Part shown: piece after piece, positions 1 to 64,000 of the stretch
Position numbering within the stretch: position 1 is the stretch's first letter
How the letters are laid out: each line of letters starts with the position of its first letter
DNA from: Alphaproteobacteria bacterium
Lineage (GTDB): Bacteria; Pseudomonadota; Alphaproteobacteria; Thalassobaculales; Thalassobaculaceae
Reading direction: 5' to 3'
Length of the DNA: 64,000 bases
Assembly: GCA_024742605.1 (NCBI GenBank)
Contig: JANSYC010000005.1
Coordinates: 1 to 64,000, forward strand
Notes under the pieces: model-generated
Seen by the model: the letters and a program-made list of their open reading frames with translations, nothing else
What the model was told of the DNA's origin: nothing
Databases searched by the model: none
Made by a program: the position numbers and the translations under genes

Positions 1-147
1 CAGCATCTGGCCGGCATGAAGGATTCGAAGGTCATCGTGGCCATCAACAAGGACGAGGAAGCGCCGATCTTCCAGGTCGCCGACTACGGTCTGGTCGCCG
101 ACCTGTTCAAGGCCCTGCCCGAGCTCAATGAAGAGCTTGAGAAGTAG
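1..147 (+). CDS. etfA: Electron transfer flavoprotein alpha subunit, C-terminal end (partial)
   Basis: The window opens inside this gene; 48 C-terminal codons are visible. The residues match the end of EtfA: an [16 protein letters not shown] stretch (FAD-binding fold, the Asn-Lys-Asp segment) followed by [11 protein letters not shown] and a short acidic tail. EtfA with EtfB carries electrons from acyl-CoA dehydrogenases to ETF-ubiquinone oxidoreductase in the cytoplasm. The downstream gene, 45 bases away on the same strand, is a 3-hydroxybutyryl-CoA dehydrogenase, the usual alphaproteobacterial etfB-etfA-hbd order, which supports the call. The start lies outside the window. Confidence 0.93.
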
Positions 148-192
148 GACCAAACGAAGAACGGCAAACCAAGGATTCAGGGAAAGACAAAT

Positions 193-1065
193 ATGTTGAA
201 TAAGATTGGCGTCATCGGCGCAGGCCAGATGGGCAGTGGCATTGCACATGTGTGTGCGCTCGCAGAGCACGATGTCGTGCTGATGGATATCGATCAGGGA
301 GCCCTCGACAAGGCGCTCGAAAAGATCGGCAGGGACATGGATCGTCAGATCAAGCGCACGCTGATCGAAGACGCCGACAAGGCCGCCGCTCTGGCGCGCA
401 TCAGCACCACCACCGATGTCTCCGGTCTGGGCGATTGCGACATGGTGATCGAGGCCGCCACGGAAGACGAGGCGATCAAGCTCAAGATCTTCGAAAGCCT
501 GTGCCCGCATCTGAAAGACGATGCGATCATCGCGTCGAACACATCGTCCATCTCGATCACGCGGCTGGCCGCCGGCACAGACCGGCCCCACAAGTTCATG
601 GGCATGCACTTCATGAACCCGGTGCCGATGATGAAGCTGGTCGAACTGATCCGCGGCCTGGCCACCGATCAGGAAACCTTCGCGGACGTGCAGGAACTGA
701 CCAAGCGCCTGGGCAAAACCGGCACGGTGTCGGAAGATTTCCCGGCCTTCATCGTCAACCGCATCCTGCTGCCGATGGTCAACGAGGCGATCTACACCCT
801 CTATGAGGGGGTCGGGTCGGTGGACTCGATCGATACCGCGCTGAAGCTGGGCGCCAATCACCCGATGGGTCCGCTGGAACTCGCCGATTTCATCGGCCTG
901 GACACCTGTCTGGCGATCATGCACGTGCTGTATGACGGACTGGCTGACAGCAAGTACCGGCCCTGCCCGTTATTGGTGAAATATGTCGAGGCCGGATGGC
1001 TGGGCCGCAAGACCGGCCGCGGTTTCTACGACTATTCCGGTCAGAAACCCGTGCCGACCCGCTGA
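193..1065 (+). CDS. hbd: 3-hydroxybutyryl-CoA dehydrogenase
   Basis: 290 residues, the normal length for this single-function enzyme. It oxidises (S)-3-hydroxyacyl-CoA to acetoacetyl-CoA with NAD(P)+, or runs in reverse toward PHB/butanoate. The Rossmann motif [11 protein letters not shown] lies at residues 6-16. The active-site dyad is seen as H139 (GMHFMNPVP) and E151, with N189 in the IVNRI motif; the C-terminal 100 residues form the helical dimerisation domain ending in [17 protein letters not shown] ribosome site sits just before the ATG. It follows etfA closely and is likely co-transcribed with it. The family also includes PaaH-type enzymes, so chain-length preference is not certain. 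Confidence 0.93.
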
Positions 1066-1185
1066 CGAGTACTTCGGCGCGTTTCTCTTTCTACTGGGCG
1101 ACGCCTTCCCGAGGAAAGCATTCGTTAACTTCCCTTTGGTAAGCCATCTGTGACGACAATCGTCGGACACGGAATTGGGCGTATC

Positions 1186-3543
1186 ATGGGTCCTCTGCGA
1201 AAATTCATTCTCGGCCTGGCGCTCTGCGGCGTCTCCCTCGCGATGCGGGCAGGCCCCACCGTGGCCGACGACAAGATCTCCCTGCAACTCCGGTGGGAGC
1301 CGCAGTTTCAGTTCGCCGGTTACTACATGGCGTTGGAGCGGGGCTATTACGCCAAGGCCGGACTGGATGTCGAGATCCGGCCCGCGGTTGCGCCGGGGCC
1401 GCGCTATCTTTCCGCGGTGACGGAAGTCGAAGAGGGACGGGCGACCTTTGGGATCGGCGCCGTCGACGTGGTTCTGGCACGGGCCAACGGAGCGCCCCTC
1501 AGCATCGTCTCCAGCATCTTCCAGCACAGCCCGGTCGAAGTCTACACGCGGGCGGAGACCAGGACCGCCGATCTCAGTGAGTTGATGGATCTCCGCTTCT
1601 CAACCGGATTTCAGCGGAACGGTCCGGCCGAGATCGAGCTGCGCGCGCTGTTGCGGAGCGAGGGCATGGACCTGACCGACGTGCGGATACCGGAAACGGA
1701 AAAACCGTCTTTCGATGCTCTTCTGGGCGGCGAGATCGACGTGATGCCGGGGTTCTCGCTCGCCCTGCCCTGGATCGCGGCGGAGCGGGGTGTGCTGCTG
1801 AATGCGATCAAACCTGCGGAATTCGGCATTCATTTCTACGGGGATTCCCTGTTCGCGCGGGAAGACGCGATCCGGGAGGATCCCGAGCTGGTCAGCCGGT
1901 TCGTGACGGCGTCCCTGGAGGGATGGGAATACGCGCTCAACCATCCCGAGGAGACGATCGCCGTCCTCCTGGACCGGTATTCCCGGATCGACGGCATGGA
2001 GAACGAGCAGGCATTCAACAGATGGCAGTCCCGGATCGTCGAAGACCTTATCGACTTTCCTGATGTCGCCCTCGGCAACACCAGCAAGGAGCGGTGGGAG
2101 CGGATGGGGGCGCATCTGATCGGTCTCGGCCTGATCGGTCATCCCGAGCGGCTCGCCAATCTGGTGATCCACCCGGAAACCGTGGCTTTGCAGCAGGCCG
2201 CGCAACGTCAGCAATGGCTGATCTACAGCGTCGTCGGCCTCCTGGGCGCGGGCTTGGCCCTCTCGTTGTTTGCCCTTGTGATGCGCGCCCAGATCAATCG
2301 CCGCACCGCCGATCTGGCGGACGCCCGGAAGAAGGCGGTCAAGGCCATGGAGGCCGCCGAAGAGGCCAATCGGGCGAAGTCGCAGTTTCTCGCGGCCATG
2401 AGCCATGAGCTTCGGACCCCACTGAACGCTGTGATCGGCTTCGCCGACCTCCTGGGCTCGGGGGTCATGACGGACCTGTCGCAAAGCAAAGTCCAGTCCT
2501 ATGCGCGCAACATCGGCGAGTCCGGCCACACCTTGCTGGCCCTGATCAACGATGTGCTGGATTTCGCGAAGATCGATTCCGAGCATCTGGTCCTGAACCA
2601 GGACACCTTTTACGTCTCCAAGACCTTCGCGAGTTTGGTCTCCTCATTCGAAATCAAGGCGGCCGATGCCGGGGTCAGGCTGTCGACCTCGATCCTGACC
2701 GGCGATCTCGCGGCGCGGGGGGATGCCGTGCGCCTGCGGCAGGTGGTCTCGAACCTGCTCGACAACGCGATCAAGTTCTCCACCGACGGGTCGGTGGAGC
2801 TGCGGGTCGAGGCGGAGGAGTCCGCACCGGGCCAGCTTCTGATCCGCGCGACGGTGCGGGATACCGGGATCGGGATCGACACAACGCGTCTCGACGCGAT
2901 CTTCGAGCCCTTTGTGCAGTCCCGGGGGTCGATCTCCCGCCAGTACGGCGGGACCGGGCTCGGCCTCGCGATCTCCCGGTCCATCGCCCGGCAGATGGGG
3001 GGCGATCTGGTCGCCAGCAGCGTCCTGGGCGAAGGCAGTGTCTTCACCGCCACCTTCCTGCTCGAGGACATGACCGAGCAGGTCCAACGGCTTGCCGGCG
3101 AACAGACCCCCACCCCGGACCCCGCCAAACCGGCTCTCGGCCTCAGGGTCCTGATCGTCGACGATGTGGAGACCAATCTGAAGATCGCCGAGGCGATGCT
3201 GAAGGAGCTCGGGTGTCAGGTCGAAACCGCGCGCGGCGGCCGGGAAGCGGTCGACTGGGCAGCAGACAACGACGTCGACGCGATCCTCATGGACCTTCAG
3301 ATGACCGGCATGAGCGGACTCGACGCCGCCATCGCGTTGTCAAGACTGCGAGGGGATCGGCCTGTTCCGTGCTTCGCCTGGACCGCGGATGTGACCTCGC
3401 TCCAGACCCTCGATCACGTCGATTTCGAATGGGCCGGCCTGATTCTGAAACCGGTCACGCTCAAGAACCTCCTGGGTGCCTTGCGGCCGATCGCGGCCGC
3501 GAGACCGGCCGACCCGAGTCGGACATTTCGGAAGATCGCCTAG
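1186..3543 (+). CDS. Hybrid sensor histidine kinase with periplasmic NMT1/THI5-like binding domain
   Basis: About 785 residues from this ATG. Order: signal peptide (MGPLRKF then a hydrophobic stretch to about residue 28); a periplasmic solute-binding domain of the NMT1/THI5-SsuA family (LQLRWEPQFQFAGYYMALERG, about 35-330); one membrane helix at about 350-370; a coiled coil; HisKA with the phospho-acceptor His in MSHELRTPLNAV (H407); a HATPase domain with NLLDNAIKF, DTGIGID and GTGLGLAIS; and a receiver domain with the acceptor Asp near 703 (ILMDLQM) and the switch Lys in LKPVT. An in-frame GTG at 1150 would add 12 residues before the signal peptide and is less likely. THI5/SsuA folds bind pyrimidines, sulfonates or similar ligands; the ligand here is unknown. 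No partner regulator or transporter is adjacent, so the output is unknown. Confidence 0.85.
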   Translation: MGPLRKFILGLALCGVSLAMRAGPTVADDKISLQLRWEPQFQFAGYYMALERGYYAKAGLDVEIRPAVAPGPRYLSAVTEVEEGRATFGIGAVDVVLARANGAPLSIVSSIFQHSPVEVYTRAETRTADLSELMDLRFSTGFQRNGPAEIELRALLRSEGMDLTDVRIPETEKPSFDALLGGEIDVMPGFSLALPWIAAERGVLLNAIKPAEFGIHFYGDSLFAREDAIREDPELVSRFVTASLEGWEYALNHPEETIAVLLDRYSRIDGMENEQAFNRWQSRIVEDLIDFPDVALGNTSKERWERMGAHLIGLGLIGHPERLANLVIHPETVALQQAAQRQQWLIYSVVGLLGAGLALSLFALVMRAQINRRTADLADARKKAVKAMEAAEEANRAKSQFLAAMSHELRTPLNAVIGFADLLGSGVMTDLSQSKVQSYARNIGESGHTLLALINDVLDFAKIDSEHLVLNQDTFYVSKTFASLVSSFEIKAADAGVRLSTSILTGDLAARGDAVRLRQVVSNLLDNAIKFSTDGSVELRVEAEESAPGQLLIRATVRDTGIGIDTTRLDAIFEPFVQSRGSISRQYGGTGLGLAISRSIARQMGGDLVASSVLGEGSVFTATFLLEDMTEQVQRLAGEQTPTPDPAKPALGLRVLIVDDVETNLKIAEAMLKELGCQVETARGGREAVDWAADNDVDAILMDLQMTGMSGLDAAIALSRLRGDRPVPCFAWTADVTSLQTLDHVDFEWAGLILKPVTLKNLLGALRPIAAARPADPSRTFRKIA

Positions 3544-3580
3544 GGCGCAATCCGACCGCGCGGAGCGATCTGGGCAGGTG

Positions 3581-4183
3581 CTAGATCGGCGCCCAGGACC
3601 CGTCCCGGAACCGGAAAGCGCAGATCACCCCGTCATGGGCTTTGGCGTGCTCCAAGTCGGATTCGGCCACCGTGCCGGGGTTCAGGAACACCATTGCACC
3701 GATCAGCACCTCGGTCGTGGGATCGCTCGGCACCCGCCGGACCGGAAGAAGAATCCGCGAAAACGCGATGAAGTCTCGGTCCTTCAATGCCAGGGTGCCC
3801 CGGTAGTAGATCGGATACCCGCCGGTCGCGGAGAGTTCGAAGAACCGGGACCTTACGGGGTAAAATGCCGGATCCATCATCTCGTCGAGATAACGTTGGG
3901 TCGGCTCCCTGCCGAAGGCCGCGACCAGAGAGGTTCCTGCCAGACGACATTTGAAACGTACCCGTTCCGGCCCTGCCTCCCGCATATAGATAAAGATCGC
4001 GGGCAGGACGGAGGGCGGGAGCTCAAGGGGATCGATGTGCTCTTTCAGCACCAGGCCCTTATTCTCTGACGCCTTCGACCGCCAAACCTCCAACAGGGCC
4101 GCGCATTCCGCCTCAAGTCTTGGTCCAGAATCGGTCACTGTATCGGGCACTCCACAGGATGGGATCTTAACAGCAACCGCCAC
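3581..4183 (-). CDS. PAS_5-type single-domain protein
   Basis: 200 residues. The body (about 25-175) fits the PAS_5 family of alphaproteobacterial stand-alone PAS proteins: an early Trp helix (LLEVWRSKA), the DPLELPPSVLP turn, then RFKCRLAGTSLVAAFGREPTQRYLDEM and a C-terminal beta sheet around FSRILLPVRR. There is no kinase, DNA-binding or cyclase domain, so it is probably a small sensor or adaptor, possibly binding a small ligand. A paralogue lies at 6300-6875 on the same strand. The gene converges on the hybrid kinase ending at 3543, with only 37 bases between the two stop codons. Function not known. Confidence 0.72.
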   Translation of the reverse strand: MAVAVKIPSCGVPDTVTDSGPRLEAECAALLEVWRSKASENKGLVLKEHIDPLELPPSVLPAIFIYMREAGPERVRFKCRLAGTSLVAAFGREPTQRYLDEMMDPAFYPVRSRFFELSATGGYPIYYRGTLALKDRDFIAFSRILLPVRRVPSDPTTEVLIGAMVFLNPGTVAESDLEHAKAHDGVICAFRFRDGSWAPI

Positions 4184-4372
4184 GTTTCGATCCTTCTAAC
4201 ATCATTCTACTCGGTTTCCCGCGCGCTGACACCAGGGTCCCGCCGGCGGCCCGCCGGAAGGGTCCGGTGATCGAAACCCGCCCGACCGATATCGAGATAT
4301 TTGCAGCGCCGTCGGAAGCTGCCTAGTCTGCTTCGGAGAGAATATGAGACCTATCGGGAGGCTGGAAGCGTC

Positions 4373-5209
4373 ATGAGATCGACCCTGTTCGCGAGCGAGG
4401 TCCTGTCGCCCGCCATCGGGCTGGAGATCACCGGGATCGATCTGTCGCAGCGGCCGGATGGTGCCCTGATCGACGAGCTGCGGGCGGCGTTCCTGCGCCA
4501 TCACGTGCTGGTGATCCGGGATCAGAGCCTGACCCCGGCGCAGCAGCTGGCCTTCGCCGAGCAGATGGGCGAGCCCGCGATCTATCCGTTCGTCGCCGGG
4601 CTTGAGGGCTTCCCGATGATCACGCCGGTGATCAAGGAAGCGACGGAGACCGTGAATTTCGGAGGCCTCTGGCACAGCGATACCGCCTATCTGGAACGGC
4701 CGCCCAAGGCAACCATGCTGCTGGCGCGCCAGCTTCCCCCCTCCGGCGGCGACACCCTGTTCGCAAGCCAGGTGGCCGCCTACGAGGCGCTGTCGGAGGG
4801 CATGAAGGCGTTGCTGGCCCCGCTGCGGGGGGTGAACGCCTCGGCCAAGGCGGATGTGACCCGGACCCGCGAGGACCGGATCGACAAGGCCGGAGACGGT
4901 GCGAAGAAATCCTTCACCGCCCGCCACCCGGTGATCCGGACCCATCCGGAGACCGGCGCCAAGGCGCTGTATGTCAACCGGGGTCACACGATCGGGTTCG
5001 ACGGCCTGACCGAGGCCGAGAGCGCTCCGCTGCTGGAGTTTCTCTACGCCCACCAGGTCCGGGACGAGTTCGTCTGCCGGGTCCGCTGGACGCCGGGCAC
5101 CCTGGTGCTGTGGGACAACCGCGCCTGTCAGCACTACCCGGTGAACGACTATCACGGCCACCGGCGCGAAATGCACCGGATCACCCTGGAAGGGGACGTG
5201 CCGCTGTAG
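4373..5209 (+). CDS. TauD/TfdA-family Fe(II)/2-oxoglutarate dioxygenase
   Basis: 278 residues from the ATG at 4373, which has a GGGAGG ribosome site; the open frame extends upstream to a TTG at 4301 but without family similarity. The iron ligands are visible: H101 and D103 in the LWHSDTAYL motif and the distal H254 in ACQHYPVNDY, with R265 as the likely 2-oxoglutarate carboxylate ligand. These enzymes hydroxylate taurine, aryloxyalkanoates, alkyl sulfates or similar small acids, releasing succinate and CO2. No sulfonate transporter adjoins it, so the substrate cannot be named. It stands alone, converging on the amidinotransferase-fold gene that ends at 5222. Confidence 0.88.
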   Translation: MRSTLFASEVLSPAIGLEITGIDLSQRPDGALIDELRAAFLRHHVLVIRDQSLTPAQQLAFAEQMGEPAIYPFVAGLEGFPMITPVIKEATETVNFGGLWHSDTAYLERPPKATMLLARQLPPSGGDTLFASQVAAYEALSEGMKALLAPLRGVNASAKADVTRTREDRIDKAGDGAKKSFTARHPVIRTHPETGAKALYVNRGHTIGFDGLTEAESAPLLEFLYAHQVRDEFVCRVRWTPGTLVLWDNRACQHYPVNDYHGHRREMHRITLEGDVPL

Positions 5210-5221
5210 AGCGGCCTGCGG

Positions 5222-6181
5222 TCAGACCGGATCCCGGCCGACGACGCCGGTCAGGCAGCCGATCGCACCGGCCGCCTTCACCAGTTCCGAGCCGTCGACC
5301 GTCACGCAGTCGATGCCGGCGGCCTCGTAGACCTTCTGCACGCGGTCGTAGCCCGCCAGCATCAGGATCTTGCGGGGGCCCAGGGTCACGATGTTGAGGG
5401 CACGGTTGAGATCCGTGTCGGAGCCGTCGGGCAGCCACAGAATCTCCATACCCCGCTCCTCCAGCGCCCGCACGGCGGCGAACGGCGTGCGCCGCGGCCA
5501 GCAGATCGCGAGGTCCCGGTCGACGATCCGCAGCATGCCCATGAGGTGCATGGTCCCGAACGGCATGTCGACCGCCAGGGTCTCGACCCCGATCTCCTCC
5601 AGGGTGGCCGAGATCTGCATCACCGCTTCCGCATTGGTGCGCAGCCCCATGCCGATCACGGCGGTGTCCGGGTCGAGCCACATCAGATCCGCGCCCTCGA
5701 ACACCGCCGTGCCGGTCAGGGTGCGCAGGATCGGCACGCCGATATCGGCCAGACGCCGCGCGACCCAGCGCTCTTCACCGGCGCGCACCACCGAGGCGGG
5801 CCGGGCGAGAATCGCGCCCTCCGGCGTCATCACGAACAGATCGGCGCAGAACATCTGATTGGGGGTCGGCTGTCCGACCGGGTCGACCAGATCGACGGTC
5901 ACGCCTGCCGCCCGATAGGCCTCCGCCATGGCGGCGTGCTGATCCCGCGCCTTGCCGAGATCGGGCGCCTCCAGCATCTGGGCCGCGTCCGGGTCGGTGG
6001 CAGCCACGGACAGTTCGGCCCCGGGGGGATGGATCAGGACCTGACGGAGCGGCGCGTACTCGCTGTCGAGTCCGCTCGGCGCCCACAGATCCCCGATCTC
6101 CTCGCGGTGGGTCCGCTCCCGGCCCTGCCAGCCGCGTCCGCCATAGGCCGCGGCCCCGAAACTGTTCTCGCTGAATGTCAT
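5222..6181 (-). CDS. Amidinotransferase/DDAH-fold (guanidino-group modifying) hydrolase
   Basis: 319 residues with the complete catalytic triad of the pentein fold: E162 in FEGADLMWLD, H212 in GTMHLMG, and C309 in GAIGCLTG near the C terminus. FCADLFVMTP (about 111-120) is the substrate-loop region. Members include dimethylarginine dimethylaminohydrolase, arginine deiminase and glycine amidinotransferase; they attack the guanidino carbon through a Cys thiouronium intermediate. Length and the late Cys fit the DDAH/arginine-deiminase-related group, but the exact substrate is not determined. The first 40 residues (Gly/Arg-rich) are an unusual extension before the beta-propeller begins at PLRQVLIHPP. 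Confidence 0.83.
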   Translation of the reverse strand: MTFSENSFGAAAYGGRGWQGRERTHREEIGDLWAPSGLDSEYAPLRQVLIHPPGAELSVAATDPDAAQMLEAPDLGKARDQHAAMAEAYRAAGVTVDLVDPVGQPTPNQMFCADLFVMTPEGAILARPASVVRAGEERWVARRLADIGVPILRTLTGTAVFEGADLMWLDPDTAVIGMGLRTNAEAVMQISATLEEIGVETLAVDMPFGTMHLMGMLRIVDRDLAICWPRRTPFAAVRALEERGMEILWLPDGSDTDLNRALNIVTLGPRKILMLAGYDRVQKVYEAAGIDCVTVDGSELVKAAGAIGCLTGVVGRDPV

Positions 6182-6299
6182 CCCTGATCCCCGATCGCGG
6201 TGCGGTCCGGCGCGCTGAAGCCTGCGCCATGCGGAGGATCAGACGGTCCGGGGAAACTGTCAAACCGCTTGCCCGCTCGGGTGGCCGCGGTGCGGATCG

Positions 6300-6875
6300 C
6301 TAGACGAGGCGGCGCTCAATCTCGGTTTCCAGGATCGCCCTGGAGCGGGCCAGGGGCAGAACACCGGTCAGAATGAACTCCACCCGTTCCGACCCTTTGG
6401 ACAGCGGCAGATCGAGGCGTTCGAGCAGCACCCGACGCGGACCGAAATCCAGGGCATAGCGGGTTCCGATCGGACGGGCCCGGTCGACGGTTTCCCACAT
6501 GCGGCCCATCAGGAATTCCGAATACAGCTCATGCGGCATGGCCGACACCGGCTGGCCGGTGAGGTCGACCCCGGCCAGTTCCGCAATGCGGCTTCCCACC
6601 AGCCGATAGCGAAAGGCGCCCGCCTCCCCATTCCGGTCGGCCAATGTGATCCATCCCAGGGTTCCGGGCAGATCGAGCGGGTCGAAATCCGACCGGGTCG
6701 GTATGTCCTTGCCATCCCTTTTCCCGATCCAATAGGCGAGAACCTCCTGCAGCTCCGGAGAGCGCAGCCAGTCAGCCGAGCCCAGATCGGGCCCAAGAGT
6801 CCGCTTGTCGGGTGCCGCCAGATCCGGCCATTCGGCAGATCCGGTCTCCAAGCTGAGGGAATCGATCAGAGACAC
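6300..6875 (-). CDS. PAS_5-type single-domain protein (paralogue of the one at 3581)
   Basis: 191 residues. Shares the PAS_5 layout with the gene at 3581-4183: WLRSPELQEVLAYWIGKRDG, then FDPLDLPGTLGWI, FRYRLVGSRIAELAGVDLTGQPVSAM, and the sheet PLSKGSERVEFILTGVLPL. No effector domain is fused. Its upstream region, 53 bases before the ATG, carries a perfect TTAA-N7-TTAAC box (6928-6943), the binding sequence of the cell-cycle regulator CtrA, so transcription may be tied to the cell cycle or motility. The role is not known. Confidence 0.75.
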   Translation of the reverse strand: MSLIDSLSLETGSAEWPDLAAPDKRTLGPDLGSADWLRSPELQEVLAYWIGKRDGKDIPTRSDFDPLDLPGTLGWITLADRNGEAGAFRYRLVGSRIAELAGVDLTGQPVSAMPHELYSEFLMGRMWETVDRARPIGTRYALDFGPRRVLLERLDLPLSKGSERVEFILTGVLPLARSRAILETEIERRLV

Positions 6876-6927
6876 GTCAGATATTCACTTCAAATTGTTT
6901 CTATATTTCAACTGTCCCCGGTCGGAG

Positions 6928-6943
6928 TTAATTTTCGGTTAAC
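6928..6943. promoter_or_regulatory. CtrA-type binding box
   Basis: TTAA, seven bases, then TTAAC; the reverse strand also reads TTAA-N7-TTAAC. This is the full consensus for CtrA, the alphaproteobacterial cell-cycle/motility response regulator. It lies in the only AT-rich patch between the PAS_5 gene (start 6875) and the 3' end of the CoA-transferase gene, so the PAS_5 gene is the likely target. A chance match is unlikely in such GC-rich DNA, but occupancy is inferred only. Confidence 0.6.
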
Positions 6944-6993
6944 GGCCGCGCCGGATGATCGTCGGTTATCCGACCTGGAACGACGCGCCGCTC

Positions 6994-8181
6994 CTACCGC
7001 TCGATTCCCAGCTCGCGGAGCACCGCGTCCGTATCGGCCCCCAGATCCGGGGGCGGGGCCTGGACGGTGCAGGGGGTGTCCGACAGCTTGACCGGGAACC
7101 CGGTGACGTACATCGGTCCGTGCGCCGGATGATCGATCCGCTGTTTCAGATCCTGGGACAGGACCTGCGGATCGGTGAACACATCCGCCAGCTCCATGAT
7201 CCGTCCGGCCGGACAGCCGGCCTTGTTGATCACGTCGATCCAGTGGTCGACCGACTGGGTGCGGGTCACCTGATTGATCGCCGCGTTGAGGGCCGTCCGG
7301 TTGCGCATGCGCGCCGCATTGTCCTTGAAGTCCGGCTCCTCCAGCAGCTCGGCGATCCCCAGAACCCCCAGGAACCGCCGGACCATGGTGTCGTGGGACG
7401 GGGCGACCGCGATCTCCCCGTCCGAGGCCTCGAACAGGCCGTAGGGCGAGACGATCGGATGATTGTTGCCGGTCCGGGTCGGGTTCTCGCCGGTCGCGAA
7501 ATATTCCGCCGACAGATAGGACAGCATCGAGATCAGGCCGCCGGTCAGGCTCGATTCCACCTGCTGGCCGCGGCCGGTGCGGGTGCGGGCCTGCAGGGCC
7601 GAGACCACGCCGAAGGCGCAGTAGAGCCCGGCCACCAGATCCGAGATCGGGGCCGCCGCCCGCCGGGCCGGGCCGTCCGGGTCGCCGTTGCTGGCCATGA
7701 AGCCGCTCATCGCCTGGGCGATGAAGTCGAAGGCCGGCCGGTCCACATAGGGTCCGGTGGAGCCGTAGCCGTTGACCGAGGCGACGATCAGGCGGGGATT
7801 CAGGGCGTCGAGCCGCTCCTGGGTGAAGCCCATCTTGGCCAGCACGCCGGGACGGTAATTCTCGATCAGCACATCGGCGGTCCCGATCAGCTGCGCCAGC
7901 ACATCCTTGTCCGTATCGGAATACAGGTCCAGCACCACCGAGCGCTTGTTGCGGTTGAACTCGGCGAAATACCAGCTGAACCCGTCGACCACCGCCCCCT
8001 GGCGGCGCACCGGGTCGCCGTCGGCGGATTCGATCTTGATGACCTCCGCACCCATGTCGCCCAGCAGCTTCGAGCAGAACGGTCCGGCCAGGATCCGGGT
8101 CAGATCGATCACCCGGATGCCCGTGAGCGCCCCGTTTCCGGCTGCGGTCGTTCCAATGTCGCCTTCTGTGGTGTCCGACAC
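6994..8181 (-). CDS. CaiB/BaiF family (class III) CoA-transferase
   Basis: 395 residues, typical of one class III CoA-transferase chain. Opens with LTGIRVIDLTRILAGPFCSKLLGDMGAEVIKIE, the family N terminus; the catalytic Asp is probably D152 in PAFDFIAQAMSG, which forms a mixed anhydride with the acyl donor. The IENYRPGVLAKMG and NGYGSTGPY motifs are present. Its start is five bases after the stop of the HMG-CoA-lyase-like gene, so the two form an operon. A CoA-transferase activating a branched dicarboxylate followed by a lyase cleaving its CoA ester is a recurrent pairing; the acid (citramalate-, itaconate- or methylglutarate-like) is inference. Confidence 0.88.
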   Translation of the reverse strand: MSDTTEGDIGTTAAGNGALTGIRVIDLTRILAGPFCSKLLGDMGAEVIKIESADGDPVRRQGAVVDGFSWYFAEFNRNKRSVVLDLYSDTDKDVLAQLIGTADVLIENYRPGVLAKMGFTQERLDALNPRLIVASVNGYGSTGPYVDRPAFDFIAQAMSGFMASNGDPDGPARRAAAPISDLVAGLYCAFGVVSALQARTRTGRGQQVESSLTGGLISMLSYLSAEYFATGENPTRTGNNHPIVSPYGLFEASDGEIAVAPSHDTMVRRFLGVLGIAELLEEPDFKDNAARMRNRTALNAAINQVTRTQSVDHWIDVINKAGCPAGRIMELADVFTDPQVLSQDLKQRIDHPAHGPMYVTGFPVKLSDTPCTVQAPPPDLGADTDAVLRELGIER

Positions 8182-8186
8182 GCCGC

Positions 8187-9125
8187 TCAGCCCTCGGCCG
8201 TGCGGACGGCATTCATGTCATGCAGCTCCAGCCGGTGTCCGGCCTTCATGATCTGTCCCGGCAGGGGGCGGCCGATCACGGTCTCCACATCGCAGGCGAT
8301 GGCGGTCAGCTTGGCCAGGTCGACGCCGGTCTCGATGTCCATTTCCTGCAGCAGATAGACCAGGTCCTCGGTGCAGATGTTGCCGGTGGCCTTCGGCGCG
8401 AACGGACAGCCGCCGATGCCGCCGAACGAGCTCTCATACTTGTCGACGCCCTCGTCCAGCCCGGCCATCACGCAGGCCAGCCCGACCCCGCGGGTGTTGT
8501 GGAAATGCAGGTTCATCGCCAGTTTCGGCGCCGCCGCCCGCACCGCCCGGACCCCGGCCCGCACGTTCTTCGGGGTCGCCATGCCGGTGGTGTCCCCGAA
8601 GGTCATGCCGACGAAGCCCATCTCCTGGAACCGCTTGGAGATCATCGCCAGCCGCTCGACCGGCACGTCCCCCTCGAACGGACAGCCGAAGGCGGTGGCG
8701 ATGGCGCCGTGCAGCTGGATCTTGGCGTCCTGGGCGATCCGGGCGACCTCCTCGAAGCCCTGGAGCGATTCCTCGGTGGTCCGGTTCACGTTCTTCTTGT
8801 TGTGGCTCTCCGAGGCGGAGACGAACAGCACCATCTCGTCGACCCCGGATTCGGCGGCCCGGATGGCGCCGCGGGCGTTCGGGACCAGGGCCGAGATGAT
8901 CGTGCCCTTGGAGCGGTCGATCCCCTTGATCACCTCTGCCGCGTCCGCCATCTGCGGCACCGCCTTGGGCGAGACGAAGGAGGTCGCCTCGATCCGGGGG
9001 ATGCCGGCATCGATCAGCCGGTTGATCAGCGCGACTTTCACTTCCGTGGAGATGGGATTCTTCTCGTTCTGGAATCCGTCGCGCGGTCCGACCTCGGTCA
9101 CCTCGACCTTGCGGATTTGGGTCAT
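8187..9125 (-). CDS. Hydroxymethylglutaryl-CoA lyase family protein
   Basis: 312 residues from the ATG at 9125, chosen because CACAGGAGACGA supplies a strong ribosome site directly upstream; the frame runs open to 9218 without conserved residues. A TIM-barrel acyl-CoA lyase of the HMGL-like group: EVGPRDGFQNE (R15, D16 at the metal site), LHFHNTRG with metal His residues, and the flexible-loop Cys in GGIGGCPFAPKATGN. It would cleave a 3-hydroxy-3-methyl-acyl-CoA to acetyl- or pyruvyl-type products in leucine or related branched-acid breakdown. It sits between an SMP-30 lactonase-like gene (16 bases upstream) and a CoA-transferase (five bases downstream). Confidence 0.88.
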   Translation of the reverse strand: MTQIRKVEVTEVGPRDGFQNEKNPISTEVKVALINRLIDAGIPRIEATSFVSPKAVPQMADAAEVIKGIDRSKGTIISALVPNARGAIRAAESGVDEMVLFVSASESHNKKNVNRTTEESLQGFEEVARIAQDAKIQLHGAIATAFGCPFEGDVPVERLAMISKRFQEMGFVGMTFGDTTGMATPKNVRAGVRAVRAAAPKLAMNLHFHNTRGVGLACVMAGLDEGVDKYESSFGGIGGCPFAPKATGNICTEDLVYLLQEMDIETGVDLAKLTAIACDVETVIGRPLPGQIMKAGHRLELHDMNAVRTAEG

Positions 9126-9141
9126 ATTCGTCTCCTGTGGG

Positions 9142-10146
9142 TTAGGCGCGGGCCGGAAAGCGCCAATGGGGCGGCTCGGCTCCGGCAACCGGCGAGGGCG
9201 CCACCAGCAGCGCCTCACCGAAAAGGGATCCTAGATATAGGGATTTAAGGTCGGGTCCGCCGAAGGTCACGCTCGCGATGTTGCCGAACGGCCTCCGGGC
9301 CCCGATGTTGAGATCCGCGCGGGAGAACGTCCCGTCCCGCCAATGCGCCATGCCGACGGCAATCTCGTCGGGATCGCTGTCGTCCAGCATGAGTGTCTGA
9401 TCTCCGTCCGGCAAAACCCGGACCAGCCGGTTGCTCATGACGCTGGCACACCAGATTCCGCCCTCGGCATCGAATTCGAATCCGTCCGGAATGATACCGT
9501 CGATATACGCCGCCACGGTCTCGCGCGGGCCGAGCCGGTCGCCCTGGATCGGATAGCGTGAGAGACGCCGCGCCATGGTTTCGTTGGCGTAGAGCCAGCG
9601 GCCGGTCGGATCGACCTTCACCTCGTTGGCGTAGCCCAGCCCGTCCGCCGCGATCCGCGCGGTCTCCGGTCTGTCGGCGGCATCCATCCGGATCACGGAC
9701 CCGTCCGCCACGTCGCGATGCATCGCCCGGTCGCGGGGCACGCGCCAGGTGCTGATCGAAATCCACAGCACACCGTCCTCGGCCCGATGCACGAAGTTCA
9801 CCGGCGGCATCGGGAGGCCGTCGATCTCGGTCAGGACCGGCGTGCAAGCCCCGTCCGGACCCAGCCGCCAGACCCCGCCGCTGTCCCCCAGATTGGCCAG
9901 CAGAAAGCCGCCATCCGGGTCCATCGACCAGCCGTTGGGCAGCAGATCGGCCGGTCCACCGCGGGCTTCGAGCACCGACACCCGACCGTCCGGATCGATC
10001 CTCGCCACCCCGACGGCGCCATCGGCCGGCGCATGGCTGACGAAGATCTCGCCCGCCGCCGTCACCGCGACGCATTCCGGCCGCTTCAGGCCCGCACCGA
10101 GGCGGGTGAGCGTGGACGGATCGAGGGGGTGGATCGGTCTGATCAT
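9142..10146 (-). CDS. SMP-30/gluconolactonase (LRE)-family beta-propeller protein
   Basis: 334 residues forming a six-bladed propeller. The family signature is visible: RPECVAVTAAGEIFVS at blade 1, PNGWSMDPDGGFLLAN, VNFVHRAEDGVLWIS, ANEVKVDPTGRWLYANET (metal Asn/Asp), and PDGFEFDAEGGIWCASV, which holds the catalytic Asp region. Such proteins hydrolyse lactones (gluconolactone and others) with a divalent metal. It is the first gene of a three-gene operon with the lyase and CoA-transferase genes, so the lactone may belong to the same acid-degradation route. No signal peptide, so cytoplasmic. Confidence 0.85.
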   Translation of the reverse strand: MIRPIHPLDPSTLTRLGAGLKRPECVAVTAAGEIFVSHAPADGAVGVARIDPDGRVSVLEARGGPADLLPNGWSMDPDGGFLLANLGDSGGVWRLGPDGACTPVLTEIDGLPMPPVNFVHRAEDGVLWISISTWRVPRDRAMHRDVADGSVIRMDAADRPETARIAADGLGYANEVKVDPTGRWLYANETMARRLSRYPIQGDRLGPRETVAAYIDGIIPDGFEFDAEGGIWCASVMSNRLVRVLPDGDQTLMLDDSDPDEIAVGMAHWRDGTFSRADLNIGARRPFGNIASVTFGGPDLKSLYLGSLFGEALLVAPSPVAGAEPPHWRFPARA

Positions 10147-10260
10147 GACGGCGGATGGTATCCGCAGGCCAAAAGATAAGAAAGATCGGGTTACGGAAAA
10201 CAGTCCTGCGGGAATACGACGACCGGCTGTACCGCCGGGTCCTCGGCTGGATGTCCGCCG

Positions 10261-11457
10261 CTAGGGTCGCGCGGCCGTCCAGGTCACGGTTTCAAGACCG
10301 GTGAAATTCCGCCAGCGCTCGATCTCCGCATCGATCCGGGCCATCCGGTCCTTGGCCGCCCGCACCTTTGGCTCCAGCCAGAAGCCCCGGACCTCCAGCG
10401 CGCCGCGATCCCGGTGCGCCTTGAGCTCGACCCGGCCGATCAGCCGATCCCGCTCCAGCATCGGCAGGGTGTAGTACCCGAACAGGCGTTTCGGGGCGGG
10501 TACGAACGCCTCGAACCTGTAGTCGAAGCCGAAAAAGCGCTGCAGCCGGTCCCGGTCCCGGATCATCGGGTCGAACGGGGAAAGGAACCGCACCCGCGCC
10601 GGCGGATCCTCGACCTGATCGCGGATATCCAGGATATCCGGCCGCGCCCAGACCTGCCGGACGCTCCCATCGGCGTGCTCGATCTCGATCCGACGCAGGG
10701 TGTTCGGCCCCGCACTCCGGCACCAGGCCTCTGCCTCCGCCGGCACGATGCCGTCGAAGAACGCCGCCAGTTCCCCGTGGGTCGCGACGCCCAGACGGCT
10801 CAGGGCCTCCCGGCAGGACCAGTCGATCGCGGCGGCATGGTCCGGGTCCGGGTCGTGGTGCTCGGCCGGGATCACCCGGGGAGCCAGATCGTAGCGTTTC
10901 TGGAACCCGTCCCGCCCGTCGACCGCGAAAGAGCCCGCGCGCCAGAGATACTCCAGCGCGGTCTTCGACGGCGTCCACCCCCACCAGGCTTCCCGCGCTT
11001 CGGAATCGTTCGGCGTCAGGTCGCGGGACTTGGTCGGGCCGGTGCGGTGCACGTGATCCAGCACCTCTTCCAGAATCGCCTGCTTGCGTCCGCCGAACCG
11101 CTCCTGCCAGTGACCGGCCCGATCCATGCGCGCCTGCATGCGGCGGAACCGGGGCTTCCAGAACGGGTAGAACCGGATCGGGATGATCGACGCGTCGTGG
11201 GTCCAGTGTTCGAACAGCGAGCGGCGGCTTTCCAGGAGATGTTTCAGCAGGGATTTGCGGTATCCGTTGGCCCGGGTCAGCAGAATATGGTGATGGGCCT
11301 GCTCCAGGGTGGAGATGGTATCGACCTGCACGAAGCCCAGCCGGTCGATCAGCGCCTCCAGCCCGTCGCGGGTCAGAAGCCCCGCGGGCGATGCGGAGAG
11401 CCCGTGACGGTCCAGGAACAGGGCACGAAGATCGGCATTGGTCAGACGGTCGGTCAT
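10261..11457 (-). CDS. YcaQ/AlkX-type winged-helix DNA glycosylase
   Basis: 398 residues from the ATG at 11457; the frame extends to 11568 but that part overlaps the divergent VOC gene's leader and lacks similarity. It belongs to the HTH_42 (YcaQ/AlkZ) family: LGFVQVDTISTLEQAHHHILLTR contains the catalytic QVD triplet that marks the YcaQ (AlkX) branch, whose E. coli member unhooks interstrand crosslinks. Further family signatures are RFYPFWKPRFRRM, LSPFDPMIRDRDR and FGFDYRFEAFVPAPKR. The gene probably repairs nitrogen-mustard-like or endogenous bulky adducts. It is divergent from the VOC gene, whose start is 55 bases away. Confidence 0.85.
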   Translation of the reverse strand: MTDRLTNADLRALFLDRHGLSASPAGLLTRDGLEALIDRLGFVQVDTISTLEQAHHHILLTRANGYRKSLLKHLLESRRSLFEHWTHDASIIPIRFYPFWKPRFRRMQARMDRAGHWQERFGGRKQAILEEVLDHVHRTGPTKSRDLTPNDSEAREAWWGWTPSKTALEYLWRAGSFAVDGRDGFQKRYDLAPRVIPAEHHDPDPDHAAAIDWSCREALSRLGVATHGELAAFFDGIVPAEAEAWCRSAGPNTLRRIEIEHADGSVRQVWARPDILDIRDQVEDPPARVRFLSPFDPMIRDRDRLQRFFGFDYRFEAFVPAPKRLFGYYTLPMLERDRLIGRVELKAHRDRGALEVRGFWLEPKVRAAKDRMARIDAEIERWRNFTGLETVTWTAARP

Positions 11458-11512
11458 CCGGCTAAACTCTCGGGGGATATCTGAACTCTCGGGAAACAAT
11501 GGGAGGATTGTG

Positions 11513-11920
11513 ATGCCACTGCAACGGCTCGACCACGTCAACATCAGGACCGAAAACCTGGACCGCACCGTCGAGTTCTACGGGCGCGTCCTGGGCCTGC
11601 ATCCGGGGGACCGACCGGCGTTCCCGTTCCCGGGCGCCTGGCTTTACGCCGGAGACGCCGCAGTGGTGCATCTGATCGGGGTGAAGGACGCGCCGCCGGA
11701 TTACCGCGAAGACCAGCGGCTGGAGCATTTCGCCCTGTCGGCCACCGATCTCGCGGGTTTCCTGGCCCATCTGCGGGCCGAGAACGTGCCGTACTGGTGC
11801 CGCGTCCTGCCGACCATCGGGGTCCAGCAGGTGAATATTCTGGATTGCGACGGCAACCATTTGCATATTGATTTCGCAGCGGATGAGAAAGCCGACCTGA
11901 CCGATTTCCCCGGCCATTGA
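11513..11920 (+). CDS. VOC superfamily (glyoxalase/dioxygenase-fold) protein
   Basis: 135 residues starting at the ATG after GGGAGGATTGTG. One VOC module pair: LQRLDHVNIRTENLDRTVEFYGRVLGL (first metal His), the middle strand WLYAGDAAVVHLIGV, LEHFALSATDLAGFLAHL, and QVNILDCDGNHLHIDF at the end, where the metal Glu of glyoxalase is replaced by H/D-type residues. It probably binds a metal and a small electrophile, as glyoxalase I, fosfomycin-resistance or dioxygenase enzymes do. The next gene, 41 bases downstream, is a class II aldolase and may be co-transcribed. The substrate is not known. Confidence 0.82.
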   Translation: MPLQRLDHVNIRTENLDRTVEFYGRVLGLHPGDRPAFPFPGAWLYAGDAAVVHLIGVKDAPPDYREDQRLEHFALSATDLAGFLAHLRAENVPYWCRVLPTIGVQQVNILDCDGNHLHIDFAADEKADLTDFPGH

Positions 11921-11961
11921 ATACAGACCGTTTAGGGGTCGTTTCACCAGAAGGACGTGAG

Positions 11962-12732
11962 ATGAGTGTCACCGCCATGAAACCGAAGGCCGCCTGGTCG
12001 GCCGAAGAGCGCAAGGTCCGCGAAGAGCTGGCTGCGGTCTACCGGATCTTCGCCAAGATGGGCATGGACGATCTGATCTACACGCACCTGTCCGCCCGGG
12101 TGCCGGGCGAAGACCACCACTTCCTGATCAACCCGTTCGGGCTGATGTACGAAGAGGTCACCACTTCGAATCTGGTGAAGATCGACCTTGAGGGCAATAT
12201 CGTCGAGGAGAGCGCGTATCCGATCAACTACGCCGGGTTCATCATCCACGGCGCGGTCCATGAGGCGGTGCCGGGCGCCCATTGCGTGCTGCATGTGCAT
12301 ACCGATTCCGGCGTGGCGGTGTCCTGCCAGAAGGACGGGCTGATCGACTGTTCCCAGTTCGCCATGTTCGCGCCGGGCGGCATCGCCTATCACGACTACG
12401 AGGGCTTGGCCTTCGACGATGCCGAGAAGCCGCGGCTGGTCACCGATATGGGTGACAAGAAGATGATGATCCTGCGGAATCACGGGACCCTGACCATCGG
12501 CGAGACCGTCGCGGAGGCGTTTTTCCACATGTACAATCTGGAGCGCGCCTGTCGGGTCCAGGTGCTGGCCCAGGCCGGCGGGCAGGCCGAGGTGGTGAAG
12601 ATCCCGTCAGAGATCGTCACCAAGACCCGGGCCCAGAAGCCGGTCGGCACCCGATTCGGCGGCTATGGGGAGTTGGAACTGGCCGCGTGGATGCGGAAAC
12701 TGGACCGCGAGGGTGCCGATTTTCGTGCCTAG
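11962..12732 (+). CDS. Class II aldolase/adducin family protein
   Basis: 256 residues. The zinc His cluster is present: HVHTDSGVAV (His-X-His) and the later RNHGTLTIGETVAEAF. The N-terminal EERKVREELAAVYRIFAKMGMDDLIYTHLSARVP is the standard adducin-head start. Family members are fuculose- or ribulose-phosphate aldolases and related decarboxylases; many alphaproteobacterial members of this subgroup are annotated only to family level. The start is placed at 11962, following AAGGACGTGAG. It lies directly after the VOC gene and is followed by a hairpin at 12746-12770. Confidence 0.85.
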   Translation: MSVTAMKPKAAWSAEERKVREELAAVYRIFAKMGMDDLIYTHLSARVPGEDHHFLINPFGLMYEEVTTSNLVKIDLEGNIVEESAYPINYAGFIIHGAVHEAVPGAHCVLHVHTDSGVAVSCQKDGLIDCSQFAMFAPGGIAYHDYEGLAFDDAEKPRLVTDMGDKKMMILRNHGTLTIGETVAEAFFHMYNLERACRVQVLAQAGGQAEVVKIPSEIVTKTRAQKPVGTRFGGYGELELAAWMRKLDREGADFRA

Positions 12733-12745
12733 GGCGCAGCGGTGA

Positions 12746-12770
12746 CCGGCGGGATCGGGAACGCCGCCGG
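12746..12770 (+). terminator. Hairpin after the class II aldolase gene
   Basis: A seven-base perfect stem (CCGGCGG with CCGCCGG) around an 11-base loop, starting 13 bases after the aldolase stop. There is no T run, so it may act as a pause site or Rho-aided terminator. The region after it to 12961 holds an AT-rich stretch (about 12795-12830) that probably contains the promoter of the carbamoyltransferase operon. Confidence 0.4.
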
Positions 12771-12961
12771 CTGACCACACGGAGCGAACACTCCCCAAAA
12801 ATCATATTATTTCAATATCCTAAGTGATCAAGACACCACCCTGGGCCCGACCGGCAAGGCTGCTGGAACGTCATGGCGTCCGTCAATATGGGCTTGAGGT
12901 CACGGGTTCAATCCGTATGTAGGGAAAAGGTCCCCGCAATCTGGAGGCGATCTCTCAGCCC

Positions 12962-13273
12962 ATGACTTCTCCGTCCGAAGACACCGTCCCGACGCCCCCC
13001 GCCCCGCCGGAAAACCTCCGGTCGCCACGGGAAATACTGCAGCATGCGCAGACCCTGTCCGCCGCCGGGTGGCACCCCGAAGCGATCGCGCTGCTGAAGG
13101 AGCTTGCGGAGACCCCGACAGGGGCGCATCCGCGGTTCCGTATCGTCCTGACGGAGGTGCTGCTGGCGGCCGGTCTGTTCGACCAGGCCGACCGGATCAC
13201 CGTTTCCGGCCCCCTGGCCCCGGACTTGGCGGGTGCCGACAACCCCGAGGAGCAGCAGGGGGCGCGGTCATGA
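12962..13273 (+). CDS. Small helical-repeat (TPR-like) protein overlapping the carbamoyltransferase gene
   Basis: 103 residues. A Pro-rich 20-residue start is followed by two helix pairs with TPR-like spacing: REILQHAQTLSAAGWHPEAIALLKELAE and PRFRIVLTEVLLAAGLFDQADRI. Its stop codon overlaps the carbamoyltransferase start (ATGA, 13270-13273), which suggests translational coupling and joint action. It may be a substrate- or partner-binding subunit of the carbamoyltransferase. I do not recognise a named family. Confidence 0.65.
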   Translation: MTSPSEDTVPTPPAPPENLRSPREILQHAQTLSAAGWHPEAIALLKELAETPTGAHPRFRIVLTEVLLAAGLFDQADRITVSGPLAPDLAGADNPEEQQGARS

Positions 13274-15285
13274 TCGTTCTCGGCGTTCATATGGGCCATG
13301 ATGCGGCGGTTGCCGTGCTGGTCGACGGGCGGGTCGAAAGCCTGATCGAGCGGGAACGCAGAACCCGGATCAAACATGCCGCGATTGCGACGATCGACGA
13401 TATCGACGCCGCCCTCGCCGATGCCGGTCTCTCCATTGAGGATGTCGATCGGATCGCGGTGACGACCACGCAGAACTGGCCGTTTCTGTTCGTCGAACCG
13501 GACAGGTTCAAATTCGTCTATGCGCCCGAAGCCGCTGCCGACGTAAGGGCCGGGGTCACGGTCGCCAAAGCCATGACCGGTTCCTGGGACAGCTGGTCGA
13601 AGGCCATGGCCGATCAGGAGGAGCGTGGGCGGACCCGCCTGCGCAATTTCCGGGACTTTCCGGACACGCGGGATCTGTTCGGGCAGTTGCCGGGTGAACG
13701 CCCGGTGGATCCCTCCAGCCCGGATTGTGAAATCCTCTTCACGCAACAGTTCCCCTTTTTCCCGCCTCCCTGGGCGGACAGCCAGCGCGCGGATCAGATC
13801 CGACCCGCGGCCCGCGCGCTCTACGGCACGTCCGGGTGGCGCGAACTTAGTGTCGGGGCTTTCCACATCCCGATTCTGGCGACCATCCACGGACGGCGGA
13901 TCCCCGGCGCGGTGATTCCGCATCACCTGGCGCACGCGGCGACGGCGTTCTATGGCTCCGACGCCGAAACCGCCGCCGTGATCACCCATGACGGCGGCCA
14001 GGGCAGTTCGCCCTACGGCCATACCGGGGGCCTGTACTGCTTCGGCGAAGGCAACAGGCTGTATCCGATCTGGTTCAATCACGGCACCGGCGGCAACATG
14101 TACCGCCGGATAGCCGATGCCTGCGGCCTCAAGGGCATGGGCGGGCCGGGCAAGCTGATGGGCCTCTCTCCCTATGGCACGCCCCGCTTCCACGACGACA
14201 GTTGGGTCGGGACCGCCGGCGATCTCGCGGACCGCCACCCGGCCGATCCGGACAGCGTTCCGGTCGCCCTCTACGAGCGAGCCTGGCCCTATATGCGGGC
14301 CGCCCTGATCGCCGAGCGGGACGCGGGGATTCGCCATCCGATCCCCTCGTATGACCCGTTGCTTGGGTTCTCGAAAGATCTGGCCGCGTCGATTCAGCGG
14401 ACCTTCGAGGCGCAGACGCTGGCAATGGCGCACCAGATCAAGGGCCTCGCGGATGATCAGGGCCTTGCGACCGACACCTTGTGCCTCACCGGTGGATGCG
14501 CCCTGAACTGTCCGGCCAACTCCCGGGTCTGGCGGGAGTCGGATTTCGGCTCGGTGTTCGTGCCGCCGACCTGCGACGATTCCGGCCTGGCGATCGGCGG
14601 CGCGTTTTATCTCGCCCACACCCTGTTGGACGAACCGCGCGCCGATCAGGGCGCGGCGACCTGCGGGTCGGCCTATCTCGGACGCCGGATCGCCGCCACC
14701 GAAGTTACGGTCGCGGTGAACGCGGCAGAGGATATGCGGGTCGAGACCGGGCTGGACTGCGCCGAGATGGCGGCCGCGGATCTGGTCGAAGGGCGGATCA
14801 TCGGGTGGTACGAGGGACGGTCGGAGATCGGGCCGCGCGCCCTGGGCCACCGCTCGGTGGTCGCCGACCCGCGCCGGGCCGACAGCTGGCGCCGGGTCAA
14901 CAAGGTGAAGAATCGGGAGCAGTGGCGGCCGCTGGCACCGGCGGTGCTGGTCGAACGGGCCGCAGACTGGTTCGAGGGCGCCCCGCCGGCCAGCCCGCAT
15001 ATGCTGTTCACCGCCACCGTGACCCGGGACGACGTTCCGGCGATCACCCATGTGGATCGCTCCGCGCGGGTCCAGACGGTGGACGAGAGCTGCGGCGGGT
15101 TCCGGGATTTGATCGCGGCGTTCGAACGCAGCACCGAGGTTCCGGTGGTGATGAACACCTCGCTGAACGGGCGCGGGGAGCCGATCGTCGAAAGCCCGGA
15201 CGAAGCGGTCGCCATGTTCCGGAACTCGGACCTGGACGTGCTCTATCTCGATGGCCACCGGCTGACCCGGACCGGCTCCTCATAG
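13270..15285 (+). CDS. NodU/CmcH-family O-carbamoyltransferase
   Basis: 671 residues. The N-terminal Kae1/ASKHA-like domain starts VLGVHMGHDAAVAVLVDGRVESLIERER, has the metal motif HHLAHAATAFY, ITHDGGQG for nucleotide binding, and LTGGCALNCPANSRVW. The C-terminal YrdC-like domain contains SEIGPRALGHRSVVADPR and KNREQWRPLAPAVL. These enzymes make carbamoyl-AMP from carbamoyl phosphate and ATP and transfer the carbamoyl group to a hydroxyl (Nod factors, cephamycins, glycans). The start at 13270 overlaps the preceding TPR-like gene. The acceptor here is unknown; the nearby TylF-like O-methyltransferase hints at decoration of a sugar or secondary metabolite. Confidence 0.93.
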   Translation: MIVLGVHMGHDAAVAVLVDGRVESLIERERRTRIKHAAIATIDDIDAALADAGLSIEDVDRIAVTTTQNWPFLFVEPDRFKFVYAPEAAADVRAGVTVAKAMTGSWDSWSKAMADQEERGRTRLRNFRDFPDTRDLFGQLPGERPVDPSSPDCEILFTQQFPFFPPPWADSQRADQIRPAARALYGTSGWRELSVGAFHIPILATIHGRRIPGAVIPHHLAHAATAFYGSDAETAAVITHDGGQGSSPYGHTGGLYCFGEGNRLYPIWFNHGTGGNMYRRIADACGLKGMGGPGKLMGLSPYGTPRFHDDSWVGTAGDLADRHPADPDSVPVALYERAWPYMRAALIAERDAGIRHPIPSYDPLLGFSKDLAASIQRTFEAQTLAMAHQIKGLADDQGLATDTLCLTGGCALNCPANSRVWRESDFGSVFVPPTCDDSGLAIGGAFYLAHTLLDEPRADQGAATCGSAYLGRRIAATEVTVAVNAAEDMRVETGLDCAEMAAADLVEGRIIGWYEGRSEIGPRALGHRSVVADPRRADSWRRVNKVKNREQWRPLAPAVLVERAADWFEGAPPASPHMLFTATVTRDDVPAITHVDRSARVQTVDESCGGFRDLIAAFERSTEVPVVMNTSLNGRGEPIVESPDEAVAMFRNSDLDVLYLDGHRLTRTGSS

Positions 15286-15371
15286 TCGAAAAATTCCGGG
15301 GCTCTTGCCGAAACCCGTCTCCAGGCGTCATAAGGAGCCTGTAGCACGCGACCAAGCGGAGGCTGGCACTC

Positions 15372-15764
15372 ATGCCATCCGAATTCAGGTTCCTGGTCTT
15401 CTCGCCGAAGGAGGCTGCCCAGGCGCTCGCGACATTTGCCCGCAAACGCGGCCGCAAGCTCCCCGACGGTTACCTCAACTACGCGGTTCCGGGTCCCGGA
15501 ACGCCGCCGAGCGGGCGCCTGTTCGTGACCCCGGACGAAGGCAAGGATCTCGAATCGGCCTTTGCCGCCGAAGAGGTCGTCGCAGCCCTGATCCTGTTCG
15601 CGCTCGACAACAAGATCCCGCTCCCCCGCTCCGGCGAGAAGGTGTTGGAAGCGCTGAGATTGTCCGGATCGGACCTGTTCGCCCTGCGGATCGGCATGTT
15701 CCCTCTGCCGGACTCCCCGGCCTCCGACAAAAAGACAGCGGAACCGGCAGCCTCCAAAAGCTGA
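15372..15764 (+). CDS. Hypothetical protein, 130 residues
   Basis: Not recognised. It starts MPSEFRFLVFSPKEAAQALATFARKRG, reads as an alpha/beta fold of about 115 residues, and ends in a Lys/Ser/Ala-rich tail. A phrase LPRSGEKVLEALRLSGSDLFALRIGM suggests a helix pair near the C terminus. There is no signal peptide or membrane helix. It lies between the carbamoyltransferase and the ethylene-domain kinase on the same strand, 86 bases after the former and about 100 bases before the latter, so it may share their transcript. Codon use matches its neighbours. Confidence 0.6.
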   Translation: MPSEFRFLVFSPKEAAQALATFARKRGRKLPDGYLNYAVPGPGTPPSGRLFVTPDEGKDLESAFAAEEVVAALILFALDNKIPLPRSGEKVLEALRLSGSDLFALRIGMFPLPDSPASDKKTAEPAASKS

Positions 15765-15867
15765 CCCGGGCATGTATCATGGCGGATCGTGCTCGAGAGT
15801 CCGGTCCGCGCGCCGACCTGCGCGGTCCTGGGAGATCGGCCCGAGTCGGATCTAGGGGGAGGGTGAT

Positions 15868-17850
15868 GTGATCGACTGGCTGTTTCGTGCCGAGGGTTTC
15901 GCCCCGCATGGCATGTGTCTGATCTGGGATCAGAACGTCCTGGCCGTCCACGCGATCTCCGACACGGTGATCGCGCTGTCCTACTTTTCGATCCCGGCGG
16001 TCCTGTTCATCATCCTCAGACGCCGGCCGGATCTCAATCCGCACGGCATCCTGCACCTGTTCAGCCTGTTCATCGTCGCGTGCGGCTTCACCCACGTTCT
16101 GGCGATCGTGACCCTGTGGGAGCCGGTGTACAACCTGTCGAGCCTCGCCAAAGGCCTTACGGCGCTCGTCTCGGCGATCACCGCGATCGTGCTCTGGCCG
16201 TTGCTGCCGCGTGTGCTCGCCACCCCCTCCCACCAGGAACTCGCGCTGGCAAACCAGCAACTGACCGAGACGGCCGCCGAGTTGACCGAGGCCTCGCAGG
16301 CCCGCGCGCGCTTTCTCGCCATGATGAGCCATGAGATCCGGACCCCGCTGACAGGCATCATCGGGTTCACCGAGATTCTGCGGCGGGAACCCCTGGAGGC
16401 CCGGGGGCGGACCGTTCTGGAGCACATTGCGACGGCCTCCCGATCGCTGCAGGCCCTGCTGGGGGATATTCTCGAGTTCTCCAGAATGGACCAGAACACC
16501 CTGATCCTCCACGAGGAGCCGATCGATCCGAGGGCGCTGATCGACCAGATCGAGCGCGAGGCCACCGGAACGGCCAAAGCCAAGGGGCTGGCCCTGTCCG
16601 TCGAAATCGATCCCGACGTGCCGCCCCGGATCGTGACCGATCCTCTGCGGGTGCGTCAGATCCTGATCAACCTGATCTCCAACGCGATCCGCTACACCGA
16701 ACGGGGGCAGGTCATGGTCGGGATCTCGAATCTCGCGTCGCCGGCCGACGGCACCGAGTCCCGCCTCGAAATCTCGGTGAAGGATACCGGGCCCGGAATC
16801 CCCGAGCATCAGCGTAAGGCCATCTTCGACGCCTTCGTGCAGGCCGACACTCGGAAGCTTCAAACCGGTCGGGCGGAAGGCGGGGCGGGGCTGGGCCTGG
16901 CCATTGTCCGCAAGGTGGTCGATTCGCTCGGAGGCGATATTCGCCTGGAAAGCGCCGTGGGCTTCGGGTCGGAATTCACCGTCACCCTGCCCTATCGGCT
17001 TGCGGCGGCTGAATCTCCTTCCCCGTCGTCTGGCGAGGTGCCGGTCGAGACCCAACCCATGTTCGGCCGGATCCTGCTGGCCGACGATGTCGAGATGAAT
17101 CGGTCTCTGTTCACGGACCTGCTGTCCGGTGTCTCGAGCCAGGTGACCGCGGTGGCCGACGGCCAGCAGGCGCTCAACTCGCTTTCCGTCGACTCCTTCG
17201 ACGTCGCGGTGATCGACATTCAGATGCCGGTCATGGATGGCCTGGAATTCGTGCGCGCGGTTCGCAGTTCGGAAGATCCGAAGATCCGAACGCTGCCGAT
17301 CGTCGGCCTTTCGGCGGCCGCCTTTGCCGAGGATCGCGCCCGGGCCCTGGACGCCGGCATGGACAGCTATGTCACGAAGCCGACCTCCCAGGAGTCGCTG
17401 ATCCGAGGGCTGATGCTGGCAACGGCACAGCGGGGAGAGCGGACGGATATCGGGGAACTCCTCCCGGAGGCGACGGCGGATCCGTCTTCGGACGGCACAT
17501 TCGACCAAGCCTTCTTCGACCGCCAGACGGCCGTCCTGGGATCCGAGAACGTCCGCGCCTATCTGGGCAAGCTCGCAGCCGAACTGACCATTCGTCGACA
17601 GGCCCTGCAGGACGCGCGCGCCACCGGTGACCATGCGGCGGTCGCGCGGCTGGCCCATGCGATTGCGTCCACCGGCGGCAATATGGGTTTCATCGGGCTC
17701 TATCGGGCGGCCCAGGCGGTGGAAGCCGGGGCGACCCGCACCCAGCCCGGATCGGATGCGACGATCGACGCGAGCCTGGGGCTCTTGCAGGCGGCGTTGG
17801 ACGACGCTTTGGACCGAATTCCGGCTCTGATTGTTCAGCAGACCCCCTAG
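15868..17850 (+). CDS. Hybrid histidine kinase with ethylene-binding (ETR1-like) membrane domain, receiver and HPt
   Basis: 660 residues from a GTG with a GGGGGAGGG ribosome site. Residues 25-115 form three membrane helices of the ethylene-receptor type: D32 and Y39 in SDTVIALSYFSIP and C72/H76 in ACGFTH reproduce, with identical spacing, Asp25, Tyr32, Cys65 and His69 of Arabidopsis ETR1, the last two being the copper(I) ligands. There is no GAF domain; a coiled coil leads straight to HisKA (H155 in MSHEIRTPL), HATPase (LINLISNAIRY, DTGPGIP, GAGLGLAIV), a receiver (D450 in VIDIQMP, Lys in VTKPT) and an HPt domain (H597 in RLAHAIAS). It is probably a copper-dependent ethylene (or other small olefin) sensor feeding a phosphorelay; no cognate output regulator is adjacent. 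Confidence 0.9.
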   Translation: MIDWLFRAEGFAPHGMCLIWDQNVLAVHAISDTVIALSYFSIPAVLFIILRRRPDLNPHGILHLFSLFIVACGFTHVLAIVTLWEPVYNLSSLAKGLTALVSAITAIVLWPLLPRVLATPSHQELALANQQLTETAAELTEASQARARFLAMMSHEIRTPLTGIIGFTEILRREPLEARGRTVLEHIATASRSLQALLGDILEFSRMDQNTLILHEEPIDPRALIDQIEREATGTAKAKGLALSVEIDPDVPPRIVTDPLRVRQILINLISNAIRYTERGQVMVGISNLASPADGTESRLEISVKDTGPGIPEHQRKAIFDAFVQADTRKLQTGRAEGGAGLGLAIVRKVVDSLGGDIRLESAVGFGSEFTVTLPYRLAAAESPSPSSGEVPVETQPMFGRILLADDVEMNRSLFTDLLSGVSSQVTAVADGQQALNSLSVDSFDVAVIDIQMPVMDGLEFVRAVRSSEDPKIRTLPIVGLSAAAFAEDRARALDAGMDSYVTKPTSQESLIRGLMLATAQRGERTDIGELLPEATADPSSDGTFDQAFFDRQTAVLGSENVRAYLGKLAAELTIRRQALQDARATGDHAAVARLAHAIASTGGNMGFIGLYRAAQAVEAGATRTQPGSDATIDASLGLLQAALDDALDRIPALIVQQTP

Positions 17851-17865
17851 ATCCCGCCCCGGGTC

Positions 17866-17881
17866 CTGGGGTAGACCCCAG
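17866..17881. repeat. Short perfect inverted repeat in front of the methyltransferase gene
   Basis: CTGGGGT-AG-ACCCCAG, seven-base arms with a two-base centre, located 16 bases after the kinase stop codon and 60 bases before the methyltransferase start. It could be a protein-binding operator or a stem of a weak terminator; no T run follows. Confidence 0.35.
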
Positions 17882-17941
17882 ACGTGGCGAGACCTGCCGC
17901 CAAGCACGGCCCGACCCCTTCAAACAACCGGATGGCGTCCG

Positions 17942-18700
17942 ATGGTAGAGACTTCCAATGATCCGCTGGACGGCCTGCCGCGCGCGGAGCAGGCGGCGAT
18001 CCAGCTGCCCGAATCCCTGGTGGACGGTTTCGACGTGGGGCGGGCCTTCGCCGCATCTGTGCAACCGACCGGGACCACGCTGTCCAGAGAGCAGGTCTTC
18101 AAGCGCCTCCTGAAGATCGGCCAACTCGTCAAACTGCTCCGGGGACGGATCCGGCATCTCGGGGTGGACCTGACCCCGATGATCGCCGAGACCGGAGTCT
18201 GGCGAGGCCTGAGCGCCCGGGTCATCGCGCTTGCAGTCGCCGATGTTCGTCCCGGCTGGACCGGGGCAGGGCTGCATCTGGTCGACAGTTTCGAGGGTCT
18301 GGGAGCCCCCAGCACCGAGGACACGGTCGACGACGGCACAGGGGAACGCCGCGCCTTCTCCCATGCGACCAATTTCGAGAGCAGCCCGGACGTCGTCCGC
18401 AGTGCCCTGAGCGACTTCCCCGAGACCAGCATTCACACCGGGTGGATTCCGGAAATTCTGGCCGATCTTCCGGACCGGAAATGGGATTTCGTGCATCTGG
18501 ACACCGATCACTACATTCCGGTGCGCGACAGTCTGGCGTATTTCCTCGATCGGATGGCGCCCGGAGGGGTGATCGTGAACGACGATTACGGCTCGAACTT
18601 CTTTCCCGGCGCCCGCATCGGCTGGGACGAGGTCCGCGCCCGCCACGGGCTTGCCCATGAGGTCTTCGAGACCGGTCAGGCGGCGATCACCGTCGACTGA
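17942..18700 (+). CDS. TylF/MycF-like class I SAM-dependent methyltransferase
   Basis: 252 residues from the ATG at 17942; the frame runs open upstream to 17831 but overlaps the kinase end. The N-terminal 80 residues are helical; then GVWRGLSARVIAL (SAM-binding Gly region, here with Trp/Arg rather than the usual GxGxG), LHLVDSFEGL (acidic ribose-binding residue) and WDFVHLDTDHYIPVRDSLAYF, the TylF metal motif with Asp residues, then GGVIVNDDYGS. TylF/MycF enzymes methylate sugar hydroxyls of macrolides; homologues occur in glycan loci. Converges on the pirin gene. It may act with the NodU-type carbamoyltransferase 2.7 kb upstream. Confidence 0.8.
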   Translation: MVETSNDPLDGLPRAEQAAIQLPESLVDGFDVGRAFAASVQPTGTTLSREQVFKRLLKIGQLVKLLRGRIRHLGVDLTPMIAETGVWRGLSARVIALAVADVRPGWTGAGLHLVDSFEGLGAPSTEDTVDDGTGERRAFSHATNFESSPDVVRSALSDFPETSIHTGWIPEILADLPDRKWDFVHLDTDHYIPVRDSLAYFLDRMAPGGVIVNDDYGSNFFPGARIGWDEVRARHGLAHEVFETGQAAITVD

Positions 18701-18709
18701 CGTCGCCAT

Positions 18710-18735
18710 CCCCGAACCGTTTTCCGGCTGCGGGG
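18710..18735. terminator. Hairpin between convergent methyltransferase and pirin genes
   Basis: CCCCG pairs with CGGGG, with an inner CCG/CGG stem around TTTTC. It occupies the 43-base gap between two convergent stop codons and could end both transcripts. No poly-T follows on either strand. Confidence 0.4.
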
Positions 18736-18743
18736 CCGGTACC

Positions 18744-19655
18744 TCAGCTTTCCGGAAGCGGGATGAACTCGGTCTCGTTGGGAACCGGCTCGAAACGGCC
18801 CGCGAGCCAGTCGGCCTTGGCCTGCTCGATCCGATCCTTGCTGGAGGAGACGAAATTCCACCAGATATGCCGGGGGCCATCCATCGGCTCGCCGCCCAGG
18901 ACCATGACCCGGGCCTGGCTCTCGGCCTCGACCGTGATCGCGTCGCCGGGATGCAGCACCAGCAACTGGCCGGAGCCGAAGCTGTCCCCATTAACCGAGA
19001 TGCGACCATCGGCGATGTAGAGCGCGCGTTCCTCGTGTTCGGTCGGGATCGGCAGCCTGGCGCCGGTCGAGAGCGCGGCATCGGCGTAGAACATGTCGGA
19101 GAAGGTCGCGACCCGCGCGGTTTCCCCCCAGGCCGATCCGGCGATCACCCGCACGGTCTTGTCGGTGTCCGCGATGATCGGCTGATCGTCGGCGCCGTGA
19201 TGGGAGAAACCGGGATCGGTCTCCTCGAATTTCTCCGGCAGCGCCACCCAGGCCTGGATGCCGTACAGCCGGGGGCCGGTCGGACGCTGATCCTCGTCGG
19301 TGCGCTCGGAATGGGCGATTCCGCGCCCCGCCGTCATCCAGTTGACCTCGCCCGGGCGGATCGCCTGCACGACGCCCAGGCTGTCGCGGTGCAAGATCTC
19401 ACCGTCGAACAGGTAGGTGACGGTGGCGAGCCCGATATGCGGGTGCGGGCGGACGTCCAGGCCCTCGCCGCTCGGGAAGGTGTTCGGGCCCATCTGGTCG
19501 AAGAACACGAAGGGGCCCACCATGCGGGTCTTCACCGAGGGCAGGACCCGGCGGACTTCGAAACCGCCGATGTCCCGGGTGCGCGGCACGATGATATGGT
19601 CGATTGCGGCAAAGTCGGCGGCATCGGGCGCTGTATCGTGGTTCTCGGAGCTCAT
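18744..19655 (-). CDS. Pirin family protein
   Basis: 303 residues with the pirin bicupin layout. N-terminal cupin metal ligands are in the [18 protein letters not shown] segment (His residues plus Glu) and [26 protein letters not shown] and [15 protein letters not shown] are pirin hallmarks. The C-terminal cupin holds [15 protein letters not shown] and [18 protein letters not shown]. Bacterial pirins bind Fe or other metals; some have quercetin dioxygenase activity, others regulate metabolic enzymes. It is monocistronic and divergent from the uronate-dehydrogenase gene. Confidence 0.92.
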
Positions 19656-19836
19656 CGGTCCCTCCCTTTCGGCTTCCGGTTATGATCCGGGGCATTCGAC
19701 GGAATTAAAAGCGTCCGTTTTTCACAAGCCCGTCGCTCTGCGGAAACAATCTCCTTCGAGGAGCCCTCCGGGTTCACGTTGACAATCCGCCGTCGCCACC
19801 GTTGACTCCGGCCCAAGCGACCCTGATCGGTGAGAT

Positions 19837-20691
19837 ATGGACATGGACCGAGTGCTCTTGACCGGAGCCGCCGGCGCCGTAGGCAGGCGCATGCGGCAGG
19901 AACTTCGGGGGGTCTATCCGATCCTGCGCCTGTCGGATATCGCGGATCTGGACCCGGCCGGCCCCGGCGAGGAGGTGGTGACCGCCGATCTCCGCGATCC
20001 GTCCTGCCTCGACGGCTTGCTGAAGGGGGTCGACGGCCTCATTCATTTGGGCGGATTGTCGACCGAACATTCCTGGGACGAGATCCTGCCGATCAACATC
20101 GATGCCTGCTATCGGGTGTTCGAGCGGGCGCATGCCGCCGGCGTCCGCCGGATCGTGTTCGCGAGTTCGAACCATGCCATCGGGTTCTATCCGCGCGACA
20201 CGCGCCTCACCGGAGACGAACGGCCCCGCGCCGACAGCCGCTACGGGCTCAGCAAGGTGTTCGGCGAGGCCCTGGGACAGTATTTCGCGGACAATTTCGG
20301 ACTCGAGGTACTGTCGATCCGGATCGGCTGGTGCTGGGACAATCCGGACACCCCCCGCGCGCTCGCCACCTGGGTCAGCATCCGCGACCTGACCGCCCTG
20401 TGCCGGGTCGGTCTGGAGACGCCGCACCTGCACCATGAGATCGTCTGGGGCGTGTCCGACAACGCGACCGCCTGGTGGGACAATTCGGTCGCCTTCCGGC
20501 TGGGGTTCACGCCGCAGGACAGCTCCGACCCCTGGGCCGCCGCGGTTGCGGCGAAAGAGGTCAAGGAAAAGGGCGACACCGTTCATCTGGGCGTGCAGGG
20601 CGGCATCTTCGCGAGCCGCGAGTATCATGGGGATCCGCACCGGGTTGTGCCCCCGGTTTCGGCGCGCCCCCAAGACCGGACCGGGGAGTAG
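19837..20691 (+). CDS. Uronate dehydrogenase-like short-chain dehydrogenase
   Basis: 284 residues. NAD-binding TGAAGAVGRRM at residues 9-19, FASSNHAIGFYP with the substrate-site Ser/Asn, and the catalytic YGLSK (Tyr and Lys). SIRIGWCWDNPDTPRALATWVS and WGVSDNATAWWDN strongly resemble Agrobacterium-type uronate dehydrogenase, which oxidises galacturonate or glucuronate to the aldaro-lactone with NAD+. Downstream is an EamA exporter starting seven bases after the stop. SMP-30 and enolase-superfamily genes elsewhere in the window could serve the same oxidative uronate route, but they are not linked. Confidence 0.83.
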   Translation: MDMDRVLLTGAAGAVGRRMRQELRGVYPILRLSDIADLDPAGPGEEVVTADLRDPSCLDGLLKGVDGLIHLGGLSTEHSWDEILPINIDACYRVFERAHAAGVRRIVFASSNHAIGFYPRDTRLTGDERPRADSRYGLSKVFGEALGQYFADNFGLEVLSIRIGWCWDNPDTPRALATWVSIRDLTALCRVGLETPHLHHEIVWGVSDNATAWWDNSVAFRLGFTPQDSSDPWAAAVAAKEVKEKGDTVHLGVQGGIFASREYHGDPHRVVPPVSARPQDRTGE

Positions 20692-20697
20692 GCGGCC

Positions 20698-21585
20698 CTG
20701 TCCACCCCCTCCTATCTCGACGACACCAAGCGCGGCACCGGCATCGCGCTGATGTGCATGGCGTTCATCTGCTTTGCGGCCCTGGACGCCACCGCCAAGA
20801 CCCTTGCGATGGAGGTGGACAGCCTGCAGGTGGTCTGGGCCCGGTTCGTCACCCACGGCATCCTGGTGGCGGCGGTGATCCTGCCGCAGAAGGGCACGCG
20901 GGTGCTCGCGACCTCGCATCTGAAACTTCAGATCCTGCGGTCCCTGCTGCTGTTCCTGTCGACCCTGTTCAACTTCATCGCCCTGATCTACCTGCCGCTG
21001 GCGACCACCGCCGCGATCTTCTTCACCGTTCCCCTGCTGGTGGCGGCGCTGAGCGTGCCGATGCTGAAAGAGACCGTGGGCTGGCGGCGCTGGACCGCGA
21101 TCCTGGTCGGCTTCGCCGGCGTGCTGGTGATCGTGCGGCCGGGCATGGGCGAGATCCACTGGGCGGTCGGGCTATCGCTCTGCAACGCGATCACGGTGGC
21201 GTTCTACCAGATCACCACCCGCACGGTGGCCGCGAAGGATCATTCGGACACCACCTCGTTCTATTCGCCACTGGTCGGCGTGGTCATCCTGCTGCCGGTT
21301 CTGCCCTTCGTGTGGAGCGAGCCGCAGAGCGCGCTGACCTGGATCCTGCTCGGCCTGACCGGCGTGTTCGGCGGGGTCGGGCATTGGCTGCTGATCATCG
21401 CCCATCGCTATGCGCCGGCCTCGCTGCTGGCCCCATTCAGCTACACGCACATCCTGTGGATGACGACCGCGGGCTATCTGGTGTTCGGCGACATTCCCGA
21501 TATCTGGACGGCGGCGGGCGCCGTGATCGTGATCTCAAGCGGCCTCTACGTCTTCCACCGGGAGCAGATCCGAAAACGCACATAG
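20698..21585 (+). CDS. EamA/DMT-family membrane transporter, probable CTG start
   Basis: About 295 residues with ten hydrophobic helices in two EamA repeats; the second repeat ends FGDIPDIWTAAGAVIVISSG. Probably an exporter of small metabolites across the inner membrane. The first in-frame ATG (20752) lies inside helix 1, which would cut it. Upstream residues DDTKRGTGIALMCMAF are family-like, and the frame is open only back to the stop of the preceding gene (20689-20691). The best start is CTG at 20698, nine bases after a GGGGAG ribosome site; no ATG, GTG or TTG is available in that span. It is translationally close to the uronate-dehydrogenase gene. Confidence 0.75.
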   Translation: MSTPSYLDDTKRGTGIALMCMAFICFAALDATAKTLAMEVDSLQVVWARFVTHGILVAAVILPQKGTRVLATSHLKLQILRSLLLFLSTLFNFIALIYLPLATTAAIFFTVPLLVAALSVPMLKETVGWRRWTAILVGFAGVLVIVRPGMGEIHWAVGLSLCNAITVAFYQITTRTVAAKDHSDTTSFYSPLVGVVILLPVLPFVWSEPQSALTWILLGLTGVFGGVGHWLLIIAHRYAPASLLAPFSYTHILWMTTAGYLVFGDIPDIWTAAGAVIVISSGLYVFHREQIRKRT

Positions 21586-21658
21586 CCCTTTCCGTCGCCC
21601 GCGTTGACTCCTACCCACCCGGCAACCGATCCTCCCCGTCGAAATCTGGGAGGATGTG

Positions 21659-22711
21659 ATGGTGCAGAAAAAAGCAGTGGTGGTGGGCGCGCTGGGGGTC
21701 ATCGGGCGCAAGCTGGTGGCGCATCTGGAGGCGCTCGGCGATTGGGAAATCGTCGGTCTGTCGCGGCGGGCGCCCGATTTCGACAGCAAGGCCACGTTCA
21801 TCTCCGTCGATCTGCTGGACCGGGCGGACGCCGAGGCCAAGCTGGGCGGGCTCGACGACGTGACCCATATCTTCTACGCCGCCTTCCAGGCGCGTCCGAA
21901 ATGGGCCGATCACGGGGGGCCGAACCTGGCGATGCTGGTCAATTCGGTGGAGCCGATCGCCGCCGCATCGAAGGGCCTGAAGCACATCCATCTGGTCCAG
22001 GGCAACAAGATCTACGGCTCCCATCTCGGTCCGTTCAAGACTCCGGCACGCGAGGAAGACCCGCCGCACATGCTGCCGAACTTCTACTGGGACCAGGAGC
22101 ACTGGCTGCGCACCAACCAGATCGGCGCCGGATGGACCTGGTCGGCGCTGAGGCCGCAGACGGTCTGCGGGTTCGCGCTCGGCAATCCGATGAACATCAC
22201 CACCTGCATCGCGGTCTACGCCACCATCTCGAAGGAACTGGGCCTGCCGCTGCGGTTTCCGGGCAAGCCGGGGGCGTGGGAGGCGATCTATCAGGTCTGC
22301 GACAGCCAGCATCTGGCGAACGCCATGGTCTGGTGCGGCGAGAGCGCGGCCGCCGAGAACGAGGTGTTCAACATCACCAACGGCGATTTCTTCCGCTGGA
22401 AGAATGTCTGGGGCGATTTCGCCAGGTTCTTCGACATGGAGGTGGGCGACGTGCAGACGATCTCGCTGACCGAGTTCATGGCGGACAAGGAGCCGCTGTG
22501 GAACATGATCGTCGAGAAATACGGTCTCCAGCCGATCCCCTACAAGGACGTCGCGGCCTGGCCGTTCGCCGACTACGTGTTCGGCACCGATTGGGACGTG
22601 ATGACCGATACCCTGAAGCTGCGGCTGCACGGGTTTCCGGACTGCCTGCGCTCGGACGAGATGTTCACCCGGATCTTCCAGGAGTTCCGGGACATGAAGG
22701 TCATCCCCTAA
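21659..22711 (+). CDS. PRISE-like SDR (progesterone 5-beta-reductase/iridoid-synthase family)
   Basis: 350 residues; ATG at 21659 is five bases after GGGAGG. Non-classical NAD(P) motif VVGALGVIGRKLVAHL, then SRRAPDF, a VQGNKIYG motif providing the Lys, PNFYWDQEHWL in place of the plant NFYYxxED motif, and WSALRPQTVCGF, all at positions expected for the PRISE group (1,4-enone reductases). In bacteria these reduce activated enones; natural substrates are mostly unknown. It is transcribed toward the TetR gene on the other strand (14-base gap). Confidence 0.78.
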   Translation: MVQKKAVVVGALGVIGRKLVAHLEALGDWEIVGLSRRAPDFDSKATFISVDLLDRADAEAKLGGLDDVTHIFYAAFQARPKWADHGGPNLAMLVNSVEPIAAASKGLKHIHLVQGNKIYGSHLGPFKTPAREEDPPHMLPNFYWDQEHWLRTNQIGAGWTWSALRPQTVCGFALGNPMNITTCIAVYATISKELGLPLRFPGKPGAWEAIYQVCDSQHLANAMVWCGESAAAENEVFNITNGDFFRWKNVWGDFARFFDMEVGDVQTISLTEFMADKEPLWNMIVEKYGLQPIPYKDVAAWPFADYVFGTDWDVMTDTLKLRLHGFPDCLRSDEMFTRIFQEFRDMKVIP

Positions 22712-22724
22712 CCGTTACGGCCGC

Positions 22725-23369
22725 TCAAGCGGGATTCGACACGCTGGCATCGATCAGGATCGCGGCGCTGCGTTTCGCGCGCTCGGCCGCGTCCGTCCGG
22801 CCGCGTGTCAGGGCGGCAACGGTGGCGCCTTCGATCAGGTAGCCCAGTTGCTCGGCCAGGTCCCGGGGATCCGGCACCGTCAGATCCGATGCCAGCTCGG
22901 CCAACAGATCGATCACCGCCTGCTTGTTCGCGGCTGCGGCCAGATGAATGGCGCTGTCCCCGGACGGGTACTCCCCGGACGCCCGCACGAAGACGCAGCC
23001 CTTGAACGGCAGGCCGGGTCCGTCCGGCCCGTCCCGGTGCCAGACCGCCAGCGCGTCGAACACCGCGAGCAGCCGCTCCCGGGGCGTCGCGGCGCCCGAC
23101 CGTGCCACCCACTCCGCCAGCCAGGCCCGAAAACCCTCGCCCCGCCGCCGCAGGACCTCGACGATCAGATCCTCCTTCGAGGCGAAATTGTTGTAGAGCG
23201 TCATCTTCGCCACCCCGGCCCCGGCGAGGATCTGGTCGATCCCGGTCGCGTGATAGCCGCCCGCGTTGAACATGCGCGTCGCGGTCTCGATCAGACGCTC
23301 GCGGGCCGGCGTGGACCTGGAGGGACGCGAGGGAGACGGGGACGTTGGGGTCGGGGGGGATTCGGTCAT
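22725..23369 (-). CDS. TetR family transcriptional regulator
   Basis: 214 residues from the ATG at 23369. The N-terminal 25 residues are Pro/Ser-rich and unstructured; the HTH is ARERLIETATRMFNAGGYHATGIDQILAGAGVAKMTLYNNFASKEDLI, the typical TetR DNA-binding helix set. The ligand-binding part has GLPFKGCVFVRASGEY and ends around residue 205. Divergent from the flavoprotein gene at 23473, with a palindrome at 23427-23440 between them, so it probably represses itself and the flavoprotein gene in response to a small electrophile or aromatic ligand. Confidence 0.9.
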   Translation of the reverse strand: MTESPPTPTSPSPSRPSRSTPARERLIETATRMFNAGGYHATGIDQILAGAGVAKMTLYNNFASKEDLIVEVLRRRGEGFRAWLAEWVARSGAATPRERLLAVFDALAVWHRDGPDGPGLPFKGCVFVRASGEYPSGDSAIHLAAAANKQAVIDLLAELASDLTVPDPRDLAEQLGYLIEGATVAALTRGRTDAAERAKRSAAILIDASVSNPA

Positions 23370-23426
23370 GCGGCGCTCCCGGGTTGATGTCGGTAAAAAT
23401 AATCGGTTTCCGTCTCTTGTATAGGT

Positions 23427-23440
23427 AGACAGGTCTGTCT
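23427..23440. promoter_or_regulatory. Palindromic operator between tetR-type and flavoprotein genes
   Basis: AGACAG-GT-CTGTCT, a perfect six-base inverted repeat, 58 bases from the TetR start and 33 from the flavoprotein start. Its form (GACNGGTCNGTC-like) resembles TetR-family operators. It lies in the only AT-rich part of the gap, near likely -10 elements for both directions. Confidence 0.6.
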
Positions 23441-23472
23441 CTATCAGATCCAGACATCCTAAGGAGGCTGGC

Positions 23473-24123
23473 ATGGTCAATCCCTATACCGAGATCGCGT
23501 TCACCCCCGCCGTCAAACGGGCCCAGGAGCTGATGGGCACGCGGGACGCCAACCTGCGCCTGGAAACGAGCGACGCCGAACGCGGCCGCCTGGGGCCAAA
23601 AGAGGCGGCGTTCCTGGCCGAGCGCGACGGGTTCTTTCTCTCGAGCGTCAGCGAGACCGGCTGGCCATATGTGCAGTTCCGGGGCGGCCCCGCCGGGTTT
23701 CTCCGGGTACTGGACGACCGGACCGTCGCCTGGGCCGATTTCCGGGGCAACCGACAGTACATCTCGGTCGGCAACATGACCGCGGAGACGGACCCGGCAC
23801 CGGGCAAGATGGCGATCATCGCGATGGATTGGGCGCACCGCCGCCGGATCAAGCTGTTCGGGCGCGCCCGGATCGTGCAGCGCGACACCGACCCGGACCT
23901 GTTCGCCAGGCTGGACCTGGGCGGCTACCGCGCGGTCGTGGAGCGGGCGGTCGTGGTCACGGTCGAAGGCTTCGACTGGAACTGCCCGCAGCACATCACC
24001 CCGCGCTTCACCGAGGCCGAGATCGCTGCCGCCCTGGCGCCGATACAGCAGCGGCTGGCGGATCTGGAGATGGAAAACGCCCGGCTGCGGGGACAGGTGA
24101 CAGAGGCGGCACCGCCCGTGTAG
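23473..24123 (+). CDS. Pyridoxamine 5'-phosphate oxidase-like FMN-binding protein
   Basis: 216 residues. Split-barrel fold: FFLSSVSETGWPYVQFRGGPAGFLRVLDDRTVAWADFRGNRQYISVGNM is the FMN-phosphate and dimer region, followed by MAIIAMDWAHRRRIKLFGRARI. The C-terminal 40 residues form a coiled coil (LADLEMENARLRG). The family includes nitroreductase-like and general flavin reductase proteins; many are divergently encoded from TetR regulators, as here. AAGGAGGCTGGC provides a strong ribosome site. The substrate is unknown. Confidence 0.86.
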   Translation: MVNPYTEIAFTPAVKRAQELMGTRDANLRLETSDAERGRLGPKEAAFLAERDGFFLSSVSETGWPYVQFRGGPAGFLRVLDDRTVAWADFRGNRQYISVGNMTAETDPAPGKMAIIAMDWAHRRRIKLFGRARIVQRDTDPDLFARLDLGGYRAVVERAVVVTVEGFDWNCPQHITPRFTEAEIAAALAPIQQRLADLEMENARLRGQVTEAAPPV

Positions 24124-24177
24124 CGTCTCGGAGTCGCGACAGCGCTCTCCGAACCCGGATCGCGGAAAGGACCTGCC

Positions 24178-24603
24178 ATGACCGGACCGACTGGATCGAA
24201 CCCCCTCACCCTCGCCGGAATCGACCATGTGGTCCTGCGGGTGAAGGATATCGAGGTGATGCTGGGCTTCTACAGGGACGTGCTCGGCTGCACGGTCGCC
24301 AAGCACAACGCGCCGCTCGATCTCTGGCATCTGGACGCCGGCGGCTCGATGATCGATCTGATCCCGGTCTCCGGGAAACTCGGCTCCAAGGGCGGCGCCG
24401 CACCGGGGATCGAGGGCCGGAACCTGGATCACGTGGCGCTGAAGGTGCATCCGTTCGACGCCGAGGCCATCCTCGCCCATCTGAAGGCGCACGGAATCGA
24501 GTCCGAAGACGTGAAGACCCGCTTCGGCGCCGACGGCGACGGCCCGTCGATCTATATGTCCGACCCGGAGGGCAACGGGGTCGAGCTCAAGGGAACCGCC
24601 TGA
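24178..24603 (+). CDS. VOC family protein (glyoxalase/bleomycin-resistance fold)
   Basis: 141 residues with complete VOC features: GIDHVVLRVKDIEVMLGFYRDVLG (metal His), SMIDLIPV, LDHVALKVHPFDAEAILAHLKAHG (second metal His) and IYMSDPEGNGVELKG (metal Glu). The three ligand positions are intact, so a metal-dependent lyase, isomerase or dioxygenase activity is likely. It is 54 bases downstream of the PNPOx-like gene and may be co-transcribed with it under TetR control. It converges directly on the cupin gene, the two stop codons adjoining at 24603/24604. Confidence 0.84.
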   Translation: MTGPTGSNPLTLAGIDHVVLRVKDIEVMLGFYRDVLGCTVAKHNAPLDLWHLDAGGSMIDLIPVSGKLGSKGGAAPGIEGRNLDHVALKVHPFDAEAILAHLKAHGIESEDVKTRFGADGDGPSIYMSDPEGNGVELKGTA

Positions 24604-24903
24604 TCACCCCGGGTTCGACTTGAGCTCCACCTCGACGAAGCTGGCCGGCACGCTGCCCACATTGATGACGTCGTGCTCGACGCCGAACTTCCGGAAATAG
24701 GAGCGGCCCGGTTCCATCTTTAACGGGGTCCGGGTGCCGTCCGGGCCGACGATCTCGAAATCGCCGCCGGAAATCGGCGTGATCACGTAGTCGTAGCCGT
24801 GCCGGTGCCAGCCGGTGGCGGCCCCCGGCGCAAAGCTCCATTCCGTGACCACCACCTGATCGTTGTCGACCATCACCTCGGCTGTCGCCGCAGTTTCGCT
24901 CAT
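24604..24903 (-). CDS. Single-domain cupin
   Basis: 99 residues from the ATG at 24903, overlapping the upstream M20 gene by four bases (ATGA). Cupin motif 1 is WSFAPGAATGWHRHGYDYVITPISGGDFE (His-X-His and Glu/Asp), motif 2 RKFGVEHDVINVG. Many such small cupins accompany hydrolases as sensors or dehydratase-like enzymes. Being last in a two-gene operon with an N-carbamoyl/ureido hydrolase suggests a role in the same nitrogen-compound pathway. Confidence 0.83.
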   Translation of the reverse strand: MSETAATAEVMVDNDQVVVTEWSFAPGAATGWHRHGYDYVITPISGGDFEIVGPDGTRTPLKMEPGRSYFRKFGVEHDVINVGSVPASFVEVELKSNPG

Positions 24904-26147
24904 GACATCACCTCTGCGCTTTCGAGGACGGCATGGAACAGCACGTCGGTTCCGGCGCGCGCCCATTCGGGATGGATCTCCTCGGCCTCGTTATGGGACA
25001 GACCGTCGACGCAGGGACACATGACCATCGCCGTCGGCACCACCCGGTTGACCCAGCAGGCATCGTGGCCGGCGCCCGAGACCAGGTTCTTGTGGGAATA
25101 GCCCAGACGCTCGGCGGCGGCGCGCAACTGCCCGACGCAGGTCTCGTCGAAGGTCACCGGGTCGAAGCCGCCGACCCGCTTGGTCTCGATCTCGAGCCCG
25201 ATGGTCTTGGCGATCTCCGTGGCGCCGGCGATCACCTTGGCCTCCATGTCCTCCAGGATCGCCAGATCCGGGGACCGCAGGTCGCAGGTGAACACGGTCC
25301 GGCCGGGAATGATGTTGCGGGAACACGGATAGACCTCGGCATGTCCGATGGCCCCGACCGCGTTCGGCGCGTGGCTCAGGGCCACCTGTTCGACCAGCTC
25401 GGTCACCCGGGCCATGCCGAGCCCGGCATTGCGCCGCATCGGCATCGGGGTGGTCCCGGTATGGCTCTCCTTGCCGGTCAAGGTGATTTCCAGCCAGATC
25501 AGGCCCTGGCCGTGGGTCACGATGCCGATGTCCACACCCTCGGTCTCCAGGATCGGGCCCTGTTCGATGTGCAGCTCGAAGAACGCCTTCATCGGACGGT
25601 CGCCGACCTTCTCCTCGCCCATCCAGCCGATGCGCTTCAGCTCGCTCTCGACCGTCTTTCCGTCCCGGTCGGCGGTGGCATAGGCCTGCTCCAGGCTCTG
25701 CATTCCGGCGAACACGCCCGACGCCATCATCGCGGGCGCGAATCGCGCGCCTTCCTCATTGGTCCAGTTGATCACCTCGATCGGATGCCTGGTCTTCAGA
25801 CCCAGCTCGTTCAGGCTGCGGACCACTTCCAGCCCGGCCAGAACGCCCAGGATGCCGTCGTATTTTCCGCCCGTCGGCTGGGTGTCCAGATGGCTGCCGA
25901 TGCAGACCGGCGGCAGGCTCGGATCGGTGCCCTCGCGCCGCATGAACATGGTGCCCATCTTGTCGACCGCCATGGTCAGGCCCTCGGCCTCGCACCAGCG
26001 TTGAAACAGCGCGCGGCCCTGGGCGTCGAAATCGGTCAGGGTCTGCCGGTTGTTGCCGCCGGCAATGCCCGGGCCGATCTTCGCCATCTCCATCAGACTG
26101 TCCCAGAGACGGTCGCCGTTGATTCTGTGATTGCGCGCGTTGGTCAT
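24900..26147 (-). CDS. M20-family Zn-dependent amidohydrolase (N-carbamoyl-amino acid hydrolase/ureidopropionase type)
   Basis: 415 residues, the usual length. Metal site: IGSHLDTQPTGGKYDGILG (His, Asp), WTNEEGARF (Glu), FELHIEQGP (His region) and the final SHNEAEEIHPEW (His). The dimer-domain motif HTGTTPMPMRRNAG, NIIPGRTVFTCDLRSPD and GAGHDACWVN complete the hydantoinase/carbamoylase pattern (allantoate amidohydrolase, beta-ureidopropionase, L-N-carbamoylase). It releases CO2, ammonia and an amino acid from a carbamoyl or ureido compound. Translationally coupled to the cupin gene. Confidence 0.9.
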   Translation of the reverse strand: MTNARNHRINGDRLWDSLMEMAKIGPGIAGGNNRQTLTDFDAQGRALFQRWCEAEGLTMAVDKMGTMFMRREGTDPSLPPVCIGSHLDTQPTGGKYDGILGVLAGLEVVRSLNELGLKTRHPIEVINWTNEEGARFAPAMMASGVFAGMQSLEQAYATADRDGKTVESELKRIGWMGEEKVGDRPMKAFFELHIEQGPILETEGVDIGIVTHGQGLIWLEITLTGKESHTGTTPMPMRRNAGLGMARVTELVEQVALSHAPNAVGAIGHAEVYPCSRNIIPGRTVFTCDLRSPDLAILEDMEAKVIAGATEIAKTIGLEIETKRVGGFDPVTFDETCVGQLRAAAERLGYSHKNLVSGAGHDACWVNRVVPTAMVMCPCVDGLSHNEAEEIHPEWARAGTDVLFHAVLESAEVMS

Positions 26148-26281
26148 ATGGCTTTGATCCTTTTGGCCGAAGTTCGGGATAGATCACCACGAACCGAGGG
26201 TCGGGGGAAAGCCGGGATTGACCATCGGGCCGGTTTCGGGCCCTTCTCAAACCGGCACCAATCATCGGAGGCAGCGGTTCC

Positions 26282-27121
26282 GTGTTCGATATTCAGGTGG
26301 TTTCCTTCACGGCGGCGGACGCCCCCGCCAGTTTCGAGCGGTCCCTGCGCGAGACCGGGTTCGCGGTCCTGACCGATCATCCGATCACGGCGGACCGGAT
26401 CGCCGCCGCCTATCGGGCCTGGGCTGACGTCTTCGCCTCAGAGGACAAGCACCGGTTTCTGCGGGATCCGGACCGGCAGGACGGCTATTTTCCCTACCGG
26501 TCGGAGAACGCCAAGGATCACCCGGTCAAGGACCTGAAGGAGTTCTTCCACGTCTATCCGGACGGCCGTCTGCCGGAGACCGCCGCTGAGGTGACCCGTG
26601 CGCTCTACGCGGATCTGGTCGATCTGGGACAGATTCTGCTCGGCTGGATCGAGGATCACGCCGATCCGGCGGTACGGGACGGATTCTCAGAGCCGCTGAC
26701 CCATATGGTCGCAGGCAGCACCGAGAATCTGCTCCGAATCCTGCACTACCCGGCGCTGCCGGATGGCGTTGAGACCGGTGCGGTGCGCGCGGCGGAACAC
26801 GGAGACATCAATCTGATCACCCTGCTGGTCGCCGGCACCGAGCCGGGCCTCGAAGCGCGGGACACGGGTGGCGGCTGGCACCGGGTGCCGTGCGATCCCG
26901 GGATGATGGTGATCAACGCGGGCGACATGCTGCAGCTTGCCTCCGGGGGGACCTATCCCTCCACCCCGCACCGGGTGATGAACCCGCCCGCAGGGCACAA
27001 TGTCGCCAGATACTCCATGCCGATGTTCCTGCATCCCCGGCCGGAGGTCCGGCTTGCAGCGGGGAAGACCGCGCAGGCCTATCTGCTGGAGCGCCTTCGG
27101 GAGATCGGCCTGAAATCCTGA
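26282..27121 (+). CDS. Isopenicillin N synthase-like Fe(II)/2-oxoglutarate oxygenase
   Basis: 279 residues from a GTG after CGGAGGCAGC. N-terminal DIOX_N-like half, then the catalytic jelly roll: EHGDINLITLLVAG (His and Asp metal ligands), GDMLQLASGGTYPSTPHRVMNP (distal His) and ARYSMPMFLHPRP (Arg for 2OG). Related proteins are gibberellin/ethylene-forming-enzyme-like and flavone oxidases; bacterial members are often unassigned. The gene is divergent from the M20-family hydrolase and converges on the MoxR operon (10-base gap). Confidence 0.86.
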   Translation: MFDIQVVSFTAADAPASFERSLRETGFAVLTDHPITADRIAAAYRAWADVFASEDKHRFLRDPDRQDGYFPYRSENAKDHPVKDLKEFFHVYPDGRLPETAAEVTRALYADLVDLGQILLGWIEDHADPAVRDGFSEPLTHMVAGSTENLLRILHYPALPDGVETGAVRAAEHGDINLITLLVAGTEPGLEARDTGGGWHRVPCDPGMMVINAGDMLQLASGGTYPSTPHRVMNPPAGHNVARYSMPMFLHPRPEVRLAAGKTAQAYLLERLREIGLKS

Positions 27122-27131
27122 CGGGGTTGGA

Positions 27132-27914
27132 TCAGCCGAACACCTCGTCCAGATTCTCGGTCGGCGCGCCCTCCTTGATGCTGCGGAGCCTGGCGTAGAG
27201 CAGGCCGATCCAGATGAAGAGCGCGCTGAAGGAAAACGCCGAGACCAGAACCATCACCACCACCGAAAGCACCGGCGAGATCGCCGTGGTGACCGGGGTC
27301 AGGACCCCGACCATGAGCACAACGAACAGCGACATCGCCAGGAACAGCAGGATCGCCCCGCCCATGATCGGCCAGCGGTAGTCGCGGGTCAGCTCCATGC
27401 TCCGGCGGAGCCCCGAAAACCCGCAGCGCTCGACCGCGATGGCGGCCGGAACCACCGCGAAGACCGCGAACACCCAGAGGCCCGGCAGCAGCGCCAGGCT
27501 GGTGCCCACAGCGATCAGGATGGCGGCGATCAGATTGCAGACCGCCAGCGGGAGGATCTGGCGCAGACCGCCGCCGATGTACCCCGCCAGAGATCCTGTG
27601 GTACCGGTCTTGCTGTCATGGGCCGCGGCGGCGACCGCGGCGCCGAACACGGCCAGGGCCAGATAGGGCGTGAGCGAGACCGCCACCACCGCCAGGCCGC
27701 CGACCGCCGCGACCTCCGGCGGGGCGGCGGGCGACACCCCGCCCGGAACCACGGCACCGATCCCCAGCACCAGGATCTGCATCCCGACGGTGATCACGCT
27801 CGGCAGCAGGCTCAGAACCACGAAGATGACGATCCGACTGAAAAACACGCGCACGGTGTCGCCGACCAGGGCGCCGACGCCCAGCGGCGGACGGGGCAGG
27901 CTGGGATCGCTCAT
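27132..27914 (-). CDS. Polytopic membrane protein (GDPD-membrane/YciC-like), last gene of the MoxR operon
   Basis: 260 residues with about six hydrophobic helices. The conserved phrase VVPAAIAVERCGFSGLRRSMELTRDYRWPIMGGAILL is the signature of integral membrane proteins related to the glycerophosphodiester phosphodiesterase membrane domain. It starts four bases inside the RDD gene end (27911-27914). It probably sits in the inner membrane and works with the MoxR/DUF58 complex. No enzymatic residues are seen. Confidence 0.75.
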   Translation of the reverse strand: MSDPSLPRPPLGVGALVGDTVRVFFSRIVIFVVLSLLPSVITVGMQILVLGIGAVVPGGVSPAAPPEVAAVGGLAVVAVSLTPYLALAVFGAAVAAAAHDSKTGTTGSLAGYIGGGLRQILPLAVCNLIAAILIAVGTSLALLPGLWVFAVFAVVPAAIAVERCGFSGLRRSMELTRDYRWPIMGGAILLFLAMSLFVVLMVGVLTPVTTAISPVLSVVVMVLVSAFSFSALFIWIGLLYARLRSIKEGAPTENLDEVFG

Positions 27915-28858
27915 GGCTGGTCCTTCGTCTCGGGGTCCGTGGTGTGGAATTTGTCCTCGCGCAGGTCGCCGAACAGCTTCCGCTGCTCCAGGTGACCGCG
28001 CTGGGCCGCGTAGAAGGCCCGCAGGAAGGCCTGGGCCTCACTGTCCTTCACCGGGTCGGAATACCCGATCTTCAACCGAATGCGCCGGGACACCTGTTCC
28101 ATCTCCTGAACCTGTCGTGCAGGGGTCTCCCGCCGGCTCCGCTCGCCGGACTGCAGCAGCTGCTCCAGAATCTGCAACTCATACCGGCCGTAATAGTCCA
28201 GCTGATCCGCTGAAAAGGTGAACCGGTCGTCGCGTCGGGCCACATCGGCCGGCTGGGCGGCCAGATCGGTTTCCAGCCCGGCGCGCGGGTGTTCGATCAC
28301 ATAGGTACCCGCGATCAGATCCCCAAGCCGTTGGCTGGTCTTGCTGAAGATCGGCACGCCGATCGCGATCCCGGCCCACAGCAGGGTGAGCCAGTACCAG
28401 AGATCGACCCGCTCCAGTCCCCCCATCAGCGCGAACGCCGGGCCGTAGATCTCCGCCTCCCGCATCAGGTTGCGGACCACCACGGCATTGGTCGAAAGCC
28501 CGCGCCCGTCCGCGCCGACCACCCGGAGGCCCAGCATCCGTTTGCCCAGGGTCTGGCCGTTCCACATCAGCTCGGTGGCGATGTAGTAGGGGGTCCGGAT
28601 CGCGAAGAAGGTCAGCAGCATCAGGCTCCACCAGGCCGCCGACGGCAGCACCTCGTTTGTCACGAACCCGAGCGCGATCAGGAACAGGAGGCAAAGGCCC
28701 ATGTCGGTCAGCTGCGCGCCCAGCCGTGCGCCCAGCCCCGCGACCGCGAAATGCAGCGGAACCCCCTCGGGCGGGATGATTTCGTTCAGGCACCGCGTGC
28801 GGCTTGGCGTGCGGCGGGTCCGGCTCCGAGGGGCGGGGATGTCGGCCATGTCAGGCAT
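27911..28858 (-). CDS. RDD family membrane protein
   Basis: 315 residues. Residues 30-190 are an RDD domain: GVPLHFAVAGLGARLGAQLTDMGLCLLFLIAL (the R..D pattern), WNGQTLGKRMLGLRVVGADG and RLGDLIAGTYVIEHPRAG, with four to five helices. The C-terminal third is cytoplasmic, charged, and helical (RRETPARQVQEMEQVSRRIR). It overlaps the SpoIIM-like gene by eight bases and the following membrane gene by four. It is part of the seven-gene MoxR operon. Confidence 0.88.
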   Translation of the reverse strand: MPDMADIPAPRSRTRRTPSRTRCLNEIIPPEGVPLHFAVAGLGARLGAQLTDMGLCLLFLIALGFVTNEVLPSAAWWSLMLLTFFAIRTPYYIATELMWNGQTLGKRMLGLRVVGADGRGLSTNAVVVRNLMREAEIYGPAFALMGGLERVDLWYWLTLLWAGIAIGVPIFSKTSQRLGDLIAGTYVIEHPRAGLETDLAAQPADVARRDDRFTFSADQLDYYGRYELQILEQLLQSGERSRRETPARQVQEMEQVSRRIRLKIGYSDPVKDSEAQAFLRAFYAAQRGHLEQRKLFGDLREDKFHTTDPETKDQP

Positions 28859-29861
28859 CCCCCGCCCGGTTGCGCCCCGCCACCAGCAGCCACCAGGCCC
28901 AGCCGGCGCCGATCCCCCAGCCGATCACCAGGCGGGCGCCGGTATCCTGGACAAGCTGACGGCCGAACCCTTCGACCAAAGCCGCCACCACCAGCATCAG
29001 GGCGGCGATCACCGCGAGCTTGGTGGCGTCCGGCCCGGCCCGCCTCAGCGCGTCCTTGCGGGTGAACGGGCCGGGGAACAGCACCGCCGATCCGAGCAGG
29101 ATGCCGCCGCCCGCGGCGATCGCGATGGCGGACAGTTCGGTCACCCCGTGAATCGACAGCCAGCCGAACAGATCCCATCCCAGGCCCCGCTCCGCATAAA
29201 GCCCCACCAGAACTCCGAGGCCCAGCCCGTTGAAAACGCAAAGCGCGAAACTCGGCAGGCAGGCGAACACACCGAGGCCGAAACAGAAGATCGCGATCCG
29301 GGTGTTGTGGGAGAACAGATAGCTCGCGAAGACGCTGAGGTTGCCGCCGTCGGGTGTCTCCGGATTGTAGATCACCGACAGCAGCTCGGACGCCGGTGCG
29401 CCCGGCTGACGCGGATCCGCCGCCCCGCCCGGGAAGAACGCCTGATACCAGACGGTGTCCTGGGCGTAGAGCAGAATGCCGGCCAATGTGCCCAGGAGCA
29501 GTCCGAGATATCCCAGGGCGACGAAGCCGAGCGACCGGCGGAAGGCCTGGGGACCGCTCCGCGCGAAGAACCGCAGGATGGTGCCGCCCAGGGTCTGCTG
29601 CGGCGCGTAGACCGCCAGATAGGCCCGGGCGGTCAGCGCCTCCAGATAGGTCAGCAGGCCCCGGTCCAGCGAGATTTCGCGGGCGACCGAGAGCGAGGTG
29701 CAGGCCTGACGGTACAGCGCCGCCAGGCTCCGCGCCTCGATGAACTGCAGAGTGTGGACGCCGTTCTTCTCGACCCGGAGCAGCAGGGCGTCCAGGGTCT
29801 TCCAGTCCTGCTCCCGCTGACGGCGAAAGCGGACGGAGCGGAGATCGTCGGTCTGGCTCAT
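28851..29861 (-). CDS. SpoIIM-family (stage II sporulation M-like) membrane protein
   Basis: 336 residues. A cytoplasmic N-terminal 110 residues with WKTLDALLLRVEK, then helices with the family signature FASYLFSHNTRIAIFCFGLGVFACLPSFALCVFNGLGLG and LFGWLSIHGVTELSAIAIAAGGGILLG, as in SpoIIM and the E. coli-unrelated DUF95 proteins. In non-spore-formers these are found with MoxR/DUF58 and RDD genes. Starts with an ATGA overlap with the DUF58 gene end. Confidence 0.87.
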   Translation of the reverse strand: MSQTDDLRSVRFRRQREQDWKTLDALLLRVEKNGVHTLQFIEARSLAALYRQACTSLSVAREISLDRGLLTYLEALTARAYLAVYAPQQTLGGTILRFFARSGPQAFRRSLGFVALGYLGLLLGTLAGILLYAQDTVWYQAFFPGGAADPRQPGAPASELLSVIYNPETPDGGNLSVFASYLFSHNTRIAIFCFGLGVFACLPSFALCVFNGLGLGVLVGLYAERGLGWDLFGWLSIHGVTELSAIAIAAGGGILLGSAVLFPGPFTRKDALRRAGPDATKLAVIAALMLVVAALVEGFGRQLVQDTGARLVIGWGIGAGWAWWLLVAGRNRAGDA

Positions 29862-31159
29862 ATCACCTCCCGCGCCTTGAGATCGAGATAGGTCGAGATC
29901 AGCCGCGGCGTCGCCCGCGCCGGGGCCACGTCCAGGACCAGAATTCCCAGCCGGGTCAGCCGTTCCATCACGATCCGCCGCTCGGCGATCAGCTCGGTGG
30001 CGGACACCGCCCGGGCGGCATCGTCCAGCGACGAGGCCGGCGCCAGTCCGATCGCCTCCACGTCCGGGTCCCGCAGGGCCACGAAGATCACCACATGGCG
30101 CCGGCCCAGGACCCGCAGGTTCTCGACCAGGATCTCGGCGGTGGTGGAATCCACGAAATCCGAGAACACGATCACCAGGGCCCGCCGCGCCAACTGCCGG
30201 TGCAGCAGGGCCATACCCAGGGTGTGGTTGCTCTCCCGGGTTTCGTAGCCGAGCCCGGCGAGCTGGGTGCGCAAACGGGCGAAGCCGGTCCGGCCCGCCG
30301 TCGGCGGGATCGACAGGCGCGGCACCGCGTCATAGGCCAGGACCCCGACCTGATCGCCGCCCACCACCGCCGCCCAGGCGGTGGCCAGGGCCGCGTTCAC
30401 CGCGTGGTCGATCTTCGGCAGCCCGGCGATCTCCTGACGCATCAGATAGCCGTTGTCGAGCGCGAGGATCACGTGGTGGTTCCGCTCGGCCCGCATTTCC
30501 TTTGCCACCAGACGCCGGGACCTGGCCGAGCGTTTCCAGTCGATCGAGCGCGGGTCCATGCCGCTGGTGAACTCGCGCAGCTGATGAAAGTCGGAGCCCT
30601 CGCCCCGGACGAGGTTTTCCTTGAGCCCGAACAGTTCGCTTCGGACCTGAACATCGATGAGTCCGGAGCTGACCGGTCGGACATCGGGCACCGCCGTCAC
30701 GTCGAGCTCCATCGGAACCCGGGGGGTGAATTCGATGAGGCCCAGCCGCCCGGTCCAGCGCAGCCACGCCCGCTCGATCCGCCAGATTCCGCGCAGCCGG
30801 GCGCGGAACCGAACCGTCGCCAACAGGTCTCCGGTGGCATCCTCCCGCTCGAAGGCGGTGTCGTCCGCCCCGTCCAGCCCGCCCGGCCACTCGACCCGGC
30901 AGGCCACATCCTCGGACGGGCCGCCCGCGATCCGCAGGAACAGGGCACCGCCGGTGCCGACGAACAGTTCGGACGGCCCCGCTGCCTGCAATCCCACGCC
31001 GAAACGGGCGCCGGACACCAGATCCACCGCAAGGGCGACCCCGAGCGCCAGCCAGGGCAGAGTCGCCGCGCCCGCCAGGGCGCCGCCGGCCGTCACCACG
31101 AGCGTCGAGATCACCACGCAGGCCAGCGCCAGCAGCAGGAACAGAGGGCTGGGTCGCAT
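29858..31159 (-). CDS. DUF58 domain protein (MoxR partner, vWA-like)
   Basis: 433 residues. Two N-terminal membrane helices (about 5-55), a beta-rich segment, then the DUF58 signature REFTSGMDPRSIDWKRSARSRRLVAKEM at about 222-249 followed by a von Willebrand-A-like core (VILALDNGYLM). It anchors the MoxR AAA+ ATPase to the membrane in known MoxR systems. Its start codon overlaps the MoxR stop by one base. C-terminal residues 360-433 contain the LVIVFSDFVDSTTAEILVENL vWA strand. Confidence 0.9.
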   Translation of the reverse strand: MRPSPLFLLLALACVVISTLVVTAGGALAGAATLPWLALGVALAVDLVSGARFGVGLQAAGPSELFVGTGGALFLRIAGGPSEDVACRVEWPGGLDGADDTAFEREDATGDLLATVRFRARLRGIWRIERAWLRWTGRLGLIEFTPRVPMELDVTAVPDVRPVSSGLIDVQVRSELFGLKENLVRGEGSDFHQLREFTSGMDPRSIDWKRSARSRRLVAKEMRAERNHHVILALDNGYLMRQEIAGLPKIDHAVNAALATAWAAVVGGDQVGVLAYDAVPRLSIPPTAGRTGFARLRTQLAGLGYETRESNHTLGMALLHRQLARRALVIVFSDFVDSTTAEILVENLRVLGRRHVVIFVALRDPDVEAIGLAPASSLDDAARAVSATELIAERRIVMERLTRLGILVLDVAPARATPRLISTYLDLKAREVI

Positions 31160-32115
31160 CAGCGCGGAACCTCAACCGTGTCCATCAGCGCCGTCAGCAC
31201 GTCGACGCTGGTGCGGCCCTCGATCTCGGCGGTCGGCCCCAGGATAAGCCGGTGGCGCAGGGCCGGAACGACCAGGCTCTTGAGATCGTCGGGGGTGGCG
31301 TAATCGCGGCCGTCGAGCGCGGCCCTTGCCCGCACCGCCCCCGCAAGCGCATCCGCGGCCCGGGTCGAGGCCCCGTGTTCGACCTGCGGGTCCGTCCGCG
31401 TCGCCCGCACCAGGGTGACGATGTATTTCAGCAGTTTCTCGTCCAGACGAATGCCGTCGACCAGCGTCCGCCCCGACAGGATCGCCGCCCGGTCAGCGAC
31501 CGGCACGATGTCCTGGGCACGGGCGTCCCGGTCCAGCGGCTGGCTGGCCCGGCGCCTCAGGATCTCCAGCTCGGCCTCGGCATCGGGGAAATCGAAGACG
31601 ATCTTGAACAGGAACCGGTCGAGCTGCGCCTCCGGCAGCGGGTAGGTGCCCTGATGCTCGATCGGATTCTGGGTGGCGATCACCGAAAACAGCGCGCCCA
31701 GCGCATGATCCGCCCCGTCGATGGTCACGAACCGTTCGTTCATCGCCTGCAGCAGGGCGGCCTGGGTCTTCGGCGGCGCACGGTTGATCTCGTCGCCCAG
31801 CAGCAGGTCGCAGAACACCGGGCCTTTGACCAGGCGGAACGCGCTGGTCTGGAAGTCGAACAGATTGGTGCCCAGCACATCGCCCGGCATCAGATCCGGG
31901 GTGAACTGAATCCGGCCGAAATCGAGCGACAGGGCCGACGCGAAGCTGCGGGCCAGCAGGGTCTTGGCGGTACCCGGCGGCCCCTCCAGCAGGCAGTGCC
32001 CCCCCGCGAACAGGGAGACCAGGAGCAAGTCGACGGCCGCATCCTGGCCGTGAACCGTCTTACCGATCTCCGCCCGGATGGCGTCAGCGAGGCTGCACAG
32101 TTCGTCCAAAGTCAT
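31159..32115 (-). CDS. MoxR-family AAA+ ATPase
   Basis: 318 residues from the ATG at 32115, which lies inside the 3' end of the DUF4350 gene. Walker A GPPGTAKTLL (about 42-51), Walker B FCDLLLGDEINRAPPKTQAALLQAM, sensor ATQNPIEHQGTYPLPEAQLDRF, and the C-terminal lid LSGRTLVDGIRLDEKLLKYIVTLV. MoxR ATPases act as chaperones inserting metal or assembling envelope complexes with DUF58/vWA partners. Central gene of the overlapping operon. Confidence 0.95.
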   Translation of the reverse strand: MTLDELCSLADAIRAEIGKTVHGQDAAVDLLLVSLFAGGHCLLEGPPGTAKTLLARSFASALSLDFGRIQFTPDLMPGDVLGTNLFDFQTSAFRLVKGPVFCDLLLGDEINRAPPKTQAALLQAMNERFVTIDGADHALGALFSVIATQNPIEHQGTYPLPEAQLDRFLFKIVFDFPDAEAELEILRRRASQPLDRDARAQDIVPVADRAAILSGRTLVDGIRLDEKLLKYIVTLVRATRTDPQVEHGASTRAADALAGAVRARAALDGRDYATPDDLKSLVVPALRHRLILGPTAEIEGRTSVDVLTALMDTVEVPR

Positions 32116-33478
32116 GAAGCACCTGTTCGATTGCGATTTCAAATTGATCGAGACAGTCAACCACCTGGCCGACCGCCGCCCTGTCGGGCAAACGTCTGGC
32201 AGTTGTGGCGGCTGCGGTCAGCCGTGCGCCCAGATCGGCGTCCTTGCGGGCAACGACAGCCGCCAGACTCCGCAGCGGATCTCCGCGCGCAGAACGATCC
32301 CGTCGCTGCGGCCCCAGGATCTCCGCCGCCACCGCCTTGAGCCGGGCATCGACATGGGCGAAGAGCAGATCCGAATCATGACCGGACAGGCGCAGCAGCC
32401 GGGCCTGGGCCTCGATGCTGGCCGCCTTGCTGGCGGCGGGACCGGTATCCGGATCGGCCAGGACCGGACGCACCCGCACCGATCCCCGCCACACCACCAG
32501 AACACCGAGCACGGCAAGCGACGCCCAGACCAGCGACATCGGATAGGCGAGCAGCTCGGACAGGCTCGGCCCCTCCGGCACCCCGGCCTCACCCGGCACC
32601 GCGTCCGGCGCCCGCCGGACCAGGGGCAGGGACGTCTCGGTTTCGAGATCGATCAGGATCACGCCGGTTCCGTCCGCGTGCGCGAAGGTGCCGCCGGGGA
32701 TGCGGGCGGCGAGCATCGGGATCAGCATGCGTGCGATGGCCGCATTGTCACCCAGACCGAGCCCGTGATTGTTGAGCAGGTCCGGATCCGACAGTAGAAA
32801 GAACGGAACACCGTTTCGTGCGCACTGTCCGAGTACCATGGCGCTCGAACTGCCGAGAATCGGGGTGCAGTCGGAGCCGGCGATGACCTGGGGCAGATAG
32901 AGCCGCGTCTCCAGCCCCGCGGCGCCGGCGATCGTCACGGGATCATCCGCGAAGCCGCCATCCTCCGGGACAAGCTGCCGGATCCGGTCGCGGCCGAGCT
33001 GCACCGGCGTCTCCTGGTTTTTCCAGGCGCGCAGGAATGCGGGCTTCGCCTCGCCCAGGGCCGCCATGCCCGAGCGCCATTTCGGAAGGATCACCAGGGT
33101 CGGCAGCGCCTGAATCTTCCGCTCCAGGATCTGCCAGTCCAGGTCCATCTGGTCCTGCTGCATCGGGCGATCGGGCCCGGTGTCCGGATCGGCCCGCCGC
33201 AGAACGGGGTCGCCGTCGAACAGCGGCAGGATCCGCAGGCCGACCGCGCCCACCGTTGCCGGGCGCTGATCGGTGGTTATCCGAACGTCAATCTCATTGG
33301 CCGTCAGCCAGATCGACAATCCCTCGAAACCGATCGCGGAGCGGCGCAGATCGATCTCGCTGGAGCGACCGAGCATCGACACGGCGACCGCCGCGATCAT
33401 GCCGAGCGCGATCACCGCGATCAGCAGATCCCGGCCCCGCACGCCGAACTTGGCGGTTCTGGTGCTTTGGCCCATCAC
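32084..33478 (-). CDS. DUF4350 domain protein
   Basis: 464 residues. One membrane helix near the N terminus (LLIAVIALGMIAAVAVSML), a periplasmic DUF4350 region with SAIGFEGLSIWLTANEIDVRI and FFLLSDPDLLNNHGLGLGDNAAIARML, a second helix (LVWASLAVLGVLVVW, about 330), and a cytoplasmic helical tail with RLLRLSGHDSDLLFAHVDARLK. This pattern is found in MoxR-linked gene clusters. It overlaps the MoxR gene by 32 bases and the preceding gene by four. Confidence 0.8.
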   Translation of the reverse strand: MMGQSTRTAKFGVRGRDLLIAVIALGMIAAVAVSMLGRSSEIDLRRSAIGFEGLSIWLTANEIDVRITTDQRPATVGAVGLRILPLFDGDPVLRRADPDTGPDRPMQQDQMDLDWQILERKIQALPTLVILPKWRSGMAALGEAKPAFLRAWKNQETPVQLGRDRIRQLVPEDGGFADDPVTIAGAAGLETRLYLPQVIAGSDCTPILGSSSAMVLGQCARNGVPFFLLSDPDLLNNHGLGLGDNAAIARMLIPMLAARIPGGTFAHADGTGVILIDLETETSLPLVRRAPDAVPGEAGVPEGPSLSELLAYPMSLVWASLAVLGVLVVWRGSVRVRPVLADPDTGPAASKAASIEAQARLLRLSGHDSDLLFAHVDARLKAVAAEILGPQRRDRSARGDPLRSLAAVVARKDADLGARLTAAATTARRLPDRAAVGQVVDCLDQFEIAIEQVLHDFGRTVQPR

Positions 33479-34212
33479 GTCCGACCCGCGGGCGGGGCAT
33501 GCCGCAGCAGAGCGCGGCCGCTTTCCAGAAGGCGCTGGAACACCGGCTCGGACACCGTCTGTCCGCCGAAACGGACCCGCTCCACATATCCGGCCAGGTC
33601 CAGAAGCTCCGGCACCGCCGGTGTCCCCGGGGGCAGCGCCCGGACCGCCTCTCGGACGGTCTGGCTGTGGCGGAAATGACTCTGGTGGGCGCCCAGCAGC
33701 TGCTCCAGCACATGGTTCAGCAGCAGGGCCAGCGCCCGGTCCCGGTCGGAAAGCCGTGCGATCTGCTCAATCCCGACGGGTGTGCGCTCGACATCGGGCG
33801 TCATTTCGGAAGGAGCGGCCGGCGCATCGGCCGAGGATGTGCGCTGCCCGGCATCCGGAGTCCTCCGACGTGCCAGCCGAATCGACACGCCGTATTTCCA
33901 GATCAGCGCCGCGATCACAATGAGGATCAGATACGGAATGATCTCGACCAGCCAGGCGGCCCAGTCCAAGCTCCGGTTCGAGATGGAAAACGCCTGCGGC
34001 TCCGGACGCGGCTCGAGCCGGTCGGCGGAGACGGCACCGGCTCCATCCGGATCACCATACGTGATTTCGGCGTCGAGACCGCGGCCGAAGATCGCCTGAC
34101 CGTAGGTCGGCGGCTCCTGGGCGGGAGCGGCGCCGGCAAAGGCTCCCGCCAACCATCCTGCGATCAGGGCGATCACGACCGTCGATCTGAAAGGGCGGCG
34201 GCAACACGGCAC
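33475..34212 (-). CDS. DUF4129-type membrane protein, first gene of the MoxR operon
   Basis: About 245 residues if it starts at the GTG at 34212, which gives a clean signal peptide (VPCCRRPFRSTVVIALIAGWLAG with AQE after it). The frame is open to an ATG at 34371, but that adds about 50 residues with no such pattern and a weak ribosome site, so the start is uncertain. A second membrane helix follows at about residues 125-142 (IIPYLILIVIAALIWKYGV). The cytoplasmic end has RLSDRDRALALLLNHVLEQLLGAHQSHFRHSQTVREAVRALP, the DUF4129-like helical pattern. Ends with an ATGA overlap with the DUF4350 gene. Confidence 0.7.
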   Translation of the reverse strand: MPCCRRPFRSTVVIALIAGWLAGAFAGAAPAQEPPTYGQAIFGRGLDAEITYGDPDGAGAVSADRLEPRPEPQAFSISNRSLDWAAWLVEIIPYLILIVIAALIWKYGVSIRLARRRTPDAGQRTSSADAPAAPSEMTPDVERTPVGIEQIARLSDRDRALALLLNHVLEQLLGAHQSHFRHSQTVREAVRALPPGTPAVPELLDLAGYVERVRFGGQTVSEPVFQRLLESGRALLRHAPPAGRT

Positions 34213-34417
34213 AAGATCATCCGGATCGGTTTCGGAACGGTGAAGGGCCAGGCTGTCGATCTCCACACGCCCAACCGTATGATCGCCGGTTGTCCGGTGC
34301 AACCATGGCATGGAGCCACGGCAGGCGAACATCCCGCAATGCCGACGACATTGACCCGGAGCTGTGGCCATATCATGTCAGGCATTCTCAATCGCCCAAC
34401 CGACCCCGGAGCCGTGC

Positions 34418-36181
<1,764 letters not shown>

Positions 36182-36187
36182 AGGACG

Positions 36188-37384
36188 CTAAAGAGTGCTG
36201 CGCCGGGTCTGCGCGCCGGGGCGGGTCCTGACGTCCGGTTGCAGCTCCAGGCCCAGGCCCGGCCCCGCGGGCGCCCGGATGCGGCCGTTCTCGACCGGCG
36301 GCAGCTGGGTCACCAGCTCTCCGTACCAGCCGTAATAGAACGCCCGCACCATCTCCTGGATGAAGCAGTTGCGGGTGTGCAGCGCCAGATGGGTGGAGGC
36401 GGTCAGGGCGACCGGCCCGGTGCAGTCGTGGAAGGCGGCGGGTACGTGCCATGCATCGCACAGCGTTGCGATCTTGCGGCCCTCGGTCAGCCCGCCGCAC
36501 CAGGTCAGGTCGGCGATGATCACCGAAAGCGCATCGATCTCCAGCAGATAACGGTAGTCGGCCACTCCGCCCCGGGTTTCGCCCACCGCGATCGGGGAGG
36601 CGGTCGACCGCGCCACCTCGCCGAGCGAGCCGAGATGATCCATGAACACCGGGTCCTCGACCCAGAGCGGCTCGAACTCCTCCAGGGCGCGGGCGATCTT
36701 GACCGCCTGCGGCCGGTTCCACATGGAATGCAGTTCGGCCATGATGTCCATCTTGTCGCCGACGGCGGCCCGGATCTTCTCGAAGGGCTTGAGCGCGGTC
36801 TCGAGGTCGGCGGCGGAGATGTATTGGCCCGACGACGCCTCGGCGGCGAAGTCGAACGGCCAGATCTTCATCGCCGTGATGCCCATCTCCAGCAGGGACT
36901 CCGCCAGCTCGTCGGCGATGTTCAGGAAAGCTTCCAGATCCTCGTAGGGACCCTCATTGCCGCCCAGGCCGAAATTGGCCGTGCCCTGGACCGGCTTCGA
37001 GCGAACGTACTGGTAGCCCGCACAGGTGTTGTAGACCCGGATATCGTCCCGCACCGCGCCGCCCAGAAGCTGGTGGATCGGCTGGCCGGACGCCTTGCCC
37101 CACAGATCCCAGAGCGCGATGTCGACCGCCGACCGGCCACGCTGTTCCGCGCCGGCGCCGGTGAAGCCGAGATAGCCGATCAGATGCGCCTGATGCTGCT
37201 CCATCCGCAACGGGTCCTTGCCCAGAAGGTATGGGGCGATGATGCCGTGGATATGGGCCTCGGCCGAGGTGGCGCCGTAGAAGGTCTCCCCCAGGCCGAC
37301 CGGACCCTCGTCGGTCTCGACCTGGACCCAGAGCAGATTCGGAAAATCCTCAAGCCGGATGGTCTCGAGCGCCGTGACCTTCAT
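36188..37384 (-). CDS. Mandelate racemase/muconate lactonizing enzyme (enolase superfamily), dehydratase-type
   Basis: 398 residues from the ATG at 37384. Capping domain with KVTALETIRLEDFPNLLWVQVETDEGPVGLGE; barrel metal ligands are Glu-type: IMAELHSMWN, PLWVEDPVF and SPIAVGETRGG; MKIWPFD at the second strand replaces the KxK motif; the general acid/base is probably the His of FHDCTGPVAL. This His-type active site is typical of sugar-acid dehydratases or cycloisomerases (mannonate, fuconate, galactarate types). The exact sugar acid is not resolved. Confidence 0.85.
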   Translation of the reverse strand: MKVTALETIRLEDFPNLLWVQVETDEGPVGLGETFYGATSAEAHIHGIIAPYLLGKDPLRMEQHQAHLIGYLGFTGAGAEQRGRSAVDIALWDLWGKASGQPIHQLLGGAVRDDIRVYNTCAGYQYVRSKPVQGTANFGLGGNEGPYEDLEAFLNIADELAESLLEMGITAMKIWPFDFAAEASSGQYISAADLETALKPFEKIRAAVGDKMDIMAELHSMWNRPQAVKIARALEEFEPLWVEDPVFMDHLGSLGEVARSTASPIAVGETRGGVADYRYLLEIDALSVIIADLTWCGGLTEGRKIATLCDAWHVPAAFHDCTGPVALTASTHLALHTRNCFIQEMVRAFYYGWYGELVTQLPPVENGRIRAPAGPGLGLELQPDVRTRPGAQTRRSTL

Positions 37385-37444
37385 GATGCGTCTCCCCGCC
37401 ACGTGTTTTCCTGTTGGCGGGGAGTATGGGGGTGAAAAGTGGGC

Positions 37445-37876
37445 CTACGCCACCTCTGGAATCGCGGCACCGAAAACAGCGTCGCCGGTCACGAGATCGA
37501 ATCCCTCGTCCCGCCAGCCTTCGATGCCGCCGATCATCTCCTTGACCGGTCGCCCCAGCCTGGCCAGCCGGACGGCCGCCTTGCAGGCCCCGTTGCAATG
37601 GGGACCCGCGCAGTAGACCACGAACAGGGTGTCGTCGGGCCACACCCCCATCCGGCGGGCGATGATCTTGCCATGCGGCAGGTTGATCGCGCCGGGGATA
37701 TGGCCCTCGGCGTAGAGCGCCGGCGACCGGACATCGAGCAGCACGAAATCCGGCGCGCCGGAGGTCAAAGCCTCGTGTGTGTCCCAGCAGTCGGTCTCGA
37801 AACTCAGACGGGCCTCAAAATGCGCCAGCGCCTGTGCGGAGGCGGCGGCTCTGACGTTGGAAACAGCGGTTGGCAT
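37445..37876 (-). CDS. Rhodanese-like domain protein
   Basis: 143 residues from the ATG at 37876 with GGGAGA as ribosome site; the longer frame to 37957 crosses the regulatory palindrome. One rhodanese domain: FVLLDVRSPALYAEGHIPGAINLPHGKI, then the active-site loop VVYCAGPHCNGACKAA, whose Cys would carry a persulfide, and PVKEMIGGIEGWRDEGF. The loop CAGPHCNG is longer than the CRxGxR of thiosulfate sulfurtransferases, so the acceptor is unknown. It is divergent from the GlxA-type regulator. Confidence 0.9.
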   Translation of the reverse strand: MPTAVSNVRAAASAQALAHFEARLSFETDCWDTHEALTSGAPDFVLLDVRSPALYAEGHIPGAINLPHGKIIARRMGVWPDDTLFVVYCAGPHCNGACKAAVRLARLGRPVKEMIGGIEGWRDEGFDLVTGDAVFGAAIPEVA

Positions 37877-37934
37877 GCGATCTCTCCCGAAGTGATGAGG
37901 TCCCGACGATGCGCGCACCGGTGAGGCTTTGAAA

Positions 37935-37971
37935 TTGGCATGAATGCCATGTAGCATTCAGATCATGCCAA
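37935..37971. promoter_or_regulatory. Nested inverted repeats between rhodanese and GlxA-type genes
   Basis: Outer arms TTGGCATG (37935-37942) and CATGCCAA (37964-37971) flank an inner repeat TGGCA-TGAA-TGCCA (37936-37949); GAATG and CATTC form a third pair (37942-37946, 37955-37959). The set covers both candidate start codons of the regulator gene and lies 59 bases upstream of the rhodanese start. It is a strong candidate autoregulatory site for the GlxA-type regulator. Confidence 0.55.
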
Positions 37972-38984
37972 ACTTGTCACCTCACCCGGCCCCCCGAAAT
38001 CCCGCGTCCCCTCGGCCCGAGCCGCGCGGCCCGTTGGTCGCCGTGTTGGCCTATGACGGGCTCTGCACTTTCGAATTCGGCGTGGCGGTCGAGGTCTTTG
38101 GCCTCGCCCGTCCGGAATTCGGCGCCGACTGGTACCGGTTCCAAGTGGTCGCGGAACACGCGGGGCCGATGCGGGCGGCGGGCGGGCTCACCGTTTTCGG
38201 TGAGATCGGGCTTGAGGGTCTGGAGGATGCCGATGTGATCCTGATCCCCGGCTGGCGCGGCATCGATGCGCCGGTGCCCGACCCTCTGGTGGCCGCGATA
38301 CGGCGCGCGGTGGGGCGCGGCGCACGGATCCTGACGATTTGCTCCGGCGTGGTGGTGCCGGCGGCGGCCGGACTGCTGGACGGCCGGCGGGCCACCACCC
38401 ATTGGCGCTACGCCGAGGCGCTGGCGGCCCACCATTCCGGGATCGAGATCGACCCGGACGTGCTCTATGTCGAGGACGGCCCGATCCTGACCTCGGCCGG
38501 CAGTGCCGCGGGTCTGGACCTGTGCCTGCACGTGGTGCGGTCGGATTACGGACCGGCGGTGGCCAATAAGGTCGCCCGGCGTCTGGTCATCCCCGCCCAC
38601 CGGGATGGCGGACAGGCGCAGTACATCGACCGGCCGGTCGCCGACCGGAGCGGCACCCGCTTCGCCCATGTGTTCGACTGGCTGCGCGCCCATCTGGCCG
38701 AGCCGATCACGGTCGATCGCATGGCCGCCCAGGCGGCGATGAGCCGGCGGAGTTTCATCCGGCGCTTCCAGGCGGCCACCGGTCAGTCGCCGGCGGCCTG
38801 GCTGATCTCCGAGCGGCTCGCGCAGGCCCGGATCCTGCTCGAGGGCACCGACCTCTCGATCGAACAGATCGTCGCCGAGGCCGGATTCGGGTCGACCGAA
38901 ACCCTGCGGCATCATTTCAGATCCCGTCTGAAGACCAGCCCGAGCGCCTATCGCAGGCGCTTCCGTACGGAAGTTCTGCCCTAG
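37965..38984 (+). CDS. GlxA-family transcriptional regulator (DJ-1/PfpI domain plus AraC HTH)
   Basis: 339 residues from the ATG at 37965 (an alternative ATG at 37944 lies within the palindrome; neither has a clear ribosome site). N-terminal DJ-1/PfpI-like domain (LVAVLAYDGLCTFEFGVAVEVFGLAR; nucleophile elbow ILTICSGVVVPAAAGLLDGRRATTHW). C-terminal AraC HTH pair: ITVDRMAAQAAMSRRSFIRRFQAATG and SIEQIVAEAGFGSTETLRHHFRSRL. GlxA-type regulators often respond to amines, carnitine or betaine. The 3' neighbour is a DAO-type oxidase on the opposite strand, and the rhodanese gene is divergent, so both are possible targets. Confidence 0.9.
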   Translation: MPNLSPHPAPRNPASPRPEPRGPLVAVLAYDGLCTFEFGVAVEVFGLARPEFGADWYRFQVVAEHAGPMRAAGGLTVFGEIGLEGLEDADVILIPGWRGIDAPVPDPLVAAIRRAVGRGARILTICSGVVVPAAAGLLDGRRATTHWRYAEALAAHHSGIEIDPDVLYVEDGPILTSAGSAAGLDLCLHVVRSDYGPAVANKVARRLVIPAHRDGGQAQYIDRPVADRSGTRFAHVFDWLRAHLAEPITVDRMAAQAAMSRRSFIRRFQAATGQSPAAWLISERLAQARILLEGTDLSIEQIVAEAGFGSTETLRHHFRSRLKTSPSAYRRRFRTEVLP

Positions 38985-40270
38985 ATCTCGCGCCCGTCCC
39001 GCCAGCGGTAGAGCGCAAGGTTCAACCGGGCGACCCGCCGGACCAAAGGCTGGAGCGGGATCGGATGTACCGGCTCGAAGCGGAGCGCCAGTTCGCTGTC
39101 CGGCGTCCCGGTCAGCGCGCGGGCGAACTCCTTCCCCAGAGCCATCGCGAGCGACACTCCCCGCCCGTTGCATCCGGCCCATCCGATCGCATTCGGGCCG
39201 AGCTTGTGGAAGCGGGGTTTGAAATCGGGCGTCATCCCGACATAGCCGTTCCAGACATGGCTGAACCGGACCTCGCCCAATTGCGGAAAGATACGGCTGA
39301 GACGCGCGCCGATCCGCTGCTTCAGGCGCTGCTCGGCGTTCTGCGGCAGGATCAGCGCGCCACCGGTCACCAGACGCCCCGCGGCGTCATAGCGGAAGAA
39401 ATGCAGGTCTCCATGAGTGTCGGAGACCGCCTGGCGGCCCGGTACGATGGACTTGCGGAGATTGTCCGACAGCGGCTCGGTCGCCATCTGCCAGGAGGTG
39501 ACCGGCACGACCTCCCGGGCCAGATCCGGGTTCACCCGGTCGGTATAGGTATTGGTCGCCATCACCAGGGCCTCCGCCGTGACCCGGCCGTTCGGGGTGT
39601 CCACGACCCAGCGGTCGCCCTGCCGCAGCGGCGGGCTTGCGGGGCTTTGGGTGAAGACCCGGCCGCCCAGGCCGATCACCGCCTTGGCCAGACCGCGCGC
39701 CAGGGCCAGCGGGTTGATGCTGCCCCCGGTCCGTGCGGTCCAGCCGCCATACCACCGGTCACTGCCCAGCAGATCCCGCATTTCCTCACGCCCGATCAGG
39801 GCCACATCCGCGCCCCGGCGGCTCCATTGCTCCACCCGACGCTCGGCGATCTTGATCCGGCCGGGGGAATGGACCGGCTGCAGCCAACCGGTCTGAGCAG
39901 CCTCGCAGTCGATGTCGTAGCGCCGGACCACGTCGAACAGGGTGCCGGCCGCGTCCCGCAGCAGAGCCACGAAGCGCTCGCCGGTCTCGCCGCCGAAATG
40001 GGCCGCCAGCTCGTCGGGATCCGGCCGGGTCAAAGTGGGGATCACCTGGCCGTTGTTGCGGCCCGACGCGCCCGAGCCGATCTCGAGCGCCTCCAGCACC
40101 ACCACATTCCGTCCGGCCTCCGCCAGGTGCAGGGCGGAGGACAACCCGGTGAACCCGCCGCCTATGATGACCACATCGGCCTTGATCTCGCTGTCGAGCG
40201 TGGCCGTTTCGGGCGGCGGCGGCGCCGTCTCGGCCCACAGCGAGGGAGGATGGAACGCACGATCAGCCAT
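38981..40270 (-). CDS. DAO-type FAD-dependent oxidoreductase
   Basis: 429 residues. FAD dinucleotide motif ADVVIIGGGFTGLSSALHLAEAG at about 31-53, GSGASGRNNGQVIP, and the C-terminal SHVWNGYVGMTPDFKPRF and GWAGCNGRGVSLAMALGKEFA. It resembles the gamma-glutamylputrescine oxidase (PuuB-like) and sarcosine/glycine oxidase group: oxidation of secondary amines or amino acids with H2O2 release. It ends four bases inside the end of the GlxA-type gene, so the two are convergent and overlapping. Confidence 0.88.
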   Translation of the reverse strand: MADRAFHPPSLWAETAPPPPETATLDSEIKADVVIIGGGFTGLSSALHLAEAGRNVVVLEALEIGSGASGRNNGQVIPTLTRPDPDELAAHFGGETGERFVALLRDAAGTLFDVVRRYDIDCEAAQTGWLQPVHSPGRIKIAERRVEQWSRRGADVALIGREEMRDLLGSDRWYGGWTARTGGSINPLALARGLAKAVIGLGGRVFTQSPASPPLRQGDRWVVDTPNGRVTAEALVMATNTYTDRVNPDLAREVVPVTSWQMATEPLSDNLRKSIVPGRQAVSDTHGDLHFFRYDAAGRLVTGGALILPQNAEQRLKQRIGARLSRIFPQLGEVRFSHVWNGYVGMTPDFKPRFHKLGPNAIGWAGCNGRGVSLAMALGKEFARALTGTPDSELALRFEPVHPIPLQPLVRRVARLNLALYRWRDGREI

Positions 40271-40379
40271 GGAAATGCCTCATGAACCCGCTAGACTGAA
40301 GAAAAGATTGCGCAAGTCTGGCGGCAGCGACGCCCCGTCACAAGGCCCTGACAGGGCCCCCGCCCGAACGGAGCCGACC

Positions 40380-41045
40380 ATGCGGCGACATCTCACCACA
40401 TTCGCACTGGCCGGAGCCCTCGGCCTGCTGAGCGTCCTCTGCATCGGAGCGACCCCAGGGACCGCACGGGCCGAGGACGGCCGGATCACGGTGCGCCCGG
40501 ACGTGAATCCCTGGAATGCGATCGGCCGCCTGAACGTCTCGGGGTACCGGGCCCAGCGCCACTGCACGGCAACCCTGGTGGAACCGAGGATCGCGCTGAC
40601 GGCGTGGCACTGCCTGCTCCAGTTCTTTCGGGACGGGGTGGTCGATCCCCGGGCGGTCCATTTTCTGCCGGGCTACGACCGGGGGAGCTTCCACGAGCAT
40701 CTGCGCGGCGTCGGCTACGAACGGAAGGGTGACGACGTGGTGCTGATCACCCTGGACCGGGCCTCGAGCCTGGTTCCGGTTGCAATGAAACCGGTCACGC
40801 CGGCCACCGGAGATTCCCTGTTCCAGGGCGGCTACAGTTCCGACCGCAGCCACGTGCTCACGGCGGATCCGGCCTGCAAGTATCTCGGTCCGGCGGCCCA
40901 GGGCAGATGGCTGCACGACTGCGAGGCGGTCTCAGGTGATTCCGGTGCGCCGATCCTGCGGGATACCGGTCACGGACTGGTCGTGGTCGCAATCCATATC
41001 GGACGCGCGGCGGACGGGACGGGGATCGCGGAACCTTTGCGGTGA
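40380..41045 (+). CDS. Secreted trypsin-like serine protease
   Basis: 221 residues. Signal peptide MRRHLTTFALAGALGLLSV with likely cleavage after TARA (about 28). Catalytic triad: His in ALTAWHC, Asp in KGDDVVLITLD, Ser in SGDSGAPIL. Compact S1 fold, exported to the periplasm or outside. The longer in-frame upstream sequence belongs to the antisense strand of the oxidase gene and was excluded. Substrate unknown; no partner inhibitor is seen. Confidence 0.87.
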   Translation: MRRHLTTFALAGALGLLSVLCIGATPGTARAEDGRITVRPDVNPWNAIGRLNVSGYRAQRHCTATLVEPRIALTAWHCLLQFFRDGVVDPRAVHFLPGYDRGSFHEHLRGVGYERKGDDVVLITLDRASSLVPVAMKPVTPATGDSLFQGGYSSDRSHVLTADPACKYLGPAAQGRWLHDCEAVSGDSGAPILRDTGHGLVVVAIHIGRAADGTGIAEPLR

Positions 41046-41075
41046 GACATCGCGCAGGCCGCGGGCCCATGACCG

Positions 41076-41104
41076 CTTGATTAGCCCACAGGGCGTCCTT
41101 ATCT
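41076..41104 (+). promoter_or_regulatory. Heat-shock (RpoH-type) promoter for the Hsp20-DUF1150 operon
   Basis: CTTG at 41076-41079 and CTTATCT at 41098-41104, 18 bases apart, match the alphaproteobacterial RpoH consensus CTTG-N17/18-CYTATNT. The GTG start of the Hsp20 gene is 95 bases downstream, preceded by GAGGAG. The promoter fits the heat-shock function of the gene that follows. Confidence 0.62.
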
Positions 41105-41198
41105 TTCAGAGGCGGGCGACGCCGGAAGGGTCGCGCGCGGTTGGTGCCGCACGCTGCGGGCCAATGCCCTGTCTCGCTCTCGCTTGAGGAGATTGCCG

Positions 41199-41675
41199 GT
41201 GACTCGCGTATCGCTTTTCAATTCGCCCCTGCTTTTGGGCTTCGACCATTTCGAGCGCGCGATAGATCGCGTTCAGAAAACCCAGGCGGACGGTTATCCG
41301 CCGTATAATATCGAACAGACCTCGGCAGACGGATTGCGGATCACTCTCGCCGTGGCCGGATTTTCAATGGATGAGCTGACCGTCCAGACCGAGGACAACC
41401 AATTGGTTGTTCGCGGGAAGCAGGTGGACGATGAAGATCGGGTCTACCTTCATCGCGGAATCGCCGCACGCCAGTTTCAACGGACTTTCGTGCTGGCGGA
41501 GGGAATTCTGATCGAAGGGGCTTTTCTGGACAATGGGTTGCTCCACATCGACCTGAGGCGGCCGCTGGTGGAAGCGAAAGTCCAGACCATCCAGATCAAG
41601 GGCGCGGACGCAAAACCCGGTGGACGCAAATCGGCGGCTCAAGCCATCGATGTTGAACACGAAGCGGCCGAGTAG
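41199..41675 (+). CDS. Hsp20/alpha-crystallin small heat-shock protein
   Basis: 158 residues from a GTG seven bases after GAGGAG; a TTG at 41184 overlaps the ribosome site and is rejected. IbpA-like start TRVSLFNSPLLLGFDHFERAIDR, then the alpha-crystallin domain (PPYNIEQTSADGLRITLAVAGFSMDELTVQTEDNQLVVRG through LLHIDLRRP). A holding chaperone for denatured proteins. The DUF1150 gene follows, the standard alphaproteobacterial pair, and an RpoH-type promoter precedes it. Confidence 0.93.
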   Translation: MTRVSLFNSPLLLGFDHFERAIDRVQKTQADGYPPYNIEQTSADGLRITLAVAGFSMDELTVQTEDNQLVVRGKQVDDEDRVYLHRGIAARQFQRTFVLAEGILIEGAFLDNGLLHIDLRRPLVEAKVQTIQIKGADAKPGGRKSAAQAIDVEHEAAE

Positions 41676-41689
41676 CGCTGACGCAGCGC
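41675..41689. repeat. Short hairpin between Hsp20 and DUF1150 genes
   Basis: GCGCTG-ACG-CAGCGC, a perfect six-base stem with a three-base loop, starting on the last base of the Hsp20 stop. Could damp read-through or protect the upstream mRNA end. Confidence 0.35.
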
Positions 41690-41724
41690 CGATATTGGGT
41701 CATCGCTTGCTTAAGGAGACTCTT

Positions 41725-41943
41725 ATGACCGATTCAAACAATCACAGCCCTCTGCCCCAGACCATAGATTTTAAGCGGCTTGGCCTGAATCAGGTCGCCT
41801 ATGTGAAGGTGACGGAGGTCGATCAGGAAATCCGCTACATGGTCCATACGGCGGACGGGACAGCGGTGACCGCATTTCCGAGCGAGGCGCTTGCCCGCAT
41901 GGCCATTCGGGAGCACGAACTGGAGCCCGTCTCGATTCACTGA
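41725..41943 (+). CDS. DUF1150 family protein
   Basis: 72 residues from the ATG following TTAAGGAG. Contains QVAYVKVTEVDQEIRYMVHTADGTAVTAF and a C-terminal SEALARMAIREHELEPVSIH, the DUF1150 pattern. It is found almost only in alphaproteobacteria and typically downstream of Hsp20, as here. The function is not established; the context suggests a stress role. Confidence 0.9.
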   Translation: MTDSNNHSPLPQTIDFKRLGLNQVAYVKVTEVDQEIRYMVHTADGTAVTAFPSEALARMAIREHELEPVSIH

Positions 41944-41975
41944 GGTCAGGACAGGTGACCTATCGGAGCACCCGG

Positions 41976-42440
41976 TCAGGCCGCATGGCTCGCGGCCGCC
42001 TCGCCGAACAGCGCGTAGATCGCGTCGGCCGATTCACATCCGCGCAGCTTGGTGCAGACGGAGCGATCGCGCAGCAGGCGTGACACACGTGCCAGTGCCT
42101 TGAGATGGTCGGCACCGGCCCCTTCCGGCGCCAGCAGCAGAAAAATCAGATCGACCGGCTCGTCGTCGATGGCGTCGAAGGCAATCGGCTGATCCATGCG
42201 CGCGAACACACCGTAGATCCGCTCCAGTTTCGGCAGCTTGCCGTGCGGAATCGCGATCCCGTGCCCCACACCGGTCGTGCCCAACCGCTCACGCTCGAGG
42301 AGCACGTCGAAGATTTCACGCTGATCGGCGCCGGAAACCTCCGACGCCTTGCGTGCAAGCTCCTGAAGAACCTGCTTCTTACTGCTCGCCTTCAGGCTTG
42401 GAATGATCGCCTTCGGCTGAACGAGGTCCGTCACGTCCAT
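41976..42440 (-). CDS. ptsN: PTS IIA-like nitrogen-regulatory protein PtsN
   Basis: 154 residues, normal for EIIA-Ntr. The phosphorylated His is in GVGHGIAIPHGKLPKL. Works with EI-Ntr and NPr to sense nitrogen and potassium status; it modulates K+ transport and sigma54-linked functions. It is the last gene of the conserved rpoN-hpf-ptsN block, 112 bases after hpf. No phosphoryl partner genes lie in this window. Confidence 0.94.
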   Translation of the reverse strand: MDVTDLVQPKAIIPSLKASSKKQVLQELARKASEVSGADQREIFDVLLERERLGTTGVGHGIAIPHGKLPKLERIYGVFARMDQPIAFDAIDDEPVDLIFLLLAPEGAGADHLKALARVSRLLRDRSVCTKLRGCESADAIYALFGEAAASHAA

Positions 42441-42552
42441 TGGAACACTGCTCCCCCCGACCGCGCCATTCCGGAGCAGCCGGAACGGCGAGGGTCGATT
42501 TGCCTGTGCGTCGTTTGTCTGTTCGGGTGCCGCGAGATTGCCCCCTGTTCGA

Positions 42553-43125
42553 CTATACTTGCTGGGGATCCACCCAGCCGATATTCCCGTCCGACCGCCG
42601 GTAGATCATGTTCATCCGCCCGGTCTTCCGGTCTTTGAACATCATCGCCGGCGAATCTTCCAGATCCAGGCGCATGACCGCTTCACCGACCGTCAGAGCC
42701 TCGATTCCGGTCTGCACTTCGGCGACCACGACCGGCTGCCAGCCGGAATCCGCTTCGGGCTCCGGCGCGTCGCCGGGTTCCGCCGCCAGAACATACTGCT
42801 GCGCAGGCAGGGAGTCGGACACATGGCCGTGGTGGTGATCCCGGAGGCGGCGCTTGTACCGCCGCAATTGCTTCGCCACCCGCTCACCGGCTGCATCAAA
42901 CGCCCCGTGCGCATCCTTGGCCGACCCTTCGGACCGGACCTGAATGCCCTTGCCGACCCGCACCACGATATCGGACTTGAAGAGGTTGCCCTCCTTGGTC
43001 AGCGTGACGGTGGCGTCGATCGGGTTCGAGAAGTACTTCTCGGCGATCTCTGTGATCGTGTCCTCGACGTGACCGCGCAGTGCGTCACCCACGTCCAGTT
43101 GCTTACCTTGAACTGCAATTTGCAT
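42553..43125 (-). CDS. hpf: Ribosome hibernation-promoting factor, long form
   Basis: 190 residues. N-terminal S30AE domain (QIAVQGKQLDVGDALRGHVEDTITEIAEKYF) and the C-terminal dimerisation domain ending IYRRSDGNIGWVDPQQV, so it is the long HPF that makes 100S ribosome dimers in stationary phase. It lies between rpoN and ptsN. The 254-base gap upstream holds an rpoN terminator hairpin and probably its own promoter. Confidence 0.94.
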   Translation of the reverse strand: MQIAVQGKQLDVGDALRGHVEDTITEIAEKYFSNPIDATVTLTKEGNLFKSDIVVRVGKGIQVRSEGSAKDAHGAFDAAGERVAKQLRRYKRRLRDHHHGHVSDSLPAQQYVLAAEPGDAPEPEADSGWQPVVVAEVQTGIEALTVGEAVMRLDLEDSPAMMFKDRKTGRMNMIYRRSDGNIGWVDPQQV

Positions 43126-43300
43126 GTTTTTCTTTTCCGTGTCGGTTCCGATGATGTGGGAACGTCCCCCGGTATTGAAAGGGGCAACCCATTAAGGGAA
43201 CGTTACGCCGCCGACACACTCTCCCGACGCGAAGCGGCGGAACGTATGCGGGCTGAACGATCACGTCAAGCGGCACAATCCCCCTTTTCTGGCCCGTGTT

Positions 43301-43333
43301 CCGCCCCGTTTTCGGGTCGGGTAACCGGGGCGG
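43301..43333 (-). terminator. Hairpin after rpoN
   Basis: CCGCCCCG pairs with CGGGGCGG, an eight-base perfect stem around a 17-base loop, 47 bases past the rpoN stop. It may separate rpoN from hpf transcription. No T run follows. The rest of the gap (43126-43379) shows no gene. Confidence 0.5.
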
Positions 43334-43379
43334 TCCGTCGCCCCAACTCAAACCACGGCGGAGCCTTCTCCGACGCGGG

Positions 43380-44984
43380 TCAGCCCCTCGGTGCCACAGC
43401 CAGGGACATGGTCTTCTCCCGCCGTCGCTGAACACTGGACGGAATCCGGAGGGCTTCCCGGTATTTTGCGACCGTTCGACGGGCGATGTCGACTCCATCG
43501 CCCCGCAGGAGCTCGACGATACGATCGTCCGACAGCACCTTGGTGGCCTGTTCGGCATCGATCAGGGTCTTGATGCGGTGGCGCACCGATTCCGCAGAAT
43601 GGGCCTCGCCGCCGCCCGAGGACGCGATCGACGACGTGAAAAAATATTTCAGCTCGTAGATCCCGCGCGGGGTCGAGATGAACTTGTTGCTGGTCACGCG
43701 GCTGACCGTGCTCTCGTGCATGCCGATGGCGTCCGCGATGTCCCGCAGCACCAGCGGACGCAGGTGCTGCACCCCGCGCTCGAAGAACGCATCCTGCTGG
43801 CGCACCAGCTCGGTCGACACTTTCAGGATCGTGGTCGCGCGCTGGTGCAGGGACCGGACCAGCCAATTGGCCGATTGCAGGCAGTCCGAGAGGTATTCCT
43901 TGGCTTTCTTGTCCTTGGACACTGACCGACTGACTTCCGAGAAATACCCGTTGTTGACCAGGACGCGGGGCAGGGTGTCGGAATTCAGTTCGATCAGCCA
44001 GCTGCCGGACGGCCCGCGCCGCATCATCACATCCGGGATCACCGGCTGCTCGTCAATCGGATCGAAGGCGTCGCCGGGTTTCGGGTTCAGACATTTCAGC
44101 TCGGTGATCATCTCGCCCAGATCGTCGGCATCGCAGCCGCAGATCCGCCGGAGTGAGGCCAGATCCCGCTTCGCCAGAAGCTCCAGATTCTCGAGCAGGG
44201 CTTCCATATAGGGGTCGTAGCGGTTGCGGTCTTTGAGCTGCAGTCCCAGGCATTCCTTGAGCGACCGCGCGCCCACACCGGCCGGGTCGAACCGCTGAAT
44301 CCGCTCGATCACCGTCTCGAGCCGCTCCACCGGACAGGACAGGGTCTCGGCGACCGTCGGCCATTCCGCCCCCAGATAGCCGGACGGGTCGATCATATCG
44401 ATCAGATGCGCCGCGATCAGGCGGTCGCCCGGCTCCAGAAATTCCATGGTCATCTGATCGAGCAGATGATCCCGGAGACTCTTGTGATCGGCGATGGTGC
44501 GCTCGAAGCCCTCGTCGCTCTCGCCGTGACCGCCGCCGCCCGAGGTCTTCCAGTTCGAAAGCTCGCCCGCCCCCGCCCCCATCGCGGCGATGCCGTCGGT
44601 CTCGCTGATCGAGGCGCTGCCGTAGGAATTGTCGTAGTCGACATCGGTCGGATCGGAATCGGCGCTCGGCATCCGCTCGGTCGCCGCGTAGTCGACCATA
44701 TCGGGGCCGGTCGGCGCATCCTCGAACCCGTCACCGGCCGGGGTCGCAGCCGGCGCGTCCCCGGACTCCCCGTGCCGCAGCAGATTGTCCTGCGCCACGG
44801 CATCAAGCGAGACCGGTCCGTCGACATCGTCGCGATCCAGGAGCGGGTTCTGCGCCAGCTCCCCCTCCACGTATTCGGTCAGCTCCAGATTGTTCAGTTG
44901 CAACAGCTTGATGGCCTGCTGCAACTGCGGGGTCAGCACCAGACTCTGCGACTGCCGTAAATCAAGGCGTTGTGATAGCGCCAT
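43380..44984 (-). CDS. rpoN: RNA polymerase sigma-54 factor
   Basis: 534 residues. Region I LSQRLDLRQSQSLVLTPQLQQAIKLLQLNNLELTEYVEGELAQNPLL (Gln/Leu-rich, activator contact), an acidic region II, the core-binding region III, HTH around VRDIADAIGMHESTVSRVTSNKF-type residues, and the RpoN box ARRTVAKYRE near the C terminus. It directs transcription of nitrogen, motility and other activator-dependent genes. The position between lptB and hpf is typical. Confidence 0.96.
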   Translation of the reverse strand: MALSQRLDLRQSQSLVLTPQLQQAIKLLQLNNLELTEYVEGELAQNPLLDRDDVDGPVSLDAVAQDNLLRHGESGDAPAATPAGDGFEDAPTGPDMVDYAATERMPSADSDPTDVDYDNSYGSASISETDGIAAMGAGAGELSNWKTSGGGGHGESDEGFERTIADHKSLRDHLLDQMTMEFLEPGDRLIAAHLIDMIDPSGYLGAEWPTVAETLSCPVERLETVIERIQRFDPAGVGARSLKECLGLQLKDRNRYDPYMEALLENLELLAKRDLASLRRICGCDADDLGEMITELKCLNPKPGDAFDPIDEQPVIPDVMMRRGPSGSWLIELNSDTLPRVLVNNGYFSEVSRSVSKDKKAKEYLSDCLQSANWLVRSLHQRATTILKVSTELVRQQDAFFERGVQHLRPLVLRDIADAIGMHESTVSRVTSNKFISTPRGIYELKYFFTSSIASSGGGEAHSAESVRHRIKTLIDAEQATKVLSDDRIVELLRGDGVDIARRTVAKYREALRIPSSVQRRREKTMSLAVAPRG

Positions 44985-45049
44985 TTAACCCGACTTCCCG
45001 CGTCTCCGTATGTAGCCCCGCCTCGGCGAGACAGGTGCCGTATGAAAGT

Positions 45050-45862
45050 CTACAGGCTGAACCGATCTCCGAGATAGAAGCGGCGGACATCCCTGTGGGC
45101 GACGATATCGTCCGGCGCCCCCTCCATCAGAACCATACCATCATGCAGGATATACGCTCGATCAACGATATCGAGGGTTTCGCGTACATTGTGATCGGTG
45201 ATCAGCACCCCCAGACCGCGTTCGGTGAGATGCGAGATCAGGTCCCGGATCTCACCCACCGCGATCGGATCGATCCCCGCCAGGGGTTCGTCCAGCAGGA
45301 TGAAGGCCGGCTGACTGGCCAGAGCGCGAGCGATCTCCACCCGCCGCCGCTCTCCGCCGGACAGCGCTAGCGCTGGGGTTCGGCGCAGATGGCTGATCGA
45401 AAACTCCGCCAGCAGATCCTCCAGCATCCGCTCCCGGGTACCCGGATTGCGCTCGACCACCTCCAGCACGGCTTTCAGATTCTGCTCGACCGTGAGGCCG
45501 CGAAAGATCGAGGCTTCCTGAGGCAGATATCCGATGCCCAGACGTGCCCGCCGGTACATCGGAAGATCGGTGATATCGTTGCCGTCGAGCGAAACCGAGC
45601 CCGAATCGGCGGAGATCAAACCGGTGATGATGTAGAAGCAGGTGGTCTTTCCGGCGCCGTTGGGGCCCAGAAGACCGACCGCCTCCCCCCGTTTTACCGA
45701 GACGCTGACATCGCGCAGAACCGGTCGCTTCTTGAACCGCTTTCCGATATTGGCGGCGATCAACCCTTCAGCGGATCCGCCGGCCGCCACCAGACGCGGG
45801 CCGGGCTTCGAACCCATATCGGCCGAATCGGTGCCGTCGCGCGCGTCTGGGTCCTTCGTCAT
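45050..45862 (-). CDS. lptB: LPS export ABC transporter ATP-binding protein LptB
   Basis: 270 residues from the ATG at 45862, with a 35-residue charged start before the ATPase. Walker [21 protein letters not shown]-loop [10 protein letters not shown], signature [16 protein letters not shown], Walker [17 protein letters not shown] and H-loop [11 protein letters not shown]. Powers LPS extraction with LptFG and LptC. It sits between lptA and rpoN. Confidence 0.95.
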
Positions 45863-45920
45863 GATCCGCACCTTTCTCGCCAAACCAGACCTGCCGGGGC
45901 CATGGGCCCATCGCAGCACA

Positions 45921-46724
45921 TCAGTTTTGGGCTTCTCCGGGATTGAACAGGCCCTTGACCCGACCACCGGACTCCTTGCCGGAGAGCAAACGGCTGATTC
46001 CGGTTTCCAGATTCACGACCGCCCGATCTCCATTCAGCTGATTGTCCCCACGGGTGATACGCACGTCCCCTGACAGCGTCGCCGTCCTCTCGGAGGCAGT
46101 GTAGACCGCTTCGTCGCCGCGCGCGACATCCTGTGGCGTGGTGATCACCACATCACCCAGGGCATCGACGCGCGAGATTTGCTGGCCCCCTTCGGGATTC
46201 TCCTCGAAATAGGCCGTCATGGTATCGGACCGAATGCGCTGCGCCTCCCGAACCGCGACCGCATCGCCCCGTGCCACCGCGATGTTTCGGTCCCGCCAAT
46301 ACTCCAGACTGTCGGTCGCCGTGATCACGTCTTCGCCGCTGGTGAACTTCAGGCCGTCCCCGAGGAGGATCACCACCGCCTGATCCAGGTCGTAAACCGC
46401 CCGATCCGCGACCGCACGCTCCTTAAGGGTGGTGATCACAACCGCCCCATTCGCCTCGATCCGAAAGATCTCGGTGCCGCCGGACGCCTTATCCCGATAG
46501 AGGGCGGTCAGGGTGTCGCCGCGCACCGTCACATCGCCCCTGGTGGCGACAGCGTTTCCGCGGGCGATGTACATCTTGCCGTCGCGAACCCACTCGATCC
46601 CATTTGTGGACTCGACCGTGATCGGCTGATCGCCGTCCTGGTTGGTGATCAGTTGCGCAAAGGCCGGCCCCGTCATCATAAGGATGAGCGGCAGCCAGAT
46701 CAGGAGGCATCTGAGCACCCGCAT
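45921..46724 (-). CDS. lptA: LPS transport periplasmic protein LptA
   Basis: 267 residues with a signal peptide ([23 protein letters not shown]). The beta-jellyroll OstA/LptA repeats include [34 protein letters not shown], a hallmark phrase. It bridges LptC and LptD in the periplasm. It starts one base inside the lptC stop, so the two are coupled. Confidence 0.95.
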
Positions 46725-47398
46725 CAGCCGCCGGTCGCGGCGCCGGTCAGCACCGCCTTCGCCTTGCCGGTGAATTCGATCCGGGCGCCTCGGTCCCGCA
46801 GGCGAAAGCCCTCGCCCTCGACCATACCCGAAGGGCCGTAACCGACCGTCGGCGTGTCGCTGCCGACCGAGCCGTTGGGAATGTCGACATGCGCGGTATC
46901 GGACTTCAAATGGTGTCCCTCATCCTGAAACAGTTCCACGCCGCCCGACAGATCGACGATCTCCTCGGTGCGGTGCCAGACGCCGCTGGCGGCACTCAGC
47001 GAAAGCCACGTGTCGTCCTCCAGCGTGACGTCACCTTGAGGGCTTTCCAGCAGAACGATGTCGTTGTCCCCGCCCTGCTGCAACGCTTCCACCGCGATGA
47101 TTTCATAGGGGCGATTCTGTTCGTCAACCCCGACGAAACGCGGATTGGCCATCCGCGAGGTGTCCACATCCGAGACCGTGACCTTGGTCCCGCCCAGCAA
47201 TCCGTCCTGCGGCAGAAGCTGCGGCCACAGAATGACCAGGGCGATCAGCACCAGGGCCGTCGCCGGAAGCAGCATCTTCATCCAGGCAACGAGGATGCTC
47301 GCTCGGACCCGTGGTCGATGCAGGCGTCGGCGTCCGGTCGGAGGAGCTCCGGCAGATGAATCACCGTCAACTAGCTGGCTCTGCGACACTGGGTTCAT
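46724..47398 (-). CDS. lptC: LPS export protein LptC
   Basis: 224 residues. One N-terminal membrane anchor (LPATALVLIALVILWPQ, about 44-60) and a periplasmic LptC domain (DTSRMANPRFVGVDEQNRPYEI, ESPQGDVTLEDDTWLSLSAASGVWHRTEEIVDLSG). Accepts LPS from LptB2FG and passes it to LptA. First gene of the lpt-rpoN-hpf-ptsN block; the rnd gene lies 150 bases upstream on the same strand. Confidence 0.93.
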   Translation of the reverse strand: MNPVSQSQLVDGDSSAGAPPTGRRRLHRPRVRASILVAWMKMLLPATALVLIALVILWPQLLPQDGLLGGTKVTVSDVDTSRMANPRFVGVDEQNRPYEIIAVEALQQGGDNDIVLLESPQGDVTLEDDTWLSLSAASGVWHRTEEIVDLSGGVELFQDEGHHLKSDTAHVDIPNGSVGSDTPTVGYGPSGMVEGEGFRLRDRGARIEFTGKAKAVLTGAATGG

Positions 47399-47549
47399 TC
47401 CGCCCGTCTGGTCCAGGTTCAGGGGGCCGATCTAACGGGCCGCCCTCTCCCCGACGTTTCATCCCTGTAACGGGTTATACCCCGTCAATCCGTCGCGCGG
47501 TAGATCACGAACCGCACAGCATCAGATCGAAAACCGGCCGCCGATGCGG

Positions 47550-48161
47550 TCAGTGGGAGAAGATGTCCACTTCGCCGTAGCCGATGAGGTCCAGATGGGC
47601 CCGGGTGCCGAGAAAGTCAAAGCAGGCCTGCGCGATCTCAAGCCTGCCTTCGCGCGCCAGGCGGATGTCCAGTTCGGCCTTGAGCCGGTGGAGATAAAGC
47701 ACGTCGGAGGCGGCATACTCCATCTGCTGCTGGGACAGGGTCTCGGTGCCCCAATCGGAGGACTGCTGCTCCTTCGACAGGGTTACTTCCAGCAACTCCC
47801 GGCAGAGATCCTTCAGGCCGTGCCGGTCGGTATAGGTCCGCACCAGTTTGGAGGCGATCTTGGTGCAGTACACAGGAGCCGTCTCGACCCCCAGATAGGC
47901 GCGCATCACCGCCACGTCGAAGCGGGCGAAGTGAAACAGCTTCAGGACTTTGGGGTCGGTCATCAGGCGCTTCAGGTTGGGCGCGTCATAGGCGCCCTTG
48001 GGAAACTGGACCAGATGTGCGTCACCGTCCCCCGACGACAATTGCACCACGCACAGCCGATCCCGCTCGGGCCGCAGCCCCATGGTCTCGCTGTCGATCG
48101 CCACCACAGGGCCCAGGTCCAGATCGTCGGGCAGATCGCCCTTGTGCAAGGTGATGGTCAT
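47550..48161 (-). CDS. rnd: Ribonuclease D (short alphaproteobacterial form)
   Basis: 203 residues from the ATG at 48161. DEDDy exonuclease motifs: AIDSETMGL (Asp, Glu), FHFARFDVAVM (Asp) and YAASDVLYL (Tyr, Asp). It lacks HRDC domains, as do other alphaproteobacterial forms of about this length. Trims tRNA 3' ends, which suits its tRNA-Leu neighbour. It lies upstream of lptC, typical of the group. Confidence 0.92.
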   Translation of the reverse strand: MTITLHKGDLPDDLDLGPVVAIDSETMGLRPERDRLCVVQLSSGDGDAHLVQFPKGAYDAPNLKRLMTDPKVLKLFHFARFDVAVMRAYLGVETAPVYCTKIASKLVRTYTDRHGLKDLCRELLEVTLSKEQQSSDWGTETLSQQQMEYAASDVLYLHRLKAELDIRLAREGRLEIAQACFDFLGTRAHLDLIGYGEVDIFSH

Positions 48162-48289
48162 GTGCGCTCCGAGCCAGCTTTCGATACCGAGACTTGGCGT
48201 ACCATTCGCCGTCAGAAGCGGCAAGCTGCCCGGTTCAATCCGCTTGGCCCGAGAGGGTCAAGGTCCGCAGCGTCAGAAGCTTGTAGCTC

Positions 48290-48310
48290 GCGGGGCGCGG
48301 TCGGCCCCGC
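48290..48310 (-). terminator. Hairpin after the tRNA-Leu gene
   Basis: GCGGGGC pairs with GCCCCGC around a seven-base loop, 41 bases beyond the tRNA 3' end. A GC-rich stem without a T run; a plausible terminator for the tRNA. Confidence 0.42.
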
Positions 48311-48351
48311 TGTGGGGAACCTGGATTGCCGGGAAATCAATGTCCGGAGAG

Positions 48352-48438
48352 TGGTGCCCAGGAGAGGACTTGAACCTCCACGACCTTTCGATCACTAGCA
48401 CCTGAAGCTAGCGCGTCTACCAATTCCGCCACCTGGGC
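48352..48438 (-). tRNA. tRNA-Leu, anticodon CAG, CCA encoded
   Basis: The minus strand folds as a class II tRNA: acceptor GCCCAGG/CCTGGGC, the D-arm GGCGGAATTGGTAGACGC, anticodon stem CTAGC/GCTAG around TTCAGGT (anticodon CAG), a long variable arm, and T-arm GAGGTTCAAGTCCTC. Discriminator A and CCA are encoded at 48352-48355. The long variable arm and A73 support leucine identity. Confidence 0.97.
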
Positions 48439-48664
48439 ACGGGGCGACGGCGCATGAGCGCCGATCGGAGGCCGGGGTATATCCAGGTTGCCCGTACCCT
48501 GTCAAAGGGTTTTCGGAAGAAACCCGGAAAGGCCCCAAACCGGGCCGGGTTCGGACCTCATCCGGCCGCGTTCATTTGCCCTCCCCATAGCACACCGCCA
48601 TGGTTTATAAGCATCCCCAACAGAGTTCCTTCGACCCAACGCAGCCTTGCGCGGAGACCGAGAT

Positions 48665-49639
48665 ATGAGCCAGCCGTCCAGCCTCGCCAACCAGCAGATC
48701 GTCACGGTGTTCGGCGCCTCCGGCTTCATCGGACGCAACATCGTCCGGGAACTCGCCAAGCGCGGCGTGCGGGTCAACGCGGTCTGCCGGGACCCGGAAC
48801 ACGCCAAATTCCTCAAACCGATGGGCGTGGTCGGCCAGATCACACCGATGCGGGCCGACGTGACCGACGAGGAAGCGATCGCGGGGGCTGTGTCCGGCGC
48901 TTCTATCGTGATCAACCTGGTCGGCATTCTGCACAGCTCCGGGCGCAACACCTTCGATGCGGTCCAGGCGACCGCCCCCGGTCTGATAGCCAAGGCCGCC
49001 AAGAGGGCCGGTGCCGGCAAGTTCATCCATGTCTCCGCGATCGGTGCGGATTCAGAATCCGGCGCGGCCTATGCCCGAACCAAGGCGCAGGGCGAGGAAG
49101 CGGTGCGCGGGGCCTTCCCGCAGGCCACCATCCTGCGCCCCTCGATCGTGTTCGGGCCGAATGACGCGTTCTTCAACCGGTTCGCGGGCATGGCCATGGT
49201 GTCGCCGTTCCTGCCGCTGATCGGCGGCGGCACGACCAAATTCCAGCCGGTCTACGTGGACGATGTGGCCGACGCCGCGATGGCCGCCCTCGACCGGCCG
49301 GAAGCGGCCGGGCGCACCTACGAGCTCGGAGGACCGACGGTGTTCACGTTCCGCGAGCTGATGCAGCTGACGCTGAAGGTGATGCGCCGCAAGCGGCTGC
49401 TGATCGAGATCCCGTTCTGGGCCGCCAAGATCCAGGCGACCGTGCTCGAACTGCTGCCCTCCCCGCCCCTGACCCGCGATCAGGTCGAGCTGCTGAAGAC
49501 CGACAATGTGGTGGCGCCGGGCGCCCGCACCCTGGCGGAGTTGGGCATCGAGGCCACGGCGGTCGACGCGATCCTGCCAACCTACCTGGAGAAGTTCCGG
49601 CCCGGCGGCCGCTACAATTCGGACCGTATCCCCGCCTAG
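48665..49639 (+). CDS. NDUFA9-like NAD(P)H-binding protein (complex I-associated)
   Basis: 324 residues from the ATG at 48665. Atypical SDR: VTVFGASGFIGRNIVREL, then VGQITPMRADVTDEEAI, VINLVGIL and ILRPSIVFGPNDAFFNRFA, the NDUFA9 family phrasing, with the C-terminal extension LPSPPLTRDQVELLKTDNVV. In alphaproteobacteria a homologue is associated with NADH dehydrogenase; it binds NADPH and appears structural. It converges on the aminopeptidase P gene. Confidence 0.88.
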   Translation: MSQPSSLANQQIVTVFGASGFIGRNIVRELAKRGVRVNAVCRDPEHAKFLKPMGVVGQITPMRADVTDEEAIAGAVSGASIVINLVGILHSSGRNTFDAVQATAPGLIAKAAKRAGAGKFIHVSAIGADSESGAAYARTKAQGEEAVRGAFPQATILRPSIVFGPNDAFFNRFAGMAMVSPFLPLIGGGTTKFQPVYVDDVADAAMAALDRPEAAGRTYELGGPTVFTFRELMQLTLKVMRRKRLLIEIPFWAAKIQATVLELLPSPPLTRDQVELLKTDNVVAPGARTLAELGIEATAVDAILPTYLEKFRPGGRYNSDRIPA

Positions 49640-49663
49640 ATCTGCCTTCGGGCGCGGCGAAAC

Positions 49664-51670
49664 CTATCCCCGGATCGGCGCCGTCGCCTCGACCAGCCAG
49701 TCCCGCTCCGACGGAGCGAGGCCGGGGCTGACGTTGGAGCGCACCGCGGCATGGTAGGCGTCGAGCCAGGCGATCTCTTCCTCGGTCAGCATGAACGGCA
49801 CGATCAGCCGGCGGTCGATCGGCGCGAAGGTCACCGTCTCGAACCCGATCATCGGACGGCCGCTGTCCTCCAGGGGCTCGGCTTCGACCGCCAGGATCAG
49901 GTTCTCGATCCGGATGCCGTAGCCGCCGGATTTGTAATAGCCCGGCTCGTTCGACAGCAGCATGCCCGGCTGGATCGGCACCCGGCTGGTCCCGGAGATC
50001 CGCTGCGGGCCCTCATGCACGCCCAGGAAAGACCCCACGCCGTGACCGGTGCCGTGGTCGAAATCCAAACCCGCCTTCCACAGGAACTGACGGGCCAGGG
50101 CATCGAGCTGCCCGCCGGTGGTCCCGACCGGGAACCGGACGGTGGCGACCGCGATATGGCCCTTCAGCACCAGGGTGAACCGCTCCATCATCTCCGAGGA
50201 CGGCGTGCCGATCGCCACGGTACGGGTGATGTCGGTGGTGCCGTCGACATATTGCGCGCCGGAATCCACCAGATAGAGCTCGCCGGTTCCGAGCGGGCGG
50301 TCACTGTGCTCGGTGACCCGGTAGTGGACGATCGCGCCGTTCGGCCCGGAGCCCGAGATCGTCGGAAAACTCGGCCCCCGCCACAGCGCGCCTTCGGACC
50401 GAAACCGCTCCAGCGCTTCGGCCGCGCCCATCTCGGTGACCCGCCCGGTCGGCGCGGTCTCGTCGACCCAGCGCAGGAACCTGACGATCGCGGCCGCGTC
50501 CCGCACGTGCGCGGCGCGGATGCCCGAGATCTCGACCGCGTTCTTGAGGGCGCGCGGCAGGATGCAGGGATCCTCCGCCTCGATCACGGTCGCTCCCGCC
50601 CCCTCCAGGGACATCCGCATCCACTCGGTGGCGGTGTCCGGGTCCAGCAATACCGTCCGTCCGGCGGCCCCCAGATCCGTCATCGCCGGACGGATCTCCT
50701 CGAACGGTCGGATCGACACCTGATTGCCGAGGGCGGCCCGCACCCGATCGTCCAGCTTTTCCGGATCGACGAACAGCTCCACGGCACCGGTGGAATCGAC
50801 GATGGCATAGGCCAGGGGCAGCGGCGTGTAGGGCGTGTCCTGACCCCGGATGTTCAGCAGCCAGGCAATGGACTCGGCCTGGTTCAGCACGGTGGCGGCG
50901 GCGCCCGCATCCGCGATCGCGGCCGCGATCCGGGCGCGTTTGTCGGAGGCGGACAGCCCGGTGGTCACGGTCGACAGACCCTCGATCGGGCCCAGCGGCG
51001 CGCCGGGACGGTCGGCCCAGATCTGGTCGATCGGGTTCGGGTCCAGCGGCACCAGACGGCCGCCCGTCGCTTCGATTGCGGCGCGCAGGCGATTGGCGGC
51101 GCCGATGGCGTGCAGCTTGGGGTCGAAACCGAGCGTGCCGCCGCCGAGATGCTCGGCGATCCAGCCGCTCGGCGGGGTGCGGATCACGTGATGCCGTTCC
51201 CACCGCTCGGTATCGACCTGCTGATCGGCCTGCAGCGTATAGCGGCCATCGATGAACAGGGCCGCCCGATCCCGCAGGACGGCGATCACCCCCGCCGACC
51301 CGGTGAACCCGGTCAGCCAGGCCAGACGGTTCGCGAAGCTGGGGATGTACTCGCCCTGGTGCTCGTCCGCGCGCGGCAGGATGAAGCCGTCGACTCCGGC
51401 CGCCGCCAGGGCCTCCCGCAGCGCGTCGAGCCGGCTCGGATCGGGTGCCGGACGCGTCGTCGCCATCCCGGCCCGCAGCGCACGCAAGGCGGTCTTGGTG
51501 TCCTCCGACGGCTCGCTCACGAACACCCGCATCCAGGCATCCTCCGGATAGCTGCGCGGCGACGCGGCGGCCCGCGCCAGGAGCACGCGGAACCGCGCCA
51601 CCGGAACGCCGATCCCGGCCCCCTCAAGAAAGCAGCGCAGCGCCTGGTCATCGGTCACGTCGATCGACAT
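49664..51670 (-). CDS. Aminopeptidase P family (M24B) metallopeptidase
   Basis: 668 residues from the ATG at 51670, preceded by GAGGAG. About 75 extra N-terminal residues, then two creatinase-like N-terminal domains (DGFILPRADEHQGEYIP; LTGFTGSAGVI) and the M24 pita-bread domain: DSGAQYVDGTTDITRTV (two Asp ligands), DHGTGHGVGSFLGVHEGP (His), SNEPGYYKSGGYGIRIENL (two Glu). It cleaves Xaa-Pro bonds using two metal ions. It is likely cytoplasmic (no signal peptide). The N-terminal extension is an oddity. Confidence 0.92.
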   Translation of the reverse strand: MSIDVTDDQALRCFLEGAGIGVPVARFRVLLARAAASPRSYPEDAWMRVFVSEPSEDTKTALRALRAGMATTRPAPDPSRLDALREALAAAGVDGFILPRADEHQGEYIPSFANRLAWLTGFTGSAGVIAVLRDRAALFIDGRYTLQADQQVDTERWERHHVIRTPPSGWIAEHLGGGTLGFDPKLHAIGAANRLRAAIEATGGRLVPLDPNPIDQIWADRPGAPLGPIEGLSTVTTGLSASDKRARIAAAIADAGAAATVLNQAESIAWLLNIRGQDTPYTPLPLAYAIVDSTGAVELFVDPEKLDDRVRAALGNQVSIRPFEEIRPAMTDLGAAGRTVLLDPDTATEWMRMSLEGAGATVIEAEDPCILPRALKNAVEISGIRAAHVRDAAAIVRFLRWVDETAPTGRVTEMGAAEALERFRSEGALWRGPSFPTISGSGPNGAIVHYRVTEHSDRPLGTGELYLVDSGAQYVDGTTDITRTVAIGTPSSEMMERFTLVLKGHIAVATVRFPVGTTGGQLDALARQFLWKAGLDFDHGTGHGVGSFLGVHEGPQRISGTSRVPIQPGMLLSNEPGYYKSGGYGIRIENLILAVEAEPLEDSGRPMIGFETVTFAPIDRRLIVPFMLTEEEIAWLDAYHAAVRSNVSPGLAPSERDWLVEATAPIRG

Positions 51671-51851
51671 CAAACTCTCCTCGGGCATCGGATCGGTATT
51701 CGACGATCCTGAAATCGGCGCGACGGCACGTGGAAGTCAAGTCCGGAGGCCGACTCCCGGGTGCGATTGAGACGAGTCGGCTGCATTTCCTCCTCGACTT
51801 CACGACCGTTCCGGGATCACCTTTCCGAAGCGTACGGCAGTCGGAGGGGTC

Positions 51852-53420
51852 ATGACCGAAGGCGAGACGAGAGTTGGTCCGGAAGGCCGGCGCGGACGTC
51901 GACGCGCAGGGGGCGTCGACCGTGCGGCGCGCGCCCAGGCCGCGGTCGCCCAACCGGCCTCCCAGCGGCGCTTCAATCCCCATCCGCCGATGCAGGCGAT
52001 CTCCGTGGACGAGCTTGAGGCGATCCACAACGCCTCGCTTCGGGTCCTCGAGGAAATCGGCATCGACTTTCTGTTGCCCGAAGCCTTGGAGAAGCTGAAG
52101 GCCGCCGGGGCCAAGGTCGACGGGGAGCGGGTCCGGTTCGACAGCGCGATGGTGGCGGAGCGGCTCTCAACCCTTCCCGGCTCCTTCACCCTGCACGCCC
52201 GGAATCCGGACCGGAGCGTCGGGATCGGCGGCACCGAACTGGTGGTCTGCTCGGTTGCGAGCGCGCCCAATGTCTCGGATCTGGCGGGCGGACGGCGGGT
52301 GGGAAACCTGGCGGACTACCGGCGGCTGCTGAAACTCGGCCAGACCTTGAACGCGGTCCAGGTCTTCGGCGGCTATCCGGTCGAGCCGGTGGACGTGCAT
52401 GCCTCGATCCGGCATCTGGAGGCTTTGCGCGACTTCGTGACCCTGACCGACAAACCGTTCCACGCCTACGCACTCGGACCCGAGCGGATCCATGACGGGA
52501 TCGAGATCGCCCGGATCGCCCGCGGCATCTCGGCCGAGCGGATGCGCGACGAGCCCAGCCTTTTCAGCGTGATCAATGCCAGCTCTCCGCTGCGCTACGA
52601 CACCCCGATGTTGCAGGGCATCATCGCCATGGCCGAAGCCGGGCAGCCGAGCGTGATCACCCCGTTCACCCTGGCGGGGGCGATGGCGCCGGTGACGATC
52701 GCGGGCGCCCTGGTACAGCAGAATGCCGAGGCGCTGGCCGGACTGGTGATGACCCAGGTGGCCCGGCCCGGCGCGCCCGCCATGTATGGCGGCTTCACCT
52801 CCAATGTGGACATGAAATCCGGCGCGCCGGCCTTCGGGACCCCGGAATATCTGCGCGCGGTGCTGATCGGCGGGCAGCTGGCCCGGCGGTACGGCGTGCC
52901 CTACCGCTCCTCGAACGTGAACGCGGCCAATACCCCGGACGCCCAGGCCGCCTGGGAGAGCATGGTCTCGCTCTGGGGTGTGGTGATGGGCGGGGCGAAT
53001 TTCGTCATGCACGGCTGCGGCTGGATGGAGGGCGGGCTGACCGCCTCCTTGGAGAAAATGGTCATGGATGCCGACCTGTTCGGGATGATCGGTGATGTCC
53101 TGAAAGCCCTGGAGATCACCGAGGCGAGCCTGGCGGTCGACGCCATAAGAGAGGTCGGGCCGGCCGGGCACTTTTTTGGCACGGCCCATACCCAGGAGCG
53201 CTATCAGACGGCCTTCTTCCCGCCGATGCTGTCCGACTGGCGGAACTTCGAGACCTGGGCCGAGGCGGGCGCGCCGGATGCCCTCACCCATGCGGCCGGA
53301 ACGGTCGAAACCCTGCTGGCGGAGTATCAGCCGCCGCCGCTCGACCCCGCCATCGCCGAGGAACTCGACACGTTCGTCGCCCGCAGGATCGAAGAAGGCG
53401 GGGCGCCTACGGATTATTAG
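51852..53420 (+). CDS. Trimethylamine methyltransferase (MttB) family protein, non-pyrrolysine type
   Basis: 522 residues from the ATG after CGGAGGGG. An Arg/Ala-rich 30-residue start precedes the MttB barrel: FNPHPPMQAISVDELEAIHNASLRVLEEIGIDFLLPEAL, VCSVASAPNVSDLAGGRRVGNLADYRRL, VITPFTLAGAMAPVTIAGALVQQ, and HGCGWMEGGLTASLEKMVMDADL. True MttB carries pyrrolysine at an amber codon; here the frame reads through without TAG, so it belongs to the non-Pyl group, which includes glycine-betaine methyltransferases (MtgB). No corrinoid protein or RamA is adjacent, so the methyl acceptor is unknown. Confidence 0.85.
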   Translation: MTEGETRVGPEGRRGRRRAGGVDRAARAQAAVAQPASQRRFNPHPPMQAISVDELEAIHNASLRVLEEIGIDFLLPEALEKLKAAGAKVDGERVRFDSAMVAERLSTLPGSFTLHARNPDRSVGIGGTELVVCSVASAPNVSDLAGGRRVGNLADYRRLLKLGQTLNAVQVFGGYPVEPVDVHASIRHLEALRDFVTLTDKPFHAYALGPERIHDGIEIARIARGISAERMRDEPSLFSVINASSPLRYDTPMLQGIIAMAEAGQPSVITPFTLAGAMAPVTIAGALVQQNAEALAGLVMTQVARPGAPAMYGGFTSNVDMKSGAPAFGTPEYLRAVLIGGQLARRYGVPYRSSNVNAANTPDAQAAWESMVSLWGVVMGGANFVMHGCGWMEGGLTASLEKMVMDADLFGMIGDVLKALEITEASLAVDAIREVGPAGHFFGTAHTQERYQTAFFPPMLSDWRNFETWAEAGAPDALTHAAGTVETLLAEYQPPPLDPAIAEELDTFVARRIEEGGAPTDY

Positions 53421-54157
53421 CTCTCGCGCTTCGCCTTCACCCGGTCGATCAGTGCCTCGACCTTCGGCAGGATCCGGTCGACGATCACGTCCACGCCCTT
53501 GCGGTTGGGGTGGATGCCGTCGGTCTGATTCAGGGCCTCCATCGCGGCCACGCCTTCCAGAAAAAAGGGATCAAACACCACGTCGTGCTCATCCGCCAGA
53601 TCGTGGAACACCGCCTGGAACTCCGCCCCGTACTCCTGCCCCAGATTGGGCGGGGCCAGCATGCCGGTGAACAGGGTCGGGATGTCGTGACGGGCGAGTT
53701 CGCTCAGGATCGCGTCAAGATTGGCCTTGGTCTCCTGTGGCGGCAGACCGCGAAGCCCGTCGTTTCCGCCCAGCTCAACCAGGACCGCGTCCGGATCATC
53801 GGCCAGCGACCAGGCCAGCCGGGCGCGCCCGCCCGCGGTGGTATCGCCGGACACGCCGGCATTGATGATTTCGACCTCGTGGCCCCGCGCCCGGAGTTCC
53901 GCCTCGAGCCGGGTCGGGAAGGCATCCTCTTCCGCCAGCCCGTAGCCGGCCATCAGCGAGTCCCCCAGCCCCAGGATGCGGATCGGATCGGCCTGTGCTG
54001 CGGAGACGCTCAGAACGGCCGCGACAAATGCGGCTAGAACGATACCGCAGCGCGTCAAGCTGTTGATCGAACGTCGCAAGCGACCATATACGCCACTATC
54101 TGCGACGGAAATCTGCGCTTGTCCCGTTCCTGTGTGGACCTTGGAAGGACCCTTCAT
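53417..54157 (-). CDS. Secreted GDSL-type esterase/arylesterase (TesA-like)
   Basis: About 246 residues from the ATG at 54157, which has AGGAGAGG upstream; TTG at 54079 would give a more conventional signal peptide (LRRSINSLTRCGIVLAAFV ending SAAQA), so the start is uncertain. SGNH motifs: ILGLGDSLMAGYGL (Ser), AGVSGDTTAGG (Gly), GGNDGLRG (Asn) and DGIHPNRKG (Asp, His). Periplasmic lysophospholipase/thioesterase-type hydrolase. Divergent from the YbbA-like gene, the same arrangement as tesA-ybbA in enterobacteria; its stop overlaps the MttB-family gene end by four bases. Confidence 0.83.
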   Translation of the reverse strand: MKGPSKVHTGTGQAQISVADSGVYGRLRRSINSLTRCGIVLAAFVAAVLSVSAAQADPIRILGLGDSLMAGYGLAEEDAFPTRLEAELRARGHEVEIINAGVSGDTTAGGRARLAWSLADDPDAVLVELGGNDGLRGLPPQETKANLDAILSELARHDIPTLFTGMLAPPNLGQEYGAEFQAVFHDLADEHDVVFDPFFLEGVAAMEALNQTDGIHPNRKGVDVIVDRILPKVEALIDRVKAKRES

Positions 54158-54872
54158 GACCTCTCCTGATTCTATCGGACCGATTGTCGACCTTTCGGGC
54201 GTGACCCTGAACCTGAGGAGCGGTGCGGGGGAGGTCAATGTCTTGCGTGGAATTGATTTGACCATAGGTGCGGGCGAAGTGGTCGGAATCGTCGGTCCCT
54301 CCGGCGCCGGCAAGTCCACCCTGATGATGATCACCGCCGGCCTGGAAACCCCGACCTCCGGCTCGGTCATGGTTGCAGGGCAGCAACTGAACGGTCTGAA
54401 CGAGGACCGTCTGGCGCTGTTCCGCCGCGCCAATGTGGGAATCGTGTTCCAGGCCTTCCGCCTTGTGCCGACCATGACCGCCCTTGAGAACGTGGCGATC
54501 CCGCTGGAACTCGCCGGGCGCGCGGACGCGTTCGAGGCGGCGGAAGAGGGTCTGCGTCAGGTGGGCCTGGCCCATCGGGTCACCCATTACCCCGACCAGC
54601 TCTCGGGGGGAGAGCAGCAGCGCGTGGCGGTCGCCCGCGCCTTCGTCGCCAAACCGCGGCTGATCCTGGCTGACGAGCCGACCGGCAACCTGGACGGCCA
54701 GACCGGCGATGCGGTGATCGAGACCCTGTTTGGTCTGGCCCGGGATCACGGCACCACCCTGATGCTGATCACCCATGACATGGAGATCGCCAAGCTCTGC
54801 GGCCGGGTGGTGCGGATCGCCGACGGCCTGATCGCCGAGGACAGCCGGTCCGACCGGGCGGCGGCGGAATGA
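54156..54872 (+). CDS. ABC transporter ATP-binding protein (YbbA/LolD-like)
   Basis: 238 residues from the ATG after GGAAGGA. Walker [17 protein letters not shown]-loop NVGIVFQAF, signature [15 protein letters not shown], Walker [15 protein letters not shown]-loop LITHDMEIA. MacB/LolD-type ATPase that works with the following FtsX-type permease; the stop overlaps that gene's start by four bases. The pair is next to a TesA-like esterase as in E. coli ybbA-ybbP-tesA. Confidence 0.92.
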
Positions 54873-57418
54873 GCGGCATGTCGCGGGCGTTCGCCGATCT
54901 GCCGCTTGCCCTGACCTATGCGCGGCGGGAGCTGCGCACCGGTCTCAAGGGATTTCGGATCTTCCTCGCCTGTCTGGCGCTGGGCGTGGCGGCGATCGCC
55001 GGCGTGGGGTCGGTCTCGACCGCCATGCTGGACGGCATTCAGTCCAACGCCCGCGAGCTGCTCGGTGGGGATATCGACATCCGCAAGATCTATCAGCCCG
55101 CCGATCCCGAACAGCGCGCCTATCTGGAGCGCGAGGGCGCTCGGGTCTCCGAGATCGTCAGCATGCGCTCCATGTCCCGGACAGTTTCCGGACAGGAGAG
55201 CGCCCTGGTGGAGCTGAAGGCGGTCGACAGGGCCTATCCGCTGGTCGGCGCGCTGACGGTGGAGCCGGCAGCCCCCTTGCAGGATCTGATGGCGGAGCGG
55301 AACGGCGTCTTCGGGGCGATCGTGGAGCCAGCCCTGGCGGCCCGTCTGGATCTGGCGGTCGGCGACCGTTTCAAACTGGGCGACGCCGAGCTGGAACTGC
55401 GGGCGATCGTAACCGACGAGCCGGACCGGGTGATCAATTTCGCGAGCTTCGGGCCCCGGGTGCTGATCTCGACCGAAGCGCTGCCGGCGACCGGTCTGGT
55501 GCAGCTCGGCTCCCTGATCCGCTACCATTACCGCGTCCTGCTGCCGACCGGTACCGATCCCGGACGCTGGATGGACGCCCTGTCGGACGCCTTTCCGGAC
55601 GCCGGATGGCGGGTCCGGGGTCTGGACAATGCGACCCCCGGCTACGAGCGTTTCACGGACCGGGTCACCCTGTTCCTGACCCTGGTCGGCCTGACCGCCC
55701 TGCTGGTCGGCGGGGTCGGCGTGGTCATGGCGGTGAAATCCTATCTGGACGGCAAGACCGAGACCGTCGCCACCCTGAAGTGTCTGGGCGCCAGCGGCGG
55801 GTTCGTGTTCAAGACCTATCTGGCGGTGGTCCTGGTCCTGGGGGCGGTCGGCGTGGTGCTCGGCCTGGCGGTCGGCGCGCTTGCGCCCCTGGCCGCGGCC
55901 CAGTTCGCCAATGCCATGCTGCCGTTCGAAATCCCGACCAGGATCTATCCGGTCCCGCTCGCGCTGGCGGCGCTGTACGGCATGATGACCGCGCTGACCT
56001 TCTCGCTCTGGCCGCTCGGCAAGGCGCTGGAGATCAAGGCGGCCCAGCTGTTCCGCTCCAGCATCGCGCCGCTCGGCGGGCGGCCCCGCTGGCGGATCGT
56101 GCTGGCGACGGGGATATCCGCAGCCTTGCTGGCGGCGCTTGCGATCCTGGGCAGCCGCGACGCCGGCTTCGCCACCGCCTTCGTGGTGGGATCTCTGGCG
56201 GCGGTGGCCCTGTTCCTGGGGGCGTCCTGGCTGGTGATGCGGCTGGCGACCCTGGCCGGACGGCCGCGCGACCCGGAACTGCGGATGGCGCTCGCCAACC
56301 TGCACCGGCCGGGGGCACCGACCCCGGGGGTGGTGCTGGCCCTGGGCCTCGGACTGACGGTGCTGGTCACGGTGGCGCTGATCCAGGCCAATCTGAACCG
56401 GCAGGTGAACGAGCAGATCCCGCACAACGCGCCCGCCTTCTTCTTCATCGACATCCAGCCCCACCAGATCGCCGAATTCCGTGAGGTGGTCGGCGCGGTC
56501 GAGGGGGTGAGCGACGTGCGCGTCACCCCGATGGTGCGCGGCCGGATCACCGAGATCAAAGGCGTGCCTGTCGCTGAGGCCCAGGTGGACCCGGAGGTGG
56601 CCTGGGCGCTGAACGGCGACCGGGGCGTGACCTATTCCGCCGAGAAGCCGGAGACCGCCGAGCTCGAGAGCGGCGCCTGGTGGCCGTCGGACTACAGCGG
56701 CCCGCCGCTGATCTCGCTCGACAGCCGTCTGGCCGAAGGCTTCGGCGTCGAGATCGGCGACAGCATCACCCTGAACGTGCTGGGCCGGCCGATCACCGGC
56801 GAGGTCGCCAACACCCGCGTTATCGAATGGGGCTCGCTGCGGATGAACTTCACCTTCGTGTTCGCCCCGGGGGTGATCGAGACGGCGCCGCACACCCTGA
56901 TCTCGACCCTGCGGGTCGCCGATCCCTCGATCGAGGCGGCGGTGCAGCGGGCGGTCTCGAACGCGCTGCCGAACGTCACCGCGATCCGGGTCAAGGAGGC
57001 GCTGAACGCCGCCAACAGGATCCTGGAGGCGGTCGCGATCTCGGTCCGGGCGACGGCGGCGGTCACCCTGATCGCGGGCACCTTGGTGCTGGCGGGCGCT
57101 GTGGCGGCCGGACATGCCCGGAGGGTGCGGGATGCGATCATCCTGAAGGTGCTGGGCGCCACTCGTATTCGGATCGTGAAGACTTATCTGTTGGAGTACG
57201 GGCTTTTGGGGCTGGCGACAGCGCTGATCGCCTCGGTCCTGGGCAGCGGGATCGCCTTCGGTGTGGTCACCCAGGTGATGCGTTCGGATTTCGTGCTGTC
57301 GGTGACGGCGGTCGCCACAACGGCCGCGGTCGCGACGGTGATCACCCTGTCCATGGGCTTCATCGGCACCTGGCGCGCCCTGGGTCAGCGCCCGGCCGGC
57401 CTGCTCCGCAACGAATGA
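54869..57418 (+). CDS. FtsX-like ABC permease (YbbP type)
   Basis: 849 residues with ten predicted helices: one near the N terminus (IFLACLALGVAAIAG), periplasmic domain, three-helix sets (VTLFLTLVGLTALLVGGVGVVMAVKSYLDGKTETVATLKCLGAS is the FtsX/MacB_PCD signature) and a duplicated C-terminal set ending with ARRVRDAIILKVLGATR. These permeases extract lipids or move substrates from the inner membrane with the YbbA-type ATPase; the cargo is unknown. It starts inside the ATPase gene end and is followed by a small secreted protein. Confidence 0.92.
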   Translation: MSGMSRAFADLPLALTYARRELRTGLKGFRIFLACLALGVAAIAGVGSVSTAMLDGIQSNARELLGGDIDIRKIYQPADPEQRAYLEREGARVSEIVSMRSMSRTVSGQESALVELKAVDRAYPLVGALTVEPAAPLQDLMAERNGVFGAIVEPALAARLDLAVGDRFKLGDAELELRAIVTDEPDRVINFASFGPRVLISTEALPATGLVQLGSLIRYHYRVLLPTGTDPGRWMDALSDAFPDAGWRVRGLDNATPGYERFTDRVTLFLTLVGLTALLVGGVGVVMAVKSYLDGKTETVATLKCLGASGGFVFKTYLAVVLVLGAVGVVLGLAVGALAPLAAAQFANAMLPFEIPTRIYPVPLALAALYGMMTALTFSLWPLGKALEIKAAQLFRSSIAPLGGRPRWRIVLATGISAALLAALAILGSRDAGFATAFVVGSLAAVALFLGASWLVMRLATLAGRPRDPELRMALANLHRPGAPTPGVVLALGLGLTVLVTVALIQANLNRQVNEQIPHNAPAFFFIDIQPHQIAEFREVVGAVEGVSDVRVTPMVRGRITEIKGVPVAEAQVDPEVAWALNGDRGVTYSAEKPETAELESGAWWPSDYSGPPLISLDSRLAEGFGVEIGDSITLNVLGRPITGEVANTRVIEWGSLRMNFTFVFAPGVIETAPHTLISTLRVADPSIEAAVQRAVSNALPNVTAIRVKEALNAANRILEAVAISVRATAAVTLIAGTLVLAGAVAAGHARRVRDAIILKVLGATRIRIVKTYLLEYGLLGLATALIASVLGSGIAFGVVTQVMRSDFVLSVTAVATTAAVATVITLSMGFIGTWRALGQRPAGLLRNE

Positions 57419-57429
57419 GGAGGATGACC

Positions 57430-57735
57430 ATGAACCGCATGCTCGCCACCACCATGCTGGCGCTGTCCCTGACCGCCGCCTCGGCGGCCACCCCGGCCCT
57501 CGCGCAATCCGATCAGCAGGACCAGACCGAGGCCGAGCAGCGCATCCAGCAGGGCCTGTCCGCGATTCTGGAAGGCCTCGCCCTGTTCATGCAGGACATC
57601 CCCCGCTACGACGTGCCCGAGATCCTGCCCAACGGCGACATCATCATCCGCCGGATCAACCCGAACGACGCGCCGGGCTGGAAGGAAGAGGAAGACCAGA
57701 CCGCGCCGAAACCGGGCGACGGCAAGACGATCTGA
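57430..57735 (+). CDS. Small secreted hypothetical protein
   Basis: 101 residues from the ATG six bases after AGGAGG. A signal peptide (MNRMLATTMLALSLTAASAATPALAQ) then a conserved-looking helix RIQQGLSAILEGLALFMQDIPRYDVPEILPNGDIIIRRINP and a charged tail. Unrecognised; its co-location with the YbbA-YbbP genes (12 bases after the permease stop) suggests the same operon and a periplasmic partner role. Confidence 0.75.
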   Translation: MNRMLATTMLALSLTAASAATPALAQSDQQDQTEAEQRIQQGLSAILEGLALFMQDIPRYDVPEILPNGDIIIRRINPNDAPGWKEEEDQTAPKPGDGKTI

Positions 57736-57775
57736 CGCCGCCGCTTGTGAACCGGGAGCTTCACCGGGCGCGGCG
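57736..57775. terminator. Bidirectional terminator-like hairpin
   Basis: CGCCGC pairs with GCGGCG; inside, GTGAA pairs with TTCAC around CCGGGAGC. It fills the gap between the convergent small secreted protein gene and the TPR protein gene. Confidence 0.5.
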
Positions 57776-57789
57776 AAACGCGAAAACCC

Positions 57790-59064
57790 TCACACGCCCT
57801 TCACCGCCGCCGAGCCCACCTTCAGCGGCCGTCGGGTGGCCAGCAGCAGGCCGGCCTCGTCGACGCGGCCCTGTTTCAGCAGGGTGCCGAGCAGGGCGTA
57901 TTCGATCAGATCCCGCTGGGCCCGGCTGCCGCCGATGCGCTGGTGGTCGGCCATGGTCTTGACCAGGTGGCCGGTCGCCTCCGCCCAGTTGCCCGCCCCG
58001 ATCGCGGCGAATCCCTCCGCCAGCAGCCGGACCACGTCGCCGGCCGGCCCCTTGGCGTCGGCGATGATCTTGCCGAGCGCTTCGGTATTGCCCGCCATGG
58101 CATGGGCCAGGGCCGCATGGGTGTCGGCAAAGGCAATGCCCGGGTTGGGGAACATCCTGGCGGCATAGGCGCTGACCGCCTGCCAGCGTGCGGCCGGGAC
58201 ATCGACCCCCGCCAGCTCGGCCCGGTACAGCAGGGCCGCGGTATCGGTCAGGATGTTCAGCGGCGGGCCCCAGGCGCCGCCTTCGGCCACATCGGCATCC
58301 AGGACCTGCCACATGGTCGCCTCGTCGCCCCGCTCCAGCGCCCAAAGCGCCACATGCCAGGAGATGTGGCAGTGCAACTGGCCGCGTTTGCCGTAATCGG
58401 CCCGCCAGCCGTCGATATAGCGGTACCCGGCCTCGGTCTCGCCCGCCTCATAATGCACATGGGCGCGGATATGGGCGGCGTTGGCGTTGTTCGGATTGAG
58501 GGCCAGCGAGCGCTCGATGGTGGCGGTCGCCGGGCCGGTCTGGCCGGCCTCGACCTGGGAGAACGCGTGCTGGCACAGGAACCACCAGTCCTCGCCGTAA
58601 TGCGGCGCCAGGGCGGCGGTGAAGGCCAGCTGTTCGGATTCCCGGCCCGGCTGGCCGCTGAAACCGATCATGCCGAACACCCCCACGCAGGTCTGGGTGA
58701 TCAGGGCGTCCCGCGGATGCTCCGCCAGATGGGCGCGGACCGCCTTGTAGGCGGCGGGTCCCTGGCCGCCGATCATCAGGTCGAAGACCTGGACATGGTC
58801 CCGTTCGCGCGCCGAGGCGCCGGCGGCCAGCTCCTGCGCACGGGCGATCGGGGTTTTCGCATCGCCGCCGACCCCGGCGATCTGACGGCTGCGCGCCAGG
58901 GCGGCATGGGCCAGGGCGAAGCCCTCGTCCGCCTCCACCGCCGCCTCGAAGGCCTGCTCCACCCCGGGCATCGCCGCCAGAAACCTGTCGACCCCTTCCA
59001 CATAGTGGTCGCGTGCCGCGGCGGACGACGTGCTGAGCGGATTGCCGTAACGATCAGACTGCAT
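57790..59064 (-). CDS. TTC38-like tetratricopeptide protein
   Basis: 424 residues from the ATG at 59064, nine bases after CGGAGGA; the open frame continues to 59190 with Cys-rich leader sequence that lacks family similarity. Alpha-helical repeats with AFEAAVEADEGFALAHAALARSRQIAG and ATIERSLALNPNNANAAHIRAHVHYEAGETEAGYRYIDGWRADY, the TTC38 family layout. The role is unknown; a soluble scaffold. The last 30 residues are Lys/Ala/Val-rich. It converges on the small secreted gene. Confidence 0.82.
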   Translation of the reverse strand: MQSDRYGNPLSTSSAAARDHYVEGVDRFLAAMPGVEQAFEAAVEADEGFALAHAALARSRQIAGVGGDAKTPIARAQELAAGASARERDHVQVFDLMIGGQGPAAYKAVRAHLAEHPRDALITQTCVGVFGMIGFSGQPGRESEQLAFTAALAPHYGEDWWFLCQHAFSQVEAGQTGPATATIERSLALNPNNANAAHIRAHVHYEAGETEAGYRYIDGWRADYGKRGQLHCHISWHVALWALERGDEATMWQVLDADVAEGGAWGPPLNILTDTAALLYRAELAGVDVPAARWQAVSAYAARMFPNPGIAFADTHAALAHAMAGNTEALGKIIADAKGPAGDVVRLLAEGFAAIGAGNWAEATGHLVKTMADHQRIGGSRAQRDLIEYALLGTLLKQGRVDEAGLLLATRRPLKVGSAAVKGV

Positions 59065-59245
59065 GGGGCGGATCCTCCGAGGCCGGTTGTGCGCACCGCT
59101 GGACTCGCGGTCGTTCAAGGACGGGGCAGAATAGGCTTCGTCGCGCGTCTGGCAAAGGGTCAGACAGGAACATAGACATCCTATGTGCAAGAGCTAACCA
59201 TTCACTCCCACAAGCGTTCCCGAACATCTATGGCCTTCAATTCCT

Positions 59246-59270
59246 GGAACCGAAGGGGAGCTTACCCGTT
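59246..59270 (+). promoter_or_regulatory. General-stress (EcfG-type) promoter
   Basis: GGAAC at 59246-59250, 16 bases, CGTT at 59267-59270. This is the consensus for EcfG sigma factors of the alphaproteobacterial general stress response. It lies 60 bases upstream of the small anti-sigma-like gene at 59331. A second match with the same spacing is at 61291-61315. Confidence 0.7.
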
Positions 59271-59330
59271 GATTGTGTAAAGAGGCGCGGCTTGCTACAG
59301 TTTTTATTAAAATAAAGTTTGGAATTCGTG

Positions 59331-59582
59331 ATGCCAGCTCGCTTGGATTTCGTCACTGCCGAAGACCTGTCAGCGTATCTGGACGACCAGTGCGACCCTG
59401 ATCTCTTGGACGCGCTCAGGAATGTCACGGAACAGGACGAACGGTGCTTGGAACTCGTCAGCGCCTTTCTGACCCAGTCCAGATTCCTAGCCCAATCACT
59501 CGACCCCATCCTGGAGGAGCCGGTCCCGGAGCGGTTCACCGTACTGCTTCGCGCGCACAAGGCGAAAACGGACTCCGAATGA
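59331..59582 (+). CDS. Small anti-sigma-like protein (NepR-like tail)
   Basis: 83 residues from the ATG at 59331 (in-frame TTG at 59319 and GTG at 59328 are alternatives; no strong ribosome site). TAEDLSAYLDDQCDP resembles the start of anti-sigma proteins and SLDPILEEPVPERFTVLLRAHKAK resembles the NepR/anti-sigma signature EP-PxRF-LL. It lacks zinc ligands and a membrane helix. An EcfG-type promoter lies upstream, and an ECF sigma gene faces it 122 bases away, suggesting a sigma/anti-sigma pair. Identity as NepR is tentative; classical NepR is shorter. Confidence 0.6.
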   Translation: MPARLDFVTAEDLSAYLDDQCDPDLLDALRNVTEQDERCLELVSAFLTQSRFLAQSLDPILEEPVPERFTVLLRAHKAKTDSE

Positions 59583-59591
59583 CAATCCTCA

Positions 59592-59631
59592 AAAGGACCG
59601 CCCACCGGCAATCGGCAGGCGGTCACTTTTG
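59592..59631 (+). terminator. Rho-independent terminator after the anti-sigma-like gene
   Basis: An A run (AAAA) is followed by GACCGCC, an inner CCG/CGG stem, and GGCGGTC, then ACTTTT. The stem begins 15 bases after the stop at 59580-59582. On the other strand the same hairpin is followed by TTTT, so it may also end the sigma transcript. Confidence 0.7.
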
Positions 59632-59703
59632 GAGACCCTGGAACGGGGCGTTCGGACGGGGACCCGCGTCTATCGCACCGGCACCGTCGTGATTTGCATC
59701 CGC

Positions 59704-60255
59704 TCAGGTGGCCCCTGCGAGACCCTGTTGTAGAGGAAAGGTGGAAGGCCGAAAGGCTGCGTTTCGGTGTGCCGGGCCGATATGCAGCCCCCGCAGACGG
59801 GTCCGCGCCCGGGCGACACGGGATTTCACCGTCCCGGTCGCGATGTCGAGCATGCGGGCGATCTCCGGGTAGGGGATGTTCTCCAGCCCGGCAAGAATCA
59901 GCAATTCCTGATCCGATTTGTTCAGCTTCAGGAACGCACCCATGAACTCCTTGAGTTCGACCGTGTCCTGCTGGGCACCCGGAATACCGACTTCGTACTG
60001 GCCAGAGTCCATCTCATACGATCCTGCCGAGGGTTTCGGCTTGCGACACTCCGAAATAAAGTGATTCCGCATGATGGTGAACATCCACGCCTTGAGGTTC
60101 GTACCCTCCTGAAAAGAATCGATGCGCCTGAGCGCCCGTTCGACCGTGTCCTGGACCAGGTCGTCAGCCTGGGAGATATCCCGAGTCAAAGACCGCGCGA
60201 ACCTGCGAAGGCCCGGAAGCAACGTCTCGATCTCACTGATCACCGCATGGCTCAT
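59704..60255 (-). CDS. ECF sigma factor, EcfG (ECF15)-like
   Basis: 183 residues from the ATG at 60255; ATG at 60279 is an alternative. Sigma2: LPGLRRFARSLTRDISQADDLVQDTVERALRRIDSFQEGTNLKAWMFTIMRNHFISECRK, with the DSFQxGTNxxAWxFTIxRN phrase typical of EcfG. Sigma4: ELKEFMGAFLKLNKSDQELLILAGLENIPYPEIARMLDIATGTVKSRVARARTRLR. The C-terminal 30 residues are an unusual tail. EcfG drives the general stress regulon when NepR is removed by PhyR; no PhyR is in this window. Start region is AT-rich. It is convergent with the anti-sigma-like gene. Confidence 0.83.
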   Translation of the reverse strand: MSHAVISEIETLLPGLRRFARSLTRDISQADDLVQDTVERALRRIDSFQEGTNLKAWMFTIMRNHFISECRKPKPSAGSYEMDSGQYEVGIPGAQQDTVELKEFMGAFLKLNKSDQELLILAGLENIPYPEIARMLDIATGTVKSRVARARTRLRGLHIGPAHRNAAFRPSTFPLQQGLAGAT

Positions 60256-60680
60256 AATAAAATTTTCTTTACTTATCATTCCTTTTAATAAATAGGATGA
60301 TTTTTTCACAATCAATCAAAATCATTCACGACTGTATGGGCAGTGATGCAAACCACTAGGAGCATTAAATTTGAGATTGTCGTGCTTTTTTAGTTTAATG
60401 AGTGACGTGTTGATGTGACTTGCATTGAGACATAGGCGCATTTTACTATTCTACGCTCTTTGGGTCGGCTACCGTCTTTGAGTAAGTGACGCATACGGGA
60501 TCATAGAAAACGAGCCCGCGGACCACAGACCCCGGTTGAATCATGGTTATTCGGCACTTAATCCATTTCTGTCTCAGTGATCGGAAAAGCTTCGTTTTCC
60601 GCCGATTTGTCGCAATAATAGCGCTAATATAAGTCTTGTGTGCCGAGCTTATGGGTTCAGACAGATATCAGGAGACGATG
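60256..60680. other. AT-rich intergenic region, 425 bases, no gene
   Basis: Base composition is clearly lower in GC than the rest of the window, with runs such as TTTTCTTTACTTATC and AATAAATAGG. It separates the divergent sigma factor and RHH genes and must hold both promoters. A perfect seven-base stem (CGGAAAA/TTTTCCG, 60582-60601) is present without a T tail. No ORF of note and no tRNA-like fold were found. Confidence 0.6.
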
Positions 60681-60935
60681 ATGGGTTCCCTCGACAAGCC
60701 GGGCAAGCGAACCGAGCGCCTGCAAGTCATGCTGGATGATGAGGAACTGACATCAATTGATGATTGGCGGTTCGGGCACCGGATTCCGACGCGCGCCGCG
60801 GCCATCCGCGAACTGATCCGGCGCGGCATGTTGTACGAGGATTCGATTGAAGAACCGGTTGAAATGCGAAATCCGAAAGATTCCAAATCGTCGGATTTTC
60901 GCGCCATCCCGACAGACAGATCCAAGGTCACTTAA
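60681..60935 (+). CDS. Ribbon-helix-helix (MetJ/Arc-type) DNA-binding protein, copy A
   Basis: 84 residues from the ATG at 60681 (60678 is also possible), preceded by AGGAGA. KRTERLQVMLDDEELTSIDDWRFGHRIPTRAAAIRELIRRG is an RHH fold: the beta strand RLQVMLD and two helices. A paralogue at 61390-61632 shares most of this segment. The C-terminal 28 residues are charged and not conserved between the two copies. Probable regulator or antitoxin-like protein; no toxin gene is adjacent. Confidence 0.78.
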   Translation: MGSLDKPGKRTERLQVMLDDEELTSIDDWRFGHRIPTRAAAIRELIRRGMLYEDSIEEPVEMRNPKDSKSSDFRAIPTDRSKVT

Positions 60936-60986
60936 TTCGAAATTACTCAATTTACGAGATTTCCTGCTTTCTGGAGTCGTTTCTGT

Positions 60987-61024
60987 TGCCTGATGTCCGG
61001 CTGTGGAGAGACGGACATCAGGCA
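60987..61024. terminator. Long perfect hairpin between convergent RHH and DUF1328 genes
   Basis: A 13-base perfect stem (TGCCTGATGTCCG and its complement) with a 12-base loop. It lies between the stop codons at 60935 and 61057 and could terminate both genes. No T run, but the stem is unusually long and exact. Confidence 0.55.
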
Positions 61025-61056
61025 CCTGTTGCACTCTGATCCGACCAAGCGGATCG

Positions 61057-61230
61057 CTACATGGGGCGGCGGCCGCGGATGGCACCGGCGATAACGCTGA
61101 CAACCAGCAAGACCAGGAAAACGACGAACAGAATCTGTGCAATATCCGCCGACGCGGCGGCGATGCCGCCAAATCCGAAGACTGCGGCAACCACTGCCAG
61201 CACCAAGAATGTGAGACTCCAACCAAGCAT
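61057..61230 (-). CDS. DUF1328 (YtjA-like) membrane peptide
   Basis: 57 residues: [20 protein letters not shown], then [20 protein letters not shown] and [14 protein letters not shown]. Two membrane helices with the DUF1328 pattern; ribosome site GGAGAG before the ATG. These small membrane proteins are frequent members of stress regulons in proteobacteria. A GGAAC-N16-CGTT promoter (61291-61315) lies 61 bases upstream on the same strand, the same distance as for the anti-sigma-like gene. Confidence 0.85.
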
Positions 61231-61290
61231 CTTTCTCTCCTATACTGATCCGACAGCGCCACCCGTTGCCGGCGCTTCGACTCTGGCTGT

Positions 61291-61315
61291 AACGCGGGAG
61301 GATCACTCCGGTTCC
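61291..61315 (-). promoter_or_regulatory. General-stress (EcfG-type) promoter
   Basis: Read on the minus strand: GGAAC at 61315-61311, 16 bases, CGTT at 61294-61291. It is placed 61 bases before the DUF1328 start. Together with the element at 59246 it indicates a small EcfG regulon at this locus. Confidence 0.7.
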
Positions 61316-61389
61316 GGTAGTCGGTGGGTTACGACCGGACTCAGGGGTGAGCCCGGTCGCCGACGCGACCGGAAAACACGGGATGGTGG

Positions 61390-61632
61390 TCAGGTTTCCT
61401 GGTGACGCAGAGGACGTTCCTTGGGAACCGGCACGCCCTGGCCGGACGCATCCAGTCCAAGTTGAATCAGCAGACGGATTGCACTCGCACGCGAACCGAT
61501 ACGGTTCAGATAGCGCCAATCCTCAATTCGCAGAAGCTCCTCATCGTTGAGCATCACCTGCAACCGTTCCGTTCGCTTTGAACGGGTCATGTGTCGTTCT
61601 GACATCTGATCGATCCTCTTCTGAAGATTCAT
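61390..61632 (-). CDS. Ribbon-helix-helix protein, copy B
   Basis: 80 residues from the ATG at 61632, eight bases after AAGGAG; internal ATGs at 61605 and 61590 are also possible. SKRTERLQVMLNDEELLRIEDWRYLNRIGSRASAIRLLIQLG matches copy A at 60681 across the whole RHH fold. The N terminus (MNLQKRIDQMSERHM) differs. The two paralogues probably arose by local duplication and may form homo- or heterodimers. Its 3' end lies 75 bases beyond the EcfG-type promoter of the DUF1328 gene. Confidence 0.76.
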   Translation of the reverse strand: MNLQKRIDQMSERHMTRSKRTERLQVMLNDEELLRIEDWRYLNRIGSRASAIRLLIQLGLDASGQGVPVPKERPLRHQET

Positions 61633-61780
61633 GCGCCTAACTCCTTGAAAAGCCGCGCCCTTAGCTGCTCGCTTTTCGACGCTCATTGGTCTTAGTATCA
61701 CTGGGCAGGAAAGGCGGCACTAACATAGGTTAAAAAATGGTTCCTCTATCGAAATTCTTTTCCCGCAGGAGCATTGGATC

Positions 61781-62539
61781 ATGGCGACCGATCAAGCAGC
61801 CAGAGAACTCGGTCTGATGGTGGATTATCTGGTTCTGAAACTGTCGGGTCTGATCGACGTTACCGCCGACATGAAATCCGCTTTGACCATGGTCTGCACA
61901 ACACGCGCTACATTCGCCCGGGGCGACCACGTCATTCAGCCGGGCGAGACCTTCAAATCGGTTTATCTGATCATGGACGGGTGGGCCACCCGCTCGAAAC
62001 TGACCTCCAGCGGCGCACGGCAGATCATCAACTTCGCGATTCCGGGGGATTTTCTGTGCTTCAACGCGGCGCTGTTCCGCGAGTCGGAAGTCTTTGTTCG
62101 CGCCCACACCAGGCTTGAGGCCTTCGTCGTTCCGATCCGTCCGTTCTCCGAAATGCTGCTCAAGCAACCGCAGCTTGCAATCGCTCTGGCCTGGACAGCC
62201 GCCCAGGAGGAAGGAATCGTCTCCGAACGCCTGCTGTCCTTGGGACGGCGCTCGGCCCTGCAGCGCTCGGCCCATCTGCTCTGCGAGATCCACAAACGGC
62301 TCCAGACGGTTCGTTTGGTCAAGGAGACCGACCAATTCGAGCTTCCCATGACCCAGGAGGATCTGGCGGACGCGCTGGGCGTCAGCCTGATTCACATGAA
62401 CCGGGTGCTGCGAAACCTCTCCAAGACGGGCCTGATCTCGATAAAGCGCTCCTCCGTCAGATTGCTCGATCTGAAGGCGCTGCGCAGCCTGGCCGGATTC
62501 GACGATGACTACCTGCATCTGCCGGAGCACGCCGCATAA
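61781..62539 (+). CDS. Crp/Fnr family transcriptional regulator
   Basis: 252 residues. Cyclic-nucleotide-binding-like domain (ARGDHVIQPGETFKSVYLIMDGWATRSK; GARQIINFAIPGDFLCF) and a C-terminal HTH_Crp (LPMTQEDLADALGVSLIHMNRVLRNLSKTGLI). There are no N-terminal Cys clusters, so it is not an oxygen-sensing Fnr. The CBD lacks the cAMP-contact Arg/Ser pair, so the effector is unknown. It closes the stress-related cluster and converges on the RTX gene. Confidence 0.88.
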   Translation: MATDQAARELGLMVDYLVLKLSGLIDVTADMKSALTMVCTTRATFARGDHVIQPGETFKSVYLIMDGWATRSKLTSSGARQIINFAIPGDFLCFNAALFRESEVFVRAHTRLEAFVVPIRPFSEMLLKQPQLAIALAWTAAQEEGIVSERLLSLGRRSALQRSAHLLCEIHKRLQTVRLVKETDQFELPMTQEDLADALGVSLIHMNRVLRNLSKTGLISIKRSSVRLLDLKALRSLAGFDDDYLHLPEHAA

Positions 62540-62598
62540 GGGATCGCATGTCGGTGTCCTTCCCGGAGCGGAGAACGACAACCCGCACAAGGGCCGCC

Positions 62599-62630
62599 AC
62601 CGGGGACCAACCCTAAGGCTGGTCCCCGGT
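62599..62630. terminator. Hairpin between convergent Crp-type and RTX genes
   Basis: An 11-base perfect stem, ACCGGGGACCA with TGGTCCCCGGT, and a ten-base loop. It lies 60 bases past the regulator stop and 15 bases before the RTX stop, so it may serve both genes. No T run. Confidence 0.6.
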
Positions 62631-62644
62631 CTGCACTTGGCTCA

Positions 62645-64000
62645 TCAGTAGAACTCGAAGTACCCGGCGGAGAGTTCGGAGGTTTTGACACCGATCAGGC
62701 GCACCTCGTAGCCGCCGCCCAGATCAATGCACGCATTGCCATCGGCAGTGTCAGTTGCCCGCGCGATCAGCTCCGCCCCGGTGCTGATCGCCTGACCGTT
62801 GATGTTGGTCTTGATCAGCAGCCGATCGCCCGCCGCCCCGTCGAAATCGCCGATCACGTCGGTCGCCCCGGCATCGCCGATCACGATCCTGTCGGCGCCG
62901 CTGCCGGTGAAGATCCAGTCGACCCCCTGACCGCCGTACAGCGTGTCGTCGCCGGCCCCGCCGTACAACAGATCGAAAGCGTTGCCGGACATGTCCTCGA
63001 CATCGCCCGACTGCCCGCCGTACAGCACGTCGTTGCCCTGACCGCCGTAGAGAATGTCTGAGCCGTAATTGCCGTAGACGACATCGTCACCCAGGTTGCC
63101 GTAGATGATATCGGCGTCCTGGCCCCCGAACAGGGTGTCCGCATCCTGTCCGCCATAGAGCGTGTCGGTGCTCTGGTTGCCGTAGACCACGTCGTTGCCC
63201 TGGTTGCCGTAGACCGCGTCGGTCCCGGACCCGCCGAACACTTGATCGTCGTCGGTGCCGCCGAAGACCTTGTCGTTGCCGTCCTCGCCGTAGAGGAAGT
63301 CGATCCCGCTGCCGGAGCCGACCGTGTCGGCGCCGTCGCCGCCATAGAGCGTGTCGTTGCCCTCGCCCAGCGAGATGAACTGGCTGCTGTCATCGGCGGT
63401 GATATAATTTTCCCCGGCCCCGCCATTGACCGTGGCCGAGCCGATGATCGAGCTGAACTCGATATTGTCGAGCTGCAGGGTCGAGCCGGACGGCAGCGAC
63501 CGCATGTCGATCACGAAGGCCTCCGACTGGCTACCGCCGGACGTCCCGGTGATGACGATCGGCTCGCTGAGCGAGGTGCCGGTGGTGGTCGGCACGATGG
63601 TCCGCACGTCGAGCGTCGTCGTGGTCGACAGCCGGTTCAGGAAGGTCTGCGCCCCGGTAATCAATTGAGAATTGGCATTGGAGCCGCGGGACTGCACGGC
63701 CCCGACCAGCGTGGTCAGCGCCTCGGTCCCGGTCTGCGCCGCGGCGGGGCCTTCGGAGGTGATGGTGGTGTTGCCCGGCAGAGTCGCGGTGACCACGTTT
63801 CCGTTGTTGCCGGTGTTCTGCACGATCGCGGTACTGCCGGAGGTGGCACCGGTATTGGTGATCGTGTTGCTCGTCGACGAGTTCGTGGTGACCACGATCT
63901 GACTGGTTGAGCCGCCACCGCTGCTGCCGCCGGTTTCCGCCGCAGGCGGGGCCACCAGGGTGATCGTGGTGTTGCCGCCCGCCAGGACCGCATTGAACGT
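62645..64000 (-). CDS. RTX calcium-binding repeat protein (partial, 5' end outside window)
   Basis: At least 452 residues; the frame is open to the window edge, so the true start is upstream at higher coordinates. N-terminal visible part is Ser/Thr/Gly-rich (GSSGGGSTSQIVVTTN and TITNTGATSGSTAIV), followed by a middle domain, then about a dozen RTX nonapeptide repeats (GGDGADTVGSGSGIDFLYG, YGNQGNDVVYGNQSTDTLYGG and others) and a C-terminal region ending GVKTSELSAGYFEFY. Ca2+ binding after type I secretion is expected. The C terminus resembles secretion signals of RTX proteins, but no transporter genes are visible. No enzyme domain is seen in the sequenced part. Confidence 0.87.
   Translation of the reverse strand, partial: TFNAVLAGGNTTITLVAPPAAETGGSSGGGSTSQIVVTTNSSTSNTITNTGATSGSTAIVQNTGNNGNVVTATLPGNTTITSEGPAAAQTGTEALTTLVGAVQSRGSNANSQLITGAQTFLNRLSTTTTLDVRTIVPTTTGTSLSEPIVITGTSGGSQSEAFVIDMRSLPSGSTLQLDNIEFSSIIGSATVNGGAGENYITADDSSQFISLGEGNDTLYGGDGADTVGSGSGIDFLYGEDGNDKVFGGTDDDQVFGGSGTDAVYGNQGNDVVYGNQSTDTLYGGQDADTLFGGQDADIIYGNLGDDVVYGNYGSDILYGGQGNDVLYGGQSGDVEDMSGNAFDLLYGGAGDDTLYGGQGVDWIFTGSGADRIVIGDAGATDVIGDFDGAAGDRLLIKTNINGQAISTGAELIARATDTADGNACIDLGGGYEVRLIGVKTSELSAGYFEFY

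Follow-up and report, generated by a model that had tools for sequence, protein, structure and literature searches.

An ethylene-receptor-like hybrid histidine kinase with a candidate one-chain His-Asp-His relay in an alphaproteobacterium

What does the membrane-bound kinase encoded at positions 15868..17850 (+) of our window, a 64,000-nucleotide stretch of DNA from a bacterium of the Thalassobaculaceae, sense, and by which route would it pass the signal on? The product is an ethylene-receptor-like hybrid histidine kinase of 660 aa with a GTG start, and this start recurs in a sister species of the same genus (G001). There, contig C207 carries the same leader, the GTG start and the first 15 codons (VIDWLFRAEGFAPHG) before it ends; because the same start and 15 codons occur at the same locus, we consider the GTG start supported. 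Directly upstream of the kinase start, C207 encodes an ortholog (94% identical) of the small 130-aa protein that in the window (15372..15764, +) ends 103 bases before the kinase, the arrangement being the same in both species. Another G001 contig, C71, terminates within the beginning of the methyltransferase gene, and the G001 kinase probably falls in the assembly gap between contigs; its receiver and HPt parts were not found in that genome. Conservation of the locus within the genus is a direct observation.

The N-terminal part of the kinase (residues 1-118, 15868..16221, +) matches the ethylene-binding domain (EBD) family PF25487, ETR1_N, over residues 24-118 with 114.4 bits vs a cut-off of 27 (E = 3e-33), a score far beyond chance. 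In our alignment D32, Y39, I42-P43, C72 and H76 correspond to ETR1 D25, Y32, I35-P36, C65 and H69, and I69 corresponds to I62, so that none of the seven residues on which ethylene binding by ETR1 depends is missing; K95 aligns with the Lys of ETR1 helix 3 (K91). The N-terminal letters that we take to be those of ETR1 in this comparison themselves reach 117 bits with the ETR1_N profile. Among the 83 EBD proteins collected, 53 keep all seven residues and 69 keep the Asp, Cys and His set. The original prediction of a plant-type EBD, which pointed to the ETR1-like spacing of D32, Y39, C72 and H76 and to the Ile-Pro after the Tyr, is borne out by the family score together with the complete residue set, and we conclude that, as judged from its sequence, the domain is a clear relative of the gas-binding part of the plant ethylene receptor. 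In ETR1, Cu(I) sits at Asp25, Cys65 and His69 (PMC12643061), and C72 and H76 would be the corresponding copper ligands here. Ahead of helix 1 lies a PHGxC motif (kinase residues 13-17, window 15904-15918) that is nearly invariant (>=90%) in bacterial EBDs and to which nothing in ETR1 aligns; its Cys may form a dimer disulfide.

Hydropathy and structure modelling agree on three N-terminal transmembrane helices. In the model of the EBD on its own (mean pLDDT 94) these are long and span residues 22-52 (15931..16023, +; D32, Y39, I42 and P43), 58-84 (16039..16119, +; I69, C72 and H76) and 88-118 (16129..16221, +; K95); the first two are further supported by alignment and motif check, the third by alignment and by both models. 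Four rows from plasmid records were left out of the alignment used for structure modelling. In the full-length model (mean pLDDT 79), helix 3 runs almost directly into a helix of residues 122-172, the HisKA dimerisation region. A search for solved structures matching the EBD returned none by sequence, and by fold no match below E 0.001.

The cytoplasmic half contains, in this order, HisKA (145-209; 16300..16494, +; PF00512, 72 bits) with the phospho-acceptor H155 followed by an EIRT motif, HATPase_c (258-376; 16639..16995, +; PF02518, 96.5 bits) with intact N, G1 and G2 boxes, a receiver (402-512; 17071..17403, +; PF00072, 77.5 bits) with the phospho-acceptor D450 and with its acidic pair and Lys in place, and an HPt domain (566-649; 17563..17814, +; PF01627) with the phospho-His H597 in AHAIASTGG. 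The Pfam profile search detected no GAF match in the kinase, the plant-type (subfamily 1) GAF being absent from between the EBD and the kinase region. Both the domain order and the residues H155, D450 and H597 are as originally proposed, and the other sequence details of that proposal which we checked were likewise correct.

We infer that this kinase is probably an ethylene receptor that depends on copper and signals through a His-Asp-His relay to a response regulator not encoded beside it. Cu(I) would be held in the three-helix membrane domain by C72, H76 and probably D32, with ethylene binding at the metal. Binding could then alter the kinase through helix 3, modelled as leading almost directly into the HisKA dimerisation helix, and phosphate would travel from H155 to D450, on to H597 and finally to a response regulator encoded elsewhere. 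As for the direction of the response, disruption of the receptor in A. brasilense and in Synechocystis mimics ethylene, which has been read as inhibition of the kinase by ethylene (PMC11819568). We assume the same for the window kinase, whose activity ethylene would most likely lower if it behaves like plant ETR1 and the bacterial receptors.

The last steps of this relay invite an alternative. The Hpt match is marginal (26.5 bits vs a cut-off of 24.6), and the Lys that usually follows the phospho-His is replaced by Ala. Moreover, no response regulator adjoins the kinase gene, as the original prediction had stated, and EBD kinases of the family are as a rule simpler. It is therefore possible, if doubtful, that the sensor is real and the relay different, a degenerate HPt or the receiver acting as a phosphate sink while output passes from HisKA to a separate regulator or from the kinase alone. 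However, H597 is kept, the HPt region forms a helical bundle in the full-length model, and a kinase from another genome of the same family (L085, from G034) has the same Ala yet reaches a better Hpt score (36.4 bits). We thus favour the complete relay. Its partner regulator would be encoded elsewhere, among the genome's 43 receiver matches; small single-receiver proteins lie, for example, at G000:C69:55971, C45:33185, C45:29366, C164:11373 and C139:15847.

A different question is whether ethylene is the physiological signal. The key residues first of all form a metal site, roles beyond ethylene have been discussed for bacterial receptors (PMC11819568), and the family extends to lineages not obviously associated with plants, such as Acidobacteriota and Verrucomicrobiota. 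A domain that binds copper and responds to copper itself, to another small alkene or gas, or to redox state is nonetheless rather unlikely in our view, since the residues for ethylene as well as those for copper are kept and the two characterised bacterial receptors respond at about 1 ppb ethylene (PMC11819568). That the EBD is a vestigial or non-functional copy, as its patchy presence in 8 of the 36 family genomes might suggest, is very improbable given that no ligand-site or catalytic residue is lost and that the sister species has the same gene start at this locus.

With an ethylene receptor as the preferred reading, we turn to its relatives. ETR1_N-bearing genomes make up 8/36 of the family/order sample, 28/385 of the class sample and 29/398 of the phylum sample, that is, about 7% of the sampled class and phylum genomes, and EBD relatives are found in Cyanobacteriota as well as in Acidobacteriota and Verrucomicrobiota. 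That several phyla contain such receptor genes has been published before. In our tree, which rests on a short alignment and leaves many forks open, the window EBD is sister (83/92) to a clade of short kinases with this domain from the same family, a paralog from its own genome among them. Its position beside these kinases and inside the ethylene-receptor-like family appears moderately supported; therefore, the placement outside ethylene receptors that was named beforehand as speaking against the assignment was not obtained. The paralog (G000:C142:41771; L002, L094) is a protein of about 440 aa consisting of EBD, HisKA and HATPase only; it keeps all seven residues and has an ortholog in G001, and no receiver match was found in the surroundings examined.

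The original prediction also implied that the architecture had not been described before, and here our survey leads to a different assessment. Among 65 full-length EBD relatives, 59 have HATPase_c, 27 PAS, 22 a receiver and four Hpt; GAF occurs in at most one, no GAF family being among the 25 families listed, and the characterised receptor AzoEtr1 of Azospirillum brasilense also does without it, so that a GAF-free EBD kinase is not new. Nor is a receiver-HPt relay, as the Hpt-bearing proteins comprise, besides the window kinase, L085 from the same family, which is free of GAF and PAS, and two PAS-bearing proteins from elsewhere in the phylum, L118 and L119. The EBD-HK-REC-HPt layout is thus present in at least three further sampled proteins. 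Because the EBD of L085 groups with Novosphingobium EBDs, apart from that of the window kinase, the tree suggests that this layout arose more than once. Even the missing output regulator sets the locus less apart than proposed, AzoEtr1's own adjacent regulator having no output domain (PMC11819568). The output architecture of the window kinase is less common, but recurring, and a review had already noted that the output domains following bacterial EBDs vary widely (PMC7700396). On two Novosphingobium conjugative plasmids (L082, 5995-7462, and L083) a single-domain response regulator comes after an EBD kinase; L082 also has type II CRISPR genes upstream.

The neighbourhood had likewise been put forward as novel. 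The kinase lies between a NodU-like carbamoyltransferase (about 13159-15285) and the 130-aa protein upstream, the latter with no Pfam or NCBIfam match, and a TylF-like methyltransferase (17942-18700) downstream. In other genera, no homolog of the methyltransferase or of the small protein adjoined an EBD gene, and in the 36 family genomes such adjacency was seen only within the genus; we therefore propose no functional tie of the kinase to these two neighbours. The 130-aa family has three copies per genome in the genus (window 15372-15764; G000:C20:7157; G000:C96:17898). These paralogs do not show a general link to a response regulator, as a regulator adjoins just one locus per species. Elsewhere in the window, at 1150-3543 (+), a hybrid kinase uses an NMT1/THI5-like periplasmic binding domain as its sensor, followed by HisKA, HATPase_c and a receiver.

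The genome also encodes an ACC deaminase (G000:C69:46112-47119) scoring 558 bits vs an equivalog cut-off of 392; a second, lower-scoring relative is found at C44. ACC deaminases above the cut-off occur in 6 of the 36 family genomes, three of which are shared with the eight EBD-bearing ones, a co-occurrence that is not significant (hypergeometric p 0.11). ACC deaminase and the second EBD kinase fit an organism that meets ethylene, and the enzyme hints that ethylene matters to it. Whether two differently wired receptors, a simple kinase and a complete one-chain phosphorelay, combine with ACC degradation in a bacterium that senses and lowers the ethylene of its host or neighbours is a tentative idea, one that we hold to be conceivable rather than probable. 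Work on bacterial ethylene receptors has so far been limited to a few of them, and a one-chain relay together with a simple paralog in one genome would allow the wiring of one gas-binding domain to different outputs to be compared.

How does this kinase compare with known systems? Arabidopsis thaliana ETR1 shares an EBD with all binding residues as well as HisKA, HATPase and receiver, but it has GAF, lacks HPt, resides in the ER membrane and signals mostly independently of its kinase (PMC11819568, PMC12643061). SynEtr1 of Synechocystis and GeiEtr1/2 of Geitlerinema are likewise bacterial EBD kinases, yet their architecture includes PAS, GAF or both (PMC6682694); the regulator that receives the signal of SynEtr1 is slr1213 (PMC11819568). 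The HK-REC-HPt half resembles that of tripartite hybrid kinases of the TorS/BarA/ArcB type, whose sensor is unrelated and whose NCBIfam cut-offs lie far above the scores of the window kinase. L085 has the EBD directly before HisKA, HATPase, REC and Hpt, as here, and differs in the affiliation of its EBD to those of the Novosphingobium plasmids and in an extra stretch ahead of the receiver. AzoEtr1 (strain Sp7), whose residues 1-130 bind 14C-ethylene when expressed in yeast (PMC11819568), is also an alphaproteobacterial histidine kinase, with an EBD that is 41% identical to ours and has the seven residues. In contrast to the window kinase, which joins receiver and HPt in one chain and has no adjacent regulator, AzoEtr1 lacks both receiver and HPt, includes a PAS domain and is encoded next to a single-domain regulator (PMC11819568).
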